NCBI RefSeq assembly: GCF_000420945.1
Contig: NZ_ATVX01000002.1
Span: forward strand, 248,001 to 312,000
Length of the DNA stretch: 64,000 nucleotides
Direction: 5' to 3'
From: Butyrivibrio sp. VCB2006
GTDB lineage: Bacteria; Bacillota; Clostridia; Lachnospirales; Lachnospiraceae
Below the pieces are notes generated by a model, which was not told the origin of the DNA, did no database searches, and saw only the letters and a program-made list of their open reading frames with translations. The position numbers were made by a program, and so were the translations under genes. This document shows, in pieces, positions 1 to 64,000 of this stretch; the stretch's first letter is position 1; each line of letters opens with the position of its first letter.

Positions 1-3000
1 GTTCCGCAGTTTTTAAGTCCCACTTCCGTGCTGATTTCCTCAATCTTTTCAAGTTCTGCAAGCCAATCAGCTGTTTCAGCAGTATCAGAAGCTTCCGTCT
101 CCTGATTTTCTTCAATATCATTAACAGCTGATGCGCTCTCACCATCTTCTATTCTGGTTATAATAACCTTATCCTTCGGAAGATATTTAATGAGGGCTTC
201 TTCAAGCTTGTCGCTCTCCACAGGCTTACTCAGGTAATCATTAAAACCTACCTTTAGGAAGTTTTCTCTTGCCCCGGTAATAGCGTTTGCAGTAAGAACA
301 ATAATAGGCGTAACACTATTTGGGCTATCCTTATCATCCTTGATGGCTCTGAAAGTCTCAGTTCCATCCATTCCCGGCATTCGATAATCCAGGAGAATAA
401 GGTCATATTTTTTCTCATGCTGCATTTCAAGACATTCTTTTCCGCTTCGTGCATTATCAATCTGTATCTTGGTTGGTTTAAGCAGTTCCCTGATAACCAC
501 ATGGTTCATAGGAGTATCATCTACAACCAGCACCAATGCATCCGGTGCGGTAAAAGATTCTTTGTATGGCTGTCTGTCCTTTACATTCTGACTTATCCTG
601 CTCCTGAAGTCTCCTATCTTGGTATCGCCAACAACCTTCTGAGGAAGATAAATTGTAAAAGTAGAGCCCTTTCCGTATTCACTTTCAACAGATATAGAAC
701 CTCCCATAAGATCAAGAAGTGAACTTGTAATGGCAAGTCCAAGTCCGCTTCCCTCAACTGTCTTATTCTTTTCCGTATCAAGCCTCTTAAACTTATCAAA
801 CAGCGTTGGAAGTTCTTCCTCTTTAATTCCCATGCCGGTATCAGATATAGCAATCTTAAGCGTTATAGTGTCATTTAAATCCTTAACACCGGAAGCTTCC
901 AATGTGACGCTTCCTTCCTGCGTGTACTTAACAGCATTGTTAAGAATATTTACCATGATCTGGCGAAGTCTCATTTCATCGCCATACATGGCATCAGGCA
1001 TGTTCTCATCCACCTCAAATTTAAGGTCCAGTATTTTTTGCTCTGCCTTTATGTGTATCATGTTATAAACATCATTGAGTACTGAACTAAACTCATACTC
1101 AGATTCATTTATCTCCATACTACCGGCTTCAATCTTGGAAAAATCAAGAATGTCGTTAATAAGAGACAAAAGAGTTTTTCCTGCTCCCTCAATATTCTTG
1201 GCATATTCCAAAATCTTCTCATCCTTACATTCTCTAAGGATTACTTCATTCATACCAAGTACAGCATTAATAGGTGTCCTTATCTCGTGAGACATATTTG
1301 CAAGGAAATCACTTTTTGCCTCATTGGCAGCCTTTGCTCTTCTTTCCTCCATTCTTGACATTTCTGTGGCTCTGAGTATTGCAATAAACTCATTTTTGCT
1401 GGCAGGCTGCGAGAAGTATTTACCCTGTATATAGTCAGCCTTTATGTTATTTGCCACATCATAGCTATCCTGATAATCAACATTGGAAAGTATAATCTTT
1501 TTTCCCATCTGGGATATCATTTTAAGTCTGTTATCCAGGATGATCTTACTCTGAGGCATCTTCATTGCATTCTGGATAAGTCTTGTATCAATTTTGACAC
1601 CCTCAAAAATAAAGGAGGTTGATGATTGCATGTTAAAAAAGCCGGTTCCATACTCATCCATAAAGAATCGGATTCCATATTTACTCAAACGTTTCATGGT
1701 TTCGTTTAGAATTTTCTGGTCAGCTGACGCCGCAGATTCCGTGATATCAAAAACAAGCATTTCAGGGGAAACACCGTATTTATCTATCAACGCCTTAAAC
1801 TTCTCAACAAAATCATTCTTGATAATAAGAACTGATGACAGGTTTACGCTGATGAACTCAATTCCCATCTCATCAACGATACCGCCTCCAAGGAAATACA
1901 ATACCTGTTCCAAAATGAACCAGCCGAGTTTTTCTATCATTCCGGTCTGCTCGGCTACAGGTGTAAATTCCTCTCTGTGTATATGTCCAAACTCATTATC
2001 TCTAAGCTGCAAATATGCTTCAGCAGCACATATCTGCAGTTCACCCTTTGTATATATTGGGTTAAAGTACACCCTGAAGTTGTTATTATCGATTCCGCGT
2101 CTAACTGCTTTTTCTACATCAGCTCTTCTAAGAAGGAAATGAAGTTTCTCCCCTGAAAGGACCTCGTCATACTCTTTATCCAAAGTGCTATCAGATAAAA
2201 GAAGCAGATATTCCACACTTCCAAACTGCTCAGGAGATCTGGCTTCCAGGATTGTAGCCTTAAGGAGCACAGCTCTTTCACCAACGATCCATTCTTCTTT
2301 AAAGCGGGCAAGAATCTGATTTGCTATATCATCTGCGGTATTCTTGGTGATTTCAGGGCATACCAGTACAAAGGTGTCTGCACTCATTCTGTATACTTCA
2401 TAGTTCTTGCCAAGTTCGCTCAGGTAATCGGTGCAGCTACAAAGTATGTTTTCAAATTCTTCGTAGCCTGTAATTTTCCTGTAAAGGTCAGCATTTGTTA
2501 TCCTTATGCATATGTTGTAAAAACTTCTTTTATACTTAAAATAGCTTCCCACATCCAGAATGAATGCATTTCGGTTGAAGACTCTTGTAGATGCATCCGT
2601 CCTGTCATCATCATTTTCAAGCATCATCATTAGTCCCATAAAACCAATAGCTTCGGACATGAGTTCGCTTCTAATCTTGAATACCAGCATCTGCAGGAAT
2701 ATGCCAAAAATTACGATAAGTGCAAAATATAATAATGCAATCCTTTTGTTTTTATTTAGATCATTCCAATATAGAAAAAGAGCCACAAAAGAAAAGAGTA
2801 TATAGAATGCACTTATACCATACGCAATGTACACTCCCTCTTTTCTTTGAAAATTAAAATACTCGTCGATGTAGAAAACATAATTAAACAGTGGCGTTGC
2901 CAAAACCATAAGCTCCATAAAGGCAAACGGAACTGTTAAGAATATCCTGGATCTTTTTAAAAATCTAAAGCCAACATTACATACCAGGATTATGTAAAGC

Positions 3001-3281
3001 GCAAAGATAGGGGCAAGAGCAAAGTGCGTAAGGAAATATATAACATTCCAAACATAGAGAAAAGCATATTTAAAACCGCTAGAAAAAGATGTAGCCTTGA
3101 TGAGCTCACCCATAATACCGGCAAGAGCATCAAGTGCCACAATAGAACATAGAACAACAAAAAGCACGGTTCTAAGGCGCTTTTTGCCTTTCATCAAAAG
3201 CGTATAGAATATACACGTAGCACTGATTATGATAGCAGCAAGGTTAAAGGTTATGCTGCCAATTCCCTGAATATCCAGCAT
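1..3281 (-). CDS. Hybrid sensor histidine kinase with degenerate GGDEF-EAL domains (3' end outside window)
   Basis: Membrane sensor of a phosphorelay, reading leftward off the window edge; more than 1,090 residues are visible. The N-terminal ~210 residues hold about six or seven membrane segments. A GGDEF-like domain follows whose signature reads MSADTF, so it should be inactive. Next is an EAL-like domain: it keeps EAYL, NLSS, TES, VKID and IQG, but the DDFGTG motif is DEYGTG and the late catalytic Glu is missing, so hydrolysis is doubtful and c-di-GMP binding possible. Then come HisKA (SHEIRTP, His about 665), HATPase with a GSGLGLAI box, and a receiver (LLDYRMPG, Asp about 965). An acidic tail leads off the edge, perhaps to an Hpt domain. 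The ATG lies 15 bases after the stop of the EAL-HDOD gene, so the two are probably one operon. Confidence 0.88.
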   Translation of the reverse strand, partial: MLDIQGIGSITFNLAAIIISATCIFYTLLMKGKKRLRTVLFVVLCSIVALDALAGIMGELIKATSFSSGFKYAFLYVWNVIYFLTHFALAPIFALYIILVCNVGFRFLKRSRIFLTVPFAFMELMVLATPLFNYVFYIDEYFNFQRKEGVYIAYGISAFYILFSFVALFLYWNDLNKNKRIALLYFALIVIFGIFLQMLVFKIRSELMSEAIGFMGLMMMLENDDDRTDASTRVFNRNAFILDVGSYFKYKRSFYNICIRITNADLYRKITGYEEFENILCSCTDYLSELGKNYEVYRMSADTFVLVCPEITKNTADDIANQILARFKEEWIVGERAVLLKATILEARSPEQFGSVEYLLLLSDSTLDKEYDEVLSGEKLHFLLRRADVEKAVRRGIDNNNFRVYFNPIYTKGELQICAAEAYLQLRDNEFGHIHREEFTPVAEQTGMIEKLGWFILEQVLYFLGGGIVDEMGIEFISVNLSSVLIIKNDFVEKFKALIDKYGVSPEMLVFDITESAASADQKILNETMKRLSKYGIRFFMDEYGTGFFNMQSSTSFIFEGVKIDTRLIQNAMKMPQSKIILDNRLKMISQMGKKIILSNVDYQDSYDVANNIKADYIQGKYFSQPASKNEFIAILRATEMSRMEERRAKAANEAKSDFLANMSHEIRTPINAVLGMNEVILRECKDEKILEYAKNIEGAGKTLLSLINDILDFSKIEAGSMEINESEYEFSSVLNDVYNMIHIKAEQKILDLKFEVDENMPDAMYGDEMRLRQIMVNILNNAVKYTQEGSVTLEASGVKDLNDTITLKIAISDTGMGIKEEELPTLFDKFKRLDTEKNKTVEGSGLGLAITSSLLDLMGGSISVESEYGKGSTFTIYLPQKVVGDTKIGDFRSRISQNVKDRQPYKESFTAPDALVLVVDDTPMNHVVIRELLKPTKIQIDNARSGKECLEMQHEKKYDLILLDYRMPGMDGTETFRAIKDDKDSPNSVTPIIVLTANAITGARENFLKVGFNDYLSKPVESDKLEEALIKYLPKDKVIITRIEDGESASAVNDIEENQETEASDTAETADWLAELEKIEEISTEVGLKNCG

Positions 3282-3295
3282 AAGTCTACCTTACA

Positions 3296-4522
3296 TCATT
3301 TTTGAGGAAAAAGATCACGATACCACTTAAGAGCACTAAGGTATGCCTCGTAAACCTCATTCATATCAATATTATCCAGTACCATCAGCCTGGAAACCTC
3401 TGTCCAGTCTGCATCTTCATATTTCTTAATAAAATTAAGAACTTTGGCAAAATCTCCTTTCTTTTCAAGAAGAGCTTCCCTGATGTTTTTAGAAACCTGT
3501 ACCATATCCAAAGCTTCTTCCATGCTTTTCTCAAGCATAACATCCAAAGCAGAGAACAATCCCATGATAAATAATTCCTGCTCTGCCATTGCCATTTCAA
3601 AGCATTTAGCAAGTTCCTCGGCAAATTTCGCTCTTATCATTACAAGTCTTGTTATCTCTGAAGGCTTATCAGAGCAAAGCTCTTTTGTAACTGCTGTATT
3701 TATCCACCTCTTTAGTTCTTTTTGTCCCAGCATTGCTGCCGCATGACGAATAGAAGTAATCTCTGAATTAATAGCCATTCTATTGACCATTTCAAGAAGT
3801 GAAATAACGAGCGCAGGGTCTTTTCCGATTACATCAGCAGCGTCCTGAAGGTCAAAGTCTGGCGCATTAACAACATTTAAAAGCTCTATGTAGTTGACCT
3901 TAAGCGGATTAACTGCAGTTTCTGACTGCTTTACAGGCATTCTGAAAAAGCTACCCTCATAAAGGTCATAACCGCCGTCTTTCTTGAGTTTCTCGTAGTC
4001 CTCTTGAGATTCTACATTGACAGCTATCAGTTTGATATTTGGGTAGACCTGTCCAAAATAAATCTTCGCTTTTGAAATATCGATTTTGGAATGATTTAAC
4101 AGAATATAGTCGCACTGACTAATAATTTCTTTGTAAGGTTCAAAATCAGAAATCTGAAGTTTCCTGATTGCAAGTCTGTAGCCTTGGGATTTAAGTTCTT
4201 TTACCCGCTTAGCATACTGTTCATTGGGAGTAATGGAATTGTCCATCAAAAGAACTACCTTATTCGCAGGCACAGTACACTGAAGCGAAATCTCAGCATA
4301 AATAGAGAACTGATTAACAGGGACAAATACTTCCTTGCCTCCTGACAAAGTTCCCACGCCCATGCTGCTGACAACCTCCAGCTCATGCACAGTTCCGGCG
4401 CCATCATATCTTGCCCCGCCCTCATAATTAGGGTTTAAAAAGTGATTTTCCTTTCTGGCAAAAACAGAATATGCACAAACGGACATATTTGCGTCGAATA
4501 ACGGAATAAGTGTAGCTAGCAT
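3296..4522 (-). CDS. EAL-HDOD (YuxH-like) signalling protein
   Basis: Cytoplasmic protein of 408 residues: an EAL-type fold in the first half (about 1-200) and an HDOD domain (about 200-400), the YuxH arrangement. The EAL half lacks the EAL, NxS and DDFGTG residues, so it is predicted to bind partners rather than degrade c-di-GMP. HDOD domains are helical HD relatives without the metal ligands and occur in motility and stress signalling proteins. Start chosen at 4522 (MLATLIPLF) because AAAGGAG sits eight bases upstream; an ATG 30 bases earlier has no such site. It heads the probable operon with the hybrid kinase, which supports a shared c-di-GMP-linked pathway. The direct ligand or partner is unknown. 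Confidence 0.85.
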   Translation of the reverse strand: MLATLIPLFDANMSVCAYSVFARKENHFLNPNYEGGARYDGAGTVHELEVVSSMGVGTLSGGKEVFVPVNQFSIYAEISLQCTVPANKVVLLMDNSITPNEQYAKRVKELKSQGYRLAIRKLQISDFEPYKEIISQCDYILLNHSKIDISKAKIYFGQVYPNIKLIAVNVESQEDYEKLKKDGGYDLYEGSFFRMPVKQSETAVNPLKVNYIELLNVVNAPDFDLQDAADVIGKDPALVISLLEMVNRMAINSEITSIRHAAAMLGQKELKRWINTAVTKELCSDKPSEITRLVMIRAKFAEELAKCFEMAMAEQELFIMGLFSALDVMLEKSMEEALDMVQVSKNIREALLEKKGDFAKVLNFIKKYEDADWTEVSRLMVLDNIDMNEVYEAYLSALKWYRDLFPQK

Positions 4523-4624
4523 TTGGAGCTCCTTTCTACGCGATAAAGACATACTCCCACTTACTTATATTTTAACAAATATGCACTATAATATATATTA
4601 TATTTTTATAAAATTCCGTAAATC

Positions 4625-4658
4625 AAAACGCTTGTACATGGCGTTGTACAAGCGTTTT
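4625..4658. terminator. Intrinsic terminator, glgCD side
   Basis: Perfect 14-bp stem (AAAACGCTTGTACA and its complement) around a six-base loop, with A/T runs on both sides. It sits 8 bases past the glgD stop and upstream of the EAL-HDOD gene, so it ends the glgCD message. Confidence 0.85.
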
Positions 4659-4665
4659 ATATCTA

Positions 4666-5787
4666 CTACAGTGTATCTCTTCTCTTGATATACTGTGGAT
4701 GATCTTCGGTTCCACGTATATCTTTTACATGAATGATTCTTGCCCACTTATCAACAATGGTGTTCTCGATGTAAACACCTTCTTCGATAGTTACATGGGC
4801 CAGGATTATGGAATTCTTGATCACCGCACCCTTTTTGATGGTAACACCACGACCAACAACAGAGTTTTCAATCGTACCCTCTATCAGACATCCATTGGAA
4901 ATAAAGGAGTTTGAAACCTTGGCTGTCTCAAAATACTGAGTCGGGCATGAGTCAGTAGTTCTTGTATAGATGGGCCACTCCGGTCTGAAAAGATCACTTG
5001 CAACACTGTAATCAAGAAGTTCAAGTGATGCCTTATAATAATCTGAAAGACTAAGGAGTGAAGCAAAATAACCTCTGTGCTGATATCCTCTTATATCCAG
5101 ATCCTTACACTTTAAGTTAACTATGTCTGCAAGAGTATAAATTGAAGATAACTCTTTTGCCGCCTTAACAAGGCTAACAAAGGTATCCTTGCTCATGCAG
5201 TAGGTATCCATGAAGATATTTCTTTCCTTGGCTGTTCCAAGGTTCTTTTCCAAAGAGGAAATACCCTTCTGCCTGTTGATATTAACAATCTTACAGTTCT
5301 GGAAGTATTCCTTGGCATTGTCTACCTTGTGGTACAAAAGAGTTACATCTGCGCCGGAGCTTATGTGGCTCTTTAAAAGTTCGCTGAAGTCCTGCTTGTA
5401 AACCATATAGCTCGGAGCAATAATAACGTAATCCTGATGCATCCTCTCAATGATATCCAGGTTTTGGCTGTAAGCACAGATATCATTGTTGTAAATAGAA
5501 TTAACGTTGGTATCCTCTGAAAAAAGAAGCTGAATTTTACCACGTTTAGAGTTGATGTTGTAATGTCTTCCGGATCCAATATGTTCAGCAATTGATCTTG
5601 GACGTGAGCGAACGTAAACCTGAATTCTGTCCATTCCGCTGTTACTCATATTGGAAATAGGGAAATCTATGACTCTAAATCTTCCGATAAATGAAAACGC
5701 ACCAATTGGTCTGTAGTCATGAAGTCCTTCTACATGAATACTGTTATCTGCAGAGGATACTATTCCAAAAGCCTTATAACCTGCCAT
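4666..5787 (-). CDS. glgD: Glucose-1-phosphate adenylyltransferase, GlgD subunit
   Basis: Non-catalytic partner of GlgC in the ADP-glucose pyrophosphorylase that makes ADP-glucose for glycogen. It is 373 residues with a nucleotidyltransferase fold (FRVIDFPISNMSNSG near residue 40) and a C-terminal left-handed beta-helix of hexapeptide repeats. The N-terminus reads IVSSADNS where active enzymes have the GGxGxRL phosphate loop; this is the normal signature of GlgD in Firmicutes. Its ATG shares one base with the glgC stop (TAATG), so the two are translationally coupled. No glgA, glgB or glgP is present in the window. Confidence 0.93.
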   Translation of the reverse strand: MAGYKAFGIVSSADNSIHVEGLHDYRPIGAFSFIGRFRVIDFPISNMSNSGMDRIQVYVRSRPRSIAEHIGSGRHYNINSKRGKIQLLFSEDTNVNSIYNNDICAYSQNLDIIERMHQDYVIIAPSYMVYKQDFSELLKSHISSGADVTLLYHKVDNAKEYFQNCKIVNINRQKGISSLEKNLGTAKERNIFMDTYCMSKDTFVSLVKAAKELSSIYTLADIVNLKCKDLDIRGYQHRGYFASLLSLSDYYKASLELLDYSVASDLFRPEWPIYTRTTDSCPTQYFETAKVSNSFISNGCLIEGTIENSVVGRGVTIKKGAVIKNSIILAHVTIEEGVYIENTIVDKWARIIHVKDIRGTEDHPQYIKRRDTL

Positions 5788-6929
5788 TACTTTGTACCCC
5801 CTTTCACACTCTTTGCTACCAGCTCAATTTCTTCGCTGTTTCTTGAGCCGATCTTGACCTTTTTGCCAATTCGAACATTCTCCGCCACAAGTGCTCTTGT
5901 AACAGTTGCCCCTTCTTCTACTACCGCTCCCGGCATCAGGACACTGTCAACAACCTTAGCGCCTTTTCCGACAACCGCACCGGTAAACAGAACAGAATTG
6001 GTAACCGAGCCTTCTACTCTGACACCCTGAGTGATATATGCTCTCTTAATCTTGGCTTCTTTGCCGATGTACTGCGGAAGAATAGAAACATCCTCAGTAT
6101 AGATAAGCCACGAAGAATCATTAAGATTAAGCTCATTCTTGGGATCAAGAAGATCCATGTTAGCTTCCCAGAGAGAATCAATAGTTCCGACATCCTTCCA
6201 GTATCCCTTGAATTCATAGGCAAAAAGATTTCTCTTTTCGGAAAGCATCCTTGGTATGATATCCTTACCAAAGTCATGGTCGGAATTCGGATTATTCATA
6301 TCCTCAACCAACATCTTGCGCATAAGCTTCCAGCTGAAAATATAGATACCCATAGAAGCAAGATTGCTCTTAGGTTTCTTGGGCTTTTCTTCGAACTCAA
6401 CAATTCTGCCTTTTCCATCTGTATTCATAATTCCAAAACGGCTGGCTTCCTTCATCGGAACAGGGCGTACTGCAATTGTGGCATCTGCTCCCATTTCCTT
6501 ATGGTAAGCAAGCATTTTAGCATAATTCATCTTGTATATGTGATCTCCTGAAAGAACAAGAATATACTCAGGATTATAGTTGTCAATAAAGTCAATATTC
6601 TGGGAAATTGCATCCGCGGTGCCTCTGTAAACATCAAGGCCCTCGTCTGCCTTCTCTCTTGGCGTCAAAACATAAACGCCACTGTCCCTGGAGTCAAGTC
6701 CCCAACGGCCGTCGTTAGCAACATAACTGTTAAGAAGTACAGACTCATACTGTGTCAATACTCCAACAGTATCTATTCCGCTATTTGCACAATTACTAAG
6801 TGGAAAATCAATGATTCGATATTTGCCACCATAATAAACAGCCGGTTTGGCAACCTTATTAGTCAGATCTTTGAGTCTGCTACCGCGGCCACCGGCAAGT
6901 ATCATGGCAAGCATTTCGTTTTGTGCCAT
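5787..6929 (-). CDS. glgC: Glucose-1-phosphate adenylyltransferase, GlgC subunit
   Basis: Catalytic subunit of ADP-glucose pyrophosphorylase: ATP plus glucose-1-phosphate gives ADP-glucose and pyrophosphate, the committed step of bacterial glycogen synthesis. About 380 residues; the phosphate loop LAGGRGSRL is at residues 11-19, followed by [19 protein letters not shown], a GTADA motif for sugar binding, and C-terminal hexapeptide repeats. Start placed at 6929 (MAQNEMLAM) because AAGGGGG lies upstream at good spacing; the open frame runs 93 bases further but has no ribosome site and an unconvincing hydrophobic extension. Cotranscribed with glgD. Confidence 0.94.
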
Positions 6930-7070
6930 ACACAAATCCCCCTTACAAAATAGAAAAACGACATACATTACGTACAAAGAAAACCTATGGACCAGCCTAA
7001 AGAAATCGACTGATATCCACATACATATATGATACCATAACTAATAAATCTGCGCATCAAGACAAAAAAT

Positions 7071-7099
7071 AAAGGGCCACGTCATTAACGCGACCCTTT
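7071..7099 (-). terminator. Intrinsic terminator after chemotaxis receptor
   Basis: A 12-bp stem with two G-U wobbles (AAAGGG...CCCTTT) and a five-base loop, 25 bases past the receptor stop and followed by a T-rich stretch on the minus strand. Confidence 0.7.
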
Positions 7100-7123
7100 A
7101 CAATTATTATAAGCGTTTATGCT

Positions 7124-9193
7124 TTATTTAAGTTTGAACTTACCAACAATCTCTTCAAGAGTTCCGGCAACAGCTTCCTGCTTGTTGGTCATCTCATTTA
7201 CGTTAGATACTACATCTGCAGCAGCCATAACGGAATCGTTAACCTGGCTTGAAAGGTCAGCTGTATCCTGTGTAGACTCAGCAATATTCTGAATTGCCTT
7301 ACTAACTTCTTCCATGGATGCTCTGATATTCTCAACCATCTGAGCAATGTTCTCGGAAGAATCACCAAAGTGACCTGCGTCATCACCATACTGCTTAGCC
7401 AATCCAACGAATTTGTCATAGTCTGGTGTAACAGTCTCTTTGATGAATCCAAGGAGTTCTCCTGAAGATGATGAAAGTGTTCCGAATGCTTCCTGTACTC
7501 CATCGATGGTTTCTCTGATCTGCTCAACAGCTTCTGATGTGCTGCTTGCAAGCTTATTGATCTCAGAAGCAACTACTGCGAAGCCCTTACCTGCATCTCC
7601 CGCTCTGGCAGCCTCAATACTTGCATTAAGTGAAAGGAGGTTGATCTGATCTGCAATCTCAGCGATTGTGTCAGCCAAAGTTCCAATCTGGTCAACAACC
7701 TTAGCCTTTTCATTAGCTTCTTCAAGATCAGACTCTCTCTGCTCTGCGATAGAAATAGCATAGTCGTGAGCCTGTCTGCTTTCTTTTTCGATTTCCTGTG
7801 CTCTTGCCTTGATATCAGCTGCGTCTGCGCTGGTCTTCTCAGTCTCAGCTGCCAGCTGATGAACAGATGCATTAACTTCCTCAACAGAAGCGTTAACCTG
7901 CTCGGTTGCTGCTCCCGATGACATCATAGCATCATTAACTCCGGAAATATTGCCCTGGATACTTGTGAACTGACTGGAAAGTTCTCCTGCCATGCTGGCA
8001 AGTCCGTTAGAAGTCTCTGAAACCTTAACTGATCCATCGGAAATCTTCTGGATAACATCTTTATTGTTTTCAAACATGTTATTGAGGGATTCACTCATGG
8101 CACCGAGTTCATCGCCTCTCTTATTGTTGATCTTTTCAACAGTAAAGTCGCCGCTTGCAAGAACGCTGGCAAACTGCTTAACACTGTTGATGCTCTTCGC
8201 AATACTCATAACGAATGCAAGGATAATGACTGCACCAATGATAAGAGCTGCAGCTGCAATAAAGATAAGTGCTCTTGTAGCATTGTTTACAGGCTCCTCA
8301 ATCTCAGCTAGCTCCATTGCAATTATCAGTTTCCAGTTAACTTTTGGTATATCTCTGTAAGTAACAAGCACTTCCTTGCCATTAACAACCATAACGCCCA
8401 TGCTTGGAGACTCAGATGAGTTAGCTAAAATTTCAGCACCCTTGGCTGCTATATTTGCATCTTCGTCTTCCTGCATCTTAACACCGTTCTGAATCTTGGC
8501 GTTATCATCGGTATAAATATATGTTCCATCAGATGAAAGAAGAATTGCTCTTCCTGTTGTTCCAACCTTGATATTAGATACAAGCTCAGCAACATTTGTA
8601 AGCTCCATATCAACAGTTACACAGCCTACATAAGTACTACCATCGTAAATAGGAGCCGAACAGCTGGACATGATCATTCCGGATGTTGGATCATAATATG
8701 GATCCGTGATCACAGCCTGTCCCTGTGAAAGAGCTTTAGCATTTGTGTAGTATTCCTGGTTTAAGTAATCGTATTCAGCATTACTATAATCCCAGGTCTC
8801 AACAACAGCTCCGCCATCTTTATACCAATATGGGCCAACATATTTTTCATCAGCCTTATATACGTTAGGTTCAAACCAAACACCGGCACCAAGAATTGAA
8901 TCATTATCGTTAATTACCTTGGTGAAAGTGCCCTTATAGTTATCTGTATCCACAAACTTGTATGAAGTAGATACCATTTCACTAAGATTCACTGCCGTGG
9001 TTCTGATAACCTCCAGCTTTGAATCTACACCGGTAGCATTAGCTGTAACGTTCTGAAACATAGCATCAGTATTTGCTTCCTGCAAATTTGTACTCAATTC
9101 CTGTGCAGCAACATAAGTAAGAACTACCATAGCAACAGCCATAACCGGTAGGATACACAGTAGCATTTTTGCCTTCAAGCTCATTTTTTTCAT
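7124..9193 (-). CDS. Methyl-accepting chemotaxis protein with dCache sensor
   Basis: Transmembrane chemoreceptor, 689 residues. One membrane helix near residues 10-30, then an extracellular double-Cache region to about 305 (with the typical YYDPTSG and [11 protein letters not shown] stretches), a second helix near 310-335, a HAMP domain, and a long coiled-coil signalling domain with the hairpin tip [20 protein letters not shown]. It should bind a small ligand outside and control CheA-CheW inside. Start set at 9193 (MKKMSLKAK): GAAGGAG lies eight bases before it, and the upstream ATG at 9211 precedes that site. Transcribed away from a second receptor gene; the ligand cannot be predicted from sequence. 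Confidence 0.92.
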
Positions 9194-9525
9194 CTGATCG
9201 CGCTCCTTCATCTGAATTTAATTGAGTAATCAAAAAAATAAATTGTTATATAATTACCTACAAACATTGTACATTATCGCGCATTTATTTGTTCTAAAAA
9301 AAGTATAAACATAGCTGAAATTTAAATTAAAAATACCGTTAATAAACATATGGCGCTTCGCTTATTTACGTATTTTTTATTTACATCATTTTAATGTTTT
9401 TTTAATATCTATTTAGTCGTTATTTGGTTTATTTGCACATCTTTACATGTTAAAATGAAGTTGCTTATATGTGCACTTAAATTATCAGATGTGAGCAAAT
9501 ACTAATCAGAAAGGAATACATATAT
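9194..9525. promoter_or_regulatory. Divergent intergenic region between two chemotaxis receptors
   Basis: A 332-base, very A/T-rich gap carrying the promoters of both receptors. For the rightward gene, TTTACA at 9443-9448 and TATATG at 9467-9472, 18 bases apart, is the best pair; AAAGGA precedes the ATG. I see no open frame and no clear sigma-28 box. Confidence 0.35.
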
Positions 9526-10986
9526 ATGAACGCTGAACAATATCGCAGAGCCAATGCCAATAGTTTTAATGTTTGTATCGTAATTTTCCTAAGCGGAATA
9601 ATGATGACTGCCTTCAAAATATTCCAGGGTGAATCCGGTGGAGGCGGTGTAGCCATTATTATTTCAGCAATAGTCGGAGCCGCAATGTCAGCAGCAGGAA
9701 ACTTCAAGTTCTCTACAGTTAAGAGAGGCTCTGTCCTTATAATGGGTGGTGCAACAATCTTCTATTTCGTAATGCTGATTGCAGAAGATAATATTGTGTA
9801 CTTCGCCTTTGGTCTTCCGATTCTGATATGCAGCATCATCTATTTGAATGTCAAACTGTGTAAGGCCGGTATCTTGGCTATCATTATTTCATTTACTATA
9901 ACCTGCATAAAATCCTATGTAACATCGGGAACTGTAGACATGATACATGTTCCGGCGTTCATTACTCTTGCACTTGCATTTGTGGCTACTATTGCAACGG
10001 TTACTCTTTTAACCAAGTTCAACGAAGAGAACAATGCAACCATTACCAAGAATGCGGAAGAGACAATGGAAACAGGTAATAAGATGGCTGATATAGCTAA
10101 TACCATCACAGACCTGTTCAATGATTCACAGCAGGACATGGTTGATCTCCAGAACATCATTGAATCACAGCATTCAGGCATGCAGGATATTGCAAGCAGC
10201 ATGGAAAGTACAGCACAGGCTATCACCTCTCAGGCTCAGAGAGTTCAGCAGATACAGGAAGAAACCGCTACTACAGAACAGCACAGGAAGGACATGACAA
10301 AGGCTTCCGAAAGTGCTCAGGTAGCAGTAAAAGAAGGTGTACGAGTAATCGGAGAGCTAAAAGAAAAATCACAGAACGTAGCTCAGCAAAGCCAGGTTAC
10401 TGTTGAAGCCACACAGGCGGTTATCAACAAGGTTGAAGAAGTTACCAAGATTGTCGGATCCATCATGTCGATTTCAAAACAGACAAACCTCCTTGCTCTT
10501 AATGCATCAATCGAGGCCGCAAGAGCCGGTGAAGCCGGAAAAGGATTCGCAGTTGTTGCTAACGACGTACGAGAGCTTGCAGCAGAAACAAATACCGCTT
10601 CTACTGAGATTACAAACATTATCAATGAGCTTAATGAAGATGTTCAGAAGGCCATGGCCAGCATAGACGATACTGTAGCTTCAGTTTCAGAGCAGAATGC
10701 AATGATCGAATCTGTTGGTGAAAACTTCGATAGCATCAATGATAACGTATCAGAGATGCTCTCCCGCTTCACCGAGATAGGCGAAGGTATGAAATCAATC
10801 GCTGCTTCCACAACAGAGATCAACGACAGTATTTCAAATCTATCTGCTACCAGCCAGGAAGTTGCTTCTCTTTCAAACGAAGGTGTATCTGCTTCCGAAT
10901 CAGCAGTTTCCAAGTTTGAAGATTTCAAGGGAATCCTTGGAGATATCTTCCAGCAGGCTAATAAATTAAAAGATATGCAGCAGTAA
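9526..10986 (+). CDS. Methyl-accepting chemotaxis protein with integral-membrane sensor
   Basis: Chemoreceptor of 486 residues. The first ~165 residues hold about six membrane helices with almost no extracellular loop, so the signal is probably sensed in or near the membrane instead of by a Cache pocket. No HAMP domain is obvious; the helix bundle runs directly into the signalling domain with the tip [20 protein letters not shown]. Such receptors occur in Clostridia, and the signal is unknown. Ribosome site AAAGGA is upstream of ATG 9526. Divergent from the dCache receptor, and closed by a hairpin terminator at 11060-11095. Confidence 0.9.
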
Positions 10987-11059
10987 ACCAATAGTAGAAT
11001 TTATTCAAATTATCAATATATAACACACAACTAATTACAATTCAAAACATCAGTCTACA

Positions 11060-11095
11060 AAGGGCTTTGAAGATGCATTATACTTCAAAGCCCTT
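11060..11095 (+). terminator. Intrinsic terminator of receptor gene
   Basis: Perfect 13-bp stem (AAGGGCTTTGAAG) with a ten-base loop followed by TATATTTT, 74 bases past the receptor stop. Confidence 0.85.
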
Positions 11096-11134
11096 ATATT
11101 TTAGGGAATTTTAATAATTATTTTGCCAAAAAGC

Positions 11135-11164
11135 TTAACTTTTCGTGCAAAAGTACGATATAAT
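11135..11164 (+). promoter_or_regulatory. Sigma-A type promoter for the 57-residue protein
   Basis: TTAACT at 11135-11140 and a perfect TATAAT at 11159-11164 with an 18-base spacer. Transcription should start near 11171, about 60 bases before the small gene. Confidence 0.5.
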
Positions 11165-11231
11165 AATAGAAAGGTTAGATAAATACTGACTTTAAATTTT
11201 TAGACTATTCAGGAAAGGAGGATATGAGTGT

Positions 11232-11405
11232 ATGACAGCTACATTGGATGCCAAAATGGAAGTAATGGACTGCATCAGAAAGGACTGTGAAGATGAATAC
11301 TATCCAGATCCGGAAAAAGTAGCCCATATTACTGGATTACCATTGGGGGTTGTTTTTGATTTGCTGATAGAACTCAAAAACCAGGGTTGTCTTGGCAAGA
11401 GATGA
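11232..11405 (+). CDS. Small helix-turn-helix-like protein, 57 residues
   Basis: Starts MTATLDAKMEVMDCIRKD and ends KNQGCLGKR. The second half (PDPEKVAHITGLPLGVVFDLL) has the rhythm of a helix-turn-helix or small winged-helix element; no other domain is seen. AAAGGAGG at 11214-11221 is ten bases before this ATG. A nearer ATG at 11224 would give only MSV before a TGA that overlaps the real start (TATGA), so a three-codon upstream frame may couple into it. It has its own promoter and a strong terminator, hence a monocistronic small gene. The function is not known; a small DNA-binding regulator is a guess. Confidence 0.6.
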   Translation: MTATLDAKMEVMDCIRKDCEDEYYPDPEKVAHITGLPLGVVFDLLIELKNQGCLGKR

Positions 11406-11450
11406 TCTATTGTTCAAAAATGGAGAATACAATGGAAGAACAGCAGAATT

Positions 11451-11485
11451 AAAGGCTCTATGCATAAAAAGCATAGAGCCTTTTT
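11451..11485. terminator. Bidirectional intrinsic terminator
   Basis: Perfect 13-bp stem AAAGGCTCTATGC with a seven-base loop and T runs on both strands. It serves the small gene to the left and the 83-residue gene converging from the right. Confidence 0.9.
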
Positions 11486-11504
11486 CATACTTATTTTTTA
11501 GATG

Positions 11505-11756
11505 TTACAGCATCTCAACAGGTTCGTGAGTAAAATCACCTTTACCCTCTTCGTAGAGCTTTCTAACGAAATCTATCGCCTTCTGCCCCGACTCTTCTAT
11601 CGGCACATTCTGTGAATAAATATATTTAATCTTATCTCCGCTTACCAATGAAAAATCAATCTGTGTTCCTGCAATCTGTCCATCCCCAAAGTCCAAAGGC
11701 CTAACCTCAACAGACTCAACTTCTTTCACAATTCCCTCACCGAAAAGAACTCTCAT
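11505..11756 (-). CDS. Conserved-looking hypothetical protein, 83 residues
   Basis: Starts MRVLFGEGIVKEV and ends GDFTHEPVEML. Ribosome site AAGGAGGG is eight bases upstream of the ATG. No signal peptide or membrane helix. The pattern of short beta strands with charged turns suggests a small beta-rich fold; I do not recognise a family. Monocistronic: it faces the bidirectional terminator at 11451-11485, and its upstream neighbour is divergent. Confidence 0.7.
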   Translation of the reverse strand: MRVLFGEGIVKEVESVEVRPLDFGDGQIAGTQIDFSLVSGDKIKYIYSQNVPIEESGQKAIDFVRKLYEEGKGDFTHEPVEML

Positions 11757-11833
11757 TTAAATCCCTCCTTGAATTGGAAAATATTAAACACTTACTTTAT
11801 TTTATCACTTTTTTGTTGCAATTGCGATACTCT

Positions 11834-11862
11834 TTGGATAATACCACCTAATATGCTATACT
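11834..11862 (+). promoter_or_regulatory. Promoter of the lipoprotein gene
   Basis: TTGGAT at 11834-11839 and TATACT at 11857-11862 with a 17-base spacer, 46 bases before the lipoprotein ATG. Confidence 0.45.
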
Positions 11863-11908
11863 AGCTATATATTACATTTCTTGTAATAAAAAAAAGGTTG
11901 GGGGATGT

Positions 11909-12616
11909 ATGAATTACTTAAAGAAATATTTGGGAGTTTTTCTTGCTGCTCTCATAACTATACCTACACTGACCGGCTGTACCAGTCAGGACAAAAGCGC
12001 TGTTTCAGATTCAGCCAATACATTCATGGCAATTGTGGCATCGGATTCCACTGAGGATATCAATAACTACGCTACGGCTGATGTAGCAAACGGAGATTTT
12101 GTCCAGCTATTTAATTCAAATACCTTGGTTGACCAGATTACTGCCGGAGCTACAACTACTGATCTTGACGATCAGTCTAAACAGGAACTTGATGAGTTTG
12201 CATCTCTTTTTTCCAGTATGATAAAGTCCTACTCTATTTCAGATGTTAAACTCGACAAAAAAGACGGTACCTATACCGCAACTGCAGTTGCCACTTTCAA
12301 GACTTCTTTTGACATGGACTTACTTGGAGGCGATAGTGCTTCTTCCAAAATAGATGAAGCCATTGCAGCTTATAACACCAATCATTCAGAGGAAATTGCT
12401 ACTCTTTACGAATCAGAAGGTACAGAGGCAGCAGAAGCCAAGATATACAACGATATGTTAAGGATCATCCTTGATATCTATGAAGATGAAATCGACAATT
12501 CTCAGGAGATGACCTACGCCATTGTACTTAATCTCGAGAAAAACTCAGAAACAGACACCTGGCTTGTAACAGGCGTAACTAATTACAACGAGTCAAATAC
12601 AGAATCCGGTAACTAA
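11909..12616 (+). CDS. Predicted lipoprotein, 235 residues
   Basis: Signal peptide with a lipobox: MNYLKKYLG, a hydrophobic stretch, then LTGC with the acylated Cys at about 24. The mature part is acidic and mostly helical at first, then strands of the kind seen in the NTF2-like DUF4878/DUF5105 lipoproteins of gut Firmicutes (a four-residue pattern with YAIVLNLEKN near the C-terminus). The role of those families is unsettled. Weak ribosome site GGTTGGGGG before the ATG. Own promoter, and a bidirectional terminator after the stop; no operon partner. Confidence 0.8.
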   Translation: MNYLKKYLGVFLAALITIPTLTGCTSQDKSAVSDSANTFMAIVASDSTEDINNYATADVANGDFVQLFNSNTLVDQITAGATTTDLDDQSKQELDEFASLFSSMIKSYSISDVKLDKKDGTYTATAVATFKTSFDMDLLGGDSASSKIDEAIAAYNTNHSEEIATLYESEGTEAAEAKIYNDMLRIILDIYEDEIDNSQEMTYAIVLNLEKNSETDTWLVTGVTNYNESNTESGN

Positions 12617-12649
12617 GATCCTATTACAAATTTGTCCATAACAAAAACT

Positions 12650-12683
12650 CAGCAGGGTACTAATTTAATTAGTCACCCTGCTG
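12650..12683. terminator. Bidirectional terminator overlapping a gene end
   Basis: Stem CAGCAGGGT / ACCCTGCTG with a 16-base A/T-rich loop. The right arm and loop include the last codons (QQGD) and stop of the CDF-like gene, so this terminator is partly coding. Confidence 0.65.
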
Positions 12684-13310
12684 TATTAGTTTATTTCTAT
12701 TTTCAATTATGGTCTTAATGCCGCTTCTAAGCATATATAGCGAAACCAGTATTGAACCAACAATATCAAAGTAATACGCTGCCTTAGAGCACGGCATCGC
12801 GGCCACAACAAAAAGTGTCAGTGTTACGCAAACATCTACAATGGACTTAGCCCCATATAGTCTTGCCTGAACTCCAAGAATTGCATTGCCGTTTTGATTA
12901 TGGAGCTTTGTATACTTTCGCCAGAAAAGCGTATTGGTTATTGCTCCAAATAAGGCTATTACAAAAGCAGGTGCCACATTTCCTTTGCTTTCATTGTCCG
13001 ATAAAAAAGCCAGTATTATCATGCTAAGACCGCTTATACACATGATAATTCCAACAAACAGATTACTCTTACACTCGATTTCTCTTTTCCTTTTTTGGTC
13101 AAAAGAATCCTTGTTGGTAATACAGAAGACAACAAAAGAAGCTATTATAGCAAGAAGCTCCGCACTCCTTCTGGTAAAATCGGATATTTGAGTGGAGCTA
13201 CGGCCAACGGTAAGACCTATTCCAAGAACCAGCGGTCCCGGAGAACTAAGTATTACCGACAGGAGTAAAGTTTTATATCCACCTTTGGAATCCATTTTAT
13301 CTTTTGCCAT
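12669..13310 (-). CDS. CDF-like (cation diffusion facilitator) membrane protein
   Basis: Six membrane helices in 213 residues, organised like the transmembrane half of cation diffusion facilitators. The stretch SQISDFTRRSAELLAI parallels the first CDF helix pair, and the second half repeats the pattern at YGAKSIVDVCVTL. The HxxxD and DxxxD zinc-site residues of active CDF transporters are not complete, and the cytosolic C-terminal domain is missing, so substrate and even transport activity are uncertain. GGAGAGA precedes the ATG. Last of an apparent operon after phosphoglucomutase and the kinase-like membrane protein. Confidence 0.65.
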   Translation of the reverse strand: MAKDKMDSKGGYKTLLLSVILSSPGPLVLGIGLTVGRSSTQISDFTRRSAELLAIIASFVVFCITNKDSFDQKRKREIECKSNLFVGIIMCISGLSMIILAFLSDNESKGNVAPAFVIALFGAITNTLFWRKYTKLHNQNGNAILGVQARLYGAKSIVDVCVTLTLFVVAAMPCSKAAYYFDIVGSILVSLYMLRSGIKTIIENRNKLIQQGD

Positions 13311-13348
13311 ATATTACAAGTCTCTCCAACACTTCAGAATACATCTCC

Positions 13349-13963
13349 TCAGCCAAGCAATAATTCCGCCAATACAAGAACAGCCATGGCACTGACCGGA
13401 CAATAGAATGTATCAAAGCCATTCTCCACCATGAGTTCCACAAATGCGCTAATGGCGGCTGTAATAATGGAGACTATAATAATCGCGGGAATGCTGAATT
13501 TATTGAATATAATCAGCACCACCATTACAGAGATAAAAGAAAAAGCAAACATGGCAATTGTCCCTTCCATGGACTTTATCTTTTTCCTGCCAATCTTGTG
13601 CTTCCCAATCTTTCGGCCAATAAGAGCCGCAGCCGCATCTCCCGGTCCCCAGGCGAAAATAGAGGCTATTCCAAGGCTCCTTTCTCCAAGCCATCCCCAA
13701 CAGACGCTGGCCACTACAATAAACATTATCATAAGGGCCACAAAACTGTTGGCAAATTCCCCGCTTTTCCTGGCACTGGCCAGTTCTGAAACTCCGGGAA
13801 TTTTAGCCAGTAGTTTCAGCAGTGGATAAACCACCACCAAAACTACTGCTATTGTAAGCACTGACTTGTACCACTCTTCATACATGTAAAACCAGCATAC
13901 AGTAAAAAAGAGCACCATTATGTGAAGTGTTTTTCTGAATACTTCCTTGCCGTAACTTACCAT
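13349..13963 (-). CDS. Dolichol kinase / CDP-diacylglycerol synthase-like membrane protein
   Basis: About 204 residues with six or seven membrane helices. The loop GPGDAAAALIGRKIGKHKI followed by KSMEGT is the hallmark of the SEC59 / phytol-kinase / CdsA-like superfamily, which transfers a phosphate or nucleotidyl group from CTP to a lipid alcohol or phosphatidate. Members in Firmicutes have unproven substrates. ATG 13963 is preferred over a TTG six bases upstream; neither has a good ribosome site, and coupling to the phosphoglucomutase stop 31 bases away is likely. It lies between phosphoglucomutase and the CDF-like gene on one strand. Confidence 0.75.
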   Translation of the reverse strand: MVSYGKEVFRKTLHIMVLFFTVCWFYMYEEWYKSVLTIAVVLVVVYPLLKLLAKIPGVSELASARKSGEFANSFVALMIMFIVVASVCWGWLGERSLGIASIFAWGPGDAAAALIGRKIGKHKIGRKKIKSMEGTIAMFAFSFISVMVVLIIFNKFSIPAIIIVSIITAAISAFVELMVENGFDTFYCPVSAMAVLVLAELLLG

Positions 13964-13994
13964 AATCAATCACACCACAAAAACGTTAGTGTTA

Positions 13995-15689
13995 TTACTC
14001 TACAGAATCAATAAGTCCAAAAATCTCTTCTTTTATTCTCTTGTTAGTCTCAAGGGCGTTCTCTCTGCTATCTCTGTTTGAATAGAAGTAGAACTTGATC
14101 TTAGGCTCTGTTCCTGATGGTCTAATAGCAAACCATGAACCATTATCAAGGAAAAGTCTGATTGCATTCTGAGGTGAAATATCCTCATATCCGTTAATAT
14201 AGTCGATAACCTTTTCAACCTTGGCACCGGCAACCTCTGTAGGAATATTCTCTCTAAACCACTTCATCATACGCTGGATACGCTGAGCTCCGGGAATTCC
14301 CTCAAGGACCATGTTAGGTTCATCCTCTGCAAAAAATCCATACTTAGCGTAGATTTCCTGAAGAACATCCCAAAGTGTCTTACCCTGCTTACGGTAGTAT
14401 GCAGCAGCTTCAGCAACAAGCATTCCTGCTGAAATGCCGTCCTTATCACGGATATCTTCGCATACTGCGTAGCCTACAGACTCCTCATATCCAAAGAGAT
14501 ATGTATAACCATTCTCATGAAGGTAAGGGATCTTACCGCAGATGTTCTTAAATCCTGTAAGAGTCTCAAACATCTCAATGCCATAAGCCTTAGCCATGAT
14601 TGTTGAAAGGGTTGAAGTCACGATAGACTTAACCATTGCTCCCTTAGCCGGAAGAGTTCCTGCATCCTTACGTCCCTCAAGCACGTAGTTTACAAGAAGA
14701 TATCCTGTCTGGTTTCCGTTAAGAGGAATATAATTGCCGTTGTCATCTCTGATCTCTATGGCAAATCTGTCAGAGTCGGGATCTGTGGCCATGAGAAGCT
14801 CTGCTCCAAATTCTTTTCCGTACTGTTCTGAAAGCTTGAATGCCTTAGGATCTTCCGGATTAGGATATCCAACAGTAGTAAAATCAGGATCAGGATTTTC
14901 CTGTTCAGGAACGATTTTCCAGTTGTTGAAGCCTCTATCTGTCAGCATCTGTCTAAAAGGAATTGAACCACAGCCATTAAGTGGTGTATATACAAGCGGA
15001 ATAGAAAGGTCAAGCTCATCACCTTCATGAATAGCCATTCCTTCAATCTTATCAAGATACTCTCTATCGTATTCAGGTCCAAGGACAGTAATCTTACCGG
15101 ACTTAACGCCTTCTTCAAAATCAGAAGTCTTGATTCCGTTCCAGATATCTACTGCATTTATCTTCTCTGTCATGCCATCGGCAACATCTGATGAAACCTG
15201 ACATCCATCATCCCAGTATGCCTTATATCCGTTGTACTCTCTTGGATTATGGGATGCTGTAATGTTAATTCCTGAAACTGTTCCAAGGCGTCTGATCATG
15301 AATGCAAGCTCAGGCGTGGGACGAAGATCAGGGAAAGTGTAAACCTTGATTCCGTTGGCAGCAAAGATTCCTGCAGCCAGTTGTGAGAACTCCTTGGAAA
15401 AATGTCTTGGATCATGAGCAATGATAACGCCCTTATCACAAGCCTCTTTGCCCTGAGAAACGATGTAGTCGGCAACACCTTGAGAAGCCTTACCAACTGT
15501 AAGGAAATTCATTCTGTTTGTACCTGCTCCAACTTTTCCACGAAGTCCGGCTGTACCAAAAGAAAGATCCTGATAGAATCTGTCTTCTATTTCCTTGTCA
15601 TCTCCCTTGATAGCTTCAAGTTCAGCTTTAAGTGGATCAGAATCCGATAATTTGTCGAGCCACTCCTGATATCTTGCCTTATAATCCAT
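13995..15689 (-). CDS. pgcA: Phosphoglucomutase (alpha-D-phosphohexomutase)
   Basis: Interconverts glucose-1-phosphate and glucose-6-phosphate, feeding UDP- and ADP-glucose synthesis. It is 564 residues with the four domains of the superfamily: catalytic phosphoserine loop TASHNPREYNGYK near residue 140, metal-binding loop DPDSDR, sugar-binding GYEES, and phosphate-binding RPSGTEPKIKFY near the C-terminus. The N-terminal DPLKAEL and the total length fit the PgcA/PGM2 branch. GGAGG lies six bases before the ATG. The glgC-glgD genes seven kilobases away use its product, although they are not in the same operon. Confidence 0.94.
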   Translation of the reverse strand: MDYKARYQEWLDKLSDSDPLKAELEAIKGDDKEIEDRFYQDLSFGTAGLRGKVGAGTNRMNFLTVGKASQGVADYIVSQGKEACDKGVIIAHDPRHFSKEFSQLAAGIFAANGIKVYTFPDLRPTPELAFMIRRLGTVSGINITASHNPREYNGYKAYWDDGCQVSSDVADGMTEKINAVDIWNGIKTSDFEEGVKSGKITVLGPEYDREYLDKIEGMAIHEGDELDLSIPLVYTPLNGCGSIPFRQMLTDRGFNNWKIVPEQENPDPDFTTVGYPNPEDPKAFKLSEQYGKEFGAELLMATDPDSDRFAIEIRDDNGNYIPLNGNQTGYLLVNYVLEGRKDAGTLPAKGAMVKSIVTSTLSTIMAKAYGIEMFETLTGFKNICGKIPYLHENGYTYLFGYEESVGYAVCEDIRDKDGISAGMLVAEAAAYYRKQGKTLWDVLQEIYAKYGFFAEDEPNMVLEGIPGAQRIQRMMKWFRENIPTEVAGAKVEKVIDYINGYEDISPQNAIRLFLDNGSWFAIRPSGTEPKIKFYFYSNRDSRENALETNKRIKEEIFGLIDSVE

Positions 15690-15740
15690 GTCTAACCTCC
15701 GTAACTGAAAAATTCAATATTTCATTGCGTTAAAAACTAC

Positions 15741-15782
15741 TACAATTCATAGCAGGTACCCTAGCCCCCACTATGGATTGTA
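15741..15782 (-). promoter_or_regulatory. Leader hairpin of phosphoglucomutase operon
   Basis: Inverted repeat TACAATTCATAG / CTATGGATTGTA (one mismatch) around an 18-base G/C-rich loop containing GGTACC. On the minus strand a perfect TATAAT (15790-15795) lies just upstream, so the hairpin should form at the very 5' end of the message, about 50 bases before the start codon. It could stabilise the mRNA or act as a cis-regulator; I do not match it to a known riboswitch. Confidence 0.45.
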
Positions 15783-15856
15783 CTTAATAATTATATAATG
15801 TTTTGTCTATTGATGAACAAATAAATTTGATAAATTATAGTCTTTTAATAAACTTA

Positions 15857-18679
15857 TTATTTATCACCTGAAATCTTGTTAATGAGAATCTTACCGGCTC
15901 TCTTTACTGCATAAGGACCAACCTCTTTAAGCTTGTCTTCTGCTCTTACCATTGTGCTAGCCTCAGGAATATCTCTTGTAAGGTGGATAGCATCAAATTC
16001 ACACTTAGTTGTGCAAAGTCCGCATCCGATACACTTATTCTCATCTACAGTTGTAGCACCGCAGCCAAGGCATCTGTTTGCCTCGATCTTAACCTGTTCC
16101 TCTGTAAGTGTAAGTCTAAGGTCCTCAAAGGTCTCGTGAGCTACGCCGGCTTTTTTGCCAGGGATCTGTCTCTGTGCATTGTCAAAGCCTTCAAGCTTAA
16201 TATCGTCCTTATCAAGTTCGATGAATTCTCTTCTGTCTCTTGCAAGGTCAAGTCTGTTTCCTTTGTGTACGAAACGGTTGATTGATACGAAACCTTCTCT
16301 ACCACCTGCGATAGCATCGATAGCAAATCTAGCTCCTGTAAATACATCACCGCCAACAAAGATATCAGGCTCTGCTGTCTGTCTTGTAAGAGCATCAGCA
16401 ACTGCTGTGCCGTTTCTGTTGAGTTCAACCTTGGTTCCCTCAAGAAGGCTTCCCCACTGAACTGACTGTCCGATTGAAAGAAGAAGGTTCTCACATGGAA
16501 TCTCGATTGTGTTTTCCTCATCATACTTAGGGCTGAATCTGTGCTGCTCATCAAATACGCTTACGCACTTTTTGAAGATAACAGCTTTAACGTGGCCACC
16601 CTCTGTAACAACTTCCTTAGGGCCCCATCCGTTCATTACTTCGATGCCTTCTTCCTTAGCTTCAGCAACTTCGTCCTTAGCTGCAGGCATCTCATCAGGT
16701 CCCTCAAGACAGAGCATTGTAACCTTGTTTGATCCGGCTCTTACTGCTGTTCTGGCAACGTCGATAGCAACGTTACCACCACCAACTACTACTGTAGCGC
16801 CACTCAGCTTAACGCTGTGATCCTGGTTGATTGTACGAAGGAAATCAACACCTGTCTGAACACCTTCTGCAGTCTCTCCAGGAATTCCGGCCATTCTACC
16901 GCCCTGCATACCAATTGCGATAAAGAATGCCTTGTAGCCTTCCTTACGAAGATCCTGGATTGTTGTATCCTTACCAACCTCAACACCACACTTGAACTCA
17001 ACGCCCATCTGTCTGATAACGTCGATCTCGGCATCAATGATATCTTTTTCAAGACGATAGCTTGGAATACCATTCATAAGCATTCCGCCAGGTCTCTTCT
17101 CTTTTTCAAATACTGTTACAGGGTAACCGTTAAGTCTGAGGTAATATGCTGCAGAAAGACCTGCTGGGCCACCACCGATAATAGCTACCTTGTAATCATC
17201 GCTCCACATTCCGCCGTCATGCTTCTCGCAAAGAGGAATGTATCTCTTCTCCTGCTTAAGCTCAAGAGATGCGATGAACTTCTTGATCTCGTCGATAGCA
17301 AGTGGCTGATCCACTGTACCTCTTGTACAAGCATCCTCACAACGTCTATTACATACAGCGCCGCAGATGTATGGGAATGGGTTATCCTGCTTGATGAGCT
17401 TAAGAGCATCTTCATATCTGCCCTCAGCAGCCATCTTGATATATCCCTGAACTGAAAGGTGTACAGGACAAGCTGTCTTACAAGGAGCTGTACCAGTCTT
17501 ATAGCAGTTGATTTTGGCATCATCTCTGTAGTTGTAGTTCCACTTCTCAGGACCCCACTTCTTCTTATCAGGAAGCTCAGCCTTAGGATACTTAACCTCA
17601 GTTCCATCCTTCTTGCAAAGTTTCTGTCCAAGCTTAGCTGCTCCTACAGGGCAAACCTCTACGCACTTACCGCAGGCAACACACTTATCTTTCTCAACGT
17701 GTGCTCTGTAAGCTGATGCAGACATATTAGGTGTGTTAAAGAGCTGTGATGTTCTAAGAGCGTTACATACACCGGGGGCACAGTTACAGATAGCAACAAT
17801 CTTGCCCTCACCATCAATGTTAGTGATCTGGTGAACATATCCGTGCCTCTCTGCTCTCTCAAGGATCTCGTAAACTTCTTCCTTGGTGATGTAGTGACCG
17901 ATTCCACGATCATCCATGTACTCAGCCATATCGCCCATACCGATACAGTAATCACCACGGATCTCACCTGAGCCCTCGCCACGCATAGCCTGCTGCTTAC
18001 GGCATGAGCACTCTGAAATACCATATTTATCGTACATATCGATCCAGCGAGACAAATGCTCAACAGGAACTGACTGGTTTTCAAGAGAAATAGCCTTCTC
18101 TACAGGAATAACATGCATTCCGACACCGGCGCCTCCTGGAGGAACCATCTGTGTGATACCTGCAAGTGGAAGCTGTGTCATCAGGTTAAAGAAAGTAGCA
18201 AGCTGAGGGAACTCGTCTGTCAGCTGCTCCTGCATCATCATAAATTCTGCTGAACCCGGAACGAAGATAGGAAGCTCATACTGTAGATGTTTGTCAGCAG
18301 TCTTGGCTCTATTCTGCTCAATGATACCGATCCATCTAAGACGTTCTACCATCTCCTGTGTCTTTTCTAAAGACATATTGTTCATCTTAGCAAGTTCCTC
18401 AACGGAATAAGGAACTCTTGTCTTCTTAAAGTTCAAAAGGAACTTGACCTGTTCCTTGGTAAGGATCATGTCCAGCATCCAGTACTCTGGATCTCTGTTG
18501 TTAATCTTATTAGTGAGCTTTTTAACATATCTGTCCGTGATAAGTTTGGCCAGCTCAAGGACCAGCATTTCTTTCTCAGGATCTTCTGCCTTGTAATTAG
18601 GATCCTGCCAATAATCGTTTTCATTGATCATTGGATCGCCAATTTTCCAATTGGCCTCAGTCATAGTTTTCGTTGCCAT
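15857..18679 (-). CDS. Multidomain FAD / 4Fe-4S oxidoreductase (glutamate-synthase small-subunit type)
   Basis: 940 residues. In order: a winged-helix-like N-terminal region (VEELAKMNNMSLEKTQEMVERL); a 2x4Fe-4S-like segment including CVACGKCVEVCP; the cysteine-rich fused domain of GltD-type proteins (CPVHLSVQGY, CGAVCNRRCEDAC); FAD-binding GGGPAGLSAAYYL; NAD(P)-binding GGGNVAIDVARTA; and C-terminal ferredoxin-like CIGCGLCTTKCEFDAIH. It likely passes electrons between NAD(P)H and a partner; the exact acceptor is unknown. Start set at 18679 (MATKTMTEANW) because TAGGAGG precedes it. The same frame stays open 126 bases further upstream and begins MFQEVECPKCNS, but that region forms a long hairpin and is judged leader. 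Monocistronic. Confidence 0.88.
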   Translation of the reverse strand: MATKTMTEANWKIGDPMINENDYWQDPNYKAEDPEKEMLVLELAKLITDRYVKKLTNKINNRDPEYWMLDMILTKEQVKFLLNFKKTRVPYSVEELAKMNNMSLEKTQEMVERLRWIGIIEQNRAKTADKHLQYELPIFVPGSAEFMMMQEQLTDEFPQLATFFNLMTQLPLAGITQMVPPGGAGVGMHVIPVEKAISLENQSVPVEHLSRWIDMYDKYGISECSCRKQQAMRGEGSGEIRGDYCIGMGDMAEYMDDRGIGHYITKEEVYEILERAERHGYVHQITNIDGEGKIVAICNCAPGVCNALRTSQLFNTPNMSASAYRAHVEKDKCVACGKCVEVCPVGAAKLGQKLCKKDGTEVKYPKAELPDKKKWGPEKWNYNYRDDAKINCYKTGTAPCKTACPVHLSVQGYIKMAAEGRYEDALKLIKQDNPFPYICGAVCNRRCEDACTRGTVDQPLAIDEIKKFIASLELKQEKRYIPLCEKHDGGMWSDDYKVAIIGGGPAGLSAAYYLRLNGYPVTVFEKEKRPGGMLMNGIPSYRLEKDIIDAEIDVIRQMGVEFKCGVEVGKDTTIQDLRKEGYKAFFIAIGMQGGRMAGIPGETAEGVQTGVDFLRTINQDHSVKLSGATVVVGGGNVAIDVARTAVRAGSNKVTMLCLEGPDEMPAAKDEVAEAKEEGIEVMNGWGPKEVVTEGGHVKAVIFKKCVSVFDEQHRFSPKYDEENTIEIPCENLLLSIGQSVQWGSLLEGTKVELNRNGTAVADALTRQTAEPDIFVGGDVFTGARFAIDAIAGGREGFVSINRFVHKGNRLDLARDRREFIELDKDDIKLEGFDNAQRQIPGKKAGVAHETFEDLRLTLTEEQVKIEANRCLGCGATTVDENKCIGCGLCTTKCEFDAIHLTRDIPEASTMVRAEDKLKEVGPYAVKRAGKILINKISGDK

Positions 18680-18686
18680 AAAACCT

Positions 18687-18787
18687 CCTACAAAAATCTC
18701 TTGCCATAGTTCACTTTCCCCGTAAAAGTTCAAATGCCCAAAGTGAAATTCATTTCTAACAAAATCTCTTGAATTGCACTTTGGGCA
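18687..18787 (-). promoter_or_regulatory. Nested repeats and long hairpin in the oxidoreductase leader
   Basis: Arms 18735-18752 and 18770-18787 pair at 17 of 18 positions (core TGCCCAAAGTG / CACTTTGGGCA) with a 17-base loop. A third, partial copy of the CACTTT element is at 18712-18717, and an imperfect direct repeat centred on AAAATCTCTTG occurs at about 18693-18704 and 18761-18771. The block lies between the probable promoter and the ribosome site. It is either an operator with three sites or a regulatory RNA hairpin. Confidence 0.55.
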
Positions 18788-18805
18788 CTCGACTTCCTGA
18801 AACAT

Positions 18806-19079
18806 TTCCCCATAACAAAATAAAAATAATTATCCACAACGTATTATACTAAAAAAGGCAGTAAATTACTACAAAAGATTGCAATATTGTAGCCTTTAAA
18901 TCACTAAATTATTAACCTTTATACAGTTTCCATAAACGTTGTCTATTACTACATCTGATGTCACTGATATCTTTTTAGTGTTGTATTGTAAACAATTCAT
19001 ATGCGATGTATAATGTTGAGCCAATGGCAGTTGCTATTTACTACCTGATATTACTATTACATTTCAAACGGAGAACGAT
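18806..19079. other. Divergent intergenic region, oxidoreductase / acetyltransferase
   Basis: About 270 A/T-rich bases holding both promoters. TTGTAT / TATAAT-like pairs occur near 18980-19013 for the rightward gene (GTATAATG at 19009-19016). No convincing open frame or repeat was seen. Confidence 0.3.
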
Positions 19080-19646
19080 ATGAAAATAGAGAAAGTAACA
19101 ATAGACGATGCCAAAGAACTACTGGAAATCTACACTCCTTACGTTGAGGAAACTGCAATTACATTTGAGTATGATGTTCCAAGTTTAGAAGAATTCAAAG
19201 AAAGAATCAAATCAATATCATCAAAATTCCCCTATATCAAGGCTGTTGATGATAACGGAGAAATCCTGGGTTATGCCTACGCTTCTACCTTTAAGGGAAG
19301 AAGGGCCTACGACTGGTCTGTAGAAACCACTGTATATGTAAGAAAAGATTCAAAGAGAAGCAGAATTGGCACAATGCTTTATGATGCCCTGGAAAACTCT
19401 TTAGCCAAGATGGGTATTATTAACGCCAATGCCTGCATCTCCTATTTGCCTGATGGTCAAAGCGATGCTCACCTTACCAATGACAGTTACCACTTCCACT
19501 TAAACCGCGGTTACAAACTAGTTGGAACCTTCCACGACAGCGGTTTCAAATTCGGAACCTGGTACGACATGATCTGGATGGAAAAGATGCTTGGTGAGCA
19601 CACCTCATCTCCCGCTCCGGTCGAATTTGGAAAATGGGAAATTTAA
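19080..19646 (+). CDS. GNAT N-acetyltransferase, phosphinothricin/methionine-sulfoximine type
   Basis: 188 residues with the complete GNAT fold of the Pat/MnaT group: N-terminal AKELLEIYTPYVEETAITFEY, a middle YAYASTFKGRRAYDWSVETTVYV, the acetyl-CoA loop RKDSKRSRIGTMLYDAL (about residues 92-108), and the C-terminal HFHLNRGYKLVGTFHDSGFKFG. The family N-acetylates small amines such as methionine sulfoximine or phosphinothricin; the native substrate here is unknown. GGAGAACG precedes the ATG. Monocistronic. Confidence 0.9.
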   Translation: MKIEKVTIDDAKELLEIYTPYVEETAITFEYDVPSLEEFKERIKSISSKFPYIKAVDDNGEILGYAYASTFKGRRAYDWSVETTVYVRKDSKRSRIGTMLYDALENSLAKMGIINANACISYLPDGQSDAHLTNDSYHFHLNRGYKLVGTFHDSGFKFGTWYDMIWMEKMLGEHTSSPAPVEFGKWEI

Positions 19647-19711
19647 GATAATCAATTCATAGCCGCTTGCAAATTACATTATTTACGTAATAAACCCCAC
19701 TTTAAGAATTC

Positions 19712-20368
19712 TTAAATTCCATCCGAATCAAGCTTAACCTTTGGAAGATTCCATAGGAAATGTCTTGCAAGTACTCTGAGGATAATAACAAGAGCAAAGC
19801 TTACAACCATTGCAAGATTCCAGGAATCCATAAGTTCGTGCATGATAACCATGAGGATGCCGCCAATGATAACAGGAAGAGCATATACATGCTTAACAAA
19901 GATTGCCGGCATCTGATTTGAAAGAACATCTCTTAAGACACCGCCGCCAACTCCGGTAATAAATCCCAGGAACACCAATAAAAACTTATCATCCTCGTAG
20001 CCGAAGTTCGCGCCTATCATAACGCCATCTACCATAAAGGCTGCAAGTCCCAGCGTATCAAAAATAAATAGTCCCCTGTCATAGAGTCCTGAGAATTTCC
20101 TGGGGATTCCCCTGTGAAAATACATTATCCCAAATACAATATTGGCAACTATTGCTGCCACCAGCACATAAAATGCATTTACAAACATCTGTGGTGGGAA
20201 ATTTCCCATAATGATGTCCCTTGTGAGTCCGCCACCGCATGCTGTAAGAATGGCCAGAATATTTACTCCAAAGATATCCATTCTCTTTTGAATTCCGGTA
20301 ATTGCACCGGATATGGCAAACGCAACTGTTCCTATAAAATCAAAAATTAAAAGTAACGACACTGACAA
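19712..20368 (-). CDS. TRIC / UPF0126 family membrane channel protein
   Basis: 218 residues, seven membrane helices formed by two similar halves. Each half carries the UPF0126 signature: GGGLTRDIIMG near residue 45 and GGGVLRDVLSN near 130. Members are related to trimeric intracellular cation channels; some (YadS-type) have been linked to glycine uptake. Predicted start is a TTG at 20368, ten bases after GGGAG. Monocistronic, running in the same direction as the FIST-GGDEF operon upstream. Confidence 0.88.
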   Translation of the reverse strand: MSVSLLLIFDFIGTVAFAISGAITGIQKRMDIFGVNILAILTACGGGLTRDIIMGNFPPQMFVNAFYVLVAAIVANIVFGIMYFHRGIPRKFSGLYDRGLFIFDTLGLAAFMVDGVMIGANFGYEDDKFLLVFLGFITGVGGGVLRDVLSNQMPAIFVKHVYALPVIIGGILMVIMHELMDSWNLAMVVSFALVIILRVLARHFLWNLPKVKLDSDGI

Positions 20369-20415
20369 AATTCGTATTCTCCCAACAATATCTAATCATA
20401 TTCTTATAAAGAGCT

Positions 20416-22185
20416 TTATTTGATGCAGATTCTATTCTTTCCGCTTCCCTTAGCCACGTATAAAGCCTCATCTGCGCGGTGGAAAATATCATCAACACTG
20501 TCTCCATCTTTGAACTCAGTCATACCTATGCTGATTGTTCTTGTGCCTACACCTTCAAATACTGTTTCAGCAATTTCTTGTCTGACACCATCAATAAGAG
20601 AAACCGCATCCTTAAGCGAAGTCTTGGGCAGCATGAAAAGAAATTCCTCTCCGCCCCAACGGCCAATAATAGAATTGGGAACCTTATCAATCTGCTTTTC
20701 CAGCATATTACTGATTCCAACAATAACCCTGTCACCTTCAGCATGTCCGTAAGTATCATTTATTGATTTGAAATCATCGATATCGACAATTCCAAGAGTA
20801 ATATCAAAGTTCATATTCCTGTAATGATCTACAGTTCCACGAACGACCTTATCAATTACACGTCTGTTATTAAGTCCTGTAAGAGCATCAGTATCTGCCA
20901 TCTGCTGAAGTTCATCGTTAGCAGCGCGAAGCTCAGCTGCGGTAACATTTATAAACGTAGCAAGCCTTCTTACCATGGAAATCTGTCCATGCATTTTCTG
21001 CTCGTCAGACATTTCAATCTTCTTGTCACCATTTCCTGTAGGCTGAGCCTTGGCGTGTTCACCTTCACGCATACTTATCGCAATCAGAGTCACATGATGC
21101 TCTATAAGATAATCGTCCATACGCATTATCTCACCGCTTGAATAAAAACCTGCCACAGGTGCTATCTTACTAAAAGGCCCTGTTTCCTTGTTGATCAGAT
21201 ATTTCCAATAAAGCCTTCTGACACCACAGGAATAGAGAAATACTGCCTGAGGCGCAAACTCTTTTACATGTTCTGCAAGCTCTGTAACATCGCCTTTAAT
21301 TACATCCGGATCACCATAGGACAAATTAACCTTAGTTCCTTTATCAAGATCAGCTGCAAGGAGTATTGAACCACTCTCAGAATCACAAGAAAAAGGAAGC
21401 CTTAGTACATGCTGGCCATGCTGCGTGGACATAATCGGAAACTCTAGTATATTGGAAAAGAAATCATCATTAGCCTGAATATCAAGATACTTGCTGTAAA
21501 TCTGTGTAGCAGGAACCCCATCCAGCTCATAAAGGCGCTTACCTTCTATCTTGGTAGCCGTCATATCTTTTCCCAAAGGCTTCCAACCTATGGCATGCCT
21601 GATATCAACTACAAGATCATCACCGGAATAAGTTATCAAAAGAACTCCTGCATGGCTTATGTCATTCTCATTCATTACGCTGGTATAAGTCTCAGAAATA
21701 TCGGCATTTGCACTGCCGCCTCCAAAAAACTGGACGTCACTTCTGCACTTTTCTACTTTGTTGAGAATCTTGCGAGAATTAATAGTCTTAAGTGTTATCA
21801 GTATTTCTGCAGCCTTGATGTTGTCAGCCTGATTGATCACATCCATGATCCTGGATCCGACTTCAGTTTCACCATCTACGGGACAATCATATAAATGTAC
21901 ACTGACATCTGTAGATTCAAACACAGACACTGCCATGACCATGCCATATTCAGCAAGATGTCCGTCACAGATATCACCATTTGAACTGGTTCCGCCAATA
22001 TGCGCATCTTTGTAAACATCCCTGATAATGCTCTGAACCTGATTTATCTGCTCATCTGTAAACACAATCGAATACAGATGGAAAAGAATCGACTTGTAAG
22101 GATGGTTTTCTGTATATGCATAAACCTCCTTAATGGCTTTATCTACTTCCCCAACCTGTGTAAATTCATAGTTAAACTGTTTCAT
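20416..22185 (-). CDS. FIST-domain diguanylate cyclase
   Basis: 589 residues, soluble. FIST N and C domains (about 1-380), proposed in signal transduction as small-ligand (amino-acid) sensors, are followed by a short helical linker (about 385-425) and a GGDEF domain. The catalytic signature is GGEEF at 511-515 with DALTGLNNRR upstream, so it should make c-di-GMP from GTP. The inhibitory RxxD site nine residues before GG is absent (VPNS), suggesting no product inhibition. GAGGGGG precedes the ATG. It starts nine bases after the small membrane protein gene, an operon, and parallels the other c-di-GMP proteins at the left end of the window. Confidence 0.92.
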   Translation of the reverse strand: MKQFNYEFTQVGEVDKAIKEVYAYTENHPYKSILFHLYSIVFTDEQINQVQSIIRDVYKDAHIGGTSSNGDICDGHLAEYGMVMAVSVFESTDVSVHLYDCPVDGETEVGSRIMDVINQADNIKAAEILITLKTINSRKILNKVEKCRSDVQFFGGGSANADISETYTSVMNENDISHAGVLLITYSGDDLVVDIRHAIGWKPLGKDMTATKIEGKRLYELDGVPATQIYSKYLDIQANDDFFSNILEFPIMSTQHGQHVLRLPFSCDSESGSILLAADLDKGTKVNLSYGDPDVIKGDVTELAEHVKEFAPQAVFLYSCGVRRLYWKYLINKETGPFSKIAPVAGFYSSGEIMRMDDYLIEHHVTLIAISMREGEHAKAQPTGNGDKKIEMSDEQKMHGQISMVRRLATFINVTAAELRAANDELQQMADTDALTGLNNRRVIDKVVRGTVDHYRNMNFDITLGIVDIDDFKSINDTYGHAEGDRVIVGISNMLEKQIDKVPNSIIGRWGGEEFLFMLPKTSLKDAVSLIDGVRQEIAETVFEGVGTRTISIGMTEFKDGDSVDDIFHRADEALYVAKGSGKNRICIK

Positions 22186-22194
22186 TTAGCCCCC

Positions 22195-22659
22195 TCAACA
22201 TCTAGCCATAAGCCTCTTTAAGAAAATCGGCTGGAATATAAAGATTAATACATATCCGACAATAAAGCAAATAATCAGTGATGGAAAAAACATTCCAGCA
22301 AAACTTATCTGAGCCATACCACCGGACTGTTTCATTACCATCTGATATGCCAAAAATACCATGACAAAAGTTATAATAGGCGTATATATAAGGTTCGAAA
22401 TAAGACTTGCAAATAGTCTTTCTGCAAGCGTTCCCTGCCTAAGTCCAAGTTTTCCCGCCAAGATGTTTGTAATTTTTCCCATTGGAATCAAAAAGCCGAT
22501 GATCATGCTGATAATAGTGCTCACGATAAAACTGATAATAAATCCCGGCACAGTAAAATGCCCTGAAGTCCCCATTCCCACAAGAGATAGACAACAACTC
22601 ATGAGAAGTCCCATTCTGATACTCATTCCGCGTCCGACTTTCTTCATCTTCTCTTCCAT
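22195..22659 (-). CDS. DUF2798-like membrane protein
   Basis: 154 residues with four membrane helices. The second and third blocks (VPGFIISFIVSTIISMIIGF and NLIYTPIITFVMVFL) have the repeating helix-pair character of small DUF2798-type proteins. Start at 22659 (MEEKMKKVG) because GGAGGAAT lies just upstream; the open frame reaches further to 22716 without a ribosome site. Directly upstream of the FIST-GGDEF gene and cotranscribed with it; a membrane partner of that cyclase is possible but not shown. Confidence 0.7.
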   Translation of the reverse strand: MEEKMKKVGRGMSIRMGLLMSCCLSLVGMGTSGHFTVPGFIISFIVSTIISMIIGFLIPMGKITNILAGKLGLRQGTLAERLFASLISNLIYTPIITFVMVFLAYQMVMKQSGGMAQISFAGMFFPSLIICFIVGYVLIFIFQPIFLKRLMARC

Positions 22660-22808
22660 TTGATTCCTCCGATTCTCATGCTCAATAATCATCTTCAGGT
22701 TACTAACATTTTTCATTTGAATCCCATGAAATATAACACCTCAATTATATCAAAAATCCAAATGAGATACAGTCTATAAGAGCCCTGTACGCAAGTTTTT
22801 TTACTTAT

Positions 22809-22837
22809 TTGAACAACCTTATGATTTATGGTAGTAT
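22809..22837 (+). promoter_or_regulatory. Promoter of the NifX-SlyD fusion gene
   Basis: TTGAAC at 22809-22814 and TAGTAT at 22832-22837 with a 17-base spacer; start expected near 22844, AGAAAGGA being the ribosome site. Confidence 0.4.
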
Positions 22838-22881
22838 CTTAGGGTTGCTATATTCTTTTAGACAGATAGAAAGGATTAAAT

Positions 22882-23817
22882 ATGAAAATCGCAGTAACTT
22901 ACGATAATGGTGAAGTATTCCAGCACTTTGGACATTCAGAGAACTTCAAGATATACGATGTTGATCAGGATGGTAAGGTCGTATCTTCAAATGTCATCGG
23001 AACAGATGGTGCAGGACACGAAGCTCTTGCAGATCTTCTTGCAGATGAAGAGGTAGATATCCTTATCTGCGGCGGTATTGGCGGCGGCGCTATGCAGGCT
23101 CTTGACGAGAATGGAATTGATGTTTGCTCAGGAGCATCAGGAAGCGCTGATAAAGCTGTAGAGGATTTCCTTGCAGGAATTCTTGAGAGCACAGGTGTTA
23201 ACTGTGATCATCACCACGGCGAAGGCCATGATGATCATGAACACAGCTGCGGAAGTCACTCATGTCACGATGAATCTTCTGAAGAAGAAGATTGCGGCGG
23301 ATGCGGTGGATGCTCAGATGATGAAGAAGCCGGATGCGGCGGTGGCTGTGGCGGATGCTCAGGTTGCCATAGCACTCCTCTCTTCGAAGGCAAGAACGTT
23401 GGTAAGACCTGCCGAGTTCACTACACAGGAACCTTCAACAACGGTGAGAAATTTGATTCATCCTATGACAGAGGACAGACTCTTGATTTCGTTTGCGGTA
23501 TGGGAATGATGATTCACGGCTTTGATAAGGCTGTTGCCGAAATGAATGTTGGTGATATCGTTGATATCCACCTTACACCAAACGAAGCTTATGGTGAGAT
23601 TGATCCTGATGCAATCATTAAGCTCCAGATTTCCGAGCTTCCTGGTTCTGAGGATCTTACTATCGGACAGCAGGTATACCTTCAGGATATCTACGGAAGA
23701 CCAATTCCTGTTAAGGTTATTGAGAAGACTGAAACAGAGATTACTTTCGATGCTAACCACGAGATGGCTGGCAAAGAGTTAAACTTCAAGATTGAACTTG
23801 TAGAAATTGCAGACTGA
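22882..23817 (+). CDS. NifX-like domain fused to SlyD-type FKBP prolyl isomerase through a Cys/His-rich linker
   Basis: 311 residues. Residues 1-105 form a NifX/NifB-C (dinitrogenase iron-molybdenum cofactor) domain: MKIAVTYDNGEVFQHFGHSE and ICGGIGGGAM are typical. About 106-168 is an extreme metal-binding linker with HHHGEGHDDHEHSCGSH, then repeats such as CGGCGGC and CSGCH. The rest is an FKBP domain with the insert-in-flap of SlyD (VHYTGTFNNGEKFDSS, then NEAYGEI and ANHEMAGKELNFK). E. coli SlyD is a nickel chaperone with a metal-binding tail; here the metal-rich part precedes the isomerase and is joined to a cofactor-binding domain. A role in metal or iron-sulfur delivery is inferred. Monocistronic. 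Confidence 0.9.
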   Translation: MKIAVTYDNGEVFQHFGHSENFKIYDVDQDGKVVSSNVIGTDGAGHEALADLLADEEVDILICGGIGGGAMQALDENGIDVCSGASGSADKAVEDFLAGILESTGVNCDHHHGEGHDDHEHSCGSHSCHDESSEEEDCGGCGGCSDDEEAGCGGGCGGCSGCHSTPLFEGKNVGKTCRVHYTGTFNNGEKFDSSYDRGQTLDFVCGMGMMIHGFDKAVAEMNVGDIVDIHLTPNEAYGEIDPDAIIKLQISELPGSEDLTIGQQVYLQDIYGRPIPVKVIEKTETEITFDANHEMAGKELNFKIELVEIAD

Positions 23818-23837
23818 TAATTAATTATGTCAATAAA

Positions 23838-23903
23838 AAGAGCTGTCTTAACATCTTTGATTTCCGGATATTATCCGAATCTGTGATGATTACGACAGCT
23901 CTT
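23838..23903. terminator. Bidirectional terminator with nested hairpin
   Basis: Outer stem AAGAGCTGTC / GACAGCTCTT, inner stem TCCGGATA / TATCCGA; T runs on both sides. It separates the fusion gene from convergent nudC. Confidence 0.75.
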
Positions 23904-23906
23904 ATT

Positions 23907-24839
23907 TTATACCGTTCCCGCGTATCCCTTTTCTTTATACACTCTCATCATCTCATTGGTGAGGCTGTAGTCAGGTACCTGAAGTACAATATCTTCCGGT
24001 GAAACCCACTCAGCGTACTTAAGTTCAGACTCATCCATTCTGATTTCTTTGTCACCAGCCACATCACAATAGAATCCGCTTAGGATATCAGAGGCCATTC
24101 CCCAAGGTTGTGACTTATAATACCTGATGTTAGTTACTTCAAGTCCCACCTCTTCCATTACTTCACGCTTAACTGTCTCTTCCAGCGTCTCGCCGATTTC
24201 TGTAAAACCGGCAACAAGAGCGTTCTGACCAAATCCTGTTCTGTACTTGGTAAGAATAAGCTTGTTGGTTTCCTTATCAGTCACCCCGATTATCACTGCT
24301 GGATTGATTCTTGGATATATCCTGTTTCCGCACTTCGGACATACAAGCGCTCTTTCATTGTCATCATGTTTATTACTGCTTCCGCACTTTCCGCAAAAAC
24401 GTGAAGTGTCATACCACTCGTATAAATGAAATGCGGTATATATGGCAAAAACATAGTGCCTTGGCTTAAGGTTTTCTTTTCTTAATTCCAAAAACTTGCG
24501 ATAGACAAGAGTTCCTTTACCACCTTCGTCCGCAAAACAATCACTAGTCAATTCCTGATCTATAGATAAAAAAAACCGCTCTTCATCAATTGAAAAAGCA
24601 TAGACAAGATTATCTGTGCCGATTTCACAAGATATAGATTTATTATCATCAGCATGAGCGAAATCACTTAATCTAGGAATCAGAAAAGAGCCCTCTTCAC
24701 TTCCAGTTTTAATCAGTATTTCCCTCTCTCTTAGACTTCCTCTAAAAGCAATAATAAAGCTATTTTCATCAGGTCTTTTCTCCGGATCATAATGGTTATC
24801 CAGCTTATATGGTGCAATGTCCTGTAGCATATTAGTCAT
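23907..24839 (-). CDS. nudC: NAD+ diphosphatase (Nudix)
   Basis: Hydrolyses NADH or NAD+ to NMN and AMP, and in other bacteria removes NAD caps from RNA. 310 residues: an N-terminal NudC domain, a zinc ribbon CGKCG...CPKCG near residues 148-170, and a Nudix box GFTEIGETLEETVKREVMEE. The C-terminal YKSQPWGMASDIL matches the SQPWPFP signature of NudC in altered form. Its ATG is inside the end of the marR gene (eight-base overlap) with GGAAGGAG before it, so the two are cotranscribed and coupled. Confidence 0.92.
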   Translation of the reverse strand: MTNMLQDIAPYKLDNHYDPEKRPDENSFIIAFRGSLREREILIKTGSEEGSFLIPRLSDFAHADDNKSISCEIGTDNLVYAFSIDEERFFLSIDQELTSDCFADEGGKGTLVYRKFLELRKENLKPRHYVFAIYTAFHLYEWYDTSRFCGKCGSSNKHDDNERALVCPKCGNRIYPRINPAVIIGVTDKETNKLILTKYRTGFGQNALVAGFTEIGETLEETVKREVMEEVGLEVTNIRYYKSQPWGMASDILSGFYCDVAGDKEIRMDESELKYAEWVSPEDIVLQVPDYSLTNEMMRVYKEKGYAGTV

Positions 24840-25326
24840 CTACTCCTTCCTCAGTCTGCCTGTAGCTTGCCCCTGCTTCCAAAGCCCTTTTTAGGGCCTT
24901 ACTGATGTTATCTCTGTACTCAGGCGGGATTTCCTTAAGCTCATTGAACATGGCTCCGAAGTGCCATCTCAGAATTTCCTTAGAGTAGGTATCATAAAGC
25001 TTACGTCCCTTGTCATTGACTGTAACAGCTATGGATTTTCTTGAGCCCGGAATATAGTTTTTATCCACCAGCCCCTTCTCCTCAAGCCTGTTTATTATCT
25101 TAGTAAAGTTACTTCTGGTAACTCCAAGTCTCTCGGCTACGGCGCTCATAGTCTCCTTCTTCTCTTCATTCTCAAGAAGATACTCCAAAACCTGAATCTG
25201 CGCATAGGAATAGGTCACTCCTTCATGGCACAGTTTCTCGCTTTTATAAACATAAGCATATACATTACAGTATCTGATAAGGGCTTCAACCACTTCACGG
25301 TATTCACCCATCCATGCAAGTTTCAT
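24832..25326 (-). CDS. MarR-family transcriptional regulator
   Basis: 164 residues with a winged helix-turn-helix: helices YAQIQVLEYLL and TMSAVAERLGVTRSNFTKIINRLEEKGLV, and a wing IPGSRKSIAVTVNDKG. Typical MarR proteins are dimeric repressors released by small phenolic or oxidised ligands. Overlaps nudC downstream. It is divergent from the membrane hydrolase gene; an 18-bp imperfect palindrome between them (25399-25416) is a likely operator, so it probably controls itself and the hydrolase. Confidence 0.92.
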   Translation of the reverse strand: MKLAWMGEYREVVEALIRYCNVYAYVYKSEKLCHEGVTYSYAQIQVLEYLLENEEKKETMSAVAERLGVTRSNFTKIINRLEEKGLVDKNYIPGSRKSIAVTVNDKGRKLYDTYSKEILRWHFGAMFNELKEIPPEYRDNISKALKRALEAGASYRQTEEGVDD

Positions 25327-25398
25327 ACAAATCTCCTTAGGTGTTTATTGTATATTTTCCACAAATATTTTTCATTTTCTCCTAGATTATAGACTTAT

Positions 25399-25416
25399 TG
25401 CACAATTAATTGTACA
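25399..25416. promoter_or_regulatory. Probable MarR operator
   Basis: Palindrome TGCACAATTAATTGTACA (one imperfect pair) midway between marR and the hydrolase gene, with the length and A/T centre usual for MarR dimers. A weak TAGACT-17-TACACT promoter toward the hydrolase gene overlaps it. Confidence 0.55.
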
Positions 25417-25418
25417 CT

Positions 25419-25445
25419 ATTTTTGTTTCCAGTGGAAACAAAAAT
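25419..25445 (+). repeat. Perfect 12-bp palindrome in the hydrolase 5' leader
   Basis: ATTTTTGTTTCC, three bases AGT, then the exact complement. It ends five bases before the AGGAGG ribosome site, so as RNA it would form a hairpin next to the start region; as DNA it may be a second operator. Confidence 0.6.
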
Positions 25446-25461
25446 AAAGGAGGGTATTTCT

Positions 25462-27501
25462 ATGAAAGTGAAAAAAGGTACGTCACTACTACTGTGTATT
25501 TCTTTGGTTCTGGTGCTTGTGGGGAGCATCTTCGCCGGCCTTTTCAATGGAGGGCTTGGCTCTACCAAGGTAAGCCGTATTTCTTTTGAAGCGGCAAACG
25601 GAACTCTATCCGGCCTTCTCTATATGCCAAAGGATGCATCAAGCGAAAATCCAAAACCTGCTATTATTGTAACACATGGTTACCTTAACTCAGCAGAAAT
25701 GCAGGATGCAAATGCAATTGAGCTTTCCAGAAGAGGTTTCGTAGTTCTGGCTCTTGATCAGTATGATCATGGTCATTCCAAGCTAAACGCATCATCCTAT
25801 AACAGCCAGGATTTCTTCGGGATGTGGCTTCCATTCTGGGTTAATTCCATGAATGATGCAGTACAGTACATGTACGAGCAGCCCTATGTACTAAAGGATT
25901 CAGCAGGCAATGGTATCATCGGTGTAGAGGGCCATTCCATGGGAGGTTTCTCGACAACAATGGCTCTTGCCATGGATGAGATGCAGTTTGCTACTACAGG
26001 AGTTCGCAAAGTTTATGCAGGTCTTACAGAGGGTGCGGACTTCTCCTATTCTGCCTTTGCAGGAGTAGACGTTGCCACCGCAGATTCTCTTGGCGGCGGA
26101 CGCTACATGGGTAAAGTTGCTGCACAGTACGATGAATTCTTCTTCAATGATCCCACTGTAAGCGGCGGTACTGTCCGTCAGAAAAACTACGTGGCAACAG
26201 ATGAGGCCAAAACCTGGCTTCAGCAGGAAAATCCTACTGCAGGCACATGGTATCAGACTTCTGATGGAGGACAGCGTATCATATATCAGCCCTCACAGAC
26301 TCATCCCTGGAACCATTTTTCCAAAACAACAACAGGCATGGCTATATCATTCTTTACCACAGCCTTTGCAGACTATTCATCATATCTAAAGAACATTACT
26401 CCAAACAATCAGATATGGCAGCTTAAGGAGTTCTTTGAACTTATAGCTCTTATTGGCTTTGTCATGATGCTGGTACCGCTTGTAATGATCATTACAGAGC
26501 TTCCATTCTTTAACGGAGCCAAAACTGAAACTCTTGCACTTGCGGCCCCAAAGAAGGAACTTGGTTCAAGATTAGGCAATTTTGCTACACTGTTTGTACT
26601 GCTGCTTCTTCCGGCATTTTTCTTTGCTCCGCTTATTGACGGCGGCGCAGGAAGCGCAACAGTTAACTTCCTTTTCTATCTTGGTCTTGTATTTGCTTTT
26701 GCTGGAATAATCGGATTTATTCTTTCAGGAAAAGAAAAAGATCACCGGACAGCTTACAGAGTATCCAGCTGCCTGACCGTGATTTCAGGAATAATCCTTG
26801 CTGTCATAGCTAAGGTGCCTATGTATCAGAACCTTGCATTTTGGGTAGCACCTGCTGTCAATGATATTGCATATTGGACGATTGCCTGCGCATTTATATC
26901 ACTTCTTGCAATGAGTGCCATTTTCCTGTTTAGCAAGGTAAAAGAGGGGGCTTCTTTTAAGGACTATGGTGTTGTATTTGACATTAAAGCCATTTTGGCA
27001 GGTCTGTGCACTGCGATTTTCACCGTTGTTATTGCTTATCTTGTTCTTGGTCTTATGGATTTTTTATTCAAAGCAGATTTCCGTATCTGGACCTTTGCAT
27101 TTAAGACCTTTGACATGAATATACTTCCTGCATTCTTCAAGTATTTGCCTACATTCCTGATCTTCTATCTGGTATCTACTGCATCTATCACAGTAAACAC
27201 CAACACAGAAGCACTTAAAGGAATCAAGGGTTACCTTGTAGCTATCGCGCTTAATGCAGGCGGCATTATGTTGTGGCTCATCAATCAGTATGGAACACTT
27301 TTTGCCAAGGGCGTTTCAGCTCACCCCGAATCAGCTCTTTCAGGCATTATTCTGGTAGCAATGGTTCCTACACTCTCAATTGCTGCCATCATATCAAGAG
27401 CACTTTATAAGAGACTTGGTAATATATGGACTCCTGCATTTTTAAATGCAATCCTTATGACTCTTATGACAGTTGCTAACACCACTGTATTTCTGAAGTA
27501 A
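25462..27501 (+). CDS. Alpha/beta hydrolase with C-terminal membrane domain
   Basis: 679 residues. One N-terminal membrane helix, then an alpha/beta hydrolase domain (about 45-330) with oxyanion region THGYLNS and nucleophile elbow GVEGHSMGGFST (Ser near 171). About ten membrane helices follow (about 335-679). A secreted or membrane-facing esterase or dipeptidyl-peptidase-like activity fused to a membrane module is known in Clostridia without a firm function. Start at 25462 because AAAGGAGGG lies nine bases upstream. Divergent from marR, which probably regulates it. Confidence 0.85.
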   Translation: MKVKKGTSLLLCISLVLVLVGSIFAGLFNGGLGSTKVSRISFEAANGTLSGLLYMPKDASSENPKPAIIVTHGYLNSAEMQDANAIELSRRGFVVLALDQYDHGHSKLNASSYNSQDFFGMWLPFWVNSMNDAVQYMYEQPYVLKDSAGNGIIGVEGHSMGGFSTTMALAMDEMQFATTGVRKVYAGLTEGADFSYSAFAGVDVATADSLGGGRYMGKVAAQYDEFFFNDPTVSGGTVRQKNYVATDEAKTWLQQENPTAGTWYQTSDGGQRIIYQPSQTHPWNHFSKTTTGMAISFFTTAFADYSSYLKNITPNNQIWQLKEFFELIALIGFVMMLVPLVMIITELPFFNGAKTETLALAAPKKELGSRLGNFATLFVLLLLPAFFFAPLIDGGAGSATVNFLFYLGLVFAFAGIIGFILSGKEKDHRTAYRVSSCLTVISGIILAVIAKVPMYQNLAFWVAPAVNDIAYWTIACAFISLLAMSAIFLFSKVKEGASFKDYGVVFDIKAILAGLCTAIFTVVIAYLVLGLMDFLFKADFRIWTFAFKTFDMNILPAFFKYLPTFLIFYLVSTASITVNTNTEALKGIKGYLVAIALNAGGIMLWLINQYGTLFAKGVSAHPESALSGIILVAMVPTLSIAAIISRALYKRLGNIWTPAFLNAILMTLMTVANTTVFLK

Positions 27502-27519
27502 TATAATAGTCAAAATAAA

Positions 27520-27573
27520 AAACCGGATAAACCTCTGATGCTTCATACATCAAATCGGTTTATCCGGTTTTTT
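27520..27573. terminator. Bidirectional intrinsic terminator
   Basis: Stem AAACCGGATAAACC / GGTTTATCCGGTTT with a 23-base loop that itself contains GATG/CATC, followed by T runs. Lies between convergent genes. Confidence 0.85.
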
Positions 27574-27582
27574 CTTCATCCT

Positions 27583-29262
27583 TTACTCACCATTAACAAC
27601 TCTTTCGCGATAGCTTTCGTACTCCTGAACCTTCTTTTCCAAAAGCTCTACAACAGCATCTAGTGCTCTGTCTGAATAAATGTAGAAAAATCTGTGCTGG
27701 CCGCCCTTTAATACTATCTTAAGCTGGGAATAACCTGAAAACTCCTCGTTATATACAGCCTCCACGTAGGCAATGTTGTTTATGGGAACCAGAACATAAT
27801 CATTCTTTACAAGGCCTATAATGTATTTGGAGAAAATAAATAAATTATTTCCAAGTACATAGCTTGCATTGCCGTCTTTAATATCTTCCTGAAGCTGCTT
27901 TTTGTCTGCAACTTTAAGTGCATCCCCATAACTAAATTCCATGGAAAAGACCATTGTTCCCACTACCAAAGCACTAATTGCCCAGAACAAAGTGAATAAA
28001 CCAACAAGGAGCTCTATCGCATTCATAGCAACATGTAACACTTCGTTATTTATGGTCTCATTTAGATTCACAATTCTAATAAATGCCATCGCCGAAATAA
28101 ACATAATGCCAAGATAAATAACTATCGTATAGATAAACGGCTTAATATCAAGCAATAGTTTTTTGAGGCTATCAACTTTACCTATTGATCCGGTTTCATC
28201 CAGCGGCTTTGTGCTAAGATTATCAGCTCCATTATTAAGCAAATGCGCAAGAAGCTGCTGATATGTATGAGGACAAGGTCTTACCTTAAGAATCTCTTTT
28301 CCTTCTTCGTCAAATATAGTCAGGGCGTCACTTTTATTATCAATGTCAAAAGAAATATCTGCGCAGTGATAATACCTTACCTGCTTATCCACGAATAACA
28401 TATAATCCTTTATCAGATACACCGTAAGCTTTGGTGATGTGACAATTCCAAGCTTCTTATAGAATAAATTATAAAAGAACGGTATACTCATAACCTTATC
28501 ATTAAAGAAATGGCCAATAACAATCCTGGTCATGTTCTTATTGGACGTACGAAGGAAAGCCTTCGTAAGATCCACTGTGGTAAATTTACCGTTTTTGCCT
28601 TGGCGAATCTGCACGCCCTCAGTTTCATTCTTAAGAGCAAGAAATCTTGCGTGAAGCTGCTCATAGCTTTCCGTTTGATTTCTAAAAAGAGCTCTCTCAA
28701 AAATATCGTATGACTCTTTTGAAAGACTCACTCCCCCGGTGAGTATCTCCAACACTGCCTCTACAAAAACCGAAGATAATTCTTCCTGATATGGCGATTT
28801 AGACCATTTATCAGTAATTGTACTAACCACTTTCTCATTGGCATATTTGGCCACATCCAGCGTTGCCATAGCCATCATGTCAGCTACCATAGCAAGCATT
28901 CTCTTTTGTCTGTCAGACAATATAAGTCTATTTGCCACTTTGCTGAAATCATAGATATTCCCCTGAGCATCTTCATTTGATTCATCAGAGTTCTCAGCAC
29001 TAATATCTGAATTATTCTCTGTATTCTCTTTTCCTGCAGTGCTCCTCTCCATGATATGGTAAACCTCAGTGTCTTTCGCTGTATCTTTACCCGGAATACT
29101 TGCATACTGAACCGCCATTTTATAGCTGTCGCGAAGCATTCTGAATTCATCAGGACATTCCGTAGGATGATACTTTTTAGACATCTCTGCGTAGGCTGCC
29201 TTGATTTTGTCAATATCCTTAGTTGGCTCTATCTCGAGCCACTCCCATATACTTTTTCTCAT
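27583..29262 (-). CDS. J-domain-like membrane protein
   Basis: 559 residues. The N-terminal ~50 residues look like a divergent J-domain: IWEWLEIEPTKDIDKIKAAYAEMSKK, then YHPTECPDEF, where the DnaK-contacting HPD is HPT. This variant (HPE-type) is common in Firmicute membrane J proteins. A long acidic linker and a helical middle part follow, then two membrane helices (about 375-400 and 415-450) and a C-terminal beta-rich YcxB-like domain. AAAGGTC precedes the ATG. Third gene of a probable operon with the two small membrane proteins upstream. Confidence 0.75.
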   Translation of the reverse strand: MRKSIWEWLEIEPTKDIDKIKAAYAEMSKKYHPTECPDEFRMLRDSYKMAVQYASIPGKDTAKDTEVYHIMERSTAGKENTENNSDISAENSDESNEDAQGNIYDFSKVANRLILSDRQKRMLAMVADMMAMATLDVAKYANEKVVSTITDKWSKSPYQEELSSVFVEAVLEILTGGVSLSKESYDIFERALFRNQTESYEQLHARFLALKNETEGVQIRQGKNGKFTTVDLTKAFLRTSNKNMTRIVIGHFFNDKVMSIPFFYNLFYKKLGIVTSPKLTVYLIKDYMLFVDKQVRYYHCADISFDIDNKSDALTIFDEEGKEILKVRPCPHTYQQLLAHLLNNGADNLSTKPLDETGSIGKVDSLKKLLLDIKPFIYTIVIYLGIMFISAMAFIRIVNLNETINNEVLHVAMNAIELLVGLFTLFWAISALVVGTMVFSMEFSYGDALKVADKKQLQEDIKDGNASYVLGNNLFIFSKYIIGLVKNDYVLVPINNIAYVEAVYNEEFSGYSQLKIVLKGGQHRFFYIYSDRALDAVVELLEKKVQEYESYRERVVNGE

Positions 29263-29321
29263 AAAAAAGACCTTTCTATATAACTCATTGAATTATACAA
29301 AAAGGTCATTAAAATTTCTAC

Positions 29322-29666
29322 TTATTTTCCTTCAAGGTCTGCGACTCTTACAGGCTCGCCATTTAAGAGAATATATCCCGGCGGCAGTTTGGATGCATCA
29401 GACATTGAAGTGTATTTTCGTGTTTCATGGACATGTGGCTGCGCCCCGGAAGTATTAAATATGGACTTCTTATTGAAAGTATCATATTTTCCGGGTTTCT
29501 TATTAAAGGTATCATACTTTTTATTTCTGTATGTATCATACTTTTTGGGGGCATTTGCAGCGATAGTAGCCCCATTTTTTTGTTTCTTCTTGTTGGCTTT
29601 AACAACAGCCAATATTATTCCCCCAACTATCAGTAAATCAATTAATGTACTAAAAGTCTCTCCCAT
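29322..29666 (-). CDS. Small membrane protein with KYDTF repeats
   Basis: 114 residues. One N-terminal membrane helix (IDLLIVGGIILAVV), then a basic region with three near-repeats of K(K/G)YDTF/YxxK (about residues 39-68), then a C-terminal PPGYILLNGEPVRVADLEGK. That last stretch is a recognisable short tail, but I cannot name a family. GGAGG is ahead of the ATG. Between the zinc-ribbon protein and the J-domain-like gene on the same strand, so possibly part of one membrane assembly. Confidence 0.7.
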   Translation of the reverse strand: MGETFSTLIDLLIVGGIILAVVKANKKKQKNGATIAANAPKKYDTYRNKKYDTFNKKPGKYDTFNKKSIFNTSGAQPHVHETRKYTSMSDASKLPPGYILLNGEPVRVADLEGK

Positions 29667-29677
29667 TTTTCCTCCAC

Positions 29678-30040
29678 TTACTTAAGTAAAAACATAAATA
29701 ACATTACTATCAGAACCAAAACAGTAACTATAAAAGCAATAAGATACTTCGGATCTAATTTTTCTTTTTCCCTATTCACAGGCCTAACCGGTGCCTTATC
29801 AGATTCCAAAATATCCTCTATCCTTATTGGCGCCTCTGCCTGTTCGCCCACGCCTTCCGCAAGAAGGTCGTTGGCAAGTTCCACATCAGGATCCGCCTTT
29901 GTCTCTACCTCAGCCTTAGGAACCATTTCCCTGGCCTCTGATTCTTTAGGTTCATCAGAAGCTTCTCCCAATTTACTACCGCAAACAGGGCAAACAACGG
30001 TATCATCCGGAATTGTAGTCAGGCAATTATCGCAAATCAT
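29678..30040 (-). CDS. Zinc-ribbon, tail-anchored membrane protein
   Basis: 120 residues. N-terminal zinc ribbon MICDNCLTTIPDDTVVCPVCG (two CxxC pairs), an acidic linker, and one C-terminal membrane helix (LIAFIVTVLVLIVMLFMFLL) with almost nothing after it. Such proteins are widespread in Firmicutes with no assigned role. GGAGGAG precedes the ATG. First gene of the operon leading to the J-domain-like protein. Confidence 0.8.
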   Translation of the reverse strand: MICDNCLTTIPDDTVVCPVCGSKLGEASDEPKESEAREMVPKAEVETKADPDVELANDLLAEGVGEQAEAPIRIEDILESDKAPVRPVNREKEKLDPKYLIAFIVTVLVLIVMLFMFLLK

Positions 30041-30088
30041 AAAAGCTCCTCCAATTCATAAAAGTAAAAAACTTCTTGTCCTCCATAA

Positions 30089-30117
30089 TAGACAAAATAC
30101 CCTTCTAGTGATATTAT
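30089..30117 (+). promoter_or_regulatory. Promoter of queT
   Basis: TAGACA at 30089-30094 and TATTAT at 30112-30117, spacer 17 bases; transcription should start near 30124, before the riboswitch. Confidence 0.6.
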
Positions 30118-30159
30118 AGCAAAGTTACACGCATAAGATGTAATGATTTTATACGTTCC

Positions 30160-30203
30160 ATGTCAGTTCGAAACCTTCCTGACATAAAACAAAACTAAAG
30201 GAG
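30160..30203 (+). ncRNA. preQ1-I type riboswitch
   Basis: Stem ATGTCAG / CTGACAT (30160-30166, 30179-30185) with a 12-base loop beginning TTC and rich in C, then an A-rich tail AAAACAAAACTAAAGGAG that contains the conserved ACTAA and runs into the ribosome site. This is the compact H-type pseudoknot layout of preQ1 class I, and the gene behind it is a QueT transporter, its usual target. Binding of preQ1 would hide the AGGAG and reduce translation. Confidence 0.8.
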
Positions 30204-30214
30204 AGAAATTTAAT

Positions 30215-30760
30215 ATGCGTAACAAAAATGTACTATTTATCACTCAGGCTGCTGCCATTGCAGCTCTTTATGTAGTTCTCACACTACTTGCCAACGCTCT
30301 TGGTCTTGCCAACTATGCAATCCAGGTTCGTTTCTCAGAGGCACTTACCATTCTGCCTTACTTTACACCGGCTGCAATCCCGGGTTTATTCCTCGGATGC
30401 ATTATTTCCAACACGCTTACAGGATGCATGCTCCTTGATACCATTTTCGGATCACTTGCTACACTTGTTGGAGCCCTTGTAACCTATTTCATCGCCCATG
30501 GATTTAAGACTCCGGGACATGCGGATTACTACTGCAAATCAAACATTAAAAAATGGCTGTGCCCTATTCCTCCGATTGTAGCAAATGTACTTGTTGTTCC
30601 ACCTGTGCTCTTATATGTTTACCATCTTGAGGGAACACTTCCATTCTTCATGCTGACAGTTGGTATTGGAGAAGTTATTTCCTGCTATCTTCTCGGAATG
30701 ATTCTCCTTCATGCATTGGAACCAAGAAAAGAGAATATTTTCAGACAAAACATTGCATAA
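30215..30760 (+). CDS. queT: QueT family queuosine-precursor transporter
   Basis: ECF-type S component, 181 residues with about six membrane helices. Motifs AAIAALYVVLTLL, IQVRFSEALTILPYFTP and GLFLGCIISN are typical of QueT. It should take up preQ1 or a related deazaguanine, together with an ECF energising module not present here. Translation is likely controlled by the riboswitch directly upstream, and the message ends at a strong hairpin. Confidence 0.93.
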   Translation: MRNKNVLFITQAAAIAALYVVLTLLANALGLANYAIQVRFSEALTILPYFTPAAIPGLFLGCIISNTLTGCMLLDTIFGSLATLVGALVTYFIAHGFKTPGHADYYCKSNIKKWLCPIPPIVANVLVVPPVLLYVYHLEGTLPFFMLTVGIGEVISCYLLGMILLHALEPRKENIFRQNIA

Positions 30761-30766
30761 ATAATT

Positions 30767-30811
30767 ATACCCATCACCTTGGCGTTAACCAAAGTGATGG
30801 GTATTTTTTTG
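30767..30811 (+). terminator. Intrinsic terminator of queT
   Basis: Stem ATACCCATCACTTTGG-type (one bulge) around CGTTAA, followed by TTTTTTT. Confidence 0.9.
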
Positions 30812-30847
30812 CGTCATAGTTTACGATTTTTGAACAGCTACATACCA

Positions 30848-32623
30848 TTACAGATTAGCAAATTTCTGCGTACTGTTGTTAAGCTGTTCAGTAACCTTAT
30901 TATTCTCACCCATTGCATCGCTGATGCCCTGAATTTCTCCAACAATCTCTGTGGAATTATCAGCAGAAAGACTGATTGCCTGAGTACTTTCTTTTACCGA
31001 CTCTGTGATTGCTTCTACTGATTCAGCCATTCTATCCATGATACCATTGAGGTTATCAGCCTTGTCAGTGAACTTCTCAAGAATCTCATCCATGATTACT
31101 GCAGTATTCTCGTACTTCTCACTGGTCTCAACAAAGGCATCATAGTCTGAAAGAACCTCTGCATTGATAAATTCGATAACTGACATCGCATTGCTTGAAA
31201 GAGAGTTAACGGCCTCTGTAACCTCGTTACTTATAACCTGGATATTTCCGGCTGTCTGTCTACTGTTCTCAGCAAGTGCACTGATTTCCTGAGCAACAAC
31301 AGCAAATCCCTTGCCGGCTTCTCCGGCTCTTGCAGCCTCAATAGAAGCATTAAGAGCAAGGAGGTTAGTCTGGCTGGCAATATCAAGAATAACCTTGGTA
31401 AGTTCGTTGATCTGTGCAACCTTCTCACTATCCTTAACAGACTGTTCAAGGACACTGCCAAGCTCACTGATCTTAGCTCCTGTGTTGTCTTTCTTGCTGA
31501 TTGCCTCTGACTTGATCTCGTCAGCTTCCTTCTTAATATTTGCTGCAGTTTCTGTTCCGTTTGATGCTTCCTGTCTGATTTCGTTTGTAGCTTCCTTAAC
31601 TTCTTCAAGTCTTCCTGAAATATGATCAGCTGTATTAGATACAGTATCCATGCTTGCGGAGAGCTCTTCCAAAGCTGCTGAAGTATTGGTAATACTGTCA
31701 TTAGCCTTTGCAATTTTACTTGTCATACTATCTGACGCAGATGAGAGTACCATTGAACCATCTTTAACTTCTTTAATTATTCCCTGAAGAGTTTCAATGA
31801 ACTGATTGATTCCTTCTACGATAAAAGAAAGCTCGGTGGTAGTCTTAGTATGGATTCTTTCAGTCAGATCGCCCTTACCCTCATTTATGTCGGAAATAAT
31901 CTTCTGAAGTTCGTTAACAATTCCGGAAATCTTGTTGCTGATTCTGGTAATACTAAGAATAAGGCTCACAATGACCAGAATCACAAATATTACAGCCAGA
32001 ATAATAATTCCCTTAAGTGCCCTCTGATAAATAGCATACAGATAATTAGGAAGACCATCCTGAAGTGCTAGAATTGTAGTTTCCACAGTCTCTATTGAAG
32101 CATTAACAGCCCCTAAATTTGCACCGTAATCCTGGGAAACATAGGAAATTGCCCCGGCAAGATCCTTAGCCAGAATACTGCTTTTCAGGTTCTGGGCAGT
32201 CTGAAGAAAGGCTTCAGTGTTTGACCTCAGTTCTGCCGCCTGTTGTCCGCCATCAGCTGTCTGAGAAACAAGAATACTGTTTTCAATAAATACCAGTGGT
32301 TCCTCCACTGAAGCAACGTAATTATCAAAATCCGCAAAATTTTCTTCTGTTATATCTGCACCTGCTTCCATTTGTCCCAGATACATGTTGATTTCAGCGG
32401 AAATATGTATAAGACTCTGCTTAAGCTCAGCTTCCTTCTGCAAAAGATTAACTTCATTAGTACTTGCCACTACTGCCGAACTAATCAAGGTCTTTACGCT
32501 ATTGTTTGTCACTATTATTGTGATAATGAACATCACAAGCATAACAACATTAATAGCCAGATTTTGGAAAATAATTTTCTGGAAAAAGTTAGAAGAATTA
32601 GCTTTACCACCATCTTTGCTCAC
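30848..32623 (-). CDS. Methyl-accepting chemotaxis protein, four-helix-bundle sensor
   Basis: About 591 residues. Membrane helix near 20-45, an extracellular all-helical sensor (about 45-205), a second helix near 210-235, HAMP, and a cytoplasmic domain with the tip [20 protein letters not shown]. Start taken at a GTG (32623): AGGAGG lies nine bases before it, while the ATG at 32647 precedes that site. Third chemoreceptor in the window; the sensor class differs from the other two, so signals differ. Confidence 0.9.
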
Positions 32624-32647
32624 TGTACACGTCCTCCTGATTCTCAA

Positions 32648-32841
32648 AAATATTTCTTAGCTTTATAGTAACTCTAATTCGTTAAATTTTGTGCTTTATA
32701 ACGATACTTTAATAATTGTTTTATTATTTTTTCAAATGTAATCACATTTTTTATTCTTACTGTGGTATGATACTTCCCATAAGCGGTTTATTTTCACTTA
32801 TGTCATTTGCACCAATTTAATTCACACATTAGGAGGAGTCC
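32648..32841. other. Divergent intergenic region
   Basis: A/T-rich spacer between the receptor and the PurF-like gene. TATGAT at 32766-32771 may be a -10 box for the rightward gene; no riboswitch fold was recognised. Confidence 0.25.
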
Positions 32842-34263
32842 ATGGGAGGATTTTTTGGAGTAGCATCTCGTGAAAGTGCGGTTTTCGACTTGTTCTACGG
32901 AACTGACTATCACTCACATTTAGGAACCCGTCGCGCCGGAATGGCAGTCTACAGCAAGGAAAAAGGGTTCGATCGTTCTATCCACAACATTGAAAGGTCA
33001 TATTTCAGACCCAAATTTGAAGACGATATGCTTAGAATGGAGGGCCATCTAGGTATCGGATGTATTTCCGACTTCGAGCCTCAGCCCCTTATCGTCAGAT
33101 CTCATCACGGAACATTCGCAATCACTACTGTTGGCAAGATCAACAACATCACTGAAATCACTGATCAGCTCTTTAAGGACAATCACTCACATTTCCTTGA
33201 AATGAGTGGTGGAGACATCAACCCTACCGAGCTGGTGGCATCTATCATCAATCAAAAGTCTACAATCGTAGAAGGTATTCGCTATGCACAGGAAGTTATA
33301 AAGGGATCAATGTCTCTTCTTCTCATGACCCCGGAGGGTATTTATGCAGCCAGAGACCGTTTAGGCAGAACCCCTGTCCAGATTGGTCAGAAGGATGAAG
33401 GCTTCTGTGTCTGCTTCGAAAGTTTTTCCTATCTAAATCTCGGATACACGGCGTATAAAGAGCTTGAACCCGGAGAAATTGCTTATATCACCCCGGAATC
33501 AGTGGAAATCGTAGCTCCCGGATTTTCGGAAATGCGAATATGTACTTTCCTTTGGATTTACTATGGATTCCCAGCTTCCACTTACGAGGGGCTAAACGTA
33601 GAAAATATAAGATATGCCTGTGGTGGCAAGCTTGCCCAAAGAGATATGCAAAGAGGCATCCACCCTGACCTTGTTGCCGGAGTTCCTGACTCAGGTGTTG
33701 CCCATGCCATCGGTTATTCCAACACTTCCGGAATTCCTTATTCAAGACCATTTGTAAAATATACCCCAACCTGGCCAAGGTCCTTTATGCCTACAGTTCA
33801 GTCAAGGCGTGACCTTATCGCCAAAATGAAGCTTATACCGGTCAATCAGCTCATAAAAAACAAGAGTCTTCTTCTCATTGATGACTCTATCGTAAGAGGA
33901 ACTCAGCTGCGAGAAACCACAGAGTTCCTGTACAAGAGCGGCGCCAGCGAGGTTCATATTAGACCTGCCTGCCCTCCTCTTATCTACGGCTGTAAATACC
34001 TTAACTTCTCCCGTTCAAACTCAGAGATGGAGCTGATCACAAGACGCGTTATCGAAAAGCTTGAGGGTTATCCATCCCCAGACGAAGAGACAGTCAGAAA
34101 GTACACTGATCCTGATTCTCCCGAATATGATGCAATGCTGGAAGAAATCAGAAAAGATCTTAACTTCACATCCCTGCACTACCACAGACTGGATGACATG
34201 ATTGAGGCAATTCCTCTTGAGCCATGCAATCTGTGTACCTATTGCTGGAGCGGCAGAGAGTAA
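32842..34263 (+). CDS. PurF-like amidophosphoribosyltransferase lacking the catalytic cysteine
   Basis: 473 residues, both PurF domains present: an Ntn glutaminase-like half and a phosphoribosyltransferase half with the PRPP loop LLIDDSIVRGTQLRET. The N-terminus is MGGFFGVAS, whereas PurF needs a Cys exposed at position 1 (MCGI or a cleaved propeptide). The usual QHRGQEGAGI is HSHLGTRRAGM. Cysteines matching iron-sulfur ligands of the Bacillus enzyme persist (RICTF, YGCKY, CNLCTYC). Known PurF chemistry makes phosphoribosylamine from PRPP and glutamine. This paralogue probably cannot use glutamine and may use ammonia or serve regulation. AGGAGGAG before the ATG. No purine operon genes flank it. 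Confidence 0.85.
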   Translation: MGGFFGVASRESAVFDLFYGTDYHSHLGTRRAGMAVYSKEKGFDRSIHNIERSYFRPKFEDDMLRMEGHLGIGCISDFEPQPLIVRSHHGTFAITTVGKINNITEITDQLFKDNHSHFLEMSGGDINPTELVASIINQKSTIVEGIRYAQEVIKGSMSLLLMTPEGIYAARDRLGRTPVQIGQKDEGFCVCFESFSYLNLGYTAYKELEPGEIAYITPESVEIVAPGFSEMRICTFLWIYYGFPASTYEGLNVENIRYACGGKLAQRDMQRGIHPDLVAGVPDSGVAHAIGYSNTSGIPYSRPFVKYTPTWPRSFMPTVQSRRDLIAKMKLIPVNQLIKNKSLLLIDDSIVRGTQLRETTEFLYKSGASEVHIRPACPPLIYGCKYLNFSRSNSEMELITRRVIEKLEGYPSPDEETVRKYTDPDSPEYDAMLEEIRKDLNFTSLHYHRLDDMIEAIPLEPCNLCTYCWSGRE

Positions 34264-34340
34264 ATGGATTGCATACAACTTAAATTCAGCGTATAATGAT
34301 ATCAAATTAAGGATAATATCCATTGGAGGTGAAAAACATC

Positions 34341-34733
34341 ATGGAAAGAGTCGAGAAATTTTTAAAAGACGCAGGCACCTACTATCTTGCTACTGTTGAT
34401 GGCGATCAGCCAAGAGTAAGACCTTTTGGTACTGCTCACATTTTTGAAGGAAAGCTTTACATCCAGACAGGTAAGGTAAAAGATGTATCTAAGCAGATAC
34501 ACAAGAATCCTAAATGCGAGATCTGTGCCTTCATGAATGGCCAGTGGCTTAGAGTAGCCGGAGAACTCGTTGAGGATGACAGACTTGAAGCCAAGCAGTC
34601 AATGCTAGATGCTTATCCTTCTCTTCAGGGAATGTACAAGGCTGACGATGGAAATACAGAAGTTTTCTATCTTAAGAATGCTACCGCCACCTTCAGTTCT
34701 TTTACCAGTGCACCCGAAGTTGTAAAGTTCTGA
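34341..34733 (+). CDS. Pyridoxamine 5'-phosphate oxidase family flavin protein
   Basis: 130 residues, single split-barrel FMN-binding domain: FLKDAGTYYLATVDGDQPRVRPFG at the start, then KVKDVSKQIHKNPKCEICAF. Small members of this family reduce varied substrates or bind FMN or heme; this one is not true PdxH. Start at 34341 (MERVEKF) after GGAGG; a TTG frame extension of six codons holds that site. It lies 77 bases after the PurF-like gene and may be cotranscribed; a strong terminator follows. Confidence 0.85.
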   Translation: MERVEKFLKDAGTYYLATVDGDQPRVRPFGTAHIFEGKLYIQTGKVKDVSKQIHKNPKCEICAFMNGQWLRVAGELVEDDRLEAKQSMLDAYPSLQGMYKADDGNTEVFYLKNATATFSSFTSAPEVVKF

Positions 34734-34753
34734 TAATCCTTGTGGCGAAAAAT

Positions 34754-34796
34754 AAGTCTGCATCTCGTTTGCTTAACGTGGATGCAGACTTTTTTA
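34754..34796 (+). terminator. Intrinsic terminator
   Basis: Perfect 11-bp stem AAGTCTGCATC with a 16-base loop followed by TTTTTT. Confidence 0.9.
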
Positions 34797-34808
34797 TTAT
34801 TAATATAT

Positions 34809-35594
34809 TTACCTGGCAATAAACATTCCATAATCCTTAGGAAGGTCTATGGCCCCATTTACTTCATGAGTTAAAAGAACTTCTATTGTCTTTTCTCTTG
34901 AAAGAGATCCTATCCCATGAAGTGCTTTAAGACTCTGAAGATAATCAGCCAGGTCCTCAACATTGGTTATGTGGAAAGAATCCTTGTAAAAGAGCACCTG
35001 AACATCACTAAACTGCTTACCCAGTATATCTTTTCCATTAACAAGAGTGAAATTATGGTTTGGCATAAAGGCCTCTCCACCCAGATCAAACCACTTGGCA
35101 AGTTCCTCTGAAAAGCCGTTTTCACCATAGGTTGAAGCATAAAAAGTGCCGCCGTCCTTAAGGACTCTGCGAACTTCTCTGACTCCTTTATCAAGGTCCG
35201 GAATGTGATATAGCATAGCGTTGGCAATAACTATGTCAAAAGAGTTATCTTCAAAAGGCAGGTCCTGAATATCTGCCTGCATGTACTCAACATTATCTCT
35301 TTCGCCCACATTCTTTTTGCAAGTTTCAAGCATTCCCTCTGAAAAGTCAGTCAAAAGAAGCTTATCACACTTGGCTATCAGGTCGTCATGTCCTATCCAG
35401 GATGCCCCGGTTCCGCATCCAAGCTCAAGGACCTTAGCCCCCTCAGGAATTTCATAATTAGACATGATCCAGTTTCCATACCCCTGTTTGTTGGTGGAAT
35501 ACAGCTCATGGAAATTGATTCTTGTACTTAAGCTGTTTGAATTTGCGTACTGCGCTTTTACCGCAGCTTCGTCGTTGGAACTACCTATGTTCAT
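34809..35594 (-). CDS. Class I SAM-dependent methyltransferase
   Basis: 261 residues, Methyltransf_11/25 fold: SAM-binding VLELGCGTGASW near residue 60, acidic LLTDFSEGM, and DLPFEDNSFDIVIANAMLYH. Small-molecule methylation is expected, but the substrate is unknown; a C-terminal region after about 190 (FHITNVEDLADYLQS) is shared with ubiquinone/menaquinone-type and uncharacterised methyltransferases. Start at 35594 after GGAGG. Separate transcription unit, facing the terminator on its left. Confidence 0.87.
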   Translation of the reverse strand: MNIGSSNDEAAVKAQYANSNSLSTRINFHELYSTNKQGYGNWIMSNYEIPEGAKVLELGCGTGASWIGHDDLIAKCDKLLLTDFSEGMLETCKKNVGERDNVEYMQADIQDLPFEDNSFDIVIANAMLYHIPDLDKGVREVRRVLKDGGTFYASTYGENGFSEELAKWFDLGGEAFMPNHNFTLVNGKDILGKQFSDVQVLFYKDSFHITNVEDLADYLQSLKALHGIGSLSREKTIEVLLTHEVNGAIDLPKDYGMFIAR

Positions 35595-35664
35595 AATGAT
35601 GCCTCCTTGCATATTTTTATAATCTTATCTATAGTTTCTTTTGCAAACTGATTAAATATTTCTC

Positions 35665-36207
35665 TTAGTTCTCTAGCATTTCTTTATACAAAGCAAGCTT
35701 CTGTTCAACTAACTTTTGATCGTGTTTGAACAGCTCAACTACATCTTCTGCTGTACTTCTGGCAAGATCATATTGTTCCTTTGAGATAACACCGGTTTCC
35801 AGAGCCTCATCAAGTTCCTCAGTATCAATTACCGAAATGGTTCCATTGCCGTCTATAACCACATCTAGAAGAAGATCATAAAACACTGCATCACCATTTT
35901 CTGCTACTTCATTCTTAAGTGTAATGTCCACATAGTGCTGAAAAATCTCATCACCACGGAACATACTTGTGATCACATAATTCTTGTCACCTGGCGCAAG
36001 TTCTACCCACTGATACCCCTTATCTGAAATAATAAGCTTGTTGCCATCTGCTTTATCCACTTCATCCGGAGCCTTGATTCCGGTGAAGGTTATAAGGCCT
36101 ATACCGCCTTCAAAGAAATCGTCCTTGTGATATTTACACACAAAATCTCTGTCTGTATCTGTGTACCATTCACGTCTGTCTAAGTTTTTCTGCTTTATCT
36201 CAACCAT
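35665..36207 (-). CDS. DUF402 family protein
   Basis: 180 residues. The central beta region (WVELAPGDKNYVITSMFRGDE, then YDLLLDVVIDGNGTISVIDTEEL) is typical of DUF402, the barrel found in nucleoside-phosphate or RNA-related enzymes such as FomD-like phosphatases. The DxDEL element is present as DTEELDEAL. The ATG is six bases after the end of the upstream gene, so the two are coupled. Confidence 0.7.
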   Translation of the reverse strand: MVEIKQKNLDRREWYTDTDRDFVCKYHKDDFFEGGIGLITFTGIKAPDEVDKADGNKLIISDKGYQWVELAPGDKNYVITSMFRGDEIFQHYVDITLKNEVAENGDAVFYDLLLDVVIDGNGTISVIDTEELDEALETGVISKEQYDLARSTAEDVVELFKHDQKLVEQKLALYKEMLEN

Positions 36208-36213
36208 TATCTG

Positions 36214-36879
36214 TCAACCATCCACTCTGTCGACGCTAAAAAGGCATGGAATTACAAGGAAATTACTGCCCTTTGCCTTTTCTCTGTCAAAGTGTGATTC
36301 GGGATCTGCCTCCATCCATTTTTCTATAGCAACTGACTTTTCATCTAAATTTCTGATATTTACATTGTTTCTGGGTTCTTCATAATAGGAAAACAAAAGA
36401 TTCTCATGCATAGAAATATAAGCATACTTATCTCCCATAAGAAGCCCCTCATCCACGATTGCCTTGTGATGCATCACGTAAGAAGGGAGTTTATCCGGAT
36501 ATACAAATGCCACTCTGCCTACCCTTGTCTTACTGTCAGTTGTTCTCTCTTTTTCCCATATATCAAGGTCTTCATCCGGAACATGATGATAGTAAACATT
36601 TATCATAGGCGCAAAGTATCTGTCCCCGTCTTCCTCAGGCCAGGGTTTGAGATAGGGCTTAAGATCAGCCATCAAAGTTTCTGCCTGTGAGTATTTGCCA
36701 ACACTCTCAATGTAGAGAAAGCCCATATTCTCGTATCTGTAAAAGGATACGTTAACCAGTTCTCCTTTTTTAATAAGTGCCGACGCCTTTTCTCTGCATC
36801 TTTCAATGATATTATCAAGAGGGACATCGTTTGTCAGAAGTTTAAAGCTACATCTGTACTGTGACCTATTTATCTGCAT
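36214..36879 (-). CDS. Uncharacterised protein, 221 residues
   Basis: Starts MQINRSQYRCSFKLL. Mixed alpha/beta with an early half resembling a dimeric alpha-beta barrel (YRYENMGFLYIESVGKYSQAE) and a second half YAYISMHENLLFSYYEEP; cytoplasmic. I do not recognise the family. ATG at 36879 after AGGAGAG; a TTG three bases upstream is less likely. Operon with the DUF402 gene. Confidence 0.65.
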   Translation of the reverse strand: MQINRSQYRCSFKLLTNDVPLDNIIERCREKASALIKKGELVNVSFYRYENMGFLYIESVGKYSQAETLMADLKPYLKPWPEEDGDRYFAPMINVYYHHVPDEDLDIWEKERTTDSKTRVGRVAFVYPDKLPSYVMHHKAIVDEGLLMGDKYAYISMHENLLFSYYEEPRNNVNIRNLDEKSVAIEKWMEADPESHFDREKAKGSNFLVIPCLFSVDRVDG

Positions 36880-37000
36880 CAAGCTCTCCTATCTTCATTC
36901 AGGCTCAGTTTCCATGCTATTTACATATAATAGCACCCCCGAATACCGCATTACAAGTGGATTATTCGGACCTGATTTTTTTAATGATTTTTAATCGAAA

Positions 37001-37016
37001 TATAATCATATATAAT
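37001..37016 (+). promoter_or_regulatory. Two TATAAT boxes just before an ATG without ribosome site
   Basis: TATAAT at 37001-37006 and again at 37011-37016, only 7 bases from the ATG at 37024. No purine-rich ribosome site is present, so the message may be leaderless or have a leader of about ten bases. Confidence 0.4.
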
Positions 37017-37023
37017 TAGACAT

Positions 37024-37932
37024 ATGAATACTAAACATTCGAAAAAAAATAGAATAATATTGATTATCTGCGTGACAGTTCTTCTGCTATGTGCATTTGC
37101 AGCCATAGCTTTTTGGCGCGGATATAATAGCTTAAATACTATTGCTGATTATTCGGATAAGCTTGTAATCACAAACCTTGATGTCGGTAAGGCGGACTGT
37201 GCCTTTATCGAATATAACGATTATTGTGGGATCATTGATACTGGAACCAAGGATTCCTATGAGACAATAAGTAGTTTCCTTGAAAATAGCGGCAAAAAGG
37301 CCATAGATTTCATGCTCCTGACCCATTATGATAAGGATCATGTTGGCAGTGCTGCTAAGCTTCTCAAGAATTATGACGTAAAAGAAATCTATCTTCCTGA
37401 TTATGTGAGCTCCAAATCCGGATACAACAAAATCATGGATGCCATTTCCGGAAAAGATAATGTAACTTTTGTTTCTGAAATAGTCAATCTGGATTTAGAC
37501 AAATTAACTATTCAGATTATTCCTCCAAATAATTCCAAGGCTCTTATCTCTGATCTTGATAACATGGATAACAATATGAGCCTTCTTTGCATGATTACTT
37601 TCGGGGAAAAGAAATTTCTTTTTACAGGAGACATAGAAGAAGCCCGCATTGCGCAGGTTCTAGAATCAGGGGATGACCTTTCGGCAGACTGGATAAAGCT
37701 TCCTCATCACGGAAGATATAAAGAAAACCTGGAGGAACTACTAGCTCTAGTCTCTCCAGGCTTTGCCATAATCAGTACAGGAAGTGAACGCCCCTTAGAA
37801 GATCAGGTAAAATCACTCCTTAATAAAGCAGGTATTACCTATTATTCTACAGAAAATGGAAGTGTGCAAACCATATGCAACGGAAGTGAAATCACTATTA
37901 TTCAAATGGGGACAAGATTGTTCAAGCACTGA
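37024..37932 (+). CDS. ComEC/Rec2-like metallo-beta-lactamase-fold hydrolase
   Basis: 302 residues. One N-terminal membrane helix (IILIICVTVLLLCAFAAIAF), then a metallo-beta-lactamase domain outside the membrane: LDVGKADCAFIEY, DTGTKD, metal site LLTHYDKDHVG near residue 100, LLFTGDIE, and KLPHHGRY. This is the C-terminal ComEC-like group, often secreted nucleases or phosphodiesterases. It lacks the ComEC channel, so DNA uptake is not implied. Monocistronic; converges on the HAD gene. Confidence 0.87.
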   Translation: MNTKHSKKNRIILIICVTVLLLCAFAAIAFWRGYNSLNTIADYSDKLVITNLDVGKADCAFIEYNDYCGIIDTGTKDSYETISSFLENSGKKAIDFMLLTHYDKDHVGSAAKLLKNYDVKEIYLPDYVSSKSGYNKIMDAISGKDNVTFVSEIVNLDLDKLTIQIIPPNNSKALISDLDNMDNNMSLLCMITFGEKKFLFTGDIEEARIAQVLESGDDLSADWIKLPHHGRYKENLEELLALVSPGFAIISTGSERPLEDQVKSLLNKAGITYYSTENGSVQTICNGSEITIIQMGTRLFKH

Positions 37933-37996
37933 AATATTCTATTCAAACAATTGCCTGAATGTCCTTTGGCTTATCCACTACTCTCTTAAGCTATCA

Positions 37997-38590
37997 TTAA
38001 CCAATCAGATTCTTAATCATCTTCCAGTCCGTGCAGCGGGTAAAGTTACCGGGAAGCTCCACTTCATGATTCCAAGGTCTGTCAATGACCATAACCTTAA
38101 GATCAGGTAAGTGATCAAAAAACTTAAATGCCAGCGGAGAATCCTCGATGGCATAGTCAAACTCCATTTTGTAGTAATCTTCAAGTTTCAGATTAAACTC
38201 ACTGTTCTTTATAAAGGAATCTCTTCCATATTTGTCCAGGCAAAAAAGCTTTGCACGATCAAGTCCATGGTCATCAAGCCATTTTCTTGAGGTTTCATAA
38301 GCACTGTAAGGACGACCTGTAATAACAGATACCTCATGTCCATTATCTATAAGTTCATTGAGAGTCTGTGATGCCCCCGGTGTCTCCTCATAGGAAAGAA
38401 GCACTTCAGGCCTATGCCCTTCTATCATCAGCTCATCATATTGGTCATCGTTTAGTCCAAAAGACTCTTTTAGATTAAAAAATCTTATGTCCTCATATGG
38501 AACTTTTTTATCAAACAATCTGTCTGCAATTCCGGTAAAAGCTCTTGCAGTCTCGCAAAGACAATCATCAAAATCTACGTAAAACTTCAT
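37997..38590 (-). CDS. HAD-family 5'-nucleotidase-like hydrolase
   Basis: 197 residues. HAD motif I is FYVDFDDCLCET (nucleophile Asp 6), motif II is SVITGRPYSA, and the late Asp pair is YAIEDSPLA, matching the deoxyribonucleotidase-like HAD proteins of Firmicutes. It should dephosphorylate a small metabolite. GAGGTAAG is before the ATG. Monocistronic. Confidence 0.82.
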   Translation of the reverse strand: MKFYVDFDDCLCETARAFTGIADRLFDKKVPYEDIRFFNLKESFGLNDDQYDELMIEGHRPEVLLSYEETPGASQTLNELIDNGHEVSVITGRPYSAYETSRKWLDDHGLDRAKLFCLDKYGRDSFIKNSEFNLKLEDYYKMEFDYAIEDSPLAFKFFDHLPDLKVMVIDRPWNHEVELPGNFTRCTDWKMIKNLIG

Positions 38591-38767
38591 ATTCTTACCT
38601 CTATTTTTTATTCCAAGCTATTTTACTATCCCCCTTGCTCATTTGACAATAATACATTACAAAATTAATCTCGAATTTTAAAATTGATTAATTTTGTTAT
38701 CTTGCAATAGCACTTTAAAGTGATAAATTAAATAATTATTAAATTTAGTTTGTTGTGGGGCAAAGTC

Positions 38768-39328
38768 ATGAATCATGCTTGTGATGACTATTTGAGGGAG
38801 CTTTTACGCCGATATAGGGCAAACTTCGATATTACAGAAGATTTTACTTTGGGAAATAAGGTGTATCCTGCGTATGCAAGATTCTTTTCTCTTGGTGAAA
38901 AGTACGTCTTAAAAAAAGAAGCGAAGCTTTGGGCAATTAGGGCCTATGAGCACGTTCTTTTCATAAAAATAAAATCCATAGATGACAATTTCATAGATGA
39001 AATGCGAAGGATATTTGTAGAGCAAATGGAGCCAACTCTAGTCCTAAAAGGTGAAAAGTATCCGGAAAAAGACCATATGTGTTCCTATATGACTATAGTT
39101 GTCATTTCAGAAACCTCCCCCTCTGAAACGGTCCTTAAAAAGCTTAAGAGATTTAGTTACGACAGAGGGTATCTATTTAATCTTCGCGGTCACTGCGAAG
39201 CCAGAATAGGTCTTGCCTGTATGGATAATCAGGCTGTATTTACAAATTGCATGGGAAAAGAGCTAAAGCCGCTCTTAACCAATATATTTATTTCCCTTAA
39301 AAGGGATAAGGAGGAGAAAGTATCATGA
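38768..39328 (+). CDS. Uncharacterised protein overlapping cstA
   Basis: About 186 residues, cytoplasmic, mixed alpha/beta (YAFE-like: LWAIRAYEHVLFIKIKS, then MCSYMTIVVISETSPSETV). Its TGA overlaps the ATG of cstA (ATGA), so it is translationally coupled to the transporter, and the same pair occurs together in Clostridia as far as I recall. A role in controlling or assisting CstA is inferred. Start uncertain: ATG 38768 after GTGGGG is preferred, a TTG 18 bases upstream is possible. Confidence 0.65.
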   Translation: MNHACDDYLRELLRRYRANFDITEDFTLGNKVYPAYARFFSLGEKYVLKKEAKLWAIRAYEHVLFIKIKSIDDNFIDEMRRIFVEQMEPTLVLKGEKYPEKDHMCSYMTIVVISETSPSETVLKKLKRFSYDRGYLFNLRGHCEARIGLACMDNQAVFTNCMGKELKPLLTNIFISLKRDKEEKVS

Positions 39329-41073
39329 ATGCAGCATTACTTTTAATCGCAAGCATCGTTATTCTTGCTGCCGGATATGTTTTTTATGGTGGCTGGCTTG
39401 CTAAACAGTGGGGAATCGACCCAAGCAGAAAGACACCTGCCCACGAACTTGAGGATGGCATGGACTACGTACCTGCCAAAACACCTGTGGTTATGGGACA
39501 TCACTTTTCATCAATCGCCGGAGCAGGCCCTATAAATGGTCCTATTCAGGCCGCAGTATTTGGCTGGGTTCCGGTTCTTTTGTGGGTTCTCATTGGAGGA
39601 ATTTTCTTTGGTGGAGTTCACGATTTTGGTGCACTGTTTGCATCACTTCGCCATAAGGGCCAGTCTATCGGAGAAATCATCAACTCAACAATGGGAAAAG
39701 GAGCTAAAAAGCTCTTTCTTACCTTTGGCTATCTTACACTTCTCTTGGTTGTTGCAGCCTTTAGTTCAATCGTTGCAAGTACCTTCGGAACAACAACTGC
39801 AGCAGGTAAGGCCGTTGAAGGAGCAACTTTGGCAGCCAACGAGTCAACAGCCATGATTTCTGTTCTGTTTATTTTACTTGCTATAGTATTTGGATTTTTC
39901 GTATATCGTAAGAATGTAAATGTAGCAGTAGCTTCTGTTCTGGGATGCATCGGAATCGTCGCAATCGTAGCTCTTGGACTTAACTTCCATCCTATCGCAC
40001 TTAGCTACAATGCGTGGATGTGGGTAATAGGCGTATATATCCTTGTTGCTTCCGTAACACCGGTATGGATTTTGCTCCAGCCAAGAGATTACCTTAGTTC
40101 ATTCCTTCTGTACTTTATGATTGCAGCAGGTGTAATCGCTGTAATCGGTGCCGTCCTGGTTGGTAAAGGTACTTTCCAGGTACCTGCCTTCGGAGATGCA
40201 GCACTTAAGGGAACAGGCGTGTTCACAACAGGAACTGCTTTCCCTGCGCTCTTCGTTACAATCGCCTGCGGTGCTATTTCCGGATTCCACTCACTGGTTT
40301 CTTCAGGAACATCAGCTAAGCAGCTGGACAACGAAAAACATGCCCGCCCTGTAGCTTATGGTTCTATGATGATTGAATGTAGCGTAGCTGTTATTTCTCT
40401 TTGCGCGATCGGTTTCGTATGGGCTTCCGCTTCAGATGGAACCTATGCAAGCCCAACACAGGTTTTTGCCGGCGGATTATCAGCAATGATCGGAACATTT
40501 ATTCCGGGTGCTGAGAATATCATGTATCAGATGCTTATCCTTGCTGTTTCAATATTCTGCCTTACTTCTCTGGATACAGCTACTCGTCTTGCAAGATATA
40601 TGTTCCAGGAATTCTTTGTTGAAAAGGGTGAGACACAGAAAGACCTTACAGGTTACAAGAAAGTCCTGTCCAACCCTTACCTGGCTACAGTTATCACAGT
40701 AGTACTTGGTGTCAGCCTTGGTATGACAGGCTATACCAAGATCTGGCCATTATTTGGTGCTGCTAACCAGCTTCTTGCAGCAGTTGGCCTTCTTGCTGTA
40801 TGTGTATGGCTTGGAGAAGTTGGCAAGAACAACAAGATGTTCTTTATTCCAATGACATTCATGCTTCTTGTAACTATCTGTTCTCTGGTTCAGACTATCA
40901 TAGCCAAGATGACAGCCTTCCTTACAGGAGCCGCTGACTACTGGGCTCTCATTCAGTCAGTTATCGCTGTTCTCTTAGTTGCCCTGTCTTTGGTACTTGC
41001 ATTTATTGCAGCCAAGACTCTCTACAATCAGCATGTTTCCAAGAAGGACGCAGACAAATCTAAAGCAGCTTAA
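39325..41073 (+). CDS. cstA: Carbon starvation protein CstA, pyruvate/peptide transporter family
   Basis: 582 residues with about 15 membrane helices. The signature HHFSSIAGAGPINGPIQAA at about 55-75 and FFGGVHDFGALFASLRHKG are typical of CstA. Members import pyruvate or peptides under carbon limitation; the short form in Clostridia is near 560-600 residues, matching this gene. GGAGGAG is at the end of the upstream gene. Message ends at a strong terminator. Confidence 0.93.
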   Translation: MNAALLLIASIVILAAGYVFYGGWLAKQWGIDPSRKTPAHELEDGMDYVPAKTPVVMGHHFSSIAGAGPINGPIQAAVFGWVPVLLWVLIGGIFFGGVHDFGALFASLRHKGQSIGEIINSTMGKGAKKLFLTFGYLTLLLVVAAFSSIVASTFGTTTAAGKAVEGATLAANESTAMISVLFILLAIVFGFFVYRKNVNVAVASVLGCIGIVAIVALGLNFHPIALSYNAWMWVIGVYILVASVTPVWILLQPRDYLSSFLLYFMIAAGVIAVIGAVLVGKGTFQVPAFGDAALKGTGVFTTGTAFPALFVTIACGAISGFHSLVSSGTSAKQLDNEKHARPVAYGSMMIECSVAVISLCAIGFVWASASDGTYASPTQVFAGGLSAMIGTFIPGAENIMYQMLILAVSIFCLTSLDTATRLARYMFQEFFVEKGETQKDLTGYKKVLSNPYLATVITVVLGVSLGMTGYTKIWPLFGAANQLLAAVGLLAVCVWLGEVGKNNKMFFIPMTFMLLVTICSLVQTIIAKMTAFLTGAADYWALIQSVIAVLLVALSLVLAFIAAKTLYNQHVSKKDADKSKAA

Positions 41074-41106
41074 ACTTACTTCATAATTTCCCATTTAATT
41101 TAAGTG

Positions 41107-41139
41107 AAGCGGCTCTGCCTAATCCAGGCAGAGCCGCTT
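41107..41139 (+). terminator. Intrinsic terminator of cstA
   Basis: Stem AAGCGGCTCTGCCT / AGGCAGAGCCGCTT with a five-base loop. Confidence 0.85.
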
Positions 41140-41189
41140 TATGTGTCATCTTATTTTATATAAAAAATCTTATGATATTTACACCATAC

Positions 41190-42164
41190 TCACAATATGT
41201 CAAAAGCCATATCATACATTATTCTGGCATCCTTGGTATTTCTGATGTAGTTTGTCTCATCAGGTTCATATCTGACGTATTTCTCAACCTCTTCAATAAG
41301 GGCAAGATAGCATACAGCCAGCTCATACCTGATCTCAGTCTCATCAGAAAGAACTATCTTCTCATCTGCTGTTTCATTATAGATTTCAAGCTCTTTTCCC
41401 TTTGAAGAAAGTGGGCTCTTCTGACCTGGGCCAAGTGTAATAAAGTCCGCCACAGGATCACCCCAGAAACCGCGTTCAGGATCAATCCAGCAGATTTTTC
41501 CGTTGTTATATAAAACATTGCTGTCCCAAAGGTCAAAATTCACCATACGGCATAGAACTTTGCGAAGTAATTGCTCATGCTTATCAATGAGCCTTAAGAA
41601 TTTCTCTCCATCCGGAGTTTCATATCCAAGTGCCTTACAATCTGTGACCAGATTGCATGCCATGGATTTAAGTGCCTCATACCAGGTATCATAGAGCCCC
41701 GATTGTATGTAACCAAACTTGTCATTTGTTATCCTGTGAATTTTGGCAAGCATTCCGATTTTCTGCTTCTGAACATTTTCATATTCCTGATCCGAGAAGT
41801 TTACAGCCCACAAAGGCTCTCCCTCCATCATCTGCATGACAAAGCAGTTACTTTTTATGATGTTCTTGGAAAAATCTGACACGTACACCTCCGGGCAGAG
41901 AATATCAGTATTCTCATGCATTTTTTTATACCAGAACACTTCAGATTCCATCATATTCTTTTCATAGGTAAGGACTGTTGCGCCCTCCGGAGGTGCAATT
42001 TTGAGAGCATAGCTAACGCGATTGTCGCAGGTAACTTTATATGCCGCATTGAATTCACCATTTCCAAGAGGATTAATGTCAGTCACAGCTCCTATTTTGT
42101 GAGTGTTGAACAACTCTCTAATTTCTTCAGGCGTTGCCTCATACTTTGTTTTACTCTTAATCAT
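41190..42164 (-). CDS. Aminoglycoside phosphotransferase (APH)-family kinase
   Basis: 324 residues with the protein-kinase-like APH fold: NPLGNGEFNAAYKVT for ATP, catalytic loop RMVNFDLWDSNVLY (the usual His of HxDxxxxN is Asn) and ICWIDPERGFWGDP for metal. Small-molecule kinase; resistance activity is not implied, as many chromosomal members phosphorylate sugars or methylthioribose-like compounds. Start at ATG 42164; a GTG three bases upstream is the alternative. Monocistronic. Confidence 0.82.
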   Translation of the reverse strand: MIKSKTKYEATPEEIRELFNTHKIGAVTDINPLGNGEFNAAYKVTCDNRVSYALKIAPPEGATVLTYEKNMMESEVFWYKKMHENTDILCPEVYVSDFSKNIIKSNCFVMQMMEGEPLWAVNFSDQEYENVQKQKIGMLAKIHRITNDKFGYIQSGLYDTWYEALKSMACNLVTDCKALGYETPDGEKFLRLIDKHEQLLRKVLCRMVNFDLWDSNVLYNNGKICWIDPERGFWGDPVADFITLGPGQKSPLSSKGKELEIYNETADEKIVLSDETEIRYELAVCYLALIEEVEKYVRYEPDETNYIRNTKDARIMYDMAFDIL

Positions 42165-42197
42165 CACTAGTTCCCCTACTTATATCGCTTCATCACA

Positions 42198-42299
42198 TTA
42201 TCCAAACAGCTTTTTGGCTATCTTCTCAAGCTCTCTTCGCTCCTGAGTGTCATCATAGCTGCTCCTGTAACATATTGGTTCATAACATTTCACCTCCAT
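42198..42299 (-). CDS. Possible 33-residue small protein
   Basis: Reads MEVKCYEPICYRSSYDDTQE, then RRELEKIAKKLFG and stop. Two cysteines and a charged helix give a protein-like composition. The start context is poor: no ribosome site before ATG 42299, although ATGGAGG itself resembles one. It may be a small gene or the end of a decayed gene. It lies in a 195-base gap between the kinase and hydrolase genes. Confidence 0.35.
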   Translation of the reverse strand: MEVKCYEPICYRSSYDDTQERRELEKIAKKLFG

Positions 42300-42359
42300 G
42301 TTCAAATTGTAGAACAGTGAAAACTTATAGTGTACCTACGTAAAGTAGAGTCTCTTACT

Positions 42360-42917
42360 TCATTCAATAAACTCATTTGTGATTGTCATCACACTTTTGA
42401 GTGTATCAATGTCTATAAGTGCATCTCCTGTTGCCAGAGAATGATTGGCATCTGGATATACATGAAGCGGAATCTCTTTTTCCTTGGCCTTGCGATGGGC
42501 ATCATCAACATTTGCTATTGGGTCCTTGTCTCCCATGAAAGCAACAATCTCACCGATGGCTTTCTCATAAGCCTCCATGACAGGTGTGTACCACACCTGC
42601 TTAATGTCCAGATTGTGCTCTGAAGCGTATGTAGTTCCAACTATAGTGCCAAAGCTCTTACCAATAAAAACCACTGTCTCATACTGGCTAAAATCAATCT
42701 CATCTAGCCTCTTCGCTGCATATTGGTAGGCCTTACCTGTCACCGCATCCATCTCATCTTTGTTGCGGTAATTAACCCCTTCAAAGAACTTGTCATAGCC
42801 AACGTTAATGATTTCGTAGCCCTTTTTCATAGCTATCGTTGAAGCGTAGTATAAAAGCGGCTTGTCCTTGGTATATCCTGTCCCTGGCAAGATAACTGCA
42901 AGCTTTTGGGAATCCAT
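42360..42917 (-). CDS. Small alpha/beta hydrolase
   Basis: 185 residues: oxyanion region ILPGTGYTKDKPLLYY, nucleophile elbow VVFIGKSFGTIVG (Ser about 85), acid region FMGDKDPIAN, and catalytic His in DANHSLATGD. A compact lipase/esterase-like fold of the kind annotated as dienelactone-hydrolase-like. Start at 42917 (MDSQKLAVI) following GGAGG; an upstream ATG of the frame lacks a site. Neighbours are an APH-family kinase and a polysaccharide deacetylase on the same strand, separately spaced. Confidence 0.8.
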   Translation of the reverse strand: MDSQKLAVILPGTGYTKDKPLLYYASTIAMKKGYEIINVGYDKFFEGVNYRNKDEMDAVTGKAYQYAAKRLDEIDFSQYETVVFIGKSFGTIVGTTYASEHNLDIKQVWYTPVMEAYEKAIGEIVAFMGDKDPIANVDDAHRKAKEKEIPLHVYPDANHSLATGDALIDIDTLKSVMTITNEFIE

Positions 42918-42995
42918 TATTGAAACCTCCATTCCAGATGCTCTTTTAAAGCTCTCCACTCATCTTCTGTAATTCCTTATTCCAACCTCTGACTG

Positions 42996-43691
42996 TTACT
43001 TGAATTTGGGTTCTACAAATACAACACCTTTTGCAATGCATTCATCAAGCACCTTTTTATAATACTCAGGTACCAGTTCTTGCGTTTCATCATGAGAATG
43101 GAACAGCAAAATGTGATAGCTATCAGGTGCAAACAGAGCTGCTCCGGAAGTTGGATTCATATCATTCATTTTCTTGAAGACATCATCCAACGTAAAACCA
43201 CTGCCCTGTCTGATATTGTACTCAGCAAAATCAAAAGTCCAAAATGTATCTATGTCCTTATCAAGACCATTTTCTTTCCACCAGAGGTATGGGATATTGG
43301 TGTCATCAACTTTATCATAGCCGTGCTCTGCTAAGTATTTCTGGAGTAGTTCTTTGTTCTCTCCGCCTTTATCCCCATATGGAAATCGGAACGGTCTATA
43401 TTTTCGCTGTACTTCGGCTTCTTTGTACAATTCATCCAGTACACTCTCGCATTTTTCAATTTCTTTTACCCCTTCATCAAAAGAAATCTCAGAAAAATGT
43501 GGATGGGTATAGCTGTGATTACCTATGACAATTCCCTTTTTCACCGCATATAAGGCCTCATCATGATACTGCTCTACATTCTGTCCCCATGCAAACAGTA
43601 TTACAGGTATATGTTTTCCTTCAAGATAATCCACAATAGCAGGTGTGCACCTAACAGAAAAATCATCCATTGTAAGTAATGCTTTTATCAT
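42996..43691 (-). CDS. Polysaccharide deacetylase family protein
   Basis: 231 residues of the NodB / carbohydrate-esterase 4 fold: ALLTMDDFSVRCTP with the catalytic-base Asp pair, metal site IGNHSYTHPHFSEIS, and RPFRFPYGDKG. No signal peptide is seen, so it acts in the cytoplasm or belongs to the group of non-exported members. Its ATG overlaps the stop of an upstream coding remnant (ATGA). GGAG lies 11 bases before the start. Confidence 0.83.
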   Translation of the reverse strand: MIKALLTMDDFSVRCTPAIVDYLEGKHIPVILFAWGQNVEQYHDEALYAVKKGIVIGNHSYTHPHFSEISFDEGVKEIEKCESVLDELYKEAEVQRKYRPFRFPYGDKGGENKELLQKYLAEHGYDKVDDTNIPYLWWKENGLDKDIDTFWTFDFAEYNIRQGSGFTLDDVFKKMNDMNPTSGAALFAPDSYHILLFHSHDETQELVPEYYKKVLDECIAKGVVFVEPKFK

Positions 43692-43789
43692 CGTTCAATC
43701 TTTCTCCATTCCATATACTCTCTAAGGGCTGCATCTTCGCGCTGGTAGGAACCTCGTTTTTCTTCACTTTCTTCGGCATATGTTTCTTT
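43688..43789 (-). pseudogene. Coding remnant upstream of the deacetylase gene
   Basis: An open frame without a good start reads GYRDKETYAEESEEKRGSYQ and then REDAALREYMEWRKIER before TGA. The composition is protein-like, and its stop overlaps the deacetylase ATG as in a real operon. It is out of frame with the lysoplasmalogenase gene that now abuts it, so it is probably the C-terminal relic of a gene lost by deletion. Confidence 0.35.
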
Positions 43790-44459
43790 ATCCCTGTAGC
43801 CCTATCAGACTTATTGCCACAAGAATCTGCCCTGTGTAGTATAAAATCCCATTTATAACCCTTAGGCTATTTCTTACTTTCTGTCCAAAATAGTTAATTA
43901 TAAGCACCGAGTCGCTTGCAAGGAAAAGAAATATTCCAAAGAAAAACAATATGGTAAATTTTGTCATGCACTCAACTAAGGCTCCAAAGGAAATAGCTGT
44001 AAGAAGTGTTACTAAGGTCACATAAGTAATGCCAAAAATTAGCATCACCTTATCCACGGTAGTAAGCTTAAATAGAATGATTTCCAGAACTATTGCTACT
44101 GCAAGTCCCAAAGCAAGAAATAATGCATGATTTGAAACAAGTGGATATATTGCTGCAAAATAAGCTATATGCCCAGCAAGAAACACTAAGGCTCCGAGAG
44201 CAAAAAACCGTTTTTCATTTTTATCAAAAAGATATTGTAGATTTAGCAAAATATCAGCTATAAATCCAAGAGTAAGTCCCAGAATTACTAGGTTAGCAGT
44301 TCTTCCGCCACTACTGCACATAAGTCCAATAATAACAAAGAAAAGGGAAGCTATCCCTTTAAAGATAACAGCGGGAAGATACTTCTCCTTGATCTCCATT
44401 CTGACATAAATCCCCATAAATATCTCACACAATATTGCTGATAAAACAACAATTTCCAA
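43788..44459 (-). CDS. Lysoplasmalogenase-like YhhN family membrane protein
   Basis: 223 residues, eight predicted membrane helices, with FKGIASLFFVIIGL and GFIADILLNL early and LFLASDSVLIINYF late, the YhhN/TMEM86 pattern. Eukaryotic relatives cleave the vinyl ether of lysoplasmalogens, and plasmalogens are indeed made by anaerobic Clostridia. Start is TTG 44459 after GGGGGAAAT. Confidence 0.85.
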   Translation of the reverse strand: MEIVVLSAILCEIFMGIYVRMEIKEKYLPAVIFKGIASLFFVIIGLMCSSGGRTANLVILGLTLGFIADILLNLQYLFDKNEKRFFALGALVFLAGHIAYFAAIYPLVSNHALFLALGLAVAIVLEIILFKLTTVDKVMLIFGITYVTLVTLLTAISFGALVECMTKFTILFFFGIFLFLASDSVLIINYFGQKVRNSLRVINGILYYTGQILVAISLIGLQG

Positions 44460-44494
44460 AACTATTTCCCCCGCTTATTTTAGTTATATATAGT

Positions 44495-44620
44495 CTAAAC
44501 GACATCTATAGAATCAACATGCTCGCTCATAGCAGGCTTAATCACAGTCCCCATAGGACCTCCCACCATAGAATTGATTATATCAACCCATTCTCCCCAT
44601 GTATAGGCGGTGTTCCAAGA
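44495..44620 (-). pseudogene. Coding remnant, unknown family
   Basis: Open frame reading IFSWNTAYTWGEWVDIINSM, then VGGPMGTVIKPAMSEHVDSI and DVV before TAG. Strongly protein-like in sequence, but it has no start or ribosome site of its own; continued upstream the frame runs into the terminator hairpin of the lipoprotein gene. Most simply the last ~40 residues of a deleted gene. I cannot identify the family. Confidence 0.4.
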
Positions 44621-44624
44621 AAAG

Positions 44625-44653
44625 ATGAGCACCTGTGACTGACAGATGCTCAT
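44625..44653 (-). terminator. Terminator of the lipoprotein gene
   Basis: Stem ATGAGCATCTGT / ACAGGTGCTCAT (one wobble) around CAGTC, followed by CTTTTCTT on the minus strand, 15 bases past the lipoprotein stop. Confidence 0.75.
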
Positions 44654-44667
44654 TCAATAAATAATTA

Positions 44668-46383
44668 TTATTTATAAAGGTATTCCCACGGAATGAATTG
44701 AAGGCCCTCGATATTAGGCTTTTCATTTGGATCAGGATAGGCCTTCATATAGTCGATGATAAGATCAAGCTTTTCTGAGGCACTTTCGCACATAACAGTA
44801 GCGTCTTTTTCCATCCCCTCTATCCTCCAGGCTTTACCGGCAAAAGAAATCTTGCAGACATATGTCATTTCTTTTGTACTAAGATCATCATTATCATACT
44901 TGCCGATTCCTATGTAGGAGATACCTGTTTTCCCGGACATATGGTCCTTGTTTGTGTTGGTGGCAACAAGCCAACCATCTCCGCAAAAGGCAACGTCCTC
45001 ATCCTCTATTACTGCCTTCTTAAGCCCTTTTGCCTTGGCATATTTTTTGTAGTCAAAATCATAATCAGGGTGGAAATCAGAAGCATGCACACCATCATTT
45101 AAAGACGTTGCATCTACAGCGCCCTTTGAGGAGGACTTTTCGCCGGAATACGATTTTGCCGACTCTGTTGTACCTTCCGTAGACGATGTATTGCCTAATT
45201 CACCACCTATATAGAAATACCTTGTCTCCTTATCTGAAACCATCAGTGCAATTACAGGGCCGTAGGTTCTTTGAACATATGAGCCCATTCCCTTGGCAAA
45301 ATCCTTGGCCACTACGTGCTGATCTCTATCAATAATACTGAAGGATTTCAGATCATCGGAAACCAAAGCATATCCGTAGTAATTGAAATTTGATGCATCC
45401 GCATACATAGCTATTTCGTTGAAAGAATCGTCAGCATAGCCATACTTACTTTCATCTGCATTAGCCACTAAATATCCACTCATGCCATCTGTCATGATTC
45501 GACCACAATAACCAAATTTAGACTTATCGTACTCAGGAGTTCCAAATTCTGCCAGGTTAAGACCTGAAGGGTCCTCCAATTCAAGCTTATGAACATCCAT
45601 ACCAAAAACAGGTGAATTATCAGGACGTACCACTTCAATGAAATAATCAGAATTGTTGGAGTTTGCCATTGCAAGATATCCATCATCCCCTGAATCCCAG
45701 GAAGATTTGATAGTTTTGATAAGTTCTCCTTTGGTGTCGTATAAATCAATAGTGCCTTCATTGGTATATATGTTATTGCACGCAATTTGGAACCCTAGCT
45801 GTATATCATCCTGGAATATATATGGGATGCTTACACCACAGGCTTCATCATAATCAGGGGCTTTTGTAATCTCTTTTAATTTGTTGCCTTCATAATCAAA
45901 AACTGCAATTGTATATACGTAATTAGCAGACTTTTCGCATATGATAGTATCTTTAAATGGTGCTACTATCTTCCAATTCTTGGTATATGAGCTTAAATCA
46001 ATTTCTTTTACCGATACCGGTTCACCTTCAGTTAGGCCACAAACTTCGCATGTTTTGGGAGCATCGATAGTCGCAAAGGTCCACTGATGCTCAAGAGGCT
46101 CCCCTTCAGTCTCCCCGCAGCGTGAACAGGTCTTTGGGGCTTCACAGGTAGCTTCCACCCAGTCATGGCCCAGGGCCTCGCCTTCTGTCGCACCACATTC
46201 CTCGCAGGTGCGTGGAGTTGTGCAGGTAGCTTCAGTCCAAGAGTGTTCATGTGCAGATGCCGGAGTTTCTTCTATGGCAGCCGGTTCCCCTGAGTTTGTT
46301 GCGGTACTTCCACAAGCGGTAAAAGCCGTCATTACAATCATAGTTACAGTAAGGATAAAAAAGGATTTCTTTCTCTTTATCAT
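44668..46383 (-). CDS. Lipoprotein with zinc-ribbon-like repeats
   Basis: 571 residues. Signal peptide and lipobox (MTAFTACGS, Cys about 25). Between about 40 and 135 there are three tandem repeats of the form HxWxxATCxxPxTCxxCGxTEGExxx; the third has lost its first Cys. The rest is a large beta-rich region with many Asp/Tyr/Gly, resembling surface-exposed propeller-like proteins. Similar repeats decorate surface proteins of gut Firmicutes, and the function is unknown. Start at 46383 (MIKRKKS) with GAGG at eight bases; an ATG six bases upstream is too close to it. Own terminator; expressed singly. Confidence 0.8.
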   Translation of the reverse strand: MIKRKKSFFILTVTMIVMTAFTACGSTATNSGEPAAIEETPASAHEHSWTEATCTTPRTCEECGATEGEALGHDWVEATCEAPKTCSRCGETEGEPLEHQWTFATIDAPKTCEVCGLTEGEPVSVKEIDLSSYTKNWKIVAPFKDTIICEKSANYVYTIAVFDYEGNKLKEITKAPDYDEACGVSIPYIFQDDIQLGFQIACNNIYTNEGTIDLYDTKGELIKTIKSSWDSGDDGYLAMANSNNSDYFIEVVRPDNSPVFGMDVHKLELEDPSGLNLAEFGTPEYDKSKFGYCGRIMTDGMSGYLVANADESKYGYADDSFNEIAMYADASNFNYYGYALVSDDLKSFSIIDRDQHVVAKDFAKGMGSYVQRTYGPVIALMVSDKETRYFYIGGELGNTSSTEGTTESAKSYSGEKSSSKGAVDATSLNDGVHASDFHPDYDFDYKKYAKAKGLKKAVIEDEDVAFCGDGWLVATNTNKDHMSGKTGISYIGIGKYDNDDLSTKEMTYVCKISFAGKAWRIEGMEKDATVMCESASEKLDLIIDYMKAYPDPNEKPNIEGLQFIPWEYLYK

Positions 46384-46472
46384 GCCCATCGCCTCATATT
46401 ATTACGTCAATTACCTATCGTTATATAGAGCAATTATATCATAGTAAATCATCGTTTATAATAATTTCTTCT

Positions 46473-46520
46473 CTCTATATCCCTCCCTATTTCCATCTCT
46501 ATATTCATCTCTATATGGAT
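46473..46520. repeat. Four tandem 12-bp repeats
   Basis: CTCTATATCCCT, CCCTATTTCCAT, CTCTATATTCAT and CTCTATATGGAT follow each other without gaps, downstream of the nuclease gene and upstream of the lipoprotein gene. Confidence 0.6.
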
Positions 46521-46558
46521 ATATATCTTGCACCTTATTTAAGATATCTATAGTTCTA

Positions 46559-47362
46559 TTACATTAGATAATTATCAATCATTTTCTTGATAGTCCTATC
46601 GTTAAGCACAACATTTGTTGTTTCAAAAGTAAGCATCAGACTATCTCCCGGAAGTATTCCATTGAAGATATAGGAATTTATCTTTCTTACAGCTTTTTCG
46701 GAATATTTGGGATCATCCATTCTGCCATCGTGTTCCCAATATATTTCTTTTCCGGTTTTACGACTGAGCATTGTAAAGTCAGGATGTACCTGGCCATATC
46801 CCTTTAGATATATTGGGCATTCATATTTATATTCAATTCCCATATCAAATAAAGTATCTGCTATCAGCTTTTCTGATTTTGATCTTACTCTTTCTCCTTT
46901 TTTGGTATATATCTCAGGAGTACCTTCTTCGAATTCTTTACCGGTATAGGGAATTGATTTCCAATCGTAAACTCTTTGTTCCCAAGATACTTCATACGGA
47001 CTTACATATTTTTGTTTTATAGGATGCATATTATTGTAAATATCTTCTAGCTCTTTATCATAATAATCCACGTTCAATCTTTGGATTTGATTAAGTCTTT
47101 TTTCTACAATCCTCTTCATTTTTTTATCATATTCTTTTTGAACTAGCGGTTTAATATTATCTCTTTTATCTTTTGTAATATATTGCCCTATTTTTCTACT
47201 TTTAAAGTTTTCATCTGTACAATGAAAAAACATAGGATAATTTCCAGTAGATGACACTCTTATTTTTCCCTCTGGTGCATTAGATAGACTTTCTTCTATC
47301 TTCTGTTTCATATTCTTTAATCTATTCTCCTCGAGTTCTAGCATCTGTTTTAATCCATACAT
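46559..47362 (-). CDS. Predicted PD-(D/E)XK nuclease of a Clostridial family
   Basis: 267 residues, A/T-rich. The N-terminal ~130 residues are a charged coiled coil (LEENRLKNMKQKIEESL, KKMKRIVEKRLNQIQ). The C-terminal part has the order of a PD-(D/E)XK nuclease: Glu in RSKSEKLIADTL (about 170), Asp in GQVHPDFTML (about 200), and EIYWEHDGRMDDPKYSEKAV. Similar proteins occur in many Clostridia without an assigned function. Start at 47362 (MYGLKQML) after GAGGAG; earlier ATGs lack a site. The 52-bp-period array begins 55 bases upstream, in what would be its promoter and leader. Confidence 0.75.
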   Translation of the reverse strand: MYGLKQMLELEENRLKNMKQKIEESLSNAPEGKIRVSSTGNYPMFFHCTDENFKSRKIGQYITKDKRDNIKPLVQKEYDKKMKRIVEKRLNQIQRLNVDYYDKELEDIYNNMHPIKQKYVSPYEVSWEQRVYDWKSIPYTGKEFEEGTPEIYTKKGERVRSKSEKLIADTLFDMGIEYKYECPIYLKGYGQVHPDFTMLSRKTGKEIYWEHDGRMDDPKYSEKAVRKINSYIFNGILPGDSLMLTFETTNVVLNDRTIKKMIDNYLM

Positions 47363-47417
47363 ATTGTTTTCTCCTCTTTTCATATTCATATTTCATGTTC
47401 ATCTTATTTTTAATGAT

Positions 47418-47817
47418 TTATGTTAATTCAGAGCTTTTCTCCAACTAACATATACATTATTAGGCATGGTTATGTTCTTTTCAGTTTTTTCTCTTTTGAA
47501 CATAGTGTTTGGCAGTCTTGTTTATGTTCGCTACAAGTTTCTCTCCTGCTAACATAAATATTTGAAAGACTATTTATGTTAGCTACAGATTTTTCACTAA
47601 CTAACATAATTTCAAGCTGTTTTATTTATGTTAATTCTCCATTTTATTCATACAAACATAATCTCCTAAAAAAATCATTATGTTCACTTCGGGTTTTGTT
47701 CAATAGAACATAATGCTAGGTAATTACCATTAAGTTAGCCATAGATTTTCCTCATACCAACATAATTACATACAAAGATTTATATGTTAGTGGCAAATAA
47801 TCAGCTAGCTAACATAA
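47418..47817. repeat. Array of eight TTATGTT-N22-AACATAA units, exact 52-bp period
   Basis: Units start at 47418, 47470, 47522, 47574, 47626, 47678, 47730 and 47782. Each is 36 bases: TTATGTT, 22 bases, AACATAA. Sixteen variable bases separate units, with no length variation anywhere. Left heptamers are exact in units 1-6 (TTAAGTT in 7, ATATGTT in 8); right heptamers are exact in 3-8 (AACATAT in 1, AACATAG in 2): 108 of 112 positions agree. Inside the 22 bases a weaker core TTTT-N-CTC stands at positions 10-17, with C at 17 in all eight. The 16-base spacers share little. The outer heptamers at each end are the imperfect ones. It does not code through (52 is not a multiple of 3). Function unknown. 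Confidence 0.93.
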
Positions 47818-47861
47818 ATCCTAATAGATATGATCACCATAATGATGGTTTTAGAAATCAA

Positions 47862-47978
47862 ACCGGTGTAATAGGCAGAATTCACCACGCAAAATCAAGT
47901 GATACCAGAGCAAAAAAGCTTAAGCAGCAGAAAATGACACTAGATTTAGTTGTACTTTGGAATACCAGCAGCAAATAG
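47862..47978 (+). pseudogene. Relic resembling the C-terminus of a Tn3-family transposase
   Basis: An open frame gives TGVIGRIHHAKSSDTRAKKL followed by KQQKMTLDLVVLWNTSSK. Tn3 transposases end with a conserved stretch in which a basic region, a Gln-rich turn, and LxLVxNAVxLWNT follow each other; here about four residues before VLWNT are missing. No other part of a transposase is in the window. Identification is tentative. Confidence 0.4.
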
Positions 47979-48082
47979 ACTGTAACTTTCACTGCCTATA
48001 TTTCGAATTTTCAGAATAGTGGCAGCCTGCCAGACAGGCAGACCGCCAAATGTTACACAAATACAATTGAATTGGTCAAATT

Positions 48083-48163
48083 CGACCAATTTCTTTCTAA
48101 ACAGCTCTCACACCCGCATAGTTAAGCGGTTGTCTTTGTAAGTAACACCACCGTCTCAACATG
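48083..48163 (-). repeat. att-like copy of the rlmD 3' end (left copy)
   Basis: 81 bases align without gaps to 59726-59806 with ten mismatches by my count. On the minus strand it encodes HVETVVLLTKTTA and stop, identical in protein to the end of the intact rlmD, with most coding differences silent. Homology stops sharply after CTCAACATG. This is the pattern left when an element integrates at a gene's 3' end and carries its own replacement end. Confidence 0.75.
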
Positions 48164-48281
48164 CGGTACTACTGCAAACAATTTTAACATATAGTGAGAA
48201 AAAGGAGCAACAGGTTTTAATATGTTATAATATGCTGGTATTATTCGTATTAAACCTTATTTTCTTAAGAGTGGGTAACCT

Positions 48282-49439
48282 ATGATCAGAAATAACGATT
48301 TTACTCTTGAATATATCGGCGACACTCCTTGTCTGCTAACACATGGTCAAAGCGTAGCAGATAGGAAGAAAAGCTTATTTCTAAATGATACCGGTGTTTT
48401 TATCTGGAATTTACTCTCCAAAGATCTGACAATTGAAGAAATCTTTGATAGTTGCTATGAACACTTTGAGATAGACGAGGCAGATCGCCCTGACGCAAAG
48501 CGTTCCATTCAAAGCTTTATGGATTCCCTTTGTTATTCAGGAATGGTTATAGATACTGATTTTTATAAAAAGCTTAAACTCAAGAAATATGTCAGCATGA
48601 ATATTGCCGGTATCTGCGTAAATCTGTTCGGCAAGGAAGAAATGTTTGATGATAGCTTTATGTCTTTTGCTGATGATGAATACACTTGCTCAGCTGATAA
48701 AACCCAGAATATTTATGTCTATCATATTGCACCTGTAATACATAAATCCGGTGAACTGATCATTCGTGATAAAGAGGTATCCGTCATAAAAACATGTGAT
48801 GAATATATTCTCATTTTCCCGTTATGGGAGCATGTTGACGAGCTTCATATATCACCGGACGGACAGAAGGTATCTGTTTTTGTTAAAGATACTGATAATG
48901 CCAAGGAAGAAGTATTCTGGGCTATTCGTCACGCTTTCCTTTATATGGCAAGAATCCATAACTTATTTGCCATACATTCGGTTTCCGTAGAGTATGATCA
49001 CAAGGCTCTTCTCTTTTCTGCCGGATCCGGAATCGGCAAAAGTACACATGCAGCGCTTTGGAATAGGTTGTACGGCGTAAGACAGATCAACGGCGATTTG
49101 AATCTATTGGGAAAAGGTGATGATGGCAAAATATATGCGTATGGCATGCCATGGTGTGGAACTTCAGGAATCTATGATGCTAAAGACTATGAGCTTAGAG
49201 GAATAGTACTGCTTCGTCAGGATCCCAAGAATTTTGTAAGTCATTTGCAGCCGGAAGCTAAAGCTCTGGCTATTATGAACCGAATCATCTCTCCGATGTG
49301 GAATAGTGAGATGACCTTAAGCGTTATTCGCTTCGCGCAGGAAGTTAGCGCTGACTATCCTGTATGGAATTACAGCTGCAACACCTCAGATGATGCAGCT
49401 GCATTCATAAAGTCCCAAATCGATAGTCCAACAGCTTAA
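48282..49439 (+). CDS. PqqD-like domain fused to an HPr-kinase-like domain
   Basis: 385 residues. The N-terminal ~90 (SLFLNDTGVFIWNLLSKDLTIEEI) is a PqqD / RiPP-recognition winged helix, which in RiPP pathways binds leader peptides. The C-terminal half is HPr-kinase-like: Walker A SAGSGIGKSTHAALW at 246-260, INGDLNLL in the place of the usual DD motif, and GMPWCGTSG, a loop also found in lasso-peptide-associated kinases. It probably recognises and phosphorylates or otherwise handles a partner peptide. Ribosome site weak. Converges on the ABC exporter gene with four bases between stops, and together with the precursor gene forms a three-gene cassette. Confidence 0.78.
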   Translation: MIRNNDFTLEYIGDTPCLLTHGQSVADRKKSLFLNDTGVFIWNLLSKDLTIEEIFDSCYEHFEIDEADRPDAKRSIQSFMDSLCYSGMVIDTDFYKKLKLKKYVSMNIAGICVNLFGKEEMFDDSFMSFADDEYTCSADKTQNIYVYHIAPVIHKSGELIIRDKEVSVIKTCDEYILIFPLWEHVDELHISPDGQKVSVFVKDTDNAKEEVFWAIRHAFLYMARIHNLFAIHSVSVEYDHKALLFSAGSGIGKSTHAALWNRLYGVRQINGDLNLLGKGDDGKIYAYGMPWCGTSGIYDAKDYELRGIVLLRQDPKNFVSHLQPEAKALAIMNRIISPMWNSEMTLSVIRFAQEVSADYPVWNYSCNTSDDAAAFIKSQIDSPTA

Positions 49440-49443
49440 GTAT

Positions 49444-51213
49444 TCAGGCGATGCTTTCCATCTCGCTGATTTCCTCATCAGATAACTTACAACAGTTGCC
49501 GTTTCTGATAGCATATACTCTATCGCATTGTTTTAATACTGAAGGTCTATGTGTAGTAATAATAGTGGTCCTTGGATATTCATCTGCCATGATATTCTTA
49601 AGGACCTCTTTTTCTGTCCATACATCAAGAGCAGAGGTTGCTTCATCCAGAAGAAGTATAGGCGACTGTCTAAGGATTGCTCTGGCAATAGACAACCTCT
49701 GGGCCTGTCCCTCTGAAAAGCCACTGCCATGCTCTCCCATTTCACTGTTTATGCCTTCAGGAAGTTTCTTGACAAAGTCCCACGCACAAGCCATTTTCAG
49801 GGCTTTGATGATTTCGTCATCCGTTGCATCCTTTTTTACATTTCTCATATTTTGAGCTATAGTTCCCGAGAACATTGTATTTCCTTGTGGAACATACGCA
49901 AAAAGACTTCTCGTTGCAGCTGTTGCATAGAGACTATCTTCAAGTTCCCCATCACCGGTCGTTATACGCACCTGTCCCTCACCGGGCCTTATTATAGCAA
50001 GAAGTAGTCTTAGCATAGTTGTCTTTCCTTCGCCTGAAGGTCCGACAAATGCAACTGTCTCATGAGGATTAGCATTAAATTCAGCCTTGGAAAAGACATT
50101 TTCTGCACCTTCGTAAGCAAATGACACGTTTCTGGCTTCTACTCCTATTCCCTTACCTGCATGCTCCTGCCCAAATCTTTCAACATCTTCAGCATTGGAA
50201 TAATCATCTCTTGGAAGGTCCAGTATGCTTTTAACTCGGTCAGCTGAGTTAAACAAGCTAAGAGACGTTGGTACAAAACTGATAAGATTAGAAACTGAGC
50301 CAGTAAGAGAACTTGAAAGGCCTATAAACATGGTCATTGTTCCGTATGTGATAGCTCCGCTCCAAACCTTATATACGCCCCATGCCTGTGCAGAGTAGGA
50401 TACAAGCATAGATACAAATGTCAGTATAAAAGTATTGAGCATTGATATCTTCTGGTACTTAAGCGTAGCTTCTGAATATCCTTTTTGTATTTCTTTTAGC
50501 CTGTCTATGTGATATGACAGCATATCAAAAGCTTTTATTGTCTGAATATTCGAGAAGGTCTCCTGATGAAAACCGTTCATTCTAGCGGATGCTGACATAG
50601 TTCCCATTCCGCTCTTTCTCATCATCTTCATAGAATAGCGCGAACTGATCAGTGTTATCGGGATGCTGGCAAGCGCAAAAATAGCGAATGTCCAATCGTA
50701 TATGCAAACCATATATAAAGCGGATACAAATCTGAAAATATAGATTATAAGGTTTGGTACAAGTGTCAAAATTCCTGATGCAATATTGGAAGCGTCACTT
50801 CCGCATCTCATAACAAGGTCACCGGAATGATATTTAGACAGGGATTGCCAATCCGTTCGTAATATTCCTTCAAAGATCTGCGCCTTTATCTCATTATTAA
50901 CCTTAAGACTGATTTTGGTGGAAAGGTAACCTGATATCTGCGAAACACAAGTATTCACTACTGTAAGTACAATCATGATTATAAATGTGCGCAAAAGTTC
51001 CCCTGTGCGATGTCCTGTGATTATATCAACCAGATCTCGTGAATTAAGGCTTGTAAAAAGACCAAGTATTATTCCGGTCATGCCAAGTAAAGTGTATATT
51101 ACAATAGCGGGTATATGGTTTATTGCATATCCATATATCCACTTGAATATCAATAGCTTGTCTTTTAGCTTTCCTTCTTTAATTTTGTTGAAATAATATC
51201 TTATCTTCCCCAT
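49444..51213 (-). CDS. ABC exporter, fused permease-ATPase
   Basis: About 589 residues. Six membrane helices in the first ~310 (AIVIYTLLGMTGIILGLF onward), then an ATPase domain: Walker A GPSGEGKTTMLRLL, signature FSEGQAQRLSIARAIL (unusual E in LSGGQ), Walker B ILLLDEATSALD. It lacks the C39 peptidase that clips double-glycine leaders, so any leader would be removed by another protease. Start at 51213 (MGKIRYYF) since the earlier ATG lies inside a terminator hairpin; no clear ribosome site, so expression may depend on readthrough from the precursor gene. Confidence 0.88.
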   Translation of the reverse strand: MGKIRYYFNKIKEGKLKDKLLIFKWIYGYAINHIPAIVIYTLLGMTGIILGLFTSLNSRDLVDIITGHRTGELLRTFIIMIVLTVVNTCVSQISGYLSTKISLKVNNEIKAQIFEGILRTDWQSLSKYHSGDLVMRCGSDASNIASGILTLVPNLIIYIFRFVSALYMVCIYDWTFAIFALASIPITLISSRYSMKMMRKSGMGTMSASARMNGFHQETFSNIQTIKAFDMLSYHIDRLKEIQKGYSEATLKYQKISMLNTFILTFVSMLVSYSAQAWGVYKVWSGAITYGTMTMFIGLSSSLTGSVSNLISFVPTSLSLFNSADRVKSILDLPRDDYSNAEDVERFGQEHAGKGIGVEARNVSFAYEGAENVFSKAEFNANPHETVAFVGPSGEGKTTMLRLLLAIIRPGEGQVRITTGDGELEDSLYATAATRSLFAYVPQGNTMFSGTIAQNMRNVKKDATDDEIIKALKMACAWDFVKKLPEGINSEMGEHGSGFSEGQAQRLSIARAILRQSPILLLDEATSALDVWTEKEVLKNIMADEYPRTTIITTHRPSVLKQCDRVYAIRNGNCCKLSDEEISEMESIA

Positions 51214-51218
51214 ATCGT

Positions 51219-51252
51219 AAAAAAGGAGCACCACGTTCATATGTGGTGCTCC
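51219..51252 (-). terminator. Terminator between precursor and exporter
   Basis: Perfect 10-bp stem GGAGCACCAC with an eight-base loop; on the minus strand it is followed by TTTTTT. It lies 19 bases after the precursor stop and immediately before the exporter start, so most transcripts end here and some read through. Confidence 0.85.
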
Positions 51253-51270
51253 AATAAAAATCTTTAATAA

Positions 51271-51696
51271 TTAGTTAAGAGGCTGTACATCTCTTATTTT
51301 AAGTTCAGTCATTGTACCACTTGTACCTGATTCACGAATAGAACCGCCATCAACAATAGCTTGGAAAATGAAATCTGTCCATTCGTTAGCATTAAGATGT
51401 CTATTAACATCAATACGAAAAGATGTATCAGATTCTTTTGTTATTGAAAACTCAGAACTTCCAAAGCTCTTAATTGGTACTGTTGAATCAATATAGATTC
51501 TGAATCTCTCACAAACCTCATTTAATGGATTCTGGAAGTGTACTCTGACGTCTGTATGAGATCCGCCATTGTTGTTATCGTCATTAAGCCATGCGCTGGG
51601 TGGATTCGGAACAAGAGTTCCACTTCCGCCAAAAACACCTTCAGCTGTAAATTCGAAACCAAGTTCCATTAACTGTGGTGCTTCAAAAGTCTTCAT
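51271..51696 (-). CDS. Putative exported precursor with RiPP-like leader
   Basis: 141 residues. Begins MKTFEAPQLMELGFEFTAEG and then VFGGSG. The opening resembles the MKxYExPxL leaders of many Clostridial RiPP precursors, and a double glycine is at residues 23-24. The remainder is a beta-sandwich-like domain with alternating hydrophobic strands (TDVRVHFQNPLNEVCERFRI, then EWTDFIFQAIVDGG). No classical signal peptide and no membrane helix. GGGGGT precedes the ATG. It is transcribed first, from a strong promoter and ahead of a terminator, then the ABC exporter. A PqqD/HPr-kinase-like gene is convergent. Export of this protein, or of a part of it, is inferred. Confidence 0.7.
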   Translation of the reverse strand: MKTFEAPQLMELGFEFTAEGVFGGSGTLVPNPPSAWLNDDNNNGGSHTDVRVHFQNPLNEVCERFRIYIDSTVPIKSFGSSEFSITKESDTSFRIDVNRHLNANEWTDFIFQAIVDGGSIRESGTSGTMTELKIRDVQPLN

Positions 51697-51710
51697 TGTA
51701 TACCCCCATT

Positions 51711-51781
51711 AAAATGGATTTTATATCATCCATTTTCATTTTTGATAGTTAAATTATAAAATAATTATTAACAAATAACAA
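51711..51781 (-). promoter_or_regulatory. Promoter and leader hairpin of the precursor gene
   Basis: Minus-strand TTGTTA (51776-51781) and a perfect TATAAT (51753-51758) with a 17-base spacer. Transcription would start near 51746; a 9-bp hairpin AAAATGGAT / ATCCATTTT (51711-51736) stands just before the ribosome site. Confidence 0.65.
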
Positions 51782-51867
51782 TTAAATATCGATAATCTAA
51801 CAAAATTGAAAGATTGTTATTCCTTAAGAAATTTCCTTGTCAGTCGCCTTTGTTAAAAGCGGAAAAC

Positions 51868-52614
51868 TTAATGTCCGATAAGTTTCAGAAATCGCTTATC
51901 ATTCATCTGCTCATTTGTGACATACTCCCCATCATGAAATAAAGCATAACTCGTCACAGGAGTCGGAGCATTCTGAGCTTCTTCTTTGCTTTCAATATGA
52001 ATAGCATGGAATGGAATATCATTTTCTTTTGCAGTCTGCTCCAGAACTGGAACATACTTTGTATTGAACGGACACTGGCTCGTGTAATACAAAACATAGC
52101 CCCTCTCTTCTATATGAGGATGCCTTGCACATTCCTTAAATCTCGGAGCATCCGCCCCCTTATCAAATGGAAAATACCAAAGCTGGATACCATTATCAGC
52201 CTCATCAGAAACGGAGAAGCCCTTGTACTTCAAATACTTCGGATCAGCAAGGAACGGTTTTTTCTTAGCTGCACATAAAATACAAAGCCCCTTCTTACCT
52301 TTTCCTTTACTATCTTCGATGCAGGCATTAAGCAGATCCGTTGAATATCCATGCCCCTTGAAAGACCCAGACACCCACATGCAGTCAATATACATATATC
52401 CCTCTGCCTCAATCGGAATCCATGCATTTTCCGCCGGGATATATTCGATAAAGCACTTACCGCGCTCCACACTTTTCAGAAAGACAAGACCTTCATCAAA
52501 TCTGTTCGCAAGCCAGGCCTTCTTTGAAGATACCTGCACATCTTTATTATTGGAAATGGCACAGCAAATATGTTCCTTTTCCAAATTATCCTTTGTTACC
52601 CTGATATAATCCAT
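51868..52614 (-). CDS. yoaP: YoaP-family acetyltransferase
   Basis: 248 residues. N-terminal GNAT domain (about 1-150: CMWVSGSFKGHGYSTDLLNACIEDSKGKG, and FLADPKYLKYKGFSVSDEAD) followed by the YoaP C-terminal domain, a thioredoxin-like fold with LYYTSQCPFNTKYVPVLEQTA. The layout matches Bacillus YoaP, whose substrate is not established. One CxxF-type motif replaces CxxC. The nearest gene on the same strand is the GNAT gene at 52724, separated by about 110 bases. Confidence 0.87.
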   Translation of the reverse strand: MDYIRVTKDNLEKEHICCAISNNKDVQVSSKKAWLANRFDEGLVFLKSVERGKCFIEYIPAENAWIPIEAEGYMYIDCMWVSGSFKGHGYSTDLLNACIEDSKGKGKKGLCILCAAKKKPFLADPKYLKYKGFSVSDEADNGIQLWYFPFDKGADAPRFKECARHPHIEERGYVLYYTSQCPFNTKYVPVLEQTAKENDIPFHAIHIESKEEAQNAPTPVTSYALFHDGEYVTNEQMNDKRFLKLIGH

Positions 52615-52723
52615 GCTCTTTCCTCTCCATTATCCTTATCAGATAAAATGCACATCGTCTCTCAGTTACATCTTTACTATAAAGAAGCTTATTCCCACGA
52701 TAGATAGGTTCATCATCTCCCCT

Positions 52724-53233
52724 TCAGATACTCCTCAAATTCCGGTGTTCTTTTCCACACACGGTTATTTTCTTCTCTAAGACAAATCTTGGTCCTTCCT
52801 CTCCTACTTCACCGTTTGGAATAAATCCAACATTAGCCAGTATTCTCTTTGATGGCAGATTGTCCGGATCAGTTTCTGCCTCGACTCGTGATACTATGTT
52901 TTGAGACAAGGCCCATTCAGTTAAAGCCCTTACTGCCTCAGTCATATATCCATTCCCACAGTAGCCTTCCTTAAGGCCATAGCCTATTTCTACCATTCCG
53001 TCATCTGTGATTCCTTTGAAGCAGAGGTCTCCCACGATAGTATTAGGCTGTTCCTTAAGTTCCATGTTCCAGGTTGCAAACCATACTCTGTCTTCCGGGT
53101 TATCAAGGCATCCTTGGAGCATCTCTGAATATGCCTTCTGCATTTCCGGATTTTTCTCGTCATCTATAATCTTCTGCATTTCCTCATCTGATATCGGATG
53201 CAGGAGCAGCCTTTCCGTCTCTATTTTTATCAT
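52724..53233 (-). CDS. GNAT N-acetyltransferase (RimJ-like) with a C-terminal frameshift
   Basis: 169 residues as read: IETERLLLHPISDEEM at the start, then VEIGYGLKEGYCGNGYMTEAVRALTEWA with the acetyl-CoA loop, and NLPSKRILANVGF. The frame ends ITVCGKEHRNLRSI, which is unlike the family. Moving one base at the run of four T (52768-52771, plus strand) gives NNRVWKRTPEFEEYLKGR and a stop at 52713-52715, a typical RimJ-like tail. A one-base deletion or a sequencing error near 52768 explains this; the core enzyme is intact either way. Confidence 0.8.
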   Translation of the reverse strand: MIKIETERLLLHPISDEEMQKIIDDEKNPEMQKAYSEMLQGCLDNPEDRVWFATWNMELKEQPNTIVGDLCFKGITDDGMVEIGYGLKEGYCGNGYMTEAVRALTEWALSQNIVSRVEAETDPDNLPSKRILANVGFIPNGEVGEEGPRFVLEKKITVCGKEHRNLRSI

Positions 53234-53241
53234 ATATCTCC

Positions 53242-54129
53242 TTACTTGCCATCCTTTTTCCAGAAAAATGAATAATGATGTTTCTTCCTGAAGCCAAGCC
53301 TCTCATAGAATTCCATATCGGAAATCACGTAAGCCCTGGTTGCTCCAAGTTTTTTTGCTCTGCGAAACGCCTCAAAAATCAAGGCTTTTGCAATGCCCTT
53401 CCCTCTGTATGCCGGTATAGTACAGACAGGCTCAACATAAACATAATCAGTCCCTGCCATATACCAGAGCAGACAACAGGCCACCATTTCTCCCTTTTCA
53501 TTTACTGCTGCAACACCTAAGTCCTTATTAAAATGCTTTCTGACTCTTGGAACAATCTCCTCTTCTCTCTCAAATTCTGCTTTATCATCACCATGATCAA
53601 ATCCCTGCCAGAAAAGCCATTGCAGATCATACGCATTTTCAACAGGATCCGGACAAAAAAACTTAAGGCCATCCGGGAGTTTTGCATCAAGTGAGCGAAC
53701 ATCAAGACTCCTTTCCATGATGGTCTCATCCAGGTCCGAAGGTGTAAATCCAAGACTCTTTGTCATCTCTAATTCGTCCGTATTCTCATCACAGATTGCT
53801 AGTCCGAAGCCGGAATCATCCCTAAGCTCTTTGCAGGCATATTCCAGAACGTCCTTATATAAATCTTTATACTCCGGAAGTACTCCACAAAAGCCCTCGC
53901 CAAAATACATATCGTAGATAGCAGCGCCAACGATTTTGTCGTCCACAGTCCAAAGGCCAATGGAATTCTTTAAGCTCTTATCAAATTCAGGATGTTCAAT
54001 CATCCATTCCAGCCTTGCCCAGTTCCAGTTAATATGCCTGTCATCGTTCTCATTTAATGCAATCAGAAAAGAGCACAAGGCCTCATAATCACTGTCAGTA
54101 TAATTCTTTAAATCTATATTAGCTCTCAT
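53242..54129 (-). CDS. Two-domain GNAT acetyltransferase
   Basis: About 295 residues: two GNAT folds in tandem. The first (about 1-150) is divergent; the second (about 165-295) has the full acetyl-CoA loop VEPVCTIPAYRGKGIAKALIFEAFRRAKKLG and ends ERLGFRKKHHYSFFWKK. Substrates of this large class are unknown. Start at ATG 54129 after AAGGAAG; a TTG six bases upstream is the alternative. Sits in a run of acetyltransferase genes read in the same direction. Confidence 0.82.
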   Translation of the reverse strand: MRANIDLKNYTDSDYEALCSFLIALNENDDRHINWNWARLEWMIEHPEFDKSLKNSIGLWTVDDKIVGAAIYDMYFGEGFCGVLPEYKDLYKDVLEYACKELRDDSGFGLAICDENTDELEMTKSLGFTPSDLDETIMERSLDVRSLDAKLPDGLKFFCPDPVENAYDLQWLFWQGFDHGDDKAEFEREEEIVPRVRKHFNKDLGVAAVNEKGEMVACCLLWYMAGTDYVYVEPVCTIPAYRGKGIAKALIFEAFRRAKKLGATRAYVISDMEFYERLGFRKKHHYSFFWKKDGK

Positions 54130-54150
54130 AATCAATATCTTCCTTATAGT

Positions 54151-54348
54151 TTACTCAAAAATCTGTCCGGGCAGCTTAAGCTTTTCTTTTGGCGGAAAGT
54201 TCTTATCAAACTCTTCAACATCAGCATCTTCAACATAGTAGCCCTTTGGAGTCTGGTACACACCGGTGATCCCATCAAGATATCCAGGAATCAGCTCCTT
54301 GCCATATCCTTTTCTTTTAAGCTCAGGAGCAATGCCGATCGGTCCCAT
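54151..54348 (-). pseudogene. Remnant GNAT protein, translated from the TetR message
   Basis: 65 residues beginning MGPIGIAPELKRKGYGKELI. It joins the acetyl-CoA motif of a GNAT directly to PGYLDGITGVYQTPKGYY and a C-terminal EEFDKNFPPKEKLKLPGQ. In the full-length family, a stretch of some 50 residues separates these, and about 60 residues precede the motif. So it appears to be a gene with an N-terminal loss and an internal deletion. It has an intact ribosome site (AGGAGATGATACA before ATG), partly inside the TetR stop, and is probably still translated. Confidence 0.55.
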
Positions 54349-54352
54349 TGTA

Positions 54353-54919
54353 TCATCTCCTATACTGCTCCATACCAGATATCAGTACATTCATAGATAT
54401 CTCGAAGCTTTCATCAATAGAAATCGGATTGCCAAAAGAATTATGGATCTGTAACATGATAAATCCTTCAAGAAAAGCTCTGTAAGTTCTAAGCAAATGA
54501 TTTGCCATCTCTCTATCTATACCAAGACTATCTGTTTGTTCAAAAAAGAATGAATACAAGCCCTCTGTAGCTTCAAGTAAAGTTTCATCAGAGTATTTGT
54601 TATACCAAAGCATCGCCTCAAATACACCCGGATTCTCCATAGAAAATCTGTAAAATGCTATGGCACATTTTTTGAGTTTTTCTTTTGGACTGGTTGAATC
54701 AATTCCTGCAACTATCTCATCCGAAACCTTCTTCCAACCATAGATCATAAGCTTATAGTGCAAATCATCTATTGACTTTACATGATTATAGAGAGACGGT
54801 TTTCTGATTCCTAAATATTCAGAAAGCGTTGTGACGCTCAAATATGATAACCCCTTTTCATTTGCTAATGTAGCAGCTTTTTCTATTATTTCTTCCTTAG
54901 ATAATCCTGTTCTTGGCAT
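54353..54919 (-). CDS. TetR/AcrR-family transcriptional regulator
   Basis: 188 residues. N-terminal helix-turn-helix TLSEYLGIRKPSLYNHVKSID (about 30-50), then a helical ligand domain of the WHG / TetR_C_33 type (MENPGVFEAMLWYNKYSDE). Such proteins repress themselves and neighbours until a small hydrophobic ligand binds. Start at 54919 (MPRTGLSKEEI) with GGAAG upstream; an ATG 12 bases earlier is too close to GAGGA. Its promoter holds two copies of a 13-bp palindrome, so autorepression is likely. Confidence 0.9.
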   Translation of the reverse strand: MPRTGLSKEEIIEKAATLANEKGLSYLSVTTLSEYLGIRKPSLYNHVKSIDDLHYKLMIYGWKKVSDEIVAGIDSTSPKEKLKKCAIAFYRFSMENPGVFEAMLWYNKYSDETLLEATEGLYSFFFEQTDSLGIDREMANHLLRTYRAFLEGFIMLQIHNSFGNPISIDESFEISMNVLISGMEQYRR

Positions 54920-54941
54920 ATTTACTTCCATTCCTCACAAG

Positions 54942-54986
54942 CTAACATTGTTAGTCTTATTATACTAACACTGTTAGTTTTGTCAA
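54942..54986 (-). promoter_or_regulatory. TetR promoter with two operators
   Basis: Minus-strand TTGACA (54981-54986) and TATAAT (54959-54964), spacer 16 bases. Palindrome CTAACACTGTTAG (54965-54977) fills the spacer, and CTAACATTGTTAG (54942-54954) covers the start site; centres are 23 bases apart. Binding would block RNA polymerase. Confidence 0.8.
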
Positions 54987-55103
54987 TAATAATTTCAGTA
55001 CGACCACTTTACCAAACATTTTTTAATAATAGAAAAAGGACAGGTTCCTCTATATCAATTCTTTATAAATATTTGAACAACATGATTGGAATAGCCCATA
55101 AGA

Positions 55104-55286
55104 TCAGGCCTTTCCCTGTGCCCTATTGTTTATAGCTGCCTGCCAACTATGCCCATTCCCACATTTCCACCATACTTTTAAATGACTCCCTAAAGATATT
55201 TCTTTAGGGTCTATTTCAGGGTTTTTGTCATAATCCCACTCATTTGCCAATATGTTATTATCCGTTATGTACGATTTCTTTCTCAT
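55104..55286 (-). pseudogene. Truncated zinc-ribbon module
   Basis: 60 residues starting MRKKSYITDNNILANEWDYD. One module of the kind repeated in the next two genes: EWDYDKN, WWKCGNGHSWQAAINNRAQGK, but the second pair (GCPxC) is lost; a one-base shift past AQGK only opens a short unrelated tail. It is the N-terminal stump of a third paralogue, tandem to the two large genes. Confidence 0.55.
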
Positions 55287-55361
55287 TTTCCCTCCAATGA
55301 GTAAAAATCCCTTTTACGAATAGCAATCGTAAATTGCCAGAATTACTTTAACTTATAAATA

Positions 55362-57674
55362 TCACACATATTTCCAATGATATCCGCCACAAGTTTTGGA
55401 CTGATTTCTTGCAGCATGAGAGATTGTCACAGCTTTCTTATTAACCGCTTCAGCAGCTAATCTCGGAGAATCATACACCTCTCCAGTTTCAATGCACATA
55501 ACCTTCTTTGCCTTTGCTAGATAAGAGCATTCTGGGCATCCTGTTTTTCGTTTGCCTGTTCTATCGCTGATCCAAGCCTCATATCTATGCCCTTTAGGGC
55601 AAATCCAACTTACTTTATAATTTGCTCCATAAGAAATGCTATCTGGAGCCATTCCTTCATTTTGGGAGTAATCCCATTCTTTGGCAATCTCAGGAAATTT
55701 ATCCTTTAGCGTGAGTTTTTTACTGATTGTATTAGTGGCCCTAGTAGACTGCATTTTCTTTGAATAACCGCAGACTGGACATCCGACTCCACGAACTCTG
55801 AGATCAATTCTCGTTTGCCACTCATTCCCGCAGTCCTTACACCTCCACCATACTTTCTTCGTGCTTCTTCTCAACACTTTATGAGGTGTAAGCTGCCCAT
55901 TTTTTTCATAATTCCATTCCTCAATAAGTTCAGGATTTGACACAGACAAATCATTCACATAAGGAACAAGCTTATGGTAATTACATACGGGGCACTTTAT
56001 TGTCTTTATCTGACTGGACACAGTTTTCTTCCAAGAATGACCCTTATCACATTTCCACCAAACACTCTTAGTGCTACCAGAACGCAAACTTGTAGGCTCG
56101 ACTTTATTTTTTTCAAAATCCCACATATCCCTAAGCTCTGGAAAAGAAGTAAGGAAATCATTGTATCCTTCAAGTGTAGCTGTTCCATGGCATACAGGAC
56201 ACCTTGTCTTATTAACAGTTCTATTAGCCACACCCGTCTGGTATGAATGTCCTTTAGGGCAAATCCACCATACTCTCTTCTGAGTTCCCGCCTTAACTTT
56301 GCTTGGAACTAAAGGGCTATTGCGTTCATAATCCCATTCTTTTGCAATTTCTGGAGCTACAGTTTCTAAATCATTAAATCCAGTTAATAATTTATGACCA
56401 GTGCAGACAGAGCAACCATATCCATACGGAAGCTTGTTAGCGGGAGTTGATTTATAACTATGCCCCAACTTACATTTCCACCAATACTTAACGTTTGAGT
56501 TGGCGTTGACCATGTCTGCCGTTAATCCATGGTTTTTTTCAACATCCCATTCCCACACAGCATCAGGATATAAAGCAGCAATGGACTTATCTTTAAGAAC
56601 AGTAATGTATAAAGACATTATTGATGCCCTATCCCTATCAACATCGATATCTATCTGTTGATCTGTGATTTTGGATAATAATTCCCTAATACACTTATTT
56701 AGCCCTTCATCTGTTAATTCTTCTCTTTGAATAAACAAATCACAATCATCATAAGACTCTTGAATAGCTTCAGAAACTCTTATCAGTCTTATTCCGTTCA
56801 TACTGCAAATATCATACTTTTCTTTAGCCTTCTTTTTGGCATATTCAGTGGAATGCCAGTAGATGCCATCATATTCCACACCAGTTTTCAGCTCTGGAAT
56901 ATACAAATCCAATTCCATCTTCTTAGATAAAAAAATATCCTTATAACTGTTAACTGTGTTAGTAAAAACCTTGGAAAGATAAAAATACATAGCCTGCTCT
57001 GGAAAAGAAGTGCTTTTATGCCGTGAGCAAATAGGGCACCCACTGCTATTATTTGCTCTATTACTCACGGTTGCCTGCCAACTATTGCCACAAGTAGCGC
57101 AAATCCACCATGCTTTATAATCAGAGCCGTAGGTTATTCCCTCTGGTACTACATCTTTATTTTTGGAATAATCCCATTCTTTTATCAAATCCGGTCGTTT
57201 AGTTTTTAAGTCATTGACTCCTGGCTTAAGCCAAGTATCTAAAAAACTTTTAATTCTCTTCTGCTTTGCACAAACTGGGCATCCTCTTCTTTCTACTCCT
57301 GCCCTATCATTAACCATCGCTTTCCATTTATTTCCACAAGTACTACAAATCCAAGCAACCTTTTTATTACTACCTACCGTCACTTGTTCTGGGGCCAACT
57401 CATTCTCTTCATAATCCCATTCTTTTACCAATTCTGGTTCTTTTGTTTTGAGATCATTAAATCCAGCTAATACCCGTTTCCCAGAACAGTAAGCACACCC
57501 TTGCCCTCTACCAGTCCTATGGTCAATTGAACACTCATACGAATGGCCAACAGGGCATATCCACCACACCTTTTTATTTGAATGTGGAGCATATTCTTCA
57601 GGAGCTTTTTCATTCTTTTTATAATCCCATTCTTTAGCGATTTCTGGGAATTCAGATAGTAGATTCTTTTCCAT
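55362..57674 (-). CDS. Large zinc-ribbon repeat protein with Vsr-like nuclease and NUMOD1-like end
   Basis: 770 residues. Eight modules of ~65 residues (DUF4379-type zinc ribbon: PELxKEWDYxxN, W(W/K)CxxGHxW, GCPxC): three before and five after a nuclease domain at about 222-330. That domain reads SFPEQAMYFYLSKVF, MELDLYIPELKTGVEYDGIYWH and RLIRVSE, the E-D-ExD order of Vsr / PD-(D/E)XK enzymes. The C-terminal ~45 residues (CIETGEVYDSPRLAAEAV, GGYHWKYV) match NUMOD1-like helix motifs of homing nucleases. Known function none; zinc modules suggest multi-site nucleic-acid binding. Starts 25 bases after the next gene's stop; operon. Within the rlmD-flanked island. Confidence 0.85.
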   Translation of the reverse strand: MEKNLLSEFPEIAKEWDYKKNEKAPEEYAPHSNKKVWWICPVGHSYECSIDHRTGRGQGCAYCSGKRVLAGFNDLKTKEPELVKEWDYEENELAPEQVTVGSNKKVAWICSTCGNKWKAMVNDRAGVERRGCPVCAKQKRIKSFLDTWLKPGVNDLKTKRPDLIKEWDYSKNKDVVPEGITYGSDYKAWWICATCGNSWQATVSNRANNSSGCPICSRHKSTSFPEQAMYFYLSKVFTNTVNSYKDIFLSKKMELDLYIPELKTGVEYDGIYWHSTEYAKKKAKEKYDICSMNGIRLIRVSEAIQESYDDCDLFIQREELTDEGLNKCIRELLSKITDQQIDIDVDRDRASIMSLYITVLKDKSIAALYPDAVWEWDVEKNHGLTADMVNANSNVKYWWKCKLGHSYKSTPANKLPYGYGCSVCTGHKLLTGFNDLETVAPEIAKEWDYERNSPLVPSKVKAGTQKRVWWICPKGHSYQTGVANRTVNKTRCPVCHGTATLEGYNDFLTSFPELRDMWDFEKNKVEPTSLRSGSTKSVWWKCDKGHSWKKTVSSQIKTIKCPVCNYHKLVPYVNDLSVSNPELIEEWNYEKNGQLTPHKVLRRSTKKVWWRCKDCGNEWQTRIDLRVRGVGCPVCGYSKKMQSTRATNTISKKLTLKDKFPEIAKEWDYSQNEGMAPDSISYGANYKVSWICPKGHRYEAWISDRTGKRKTGCPECSYLAKAKKVMCIETGEVYDSPRLAAEAVNKKAVTISHAARNQSKTCGGYHWKYV

Positions 57675-57699
57675 ATTTCAATCTCTGCTCAATAAACAA

Positions 57700-59421
57700 T
57701 CACTTTAACTTTTTACAAGCTTTACATCCTCTGCCACTACTTCTATGGTTGAGAGTATCTTCCCACTCATTACCGCATCTTTTACAGAGCCAAAAAACCT
57801 TCTTTGATTGACCACGTGTTACTTCTGTTGGCTTTAGGCTATTCTTTGCCGGATGCCAATCTGCTGCTAAATCCGGATCAGTAGTCGCAAGATCATTTAT
57901 TCCAGGAACAACAACTCTATTAGCACAGCAAGGACAGCCTTTTCCATTTGCTCTATTATAAACTTGAGCATCCCATCTATACGTACATTTATGGCATACC
58001 CAGGACACGCTATCATGACATCCCACTCCAATTGTAGTAGGATCAATACCTTTATTGTTCTTATAGTCCCAATCTAGCATTAGTTCTGGACGTACAGTAG
58101 GCAGATCATTGAATCCACGGAGAATAACTTTTCCAGAGCAAAAAGGGCAACCATTTTTGTAGTCTTTTGTGCGATTACATATTGCTGTCTCCCACCGATA
58201 TCCACACACATGACAACGCCAGGTAACCACCTCTCCACTACCATTTGTATAATACTCCGGACCATGTTCATTTAATTGATAATCCCAATCAAGTAAGCAT
58301 ATTTCTTTATCTATGCTTTTCCGCTTTGCTAAAATATTCTGCTTTCTTGTTTTCATCCTGACCGGATTTGCGCATTCATTACATCCATGTCCCTTAGATC
58401 TGTTAGCTATCGGAGCTCTCCACTCATTCCCACATTTCGAGCATAGCCACCATACCTCTTCTGGACTTCCCGGAGTAAATAAATCCGGAGTCAACTTTCC
58501 ATTTTTTGTTGGATGCCATTCTTTTGCAACTTCAGGATAAAGATAATCCAGCGAATCCTCCAGCCGTAGGGTCTTGTATTCCAAAATTTCAGCCTTGTCT
58601 TTATCAATATCTACTACTGGTAATCTAGCTCCTCCCATAGTCAAAAACTTAAGGTATTCAGTTATATACATGTTCAATAGCTTATTATCACATTTTCTGG
58701 GAATATACCAAGTTCTATCAGAAGTATCAGTAAATCCTTTAAAATCTCCCTCTTTAATACGAAATAGGCGAATATTGTGTTCCTTGCAAATTCTGTATTT
58801 TCTTTCCTCTCTTGCCAGTACATCTTTGTCTTTCTTGTCATGCCAAAAGATGCCATCGTATTCAATTCCTGTATTGATAGATGGAATGAAAATGTCTAAT
58901 TCCATCTGATTATCAAATATAGATTTGTAGCTGTTCATTGCATCCGGATATACCTTCCTAGTATAGAAGAAAAAACACTGTTCCGGAAAAGATGTAGCCA
59001 GCCCCCGTGTACAAGTTCTACAGCCTTGTCCGGCTACTCGAAGGTAGATAGCCTTAGTGTAGTGATGGCCTTTGGGGCAAATCCAATTAACACGTTTATT
59101 AGATTGTAATACAACAGTAGATGGATCAATTGTATTTGTGTCAAAATCCCACTCAGACATCAAGTCAGGTCGTTGTGACTTCAGGTCATTATATCCAGGC
59201 CACGCTTTCTTATTTGCACAGTATGGGCAGTTAGAGCCTCTTCCAACTCGATGACATATATCCGCATCCCAATTATGCCCTTTAGCACAAATCCAATTGG
59301 CTTTTTTTCCGCTTCCCAGCGTCAGCTTATTAGGATCGAGTCCTCTTTTTTCATTTTCTTCCCAATTCCATTCTTTCATGAGACGATCAATGGAACTGAC
59401 GCATTCTTTATATCTATTCAT
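57700..59421 (-). CDS. Zinc-ribbon repeat protein with Vsr-like nuclease
   Basis: About 573 residues. Six zinc-ribbon modules of the DUF4379 type (ANWICAKGHNW, GSNCPYC, and so on): two before and four after a nuclease domain at about 142-250 (SFPEQCFFFYTRKVY, MELDIFIPSINTGIEYDGIFWH, IRLFRIKEGD). A shorter paralogue of the neighbouring 770-residue gene, without NUMOD1. Start at ATG 59421 (MNRYKE); a GTG 15 bases upstream extends it. First gene of the pair. Both are A/T-rich and without other enzymatic partners, as in defence islands, but activity is not shown. Confidence 0.85.
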   Translation of the reverse strand: MNRYKECVSSIDRLMKEWNWEENEKRGLDPNKLTLGSGKKANWICAKGHNWDADICHRVGRGSNCPYCANKKAWPGYNDLKSQRPDLMSEWDFDTNTIDPSTVVLQSNKRVNWICPKGHHYTKAIYLRVAGQGCRTCTRGLATSFPEQCFFFYTRKVYPDAMNSYKSIFDNQMELDIFIPSINTGIEYDGIFWHDKKDKDVLAREERKYRICKEHNIRLFRIKEGDFKGFTDTSDRTWYIPRKCDNKLLNMYITEYLKFLTMGGARLPVVDIDKDKAEILEYKTLRLEDSLDYLYPEVAKEWHPTKNGKLTPDLFTPGSPEEVWWLCSKCGNEWRAPIANRSKGHGCNECANPVRMKTRKQNILAKRKSIDKEICLLDWDYQLNEHGPEYYTNGSGEVVTWRCHVCGYRWETAICNRTKDYKNGCPFCSGKVILRGFNDLPTVRPELMLDWDYKNNKGIDPTTIGVGCHDSVSWVCHKCTYRWDAQVYNRANGKGCPCCANRVVVPGINDLATTDPDLAADWHPAKNSLKPTEVTRGQSKKVFWLCKRCGNEWEDTLNHRSSGRGCKACKKLK

Positions 59422-59502
59422 TATTTCTTGTCCCACACATATATCTTTTCTTATAATTTTACTACAAATATATGGGTTATAATCCGGACACGACCAAATA
59501 AA

Positions 59503-59529
59503 AAAACTGCAGGCAAAACCTACAGTTTT
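59503..59529. terminator. Probable terminator at the island's right end
   Basis: Stem AAAACTGCAGG / CCTACAGTTTT (one mismatch) with a five-base loop and A/T runs both sides; sits upstream of the zinc-ribbon operon, about 235 bases past rlmD. Confidence 0.55.
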
Positions 59530-59564
59530 CTATCTCATTATCTGTCCGCCAATATCTACCATTT

Positions 59565-59720
59565 TCATCCTAACCTCTCGGCGGACTTCAATCCTACATC
59601 TTGGCGTACATATTCAAATTCTATCTTATCAGCGTACAGCAGAAGCGTCCGCAGATATGTATTTTTCCATATCCCCTTAGCTTCATCGTCCGCCAAAAGT
59701 ACATAATTTTTGCTTCGATT
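59565..59720 (-). pseudogene. Coding remnant at the island junction
   Basis: Between TAA and TGA the frame reads NRSKNYVLLADDEAKGIWKN, TYLRTLLLYADKIEFEYVRQ, DVGLKSAERLG. It is clearly protein-like (51 residues) but has no start codon or ribosome site, and its truncated end is five bases from the att-like repeat. A gene cut at the junction, possibly once part of the mobile element; the family is not recognised. Confidence 0.45.
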
Positions 59721-59725
59721 TTAGT

Positions 59726-59806
59726 CGATCAATTTCCTTCTAAACAGCCCTCAAACCCGCATGGTTAAGCAGTTGTCTTAGTGAGCAACACGACCGTCTC
59801 AACATG
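59726..59806 (-). repeat. att-like sequence at the rlmD 3' end (right copy)
   Basis: Partner of 48083-48163: includes the last 13 codons and stop of intact rlmD plus 39 bases beyond. The shared block ends at CTCAACATG inside the gene. Both copies have the same orientation, so this is a direct repeat about 11.6 kb apart. Confidence 0.75.
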
Positions 59807-61168
59807 GTTTGTCCATGGGAACTGATCTACAGCAACGGCTCTGGTCATAACGTAGCCATTGTCCTGAAGGATTTCCAGGTCACGCGCAAGACTGGTAGGC
59901 TTACAGGATACGTATATCATGTACTTAACGCCATAGCCGATAATCTTCTGGAGAGCCTTGGGATTGATGCCGTCACGTGGAGGATCAAGGATGATCATAT
60001 CCGGCTTGTCCTCGATTTCATCAAGAACCTTGAGGACGTCGCCTGCGATGAATTCGCAGTTATCAAGCATGTTGAGCTTGGCATTTTCCTTGGCTGCCTC
60101 AACTGCTTCCTCTACGATCTCAACACCTATGACTTTATTGGCAACAGGAGCAAGGAGCTGAGAAATAGTGCCTGTTCCTGAGTAAAGGTCGTAGATAATG
60201 CCGTCCTTACTGATCTTCTTCTGGTCATAGAGGCTCTTAATGTAGCCACGAACTGTCTGATAAAGTACCTCTGCACTAAGGCTGTTGGTCTGGAAGAATG
60301 AGAATGGAGTAATTCTAAACTTAAGGCCCAGCAAATGCTCGTAAAAGAAATCCTGACCATATAAAATCTCTGTGCCCTCATCAATTACCGCATCTGCAAG
60401 AGAATCATTTTTGGTATGAAGAATACCTGTGATTCTGCCATCAAGGGACAATGATAAAAGAGTATCCTTAAAGCCGGTCAGATCGTGTTCTTCCTGAGTT
60501 GTAGTGATAAGGTCAACCAGGATATCTCCTGTCCTTACAGCCTTCCTAACAAGAAGGTGTCTTAGATACCCCTTCTGCTTCATTCTATGGTAAAAAGATA
60601 TCTCGCCATTAGCATACATAGGTGAGAAATAATCCAGAGTTGCTGACAAAATAGCCCTGTAATCATCATCTACAATTCTGCATCCGCTGACTGTAACAAT
60701 GTCGTAAAAGCTGCCCTTCTTATGCATTCCAAGGCACAATGGGCCGCCCATAACTTCATCTCCAAAAGAGAATTCCATTTTATTTCTGTACGCAAACTTA
60801 ACAGGGCTGGTCTTGATTCCCTCCCAGGTAAAGCGCTCTGTCTGTCTGTCCATGGCAGGTTTAAGAAGAGATCTTACCTGCTGCTCTTTAAGTCCAAGCT
60901 CCTTTACATATGGCATAGTAAGATAGCTACAGCCACCGCACTTACCAAAATGAATGCATGGACTTTCTACAGAATCGGAAGGTTCTTCTATTACTTCTAC
61001 AAGTCTTCCTTCTGCTCTGTCTTTTCTGACTTTCTGAATCTGAACAGAAACCTTCTGATCAGGAAGGACGCCCTTAACAACAACCTTTCCTTCAGCGGTC
61101 TCAACTATTCCTTTATTAGGGAAATCTACCCTTTTTACAATTCCTTCTACTATTTCTTTCTTTTTCAA
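59765..61168 (-). CDS. rlmD: 23S rRNA (uracil-5-)-methyltransferase RlmD/RumA
   Basis: Methylates a uridine of 23S rRNA with SAM. 467 residues: N-terminal TRAM domain (about 1-60), iron-sulfur cysteines in CIHFGKCGGCSYL, the methyltransferase with SAM motif YDLYSGTGTISQLL, DPPRDGINPKAL, and catalytic YVSCKPTSLARDL (Cys). Start appears to be TTG 61168; no ATG is placed well. The 3' end of this gene is a known integration site for mobile elements in Firmicutes (rum/rumA), and here it is duplicated at 48083-48163. Confidence 0.93.
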   Translation of the reverse strand: MKKKEIVEGIVKRVDFPNKGIVETAEGKVVVKGVLPDQKVSVQIQKVRKDRAEGRLVEVIEEPSDSVESPCIHFGKCGGCSYLTMPYVKELGLKEQQVRSLLKPAMDRQTERFTWEGIKTSPVKFAYRNKMEFSFGDEVMGGPLCLGMHKKGSFYDIVTVSGCRIVDDDYRAILSATLDYFSPMYANGEISFYHRMKQKGYLRHLLVRKAVRTGDILVDLITTTQEEHDLTGFKDTLLSLSLDGRITGILHTKNDSLADAVIDEGTEILYGQDFFYEHLLGLKFRITPFSFFQTNSLSAEVLYQTVRGYIKSLYDQKKISKDGIIYDLYSGTGTISQLLAPVANKVIGVEIVEEAVEAAKENAKLNMLDNCEFIAGDVLKVLDEIEDKPDMIILDPPRDGINPKALQKIIGYGVKYMIYVSCKPTSLARDLEILQDNGYVMTRAVAVDQFPWTNHVETVVLLTKTTA

Positions 61169-61246
61169 TTTTGCTCTATCTTTCTATTCTTCTCTGAATC
61201 TAGTTGGTCATTACCATTATTCATATCCATACTTCTGTACAGATTA

Positions 61247-61290
61247 AGAGCCAAGCTTCAGATATTATCCCTTATCCCCCACTTGGCTCT
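61247..61290 (-). terminator. Inverted repeat after the small membrane gene
   Basis: Stem AGAGCCAAG / CTTGGCTCT with a 26-base loop, between the 87-residue gene and rlmD; the T run is weak, so termination is uncertain. Confidence 0.4.
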
Positions 61291-61322
61291 GAATTATCAT
61301 TTTACAATGTTGTCCGAGTTTA

Positions 61323-61586
61323 TCACTCTTTGATGAAGTCCTCATCATCGAAATCATCATCGAAATCATCGAAGTCATCATCATAATAATCATCTTCAAA
61401 TGCAGGTGTCATATAGCGATAAACCAAAAATGAGATGATTGCTACTGCTGAGCAAGCGCCGAGCACAGCCAGTGTCCAAAGGATCACGTTGGAAGGCTTT
61501 TTAGCGTTAGCGGCTTCTCTCTTGTCAAGTAACTCGTTGATACGTGTCATTTCAATAATGTCATTGATCTTTGATTGTACTTCCAT
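61323..61586 (-). CDS. Small single-pass membrane protein with acidic tail
   Basis: 87 residues: a charged N-terminus, one membrane helix (VILWTLAVLGACSAVAIISFLVY), and a C-terminal tail almost wholly of Asp, Phe and Tyr (DDYYDDDFDDFDDDFDDEDF). Similar small proteins lie beside pcrA or rlmD in Lachnospiraceae as far as I recall; function unknown. A ribosome site AAGGGG lies six bases before ATG 61586. Confidence 0.75.
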   Translation of the reverse strand: MEVQSKINDIIEMTRINELLDKREAANAKKPSNVILWTLAVLGACSAVAIISFLVYRYMTPAFEDDYYDDDFDDFDDDFDDEDFIKE

Positions 61587-61629
61587 AGTAACCCCTTTCT
61601 CATAAAGAAAATTTCATATTTATAGTATA

Positions 61630-64000
61630 TCACACCTTCTTTAGCTTGGCGAAAGCTGCATACATTATTTTCTGTCCGCAATCGTCAAACTCAACAGTTA
61701 CCTTGTAATCTCTTGGTCCCTCTTCCAAAGAAGTAACCGTACCGACACCATATTTGATGTGTGATACTCTATCCCCAGTCTCGTACTCAGGTTTCTGAGT
61801 CTTCATAGGCATTCCCTTGGACAAGCCCGCGAGACTTCCCTTGGTGTGAGTAGCTGCTGCCCCTGAAATATAAGGCTTATCCTTGGGCTGAGCACGCTTA
61901 ATTGTTGTAGTCTTAGGAGATGCCTTGAGCTTGTAGGTGCTTGAAAGACCAGACTTTGGAAGTCCGCTTCCTGTGCTCTGGCTGGCTGCCTTCTCGTTAG
62001 CAGCTCTTATCCCCTTAGCATACGCTGGTTTTATTCCTGAATATCCACCATCATTACCATTTCCTGAATATCCTGATTTCTTCCCAGACTTACCATATCC
62101 ACCAAAATAATCTCCATCAGAATATTCATCCGAATAGGTATTATATTTCTTGTTATAACCACTTCCATAGGCAGAACTATTGCTTGAGTAACTATCCTCT
62201 ACTCCCTCGTACTCGTCAATGGAATCGCCGTCATCAAAAAGAAATGCCGGCTTATCGGCTCCTGCCTTCTTATCAAGGAGATTCGCCGGAATCTCATTAA
62301 CGAAGCGGCTAAGCTGATTGTACATGGTCTCGCCCCTTACCATTCTGCGTCTTGCGGCGCAAAGGGTAAGATACTTCTTGGCACGGGTAATTCCAACGTA
62401 GGCAAGACGTCTTTCTTCCTCGATTCCCTCAGGATCAGAATCCTCTGTTTGAAGAGTCATGTAGCTTGGGAAAACTCCCTCTTCCATTCCGGCAAGATAT
62501 ACATGCTCAAACTCCAGTCCCTTGGCGCTGTGAAGAGTCATGAGAAGAACCTTCTCGTTATCCTCACCGATCTTGTCTATATCAGCAACCAGCGCAACCT
62601 CTTCAAGGAAGCCTGAAAGTGTTGGCTGTTCTACCTCTTCATTTTCCTCATAGGATGCAATCTTGGAAATAAGCTCGTCCACGTTCTGGGCTCTGTCATT
62701 ATCTCCGCTGTCATCATCCTCATCAAGGGTTCTGAGATACTCCATATATCCCACAGTATCAATTACATCCTTGAGAAGTTCCTCAAGGGAATAAGTCTTC
62801 ATTTTGGTTCTGAAGGCCCTGATCATTGATACAAAGTCCTTGAGCTTGGAAGCACTTCTTGAAACTGCCATAATCTGATCAGCTTCGCAAAGAGCATCAT
62901 AGAAACTGATTTTTCTCTCATCAGCGTAGTTCTGGACATAATCAATTGTAGTAGCACCAATACCACGCTTAGGCACATTGATGATTCTTTTAACTGCAAT
63001 GTCATCTGAGCCGTTATCAATGGTCTTAAGGTATGCCAAAAGATCTTTAATCTCGCGTCTTGAATAGAAGTTCGTACCACCTACGATGTCATAGGGAATA
63101 CCCTCATGGACAAAACGCTCTTCTATAAGTCGTGACTGGGCATTGGTTCTATAGAGTACTGCACAATCATCATAAGAAAGCTTGCCGTTTCTCTTAAGCT
63201 TGCCAATATCACTTGCTATAAACTCAGCCTCGTCATAAGCTGTATCAAACTGACGAAGGTGAACAGTCTCGCCGTTCTTTTCATCAGTCCAAAGAGCTTT
63301 ATCCTTACGGCCAAAGTTGTGATGAATAACAGCATTGGCTGCGTCAAGAATCTGCTGAGTTGATCTGTAGTTCTGCTCCAGCTTTATAACTGTAGCATCA
63401 GGATATACCTTCTCGAAATCAAGGATATTCCTGATGTTGGCACCTCTGAATCTATAGATACTCTGATCATCATCACCTACAACGCAAAGGTTGCGATACT
63501 TATCCGCAAGGAGCCTTATAAGCTCAAACTGAGCATTATTGGTATCCTGATACTCATCCACCATGATGTAGCGGAATCTCTCCTGATAGGAATCAAGGAC
63601 CTCAGGATTAGTCTTAAAAAGTTCAACGGTCTTCATGATAAGATCATCGAAATCCATGGCGTTGTTCTTTTTGAGAGCTGCCTGATATTCCTGATATGCC
63701 TTGGAAATCTTGAGCTTTATAAAGTCGTTCTGAGTAGCCAGTGCGTACTCTTCAGGCGAAACCAGATTATCCTTGCACTTGGAGATGCTGCCCATGATGT
63801 TTCTGACCTTGAGCTGAGTCGTCTCAAGCTGAAACTTCTTGCAGATATCCTTCATAAGGGTTTTGGAATCATCAGTATCATAGATTGTAAAATTGTTGCT
63901 GTATCCAAGCTTATCCGCATATCTTCTAAGGATACGAACGCAACTGGAATGGAAAGTAGAAACCCAGATGCTCTCTGCACCAAATCCAACAATCTTATCA
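61630..64000 (-). CDS. pcrA: ATP-dependent DNA helicase PcrA/UvrD (5' end outside window)
   Basis: Superfamily 1A 3'-5' helicase for repair and conflict removal. About 790 residues are visible; the frame is open to the right edge (VSTFHSSCVRILRRYA is already within it), so the N-terminal Walker A region is missing. Visible motifs: VDEYQDTN (II), GDDDQSIYRFRGA (III), EQNYRS (IV), MTLHSAKGLEFEHVYLAG (V) and YVGITRAKKYL (VI). After about residue 560 of the visible part comes a long Gly/Ser/Tyr/Lys low-complexity linker, then a C-terminal VSHIKYGVGTV domain typical of PcrA that contacts RNA polymerase. Confidence 0.95.
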   Translation of the reverse strand, partial: DKIVGFGAESIWVSTFHSSCVRILRRYADKLGYSNNFTIYDTDDSKTLMKDICKKFQLETTQLKVRNIMGSISKCKDNLVSPEEYALATQNDFIKLKISKAYQEYQAALKKNNAMDFDDLIMKTVELFKTNPEVLDSYQERFRYIMVDEYQDTNNAQFELIRLLADKYRNLCVVGDDDQSIYRFRGANIRNILDFEKVYPDATVIKLEQNYRSTQQILDAANAVIHHNFGRKDKALWTDEKNGETVHLRQFDTAYDEAEFIASDIGKLKRNGKLSYDDCAVLYRTNAQSRLIEERFVHEGIPYDIVGGTNFYSRREIKDLLAYLKTIDNGSDDIAVKRIINVPKRGIGATTIDYVQNYADERKISFYDALCEADQIMAVSRSASKLKDFVSMIRAFRTKMKTYSLEELLKDVIDTVGYMEYLRTLDEDDDSGDNDRAQNVDELISKIASYEENEEVEQPTLSGFLEEVALVADIDKIGEDNEKVLLMTLHSAKGLEFEHVYLAGMEEGVFPSYMTLQTEDSDPEGIEEERRLAYVGITRAKKYLTLCAARRRMVRGETMYNQLSRFVNEIPANLLDKKAGADKPAFLFDDGDSIDEYEGVEDSYSSNSSAYGSGYNKKYNTYSDEYSDGDYFGGYGKSGKKSGYSGNGNDGGYSGIKPAYAKGIRAANEKAASQSTGSGLPKSGLSSTYKLKASPKTTTIKRAQPKDKPYISGAAATHTKGSLAGLSKGMPMKTQKPEYETGDRVSHIKYGVGTVTSLEEGPRDYKVTVEFDDCGQKIMYAAFAKLKKV

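Follow-up and report, generated by a model that had tools for sequence, protein, structure and literature searches.

A palindromic array of 52-bp period in Butyrivibrio sp. VCB2006, the apparent private DNA address of an adjoining predicted nuclease gene

What is a row of eight short, evenly spaced palindromes doing in front of a predicted nuclease gene? The row lies at positions 47418–47817 (no strand assigned) of a 64,000-nucleotide stretch of the Butyrivibrio sp. VCB2006 genome, here called the window. Direct reading and a pattern scan both give eight 36-bp units, TTATGTT-N22-AACATAA, with 16-bp linkers and an exact 52-bp period, as the first-pass annotation had described. Unit 1 (47418–47453; right arm AACATAT) is closest to the nuclease gene and is followed by unit 2 (47470–47505; right arm AACATAG), units 3 (47522–47557), 4 (47574–47609), 5 (47626–47661) and 6 (47678–47713) with perfect arms, unit 7 (47730–47765; left arm TTAAGTT) and unit 8 (47782–47817; left arm ATATGTT). 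The count of four mismatches in 112 arm positions was reproduced, one each in units 1, 2, 7 and 8. No two inserts are alike, and the conserved core noticed inside them was recovered as one C present in all eight (column identity 1.00) and a T run with four columns conserved at 0.75. Read in the sense of the gene, this run is an A tract. The units resemble one another most in the arms (mean identity 0.93) and far less in the 22-bp inserts (0.47) and 16-bp linkers (0.34), in keeping with the earlier view that the arms look selected.

Allowing up to three mismatches, the single-unit pattern matches 11 times in the window, which is near chance (shuffle mean 7.86; 19 of 100 shuffles reach 11); eight of the 11 have 0–1 mismatch and stand in the exact 52-bp register. 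A 59-bp pattern of arm, insert, arm, linker and arm (≤2 mismatches) has 20 matches per strand in the 3.95-Mb genome of the window (G000), and its reversed control has 0. These matches group into four separate arrays, the window array and those on contigs C4, C7 and C16, so the window array is not unique. Tandem Repeats Finder did not report it because its units are unlike each other outside the arms. Chance is ruled out as its source.

The cognate nuclease gene, defined from the ORF list, sequence, family and fold, is on the minus strand at 46559–47362 and encodes a protein (P0001) of 267 aa from an ATG at 47362. An AGGAG-like ribosome site precedes this ATG; the mechanical ORF extends to 47389. 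Array and start codon are separated by a 55-bp leader read from the sequence (47363–47417, minus strand). The promoter probably overlaps the array or lies past it, and a promoter scan found sites no more numerous than in shuffles. P0001 has no Pfam match at E 1. Its residues 162–274 match the C-terminal domain of the PADLOC defence candidate PDC-S68 (7.8e-26), and the nuclease domain has weaker PADLOC matches to PDC-S69 and HEAT_CxxC_PDDEXK. An AlphaFold2 model (pLDDT 89, pTM 0.71) places a beta-hairpin (residues 42–57) between two long helices at the N terminus, followed by the nuclease domain. The nearest solved folds of this domain are the I-Bth0305I catalytic domain (89 residues, rmsd 2.5), whose Z of 9.1 is only somewhat above the middling range, Bax1 (8.3) and Vsr (7.2), a Z under 8 being one that can mean merely a common arrangement. 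Foldseek returned no PDB match for the model at E 0.001 or better. Residues E173, D204, E219 and H220 are invariant in a 73-sequence alignment; alignment A2 excluded L049, an apparent P0002 duplicate, together with the 12 of 80 loci whose matched range contains an in-frame stop. The C-terminal domain is modelled as a Vsr/I-Bth0305I-like PD-(D/E)XK nuclease fold.

Several other features surround the array. A single unit of another array family, CTGCCTA-N20-GTGGCAG, recognised by sequence comparison with L044–L048, lies beside it at 47992–48025 (no strand assigned). A single unit of the CTGCC/GGCAG type is also found near the C16 array, and a half-site of that type at C4. A terminator-like palindrome, AATTGGTCGAATTTGACCAATT, occupies 48070–48091 on the minus strand between the array and a PqqD gene. 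The genes at 48282–51696, beside the array, encode a PqqD-domain protein, an ABC transporter with an ATPase domain and a 141-aa ORF, and might form a RiPP-type peptide maturation and export cluster. A 573-aa ORF at 44668–46389 has, by eye, three CxxC-type repeats near its N terminus and a lipoprotein-like start.

Four paralogues of the nuclease gene in G000 each seemed, by eye, to lie near palindromes of another word, and a test of the association between gene and array was therefore made. L014 has other-word arrays on both sides (score 25 directly 3′ and 17 at >1 kb 5′), the nearest being the 3′ one. L016 has a weak array (score 9). L015 has three exact hairpins and L013 one, both below the mismatch-tolerant detector; L013 has only 317 bp upstream. 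The nuclease-family profile finds matches in 70 of the 79 genus genomes, with several in many of them. Beyond the genus it has at least 523 relatives, of which the best 80, from Lachnospiraceae and other Clostridia, were kept as loci. Upstream sequence of at least 200 bp was available for 76 of the 80, and an array was defined as palindromes of period 50–56 scoring ≥8 within 1 kb 5′. Arrays were found upstream in 61/76 loci, at a median of 111 bp from the gene over these 61. Controls gave 5/80 downstream, 1/53 far upstream, 0/73 far downstream and 0/76 in Markov sequences. In the 50 loci scoring ≥10 the period is 53 (25 loci), 54 (20), 52 (4) or 51 (1). In an exact 7-mer test, 40 of 80 whole loci have at least two hairpins with the same word and loop length, and shuffles gave 0/240. 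Fifteen of the 76 loci score below the array threshold; a wider detector found period-53 arrays scoring ≥8 in five of them (L062, L064, L100, L106 and L107; shuffles up to 6). Four of the five downstream-positive loci (L074, L076, L116 and L119) have arrays on both sides, as does L014; at L109 the 3′ side alone scores.

The words differ among loci. They include TTATGTT, TACGGTT, CTGCCTA, GTGGCAG, CCTGTTG, TTGACTC, TAGTAGC and others, about twenty by eye among 43 loci. Word similarity tracks protein identity (Mantel rho 0.41, p 0.001, 43 loci). The detector picks well-matching arms, which makes arm conservation across families partly a product of construction. After correction for overall identity, the protein columns most tied to the word include V45, S46, F55 and H56 in the beta-hairpin, H202, S239 and others; positions 45, 46, 55 and 56 are within the 25 most word-associated columns. 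These hairpin columns are a lead and not a test. Association, co-evolution and dispersal are shown by computation, and the window array looks like a private DNA address belonging to the adjoining nuclease gene, the link through which it is best understood.

The dispersal is seen within and between genomes. Had the pattern occurred nowhere else, the first-pass annotation would have taken it for a chance or decayed minisatellite; it recurs in its own genome and in three congeners. At one mismatch the TTATGTT pattern is present in 5 of 145 genomes examined, own genome included, and in 4 of 79 genus genomes (G000, G010, G017 and G054); a lone match in a genome of another family is probably chance. 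The G010 array adjoins the same nuclease gene, whose product is 79% identical to the window protein. G054 has a TTATGTT array and a weak nuclease-family match (E 4.4e-9), which implies that an array can persist after the protein is lost, or originate elsewhere. The three further TTATGTT arrays of G000 are intergenic, without a nuclease-family member alongside. The copies on C4 and C7 agree at 91% of positions along 336 bp, and the likeness runs 4 bases past the array at one end and about 35 at the other, which indicates duplication of a whole array to a new place. Their six inserts have diverged unevenly: two have 8 changes in 22 positions, three have 0, 0 and 1, and one carries an indel, a pattern left unaccounted for by plain drift.

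Other words are dispersed as well. The word of paralogue L014, TGGTATTAC-N14-GTAATACCA, at three mismatches has 50 matches per strand in G000 (control 2), in arrays on both sides of the L014 gene and in six satellites (two on C1, two on C4 and one each on C5 and C29). Exact TACGGTT-N22-24-AACCGTA hairpins were counted in 12 genomes picked because their gene-side arrays carry TACGGTT or a close word. The counts were 0, 1, 2, 2, 3, 4, 8, 11, 12, 17, 52 and 114, and the control was 0 in 11 of the 12 genomes and 1 in one. The two richest genomes, with 52 and 114, belong to Eisenbergiella (G147 and G148; control 0). Twenty stretches from these two (18 from G148, 2 from G147) were compared with L203 as query. 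The L203 element is common to 18 of the 20, query counted; 16 of the 18 G148 stretches match, L203 among them, and 13 do so over at least 280 bp. One Eisenbergiella genome therefore holds at least 13 related array copies. Fifteen copies align over about 430 columns, with common flanking sequence that reaches past the array and conservation that declines outside it without a sharp stop at the ends. In some genomes, then, arrays are amplified interspersed elements.

The cognate palindromes are dispersed, extragenic and of alternating orientation. Nine of ten array places checked overlap no ORF of ≥90 aa, and one overlaps a 95-aa antisense ORF; the L009 satellite sits between converging genes. 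When the C16 and C4 flanks were searched in the 79 genus genomes, none of the matches listed joins the flanks without an array. No target-site duplication or clean empty site was found at two satellite arrays, at one sister-genome element or in the Eisenbergiella alignment. In the sister pair G145/G146, one array element stands at no fewer than two places in G145 (three contig ends). G146 has a near-identical element at one of these places, beside cassette-like gene runs; contig breaks stand in the way of a clean empty-site proof. Satellite arrays may disturb assembly, as three contigs of one genome end in such arrays. Two candidate junction sites were rejected. The G145/G146 junction motif was considered as an integron-like attC site and has only two copies each in G145 and G146 and none in G000 (≤3 mismatches), and TTTTGATATAGGCAG is too rare in G000 (four places at ≤1 mismatch against one in the control).

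Some satellite regions have further features. In L199 (G146:C13) and L200 (G146:C12), short single-gene ORFs follow one another on the same strand in long, cassette-like runs, and several of the gene starts have a recurrent ACAAACTTGAATTTRTG-like motif nearby. These regions adjoin satellite arrays and differ between the sister genomes. At L167:1700–2380 (G000:C4:187 kb), a nine-unit satellite array stands, by eye, between imperfect inverted repeats, GATGCATATCAAGGCACGC...GCGTGCCTTGACATGCATC, and resembles a non-autonomous transposon with terminal repeats. A further dispersed element, L009:8433–8578 (G000:C4), measures about 145 bp, contains the long palindrome ACTAAGGATGG...CCATCCTTAGT and matches no Rfam family at gathering score. 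Among the matches listed, it recurs in many genus genomes, several times in some.

We moderately favour a reading in which nuclease and half-site array form a system like REP/BIME-RAYT built on an unrelated nuclease, with arrays that spread as non-autonomous elements. The array would be a row of double-stranded DNA half-sites for the protein of the adjacent gene, a predicted coiled-coil joined to a Vsr/homing-endonuclease-like PD-(D/E)XK domain. Because inverted half-sites of 7–9 bp recur about every five helical turns, protein dimers could load repeatedly along one face. Gene and array would together be a master locus, and same-word arrays elsewhere its non-autonomous satellites, as BIME arrays are to RAYT genes. 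In its favour are the upstream arrays, the co-evolution of word and protein, the satellites, the predicted nuclease fold with its invariant residues, purifying selection on the gene, and arms that show no surplus of compensating changes. The 15 loci below threshold, the 3′ arrays of L014 and L109, the G054 array and the uneven C4 and C7 inserts weigh against it. The nuclease probably binds the half-sites. That such binding autoregulates the nuclease gene is about as likely as not. Nicking or cutting at arrays could drive unit amplification and the spread of whole arrays, a step for which we would put the case slightly below even; satellite spread may instead rely on host recombination or another enzyme. 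More tentatively still, these loci may represent a selfish or domesticated repeat class in which a Vsr-like PD-(D/E)XK nuclease reads a private, five-turn-spaced word through its helical and beta-hairpin domain and amplifies and disperses its own arrays. Word and protein would diversify together and so yield several orthogonal pairs per genome.

An alternative that is rather unlikely, yet deserves serious weight, is that the array is only a multi-site operator for its own gene, and perhaps for satellite-side genes, spread by replication slippage and recombination. The mostly 5′ position (61/76 against 5/80 on the 3′ side, median distance 111 bp) and the mere 55 bp to the start codon in the window agree with an operator, as do strong purifying selection and a conserved place. 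For selection, dN/dS is 0.07–0.16 in 44 of 49 close, non-independent pairs, with the highest values 0.72 (a nearly identical pair) and 0.36; values this low indicate that the protein is maintained by purifying selection, whereas the satellites differ between genomes. For place, 16–17 of 80 loci (L071–L085 and others) have ORFs upstream of the nuclease gene that we take, by eye, to be rplM and rpsI, so that the position of one subfamily or more seems to be long-standing. However, a pure repressor would have no need of the invariant nuclease residues, and some satellites, such as L009 between its converging genes, have no obvious operator target.

Under a second alternative, which we regard as improbable, the gene belongs to a defence or restriction system whose nuclease cuts invading DNA and whose arrays sequester, regulate or prime that nuclease. 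The kinship of the nuclease domain with the C-terminal domain of PDC-S68, and its weaker kinship with PDC-S69 and HEAT_CxxC_PDDEXK, speak for it, as does a family match in 70 of 79 genus genomes, many with several. However, the PADLOC matches cover mainly the C-terminal part, and the satellite arrays are left without a role. The neighbourhood also argues against defence: no family of neighbours is found at more than 17 of the 80 loci, and the commonest, which we assigned by eye, are ribosomal-protein-like, MerR-like and RNA-methyltransferase-like. Of neighbouring ORFs of ≥80 aa, 314 of 407 are co-directional with the nuclease gene. A phage, plasmid or viral origin of the nuclease was considered separately and rejected. 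A tblastn search of phages gave three records, one near full length (35% identity, E 1e-34) and two partial; the first is an unannotated 4.2-kb human-gut contig in which the array detector finds no array. Plasmids gave five records over 30–44% of the protein, four annotated as ATPase or helicase and one unannotated. In a viral structure library 12 entries matched at E ≤0.001, most of them phage proteins that are unnamed or nuclease-like, and IMG/VR gave no confirmed relative.

A third alternative, that the units are transcribed and processed to small RNAs for the nuclease as in a CRISPR- or TIGR-like guide or hairpin array, is very improbable. Its appeal lies in form. Palindrome-bordered units resemble TasA stem-loop arrays and the 36-nt unit has the length of a tigRNA, as given in PMC12045711. 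The gene-sense array transcript folds better than shuffles (z −5.3), as do seven of eight single window units, though palindromes do so regardless. A weak Cas12f match (E 0.0045) came from one of the five relatives scanned. Against an RNA array, compensation between left and right halves was not in excess over shuffles across 260 units in 51 arrays (z −0.45 for arms, −1.9 for inserts and −1.2 for linker hairpins), a test limited by the relatedness of units. Within-unit arm pairing was 425, against 425.4 expected from re-dealing within arrays; of these 51 arrays one contig counts twice (L041 and L049 are apparently the same), and L047 and L048 are near-identical. The suggestion that each 36-base unit is an RNA with a short stem found no backing in the compensation tests of arms and inserts, and duplex-DNA half-sites fit better than RNA hairpins. 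Where both arms had changed (33 cells), 24 were Watson-Crick, 2 G-U and 7 unpaired, and in the inserts there is a leaning towards pairing at the four positions that adjoin the arms (z +1.3, p 0.09) and away from it at the inner ones (z −3.2); on this account weak selection for hairpins may still act. The one-face binding proposed earlier held in its geometry, since a period of 51–54 bp, about five turns, is kept while the word changes and the arms lack excess compensation; the binding of a protein there is what we infer.

The inserts also speak against guides. They are very similar from unit to unit in at least L063, L102, L116, L119 and L123 among the arrays listed, and near-identical in some, so that units arise by duplication and those inserts are unlikely to be guides. 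The likeness to a guide array seen in the first pass is not borne out, given these similar inserts and the lack of a Cas match for the neighbouring protein, and a guide array is disfavoured by similar inserts together with the missing excess compensation. A Pfam scan at E 1 of the six ORFs between 44668 and 51696 gave no Cas match, nor did PADLOC at E 1 for P0001. The protein received no assignment to Nop, RuvC, HNH or Cas; it has no Pfam match to Nop, and Nop is not among the 25 of 43 weak families listed for its relatives. Rfam places nothing over the window array at E 1 (one sub-threshold match lies elsewhere in the window) and has no match at gathering score in L009–L011 and L041. Finally, a decayed minisatellite or chance is barely credible: tandem duplication clearly builds arrays (L102, L063 and L120), but the arms are spared while the rest diverges, many differently worded arrays stand beside one gene family, and the reversed-pattern genome control and the flank and Markov controls contradict it.

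The reading of a nuclease with its own half-site array thus describes what looks like an undescribed kind of bacterial repeat system, real and widespread. Enzyme-linked bacterial repeat systems are known with HUH tyrosine transposases (RAYTs). Here gut and rumen Clostridia show the enzyme-repeat logic of RAYTs joined to a nuclease fold unrelated to theirs; among the matches listed from open-licence literature, none names such repeats in these bacteria. If the reading is true, the loci hold a natural specificity code for a compact DNA-binding protein. The 43 word-compared loci offer ready material for working out the rules by which a small protein recognises DNA, and the origin, spread and persistence of enzyme-linked repeats become testable.

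Among known systems, Vsr and the EDxHD homing endonucleases such as I-Bth0305I offer the closest solved folds (Z 9.1 for I-Bth0305I and 7.2 for Vsr), and the present family conserves E, D, E and H residues. In contrast to homing endonucleases, the cognate words here adjoin the gene and seem not to be an interrupted target, and the N-terminal part differs. The arrays resemble CRISPR arrays in having short conserved borders and more variable interiors, but no cas gene is among the six neighbouring ORFs tested, the borders are 7 bp, and inserts evolve by duplication and drift. TIGR-Tas, in which a Nop protein works with guide RNAs, shares tandem palindrome-bordered units, linkers, the 36-nt length and an array by a single protein gene (PMC12045711). 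The present protein is, in contrast, not assigned to the Nop family, several arrays have very similar inserts, and RNA-type covariation is not clear.

The likeness to RAYT-REP/BIME systems is broader. In both, palindromic, regularly spaced, alternating-orientation extragenic repeats stand beside the gene of a DNA-cleaving enzyme (here a predicted nuclease), enzyme and repeat co-evolve, several enzyme-repeat pairs occur per genome, cognate repeats are dispersed in trans, and hybrid sites carry words of two families. The layout and the enzyme-repeat co-evolution of RAYT-REP/BIME are as given in PMC2817692 and PMC3733652, and the former infers selection for complementary mutations in REPs. The differences are in the enzyme, which here is predicted to be helical with a Vsr-like PD-(D/E)XK domain whereas RAYT is an IS200/IS605-like HUH/tyrosine transposase; in the repeats, which unlike REPs have 7–9-bp half-sites, a period of 51–54 bp and no clear arm compensation; and in the layout, as RAYT genes have two inverted flanking REPs, whereas the arrays here are mostly 5′ only (downstream in 5 of 80 loci). 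With another enzyme class, mostly one-sided arrays and selection for complementarity not evident, the Butyrivibrio system would be RAYT-like in its working and not a member of that family.
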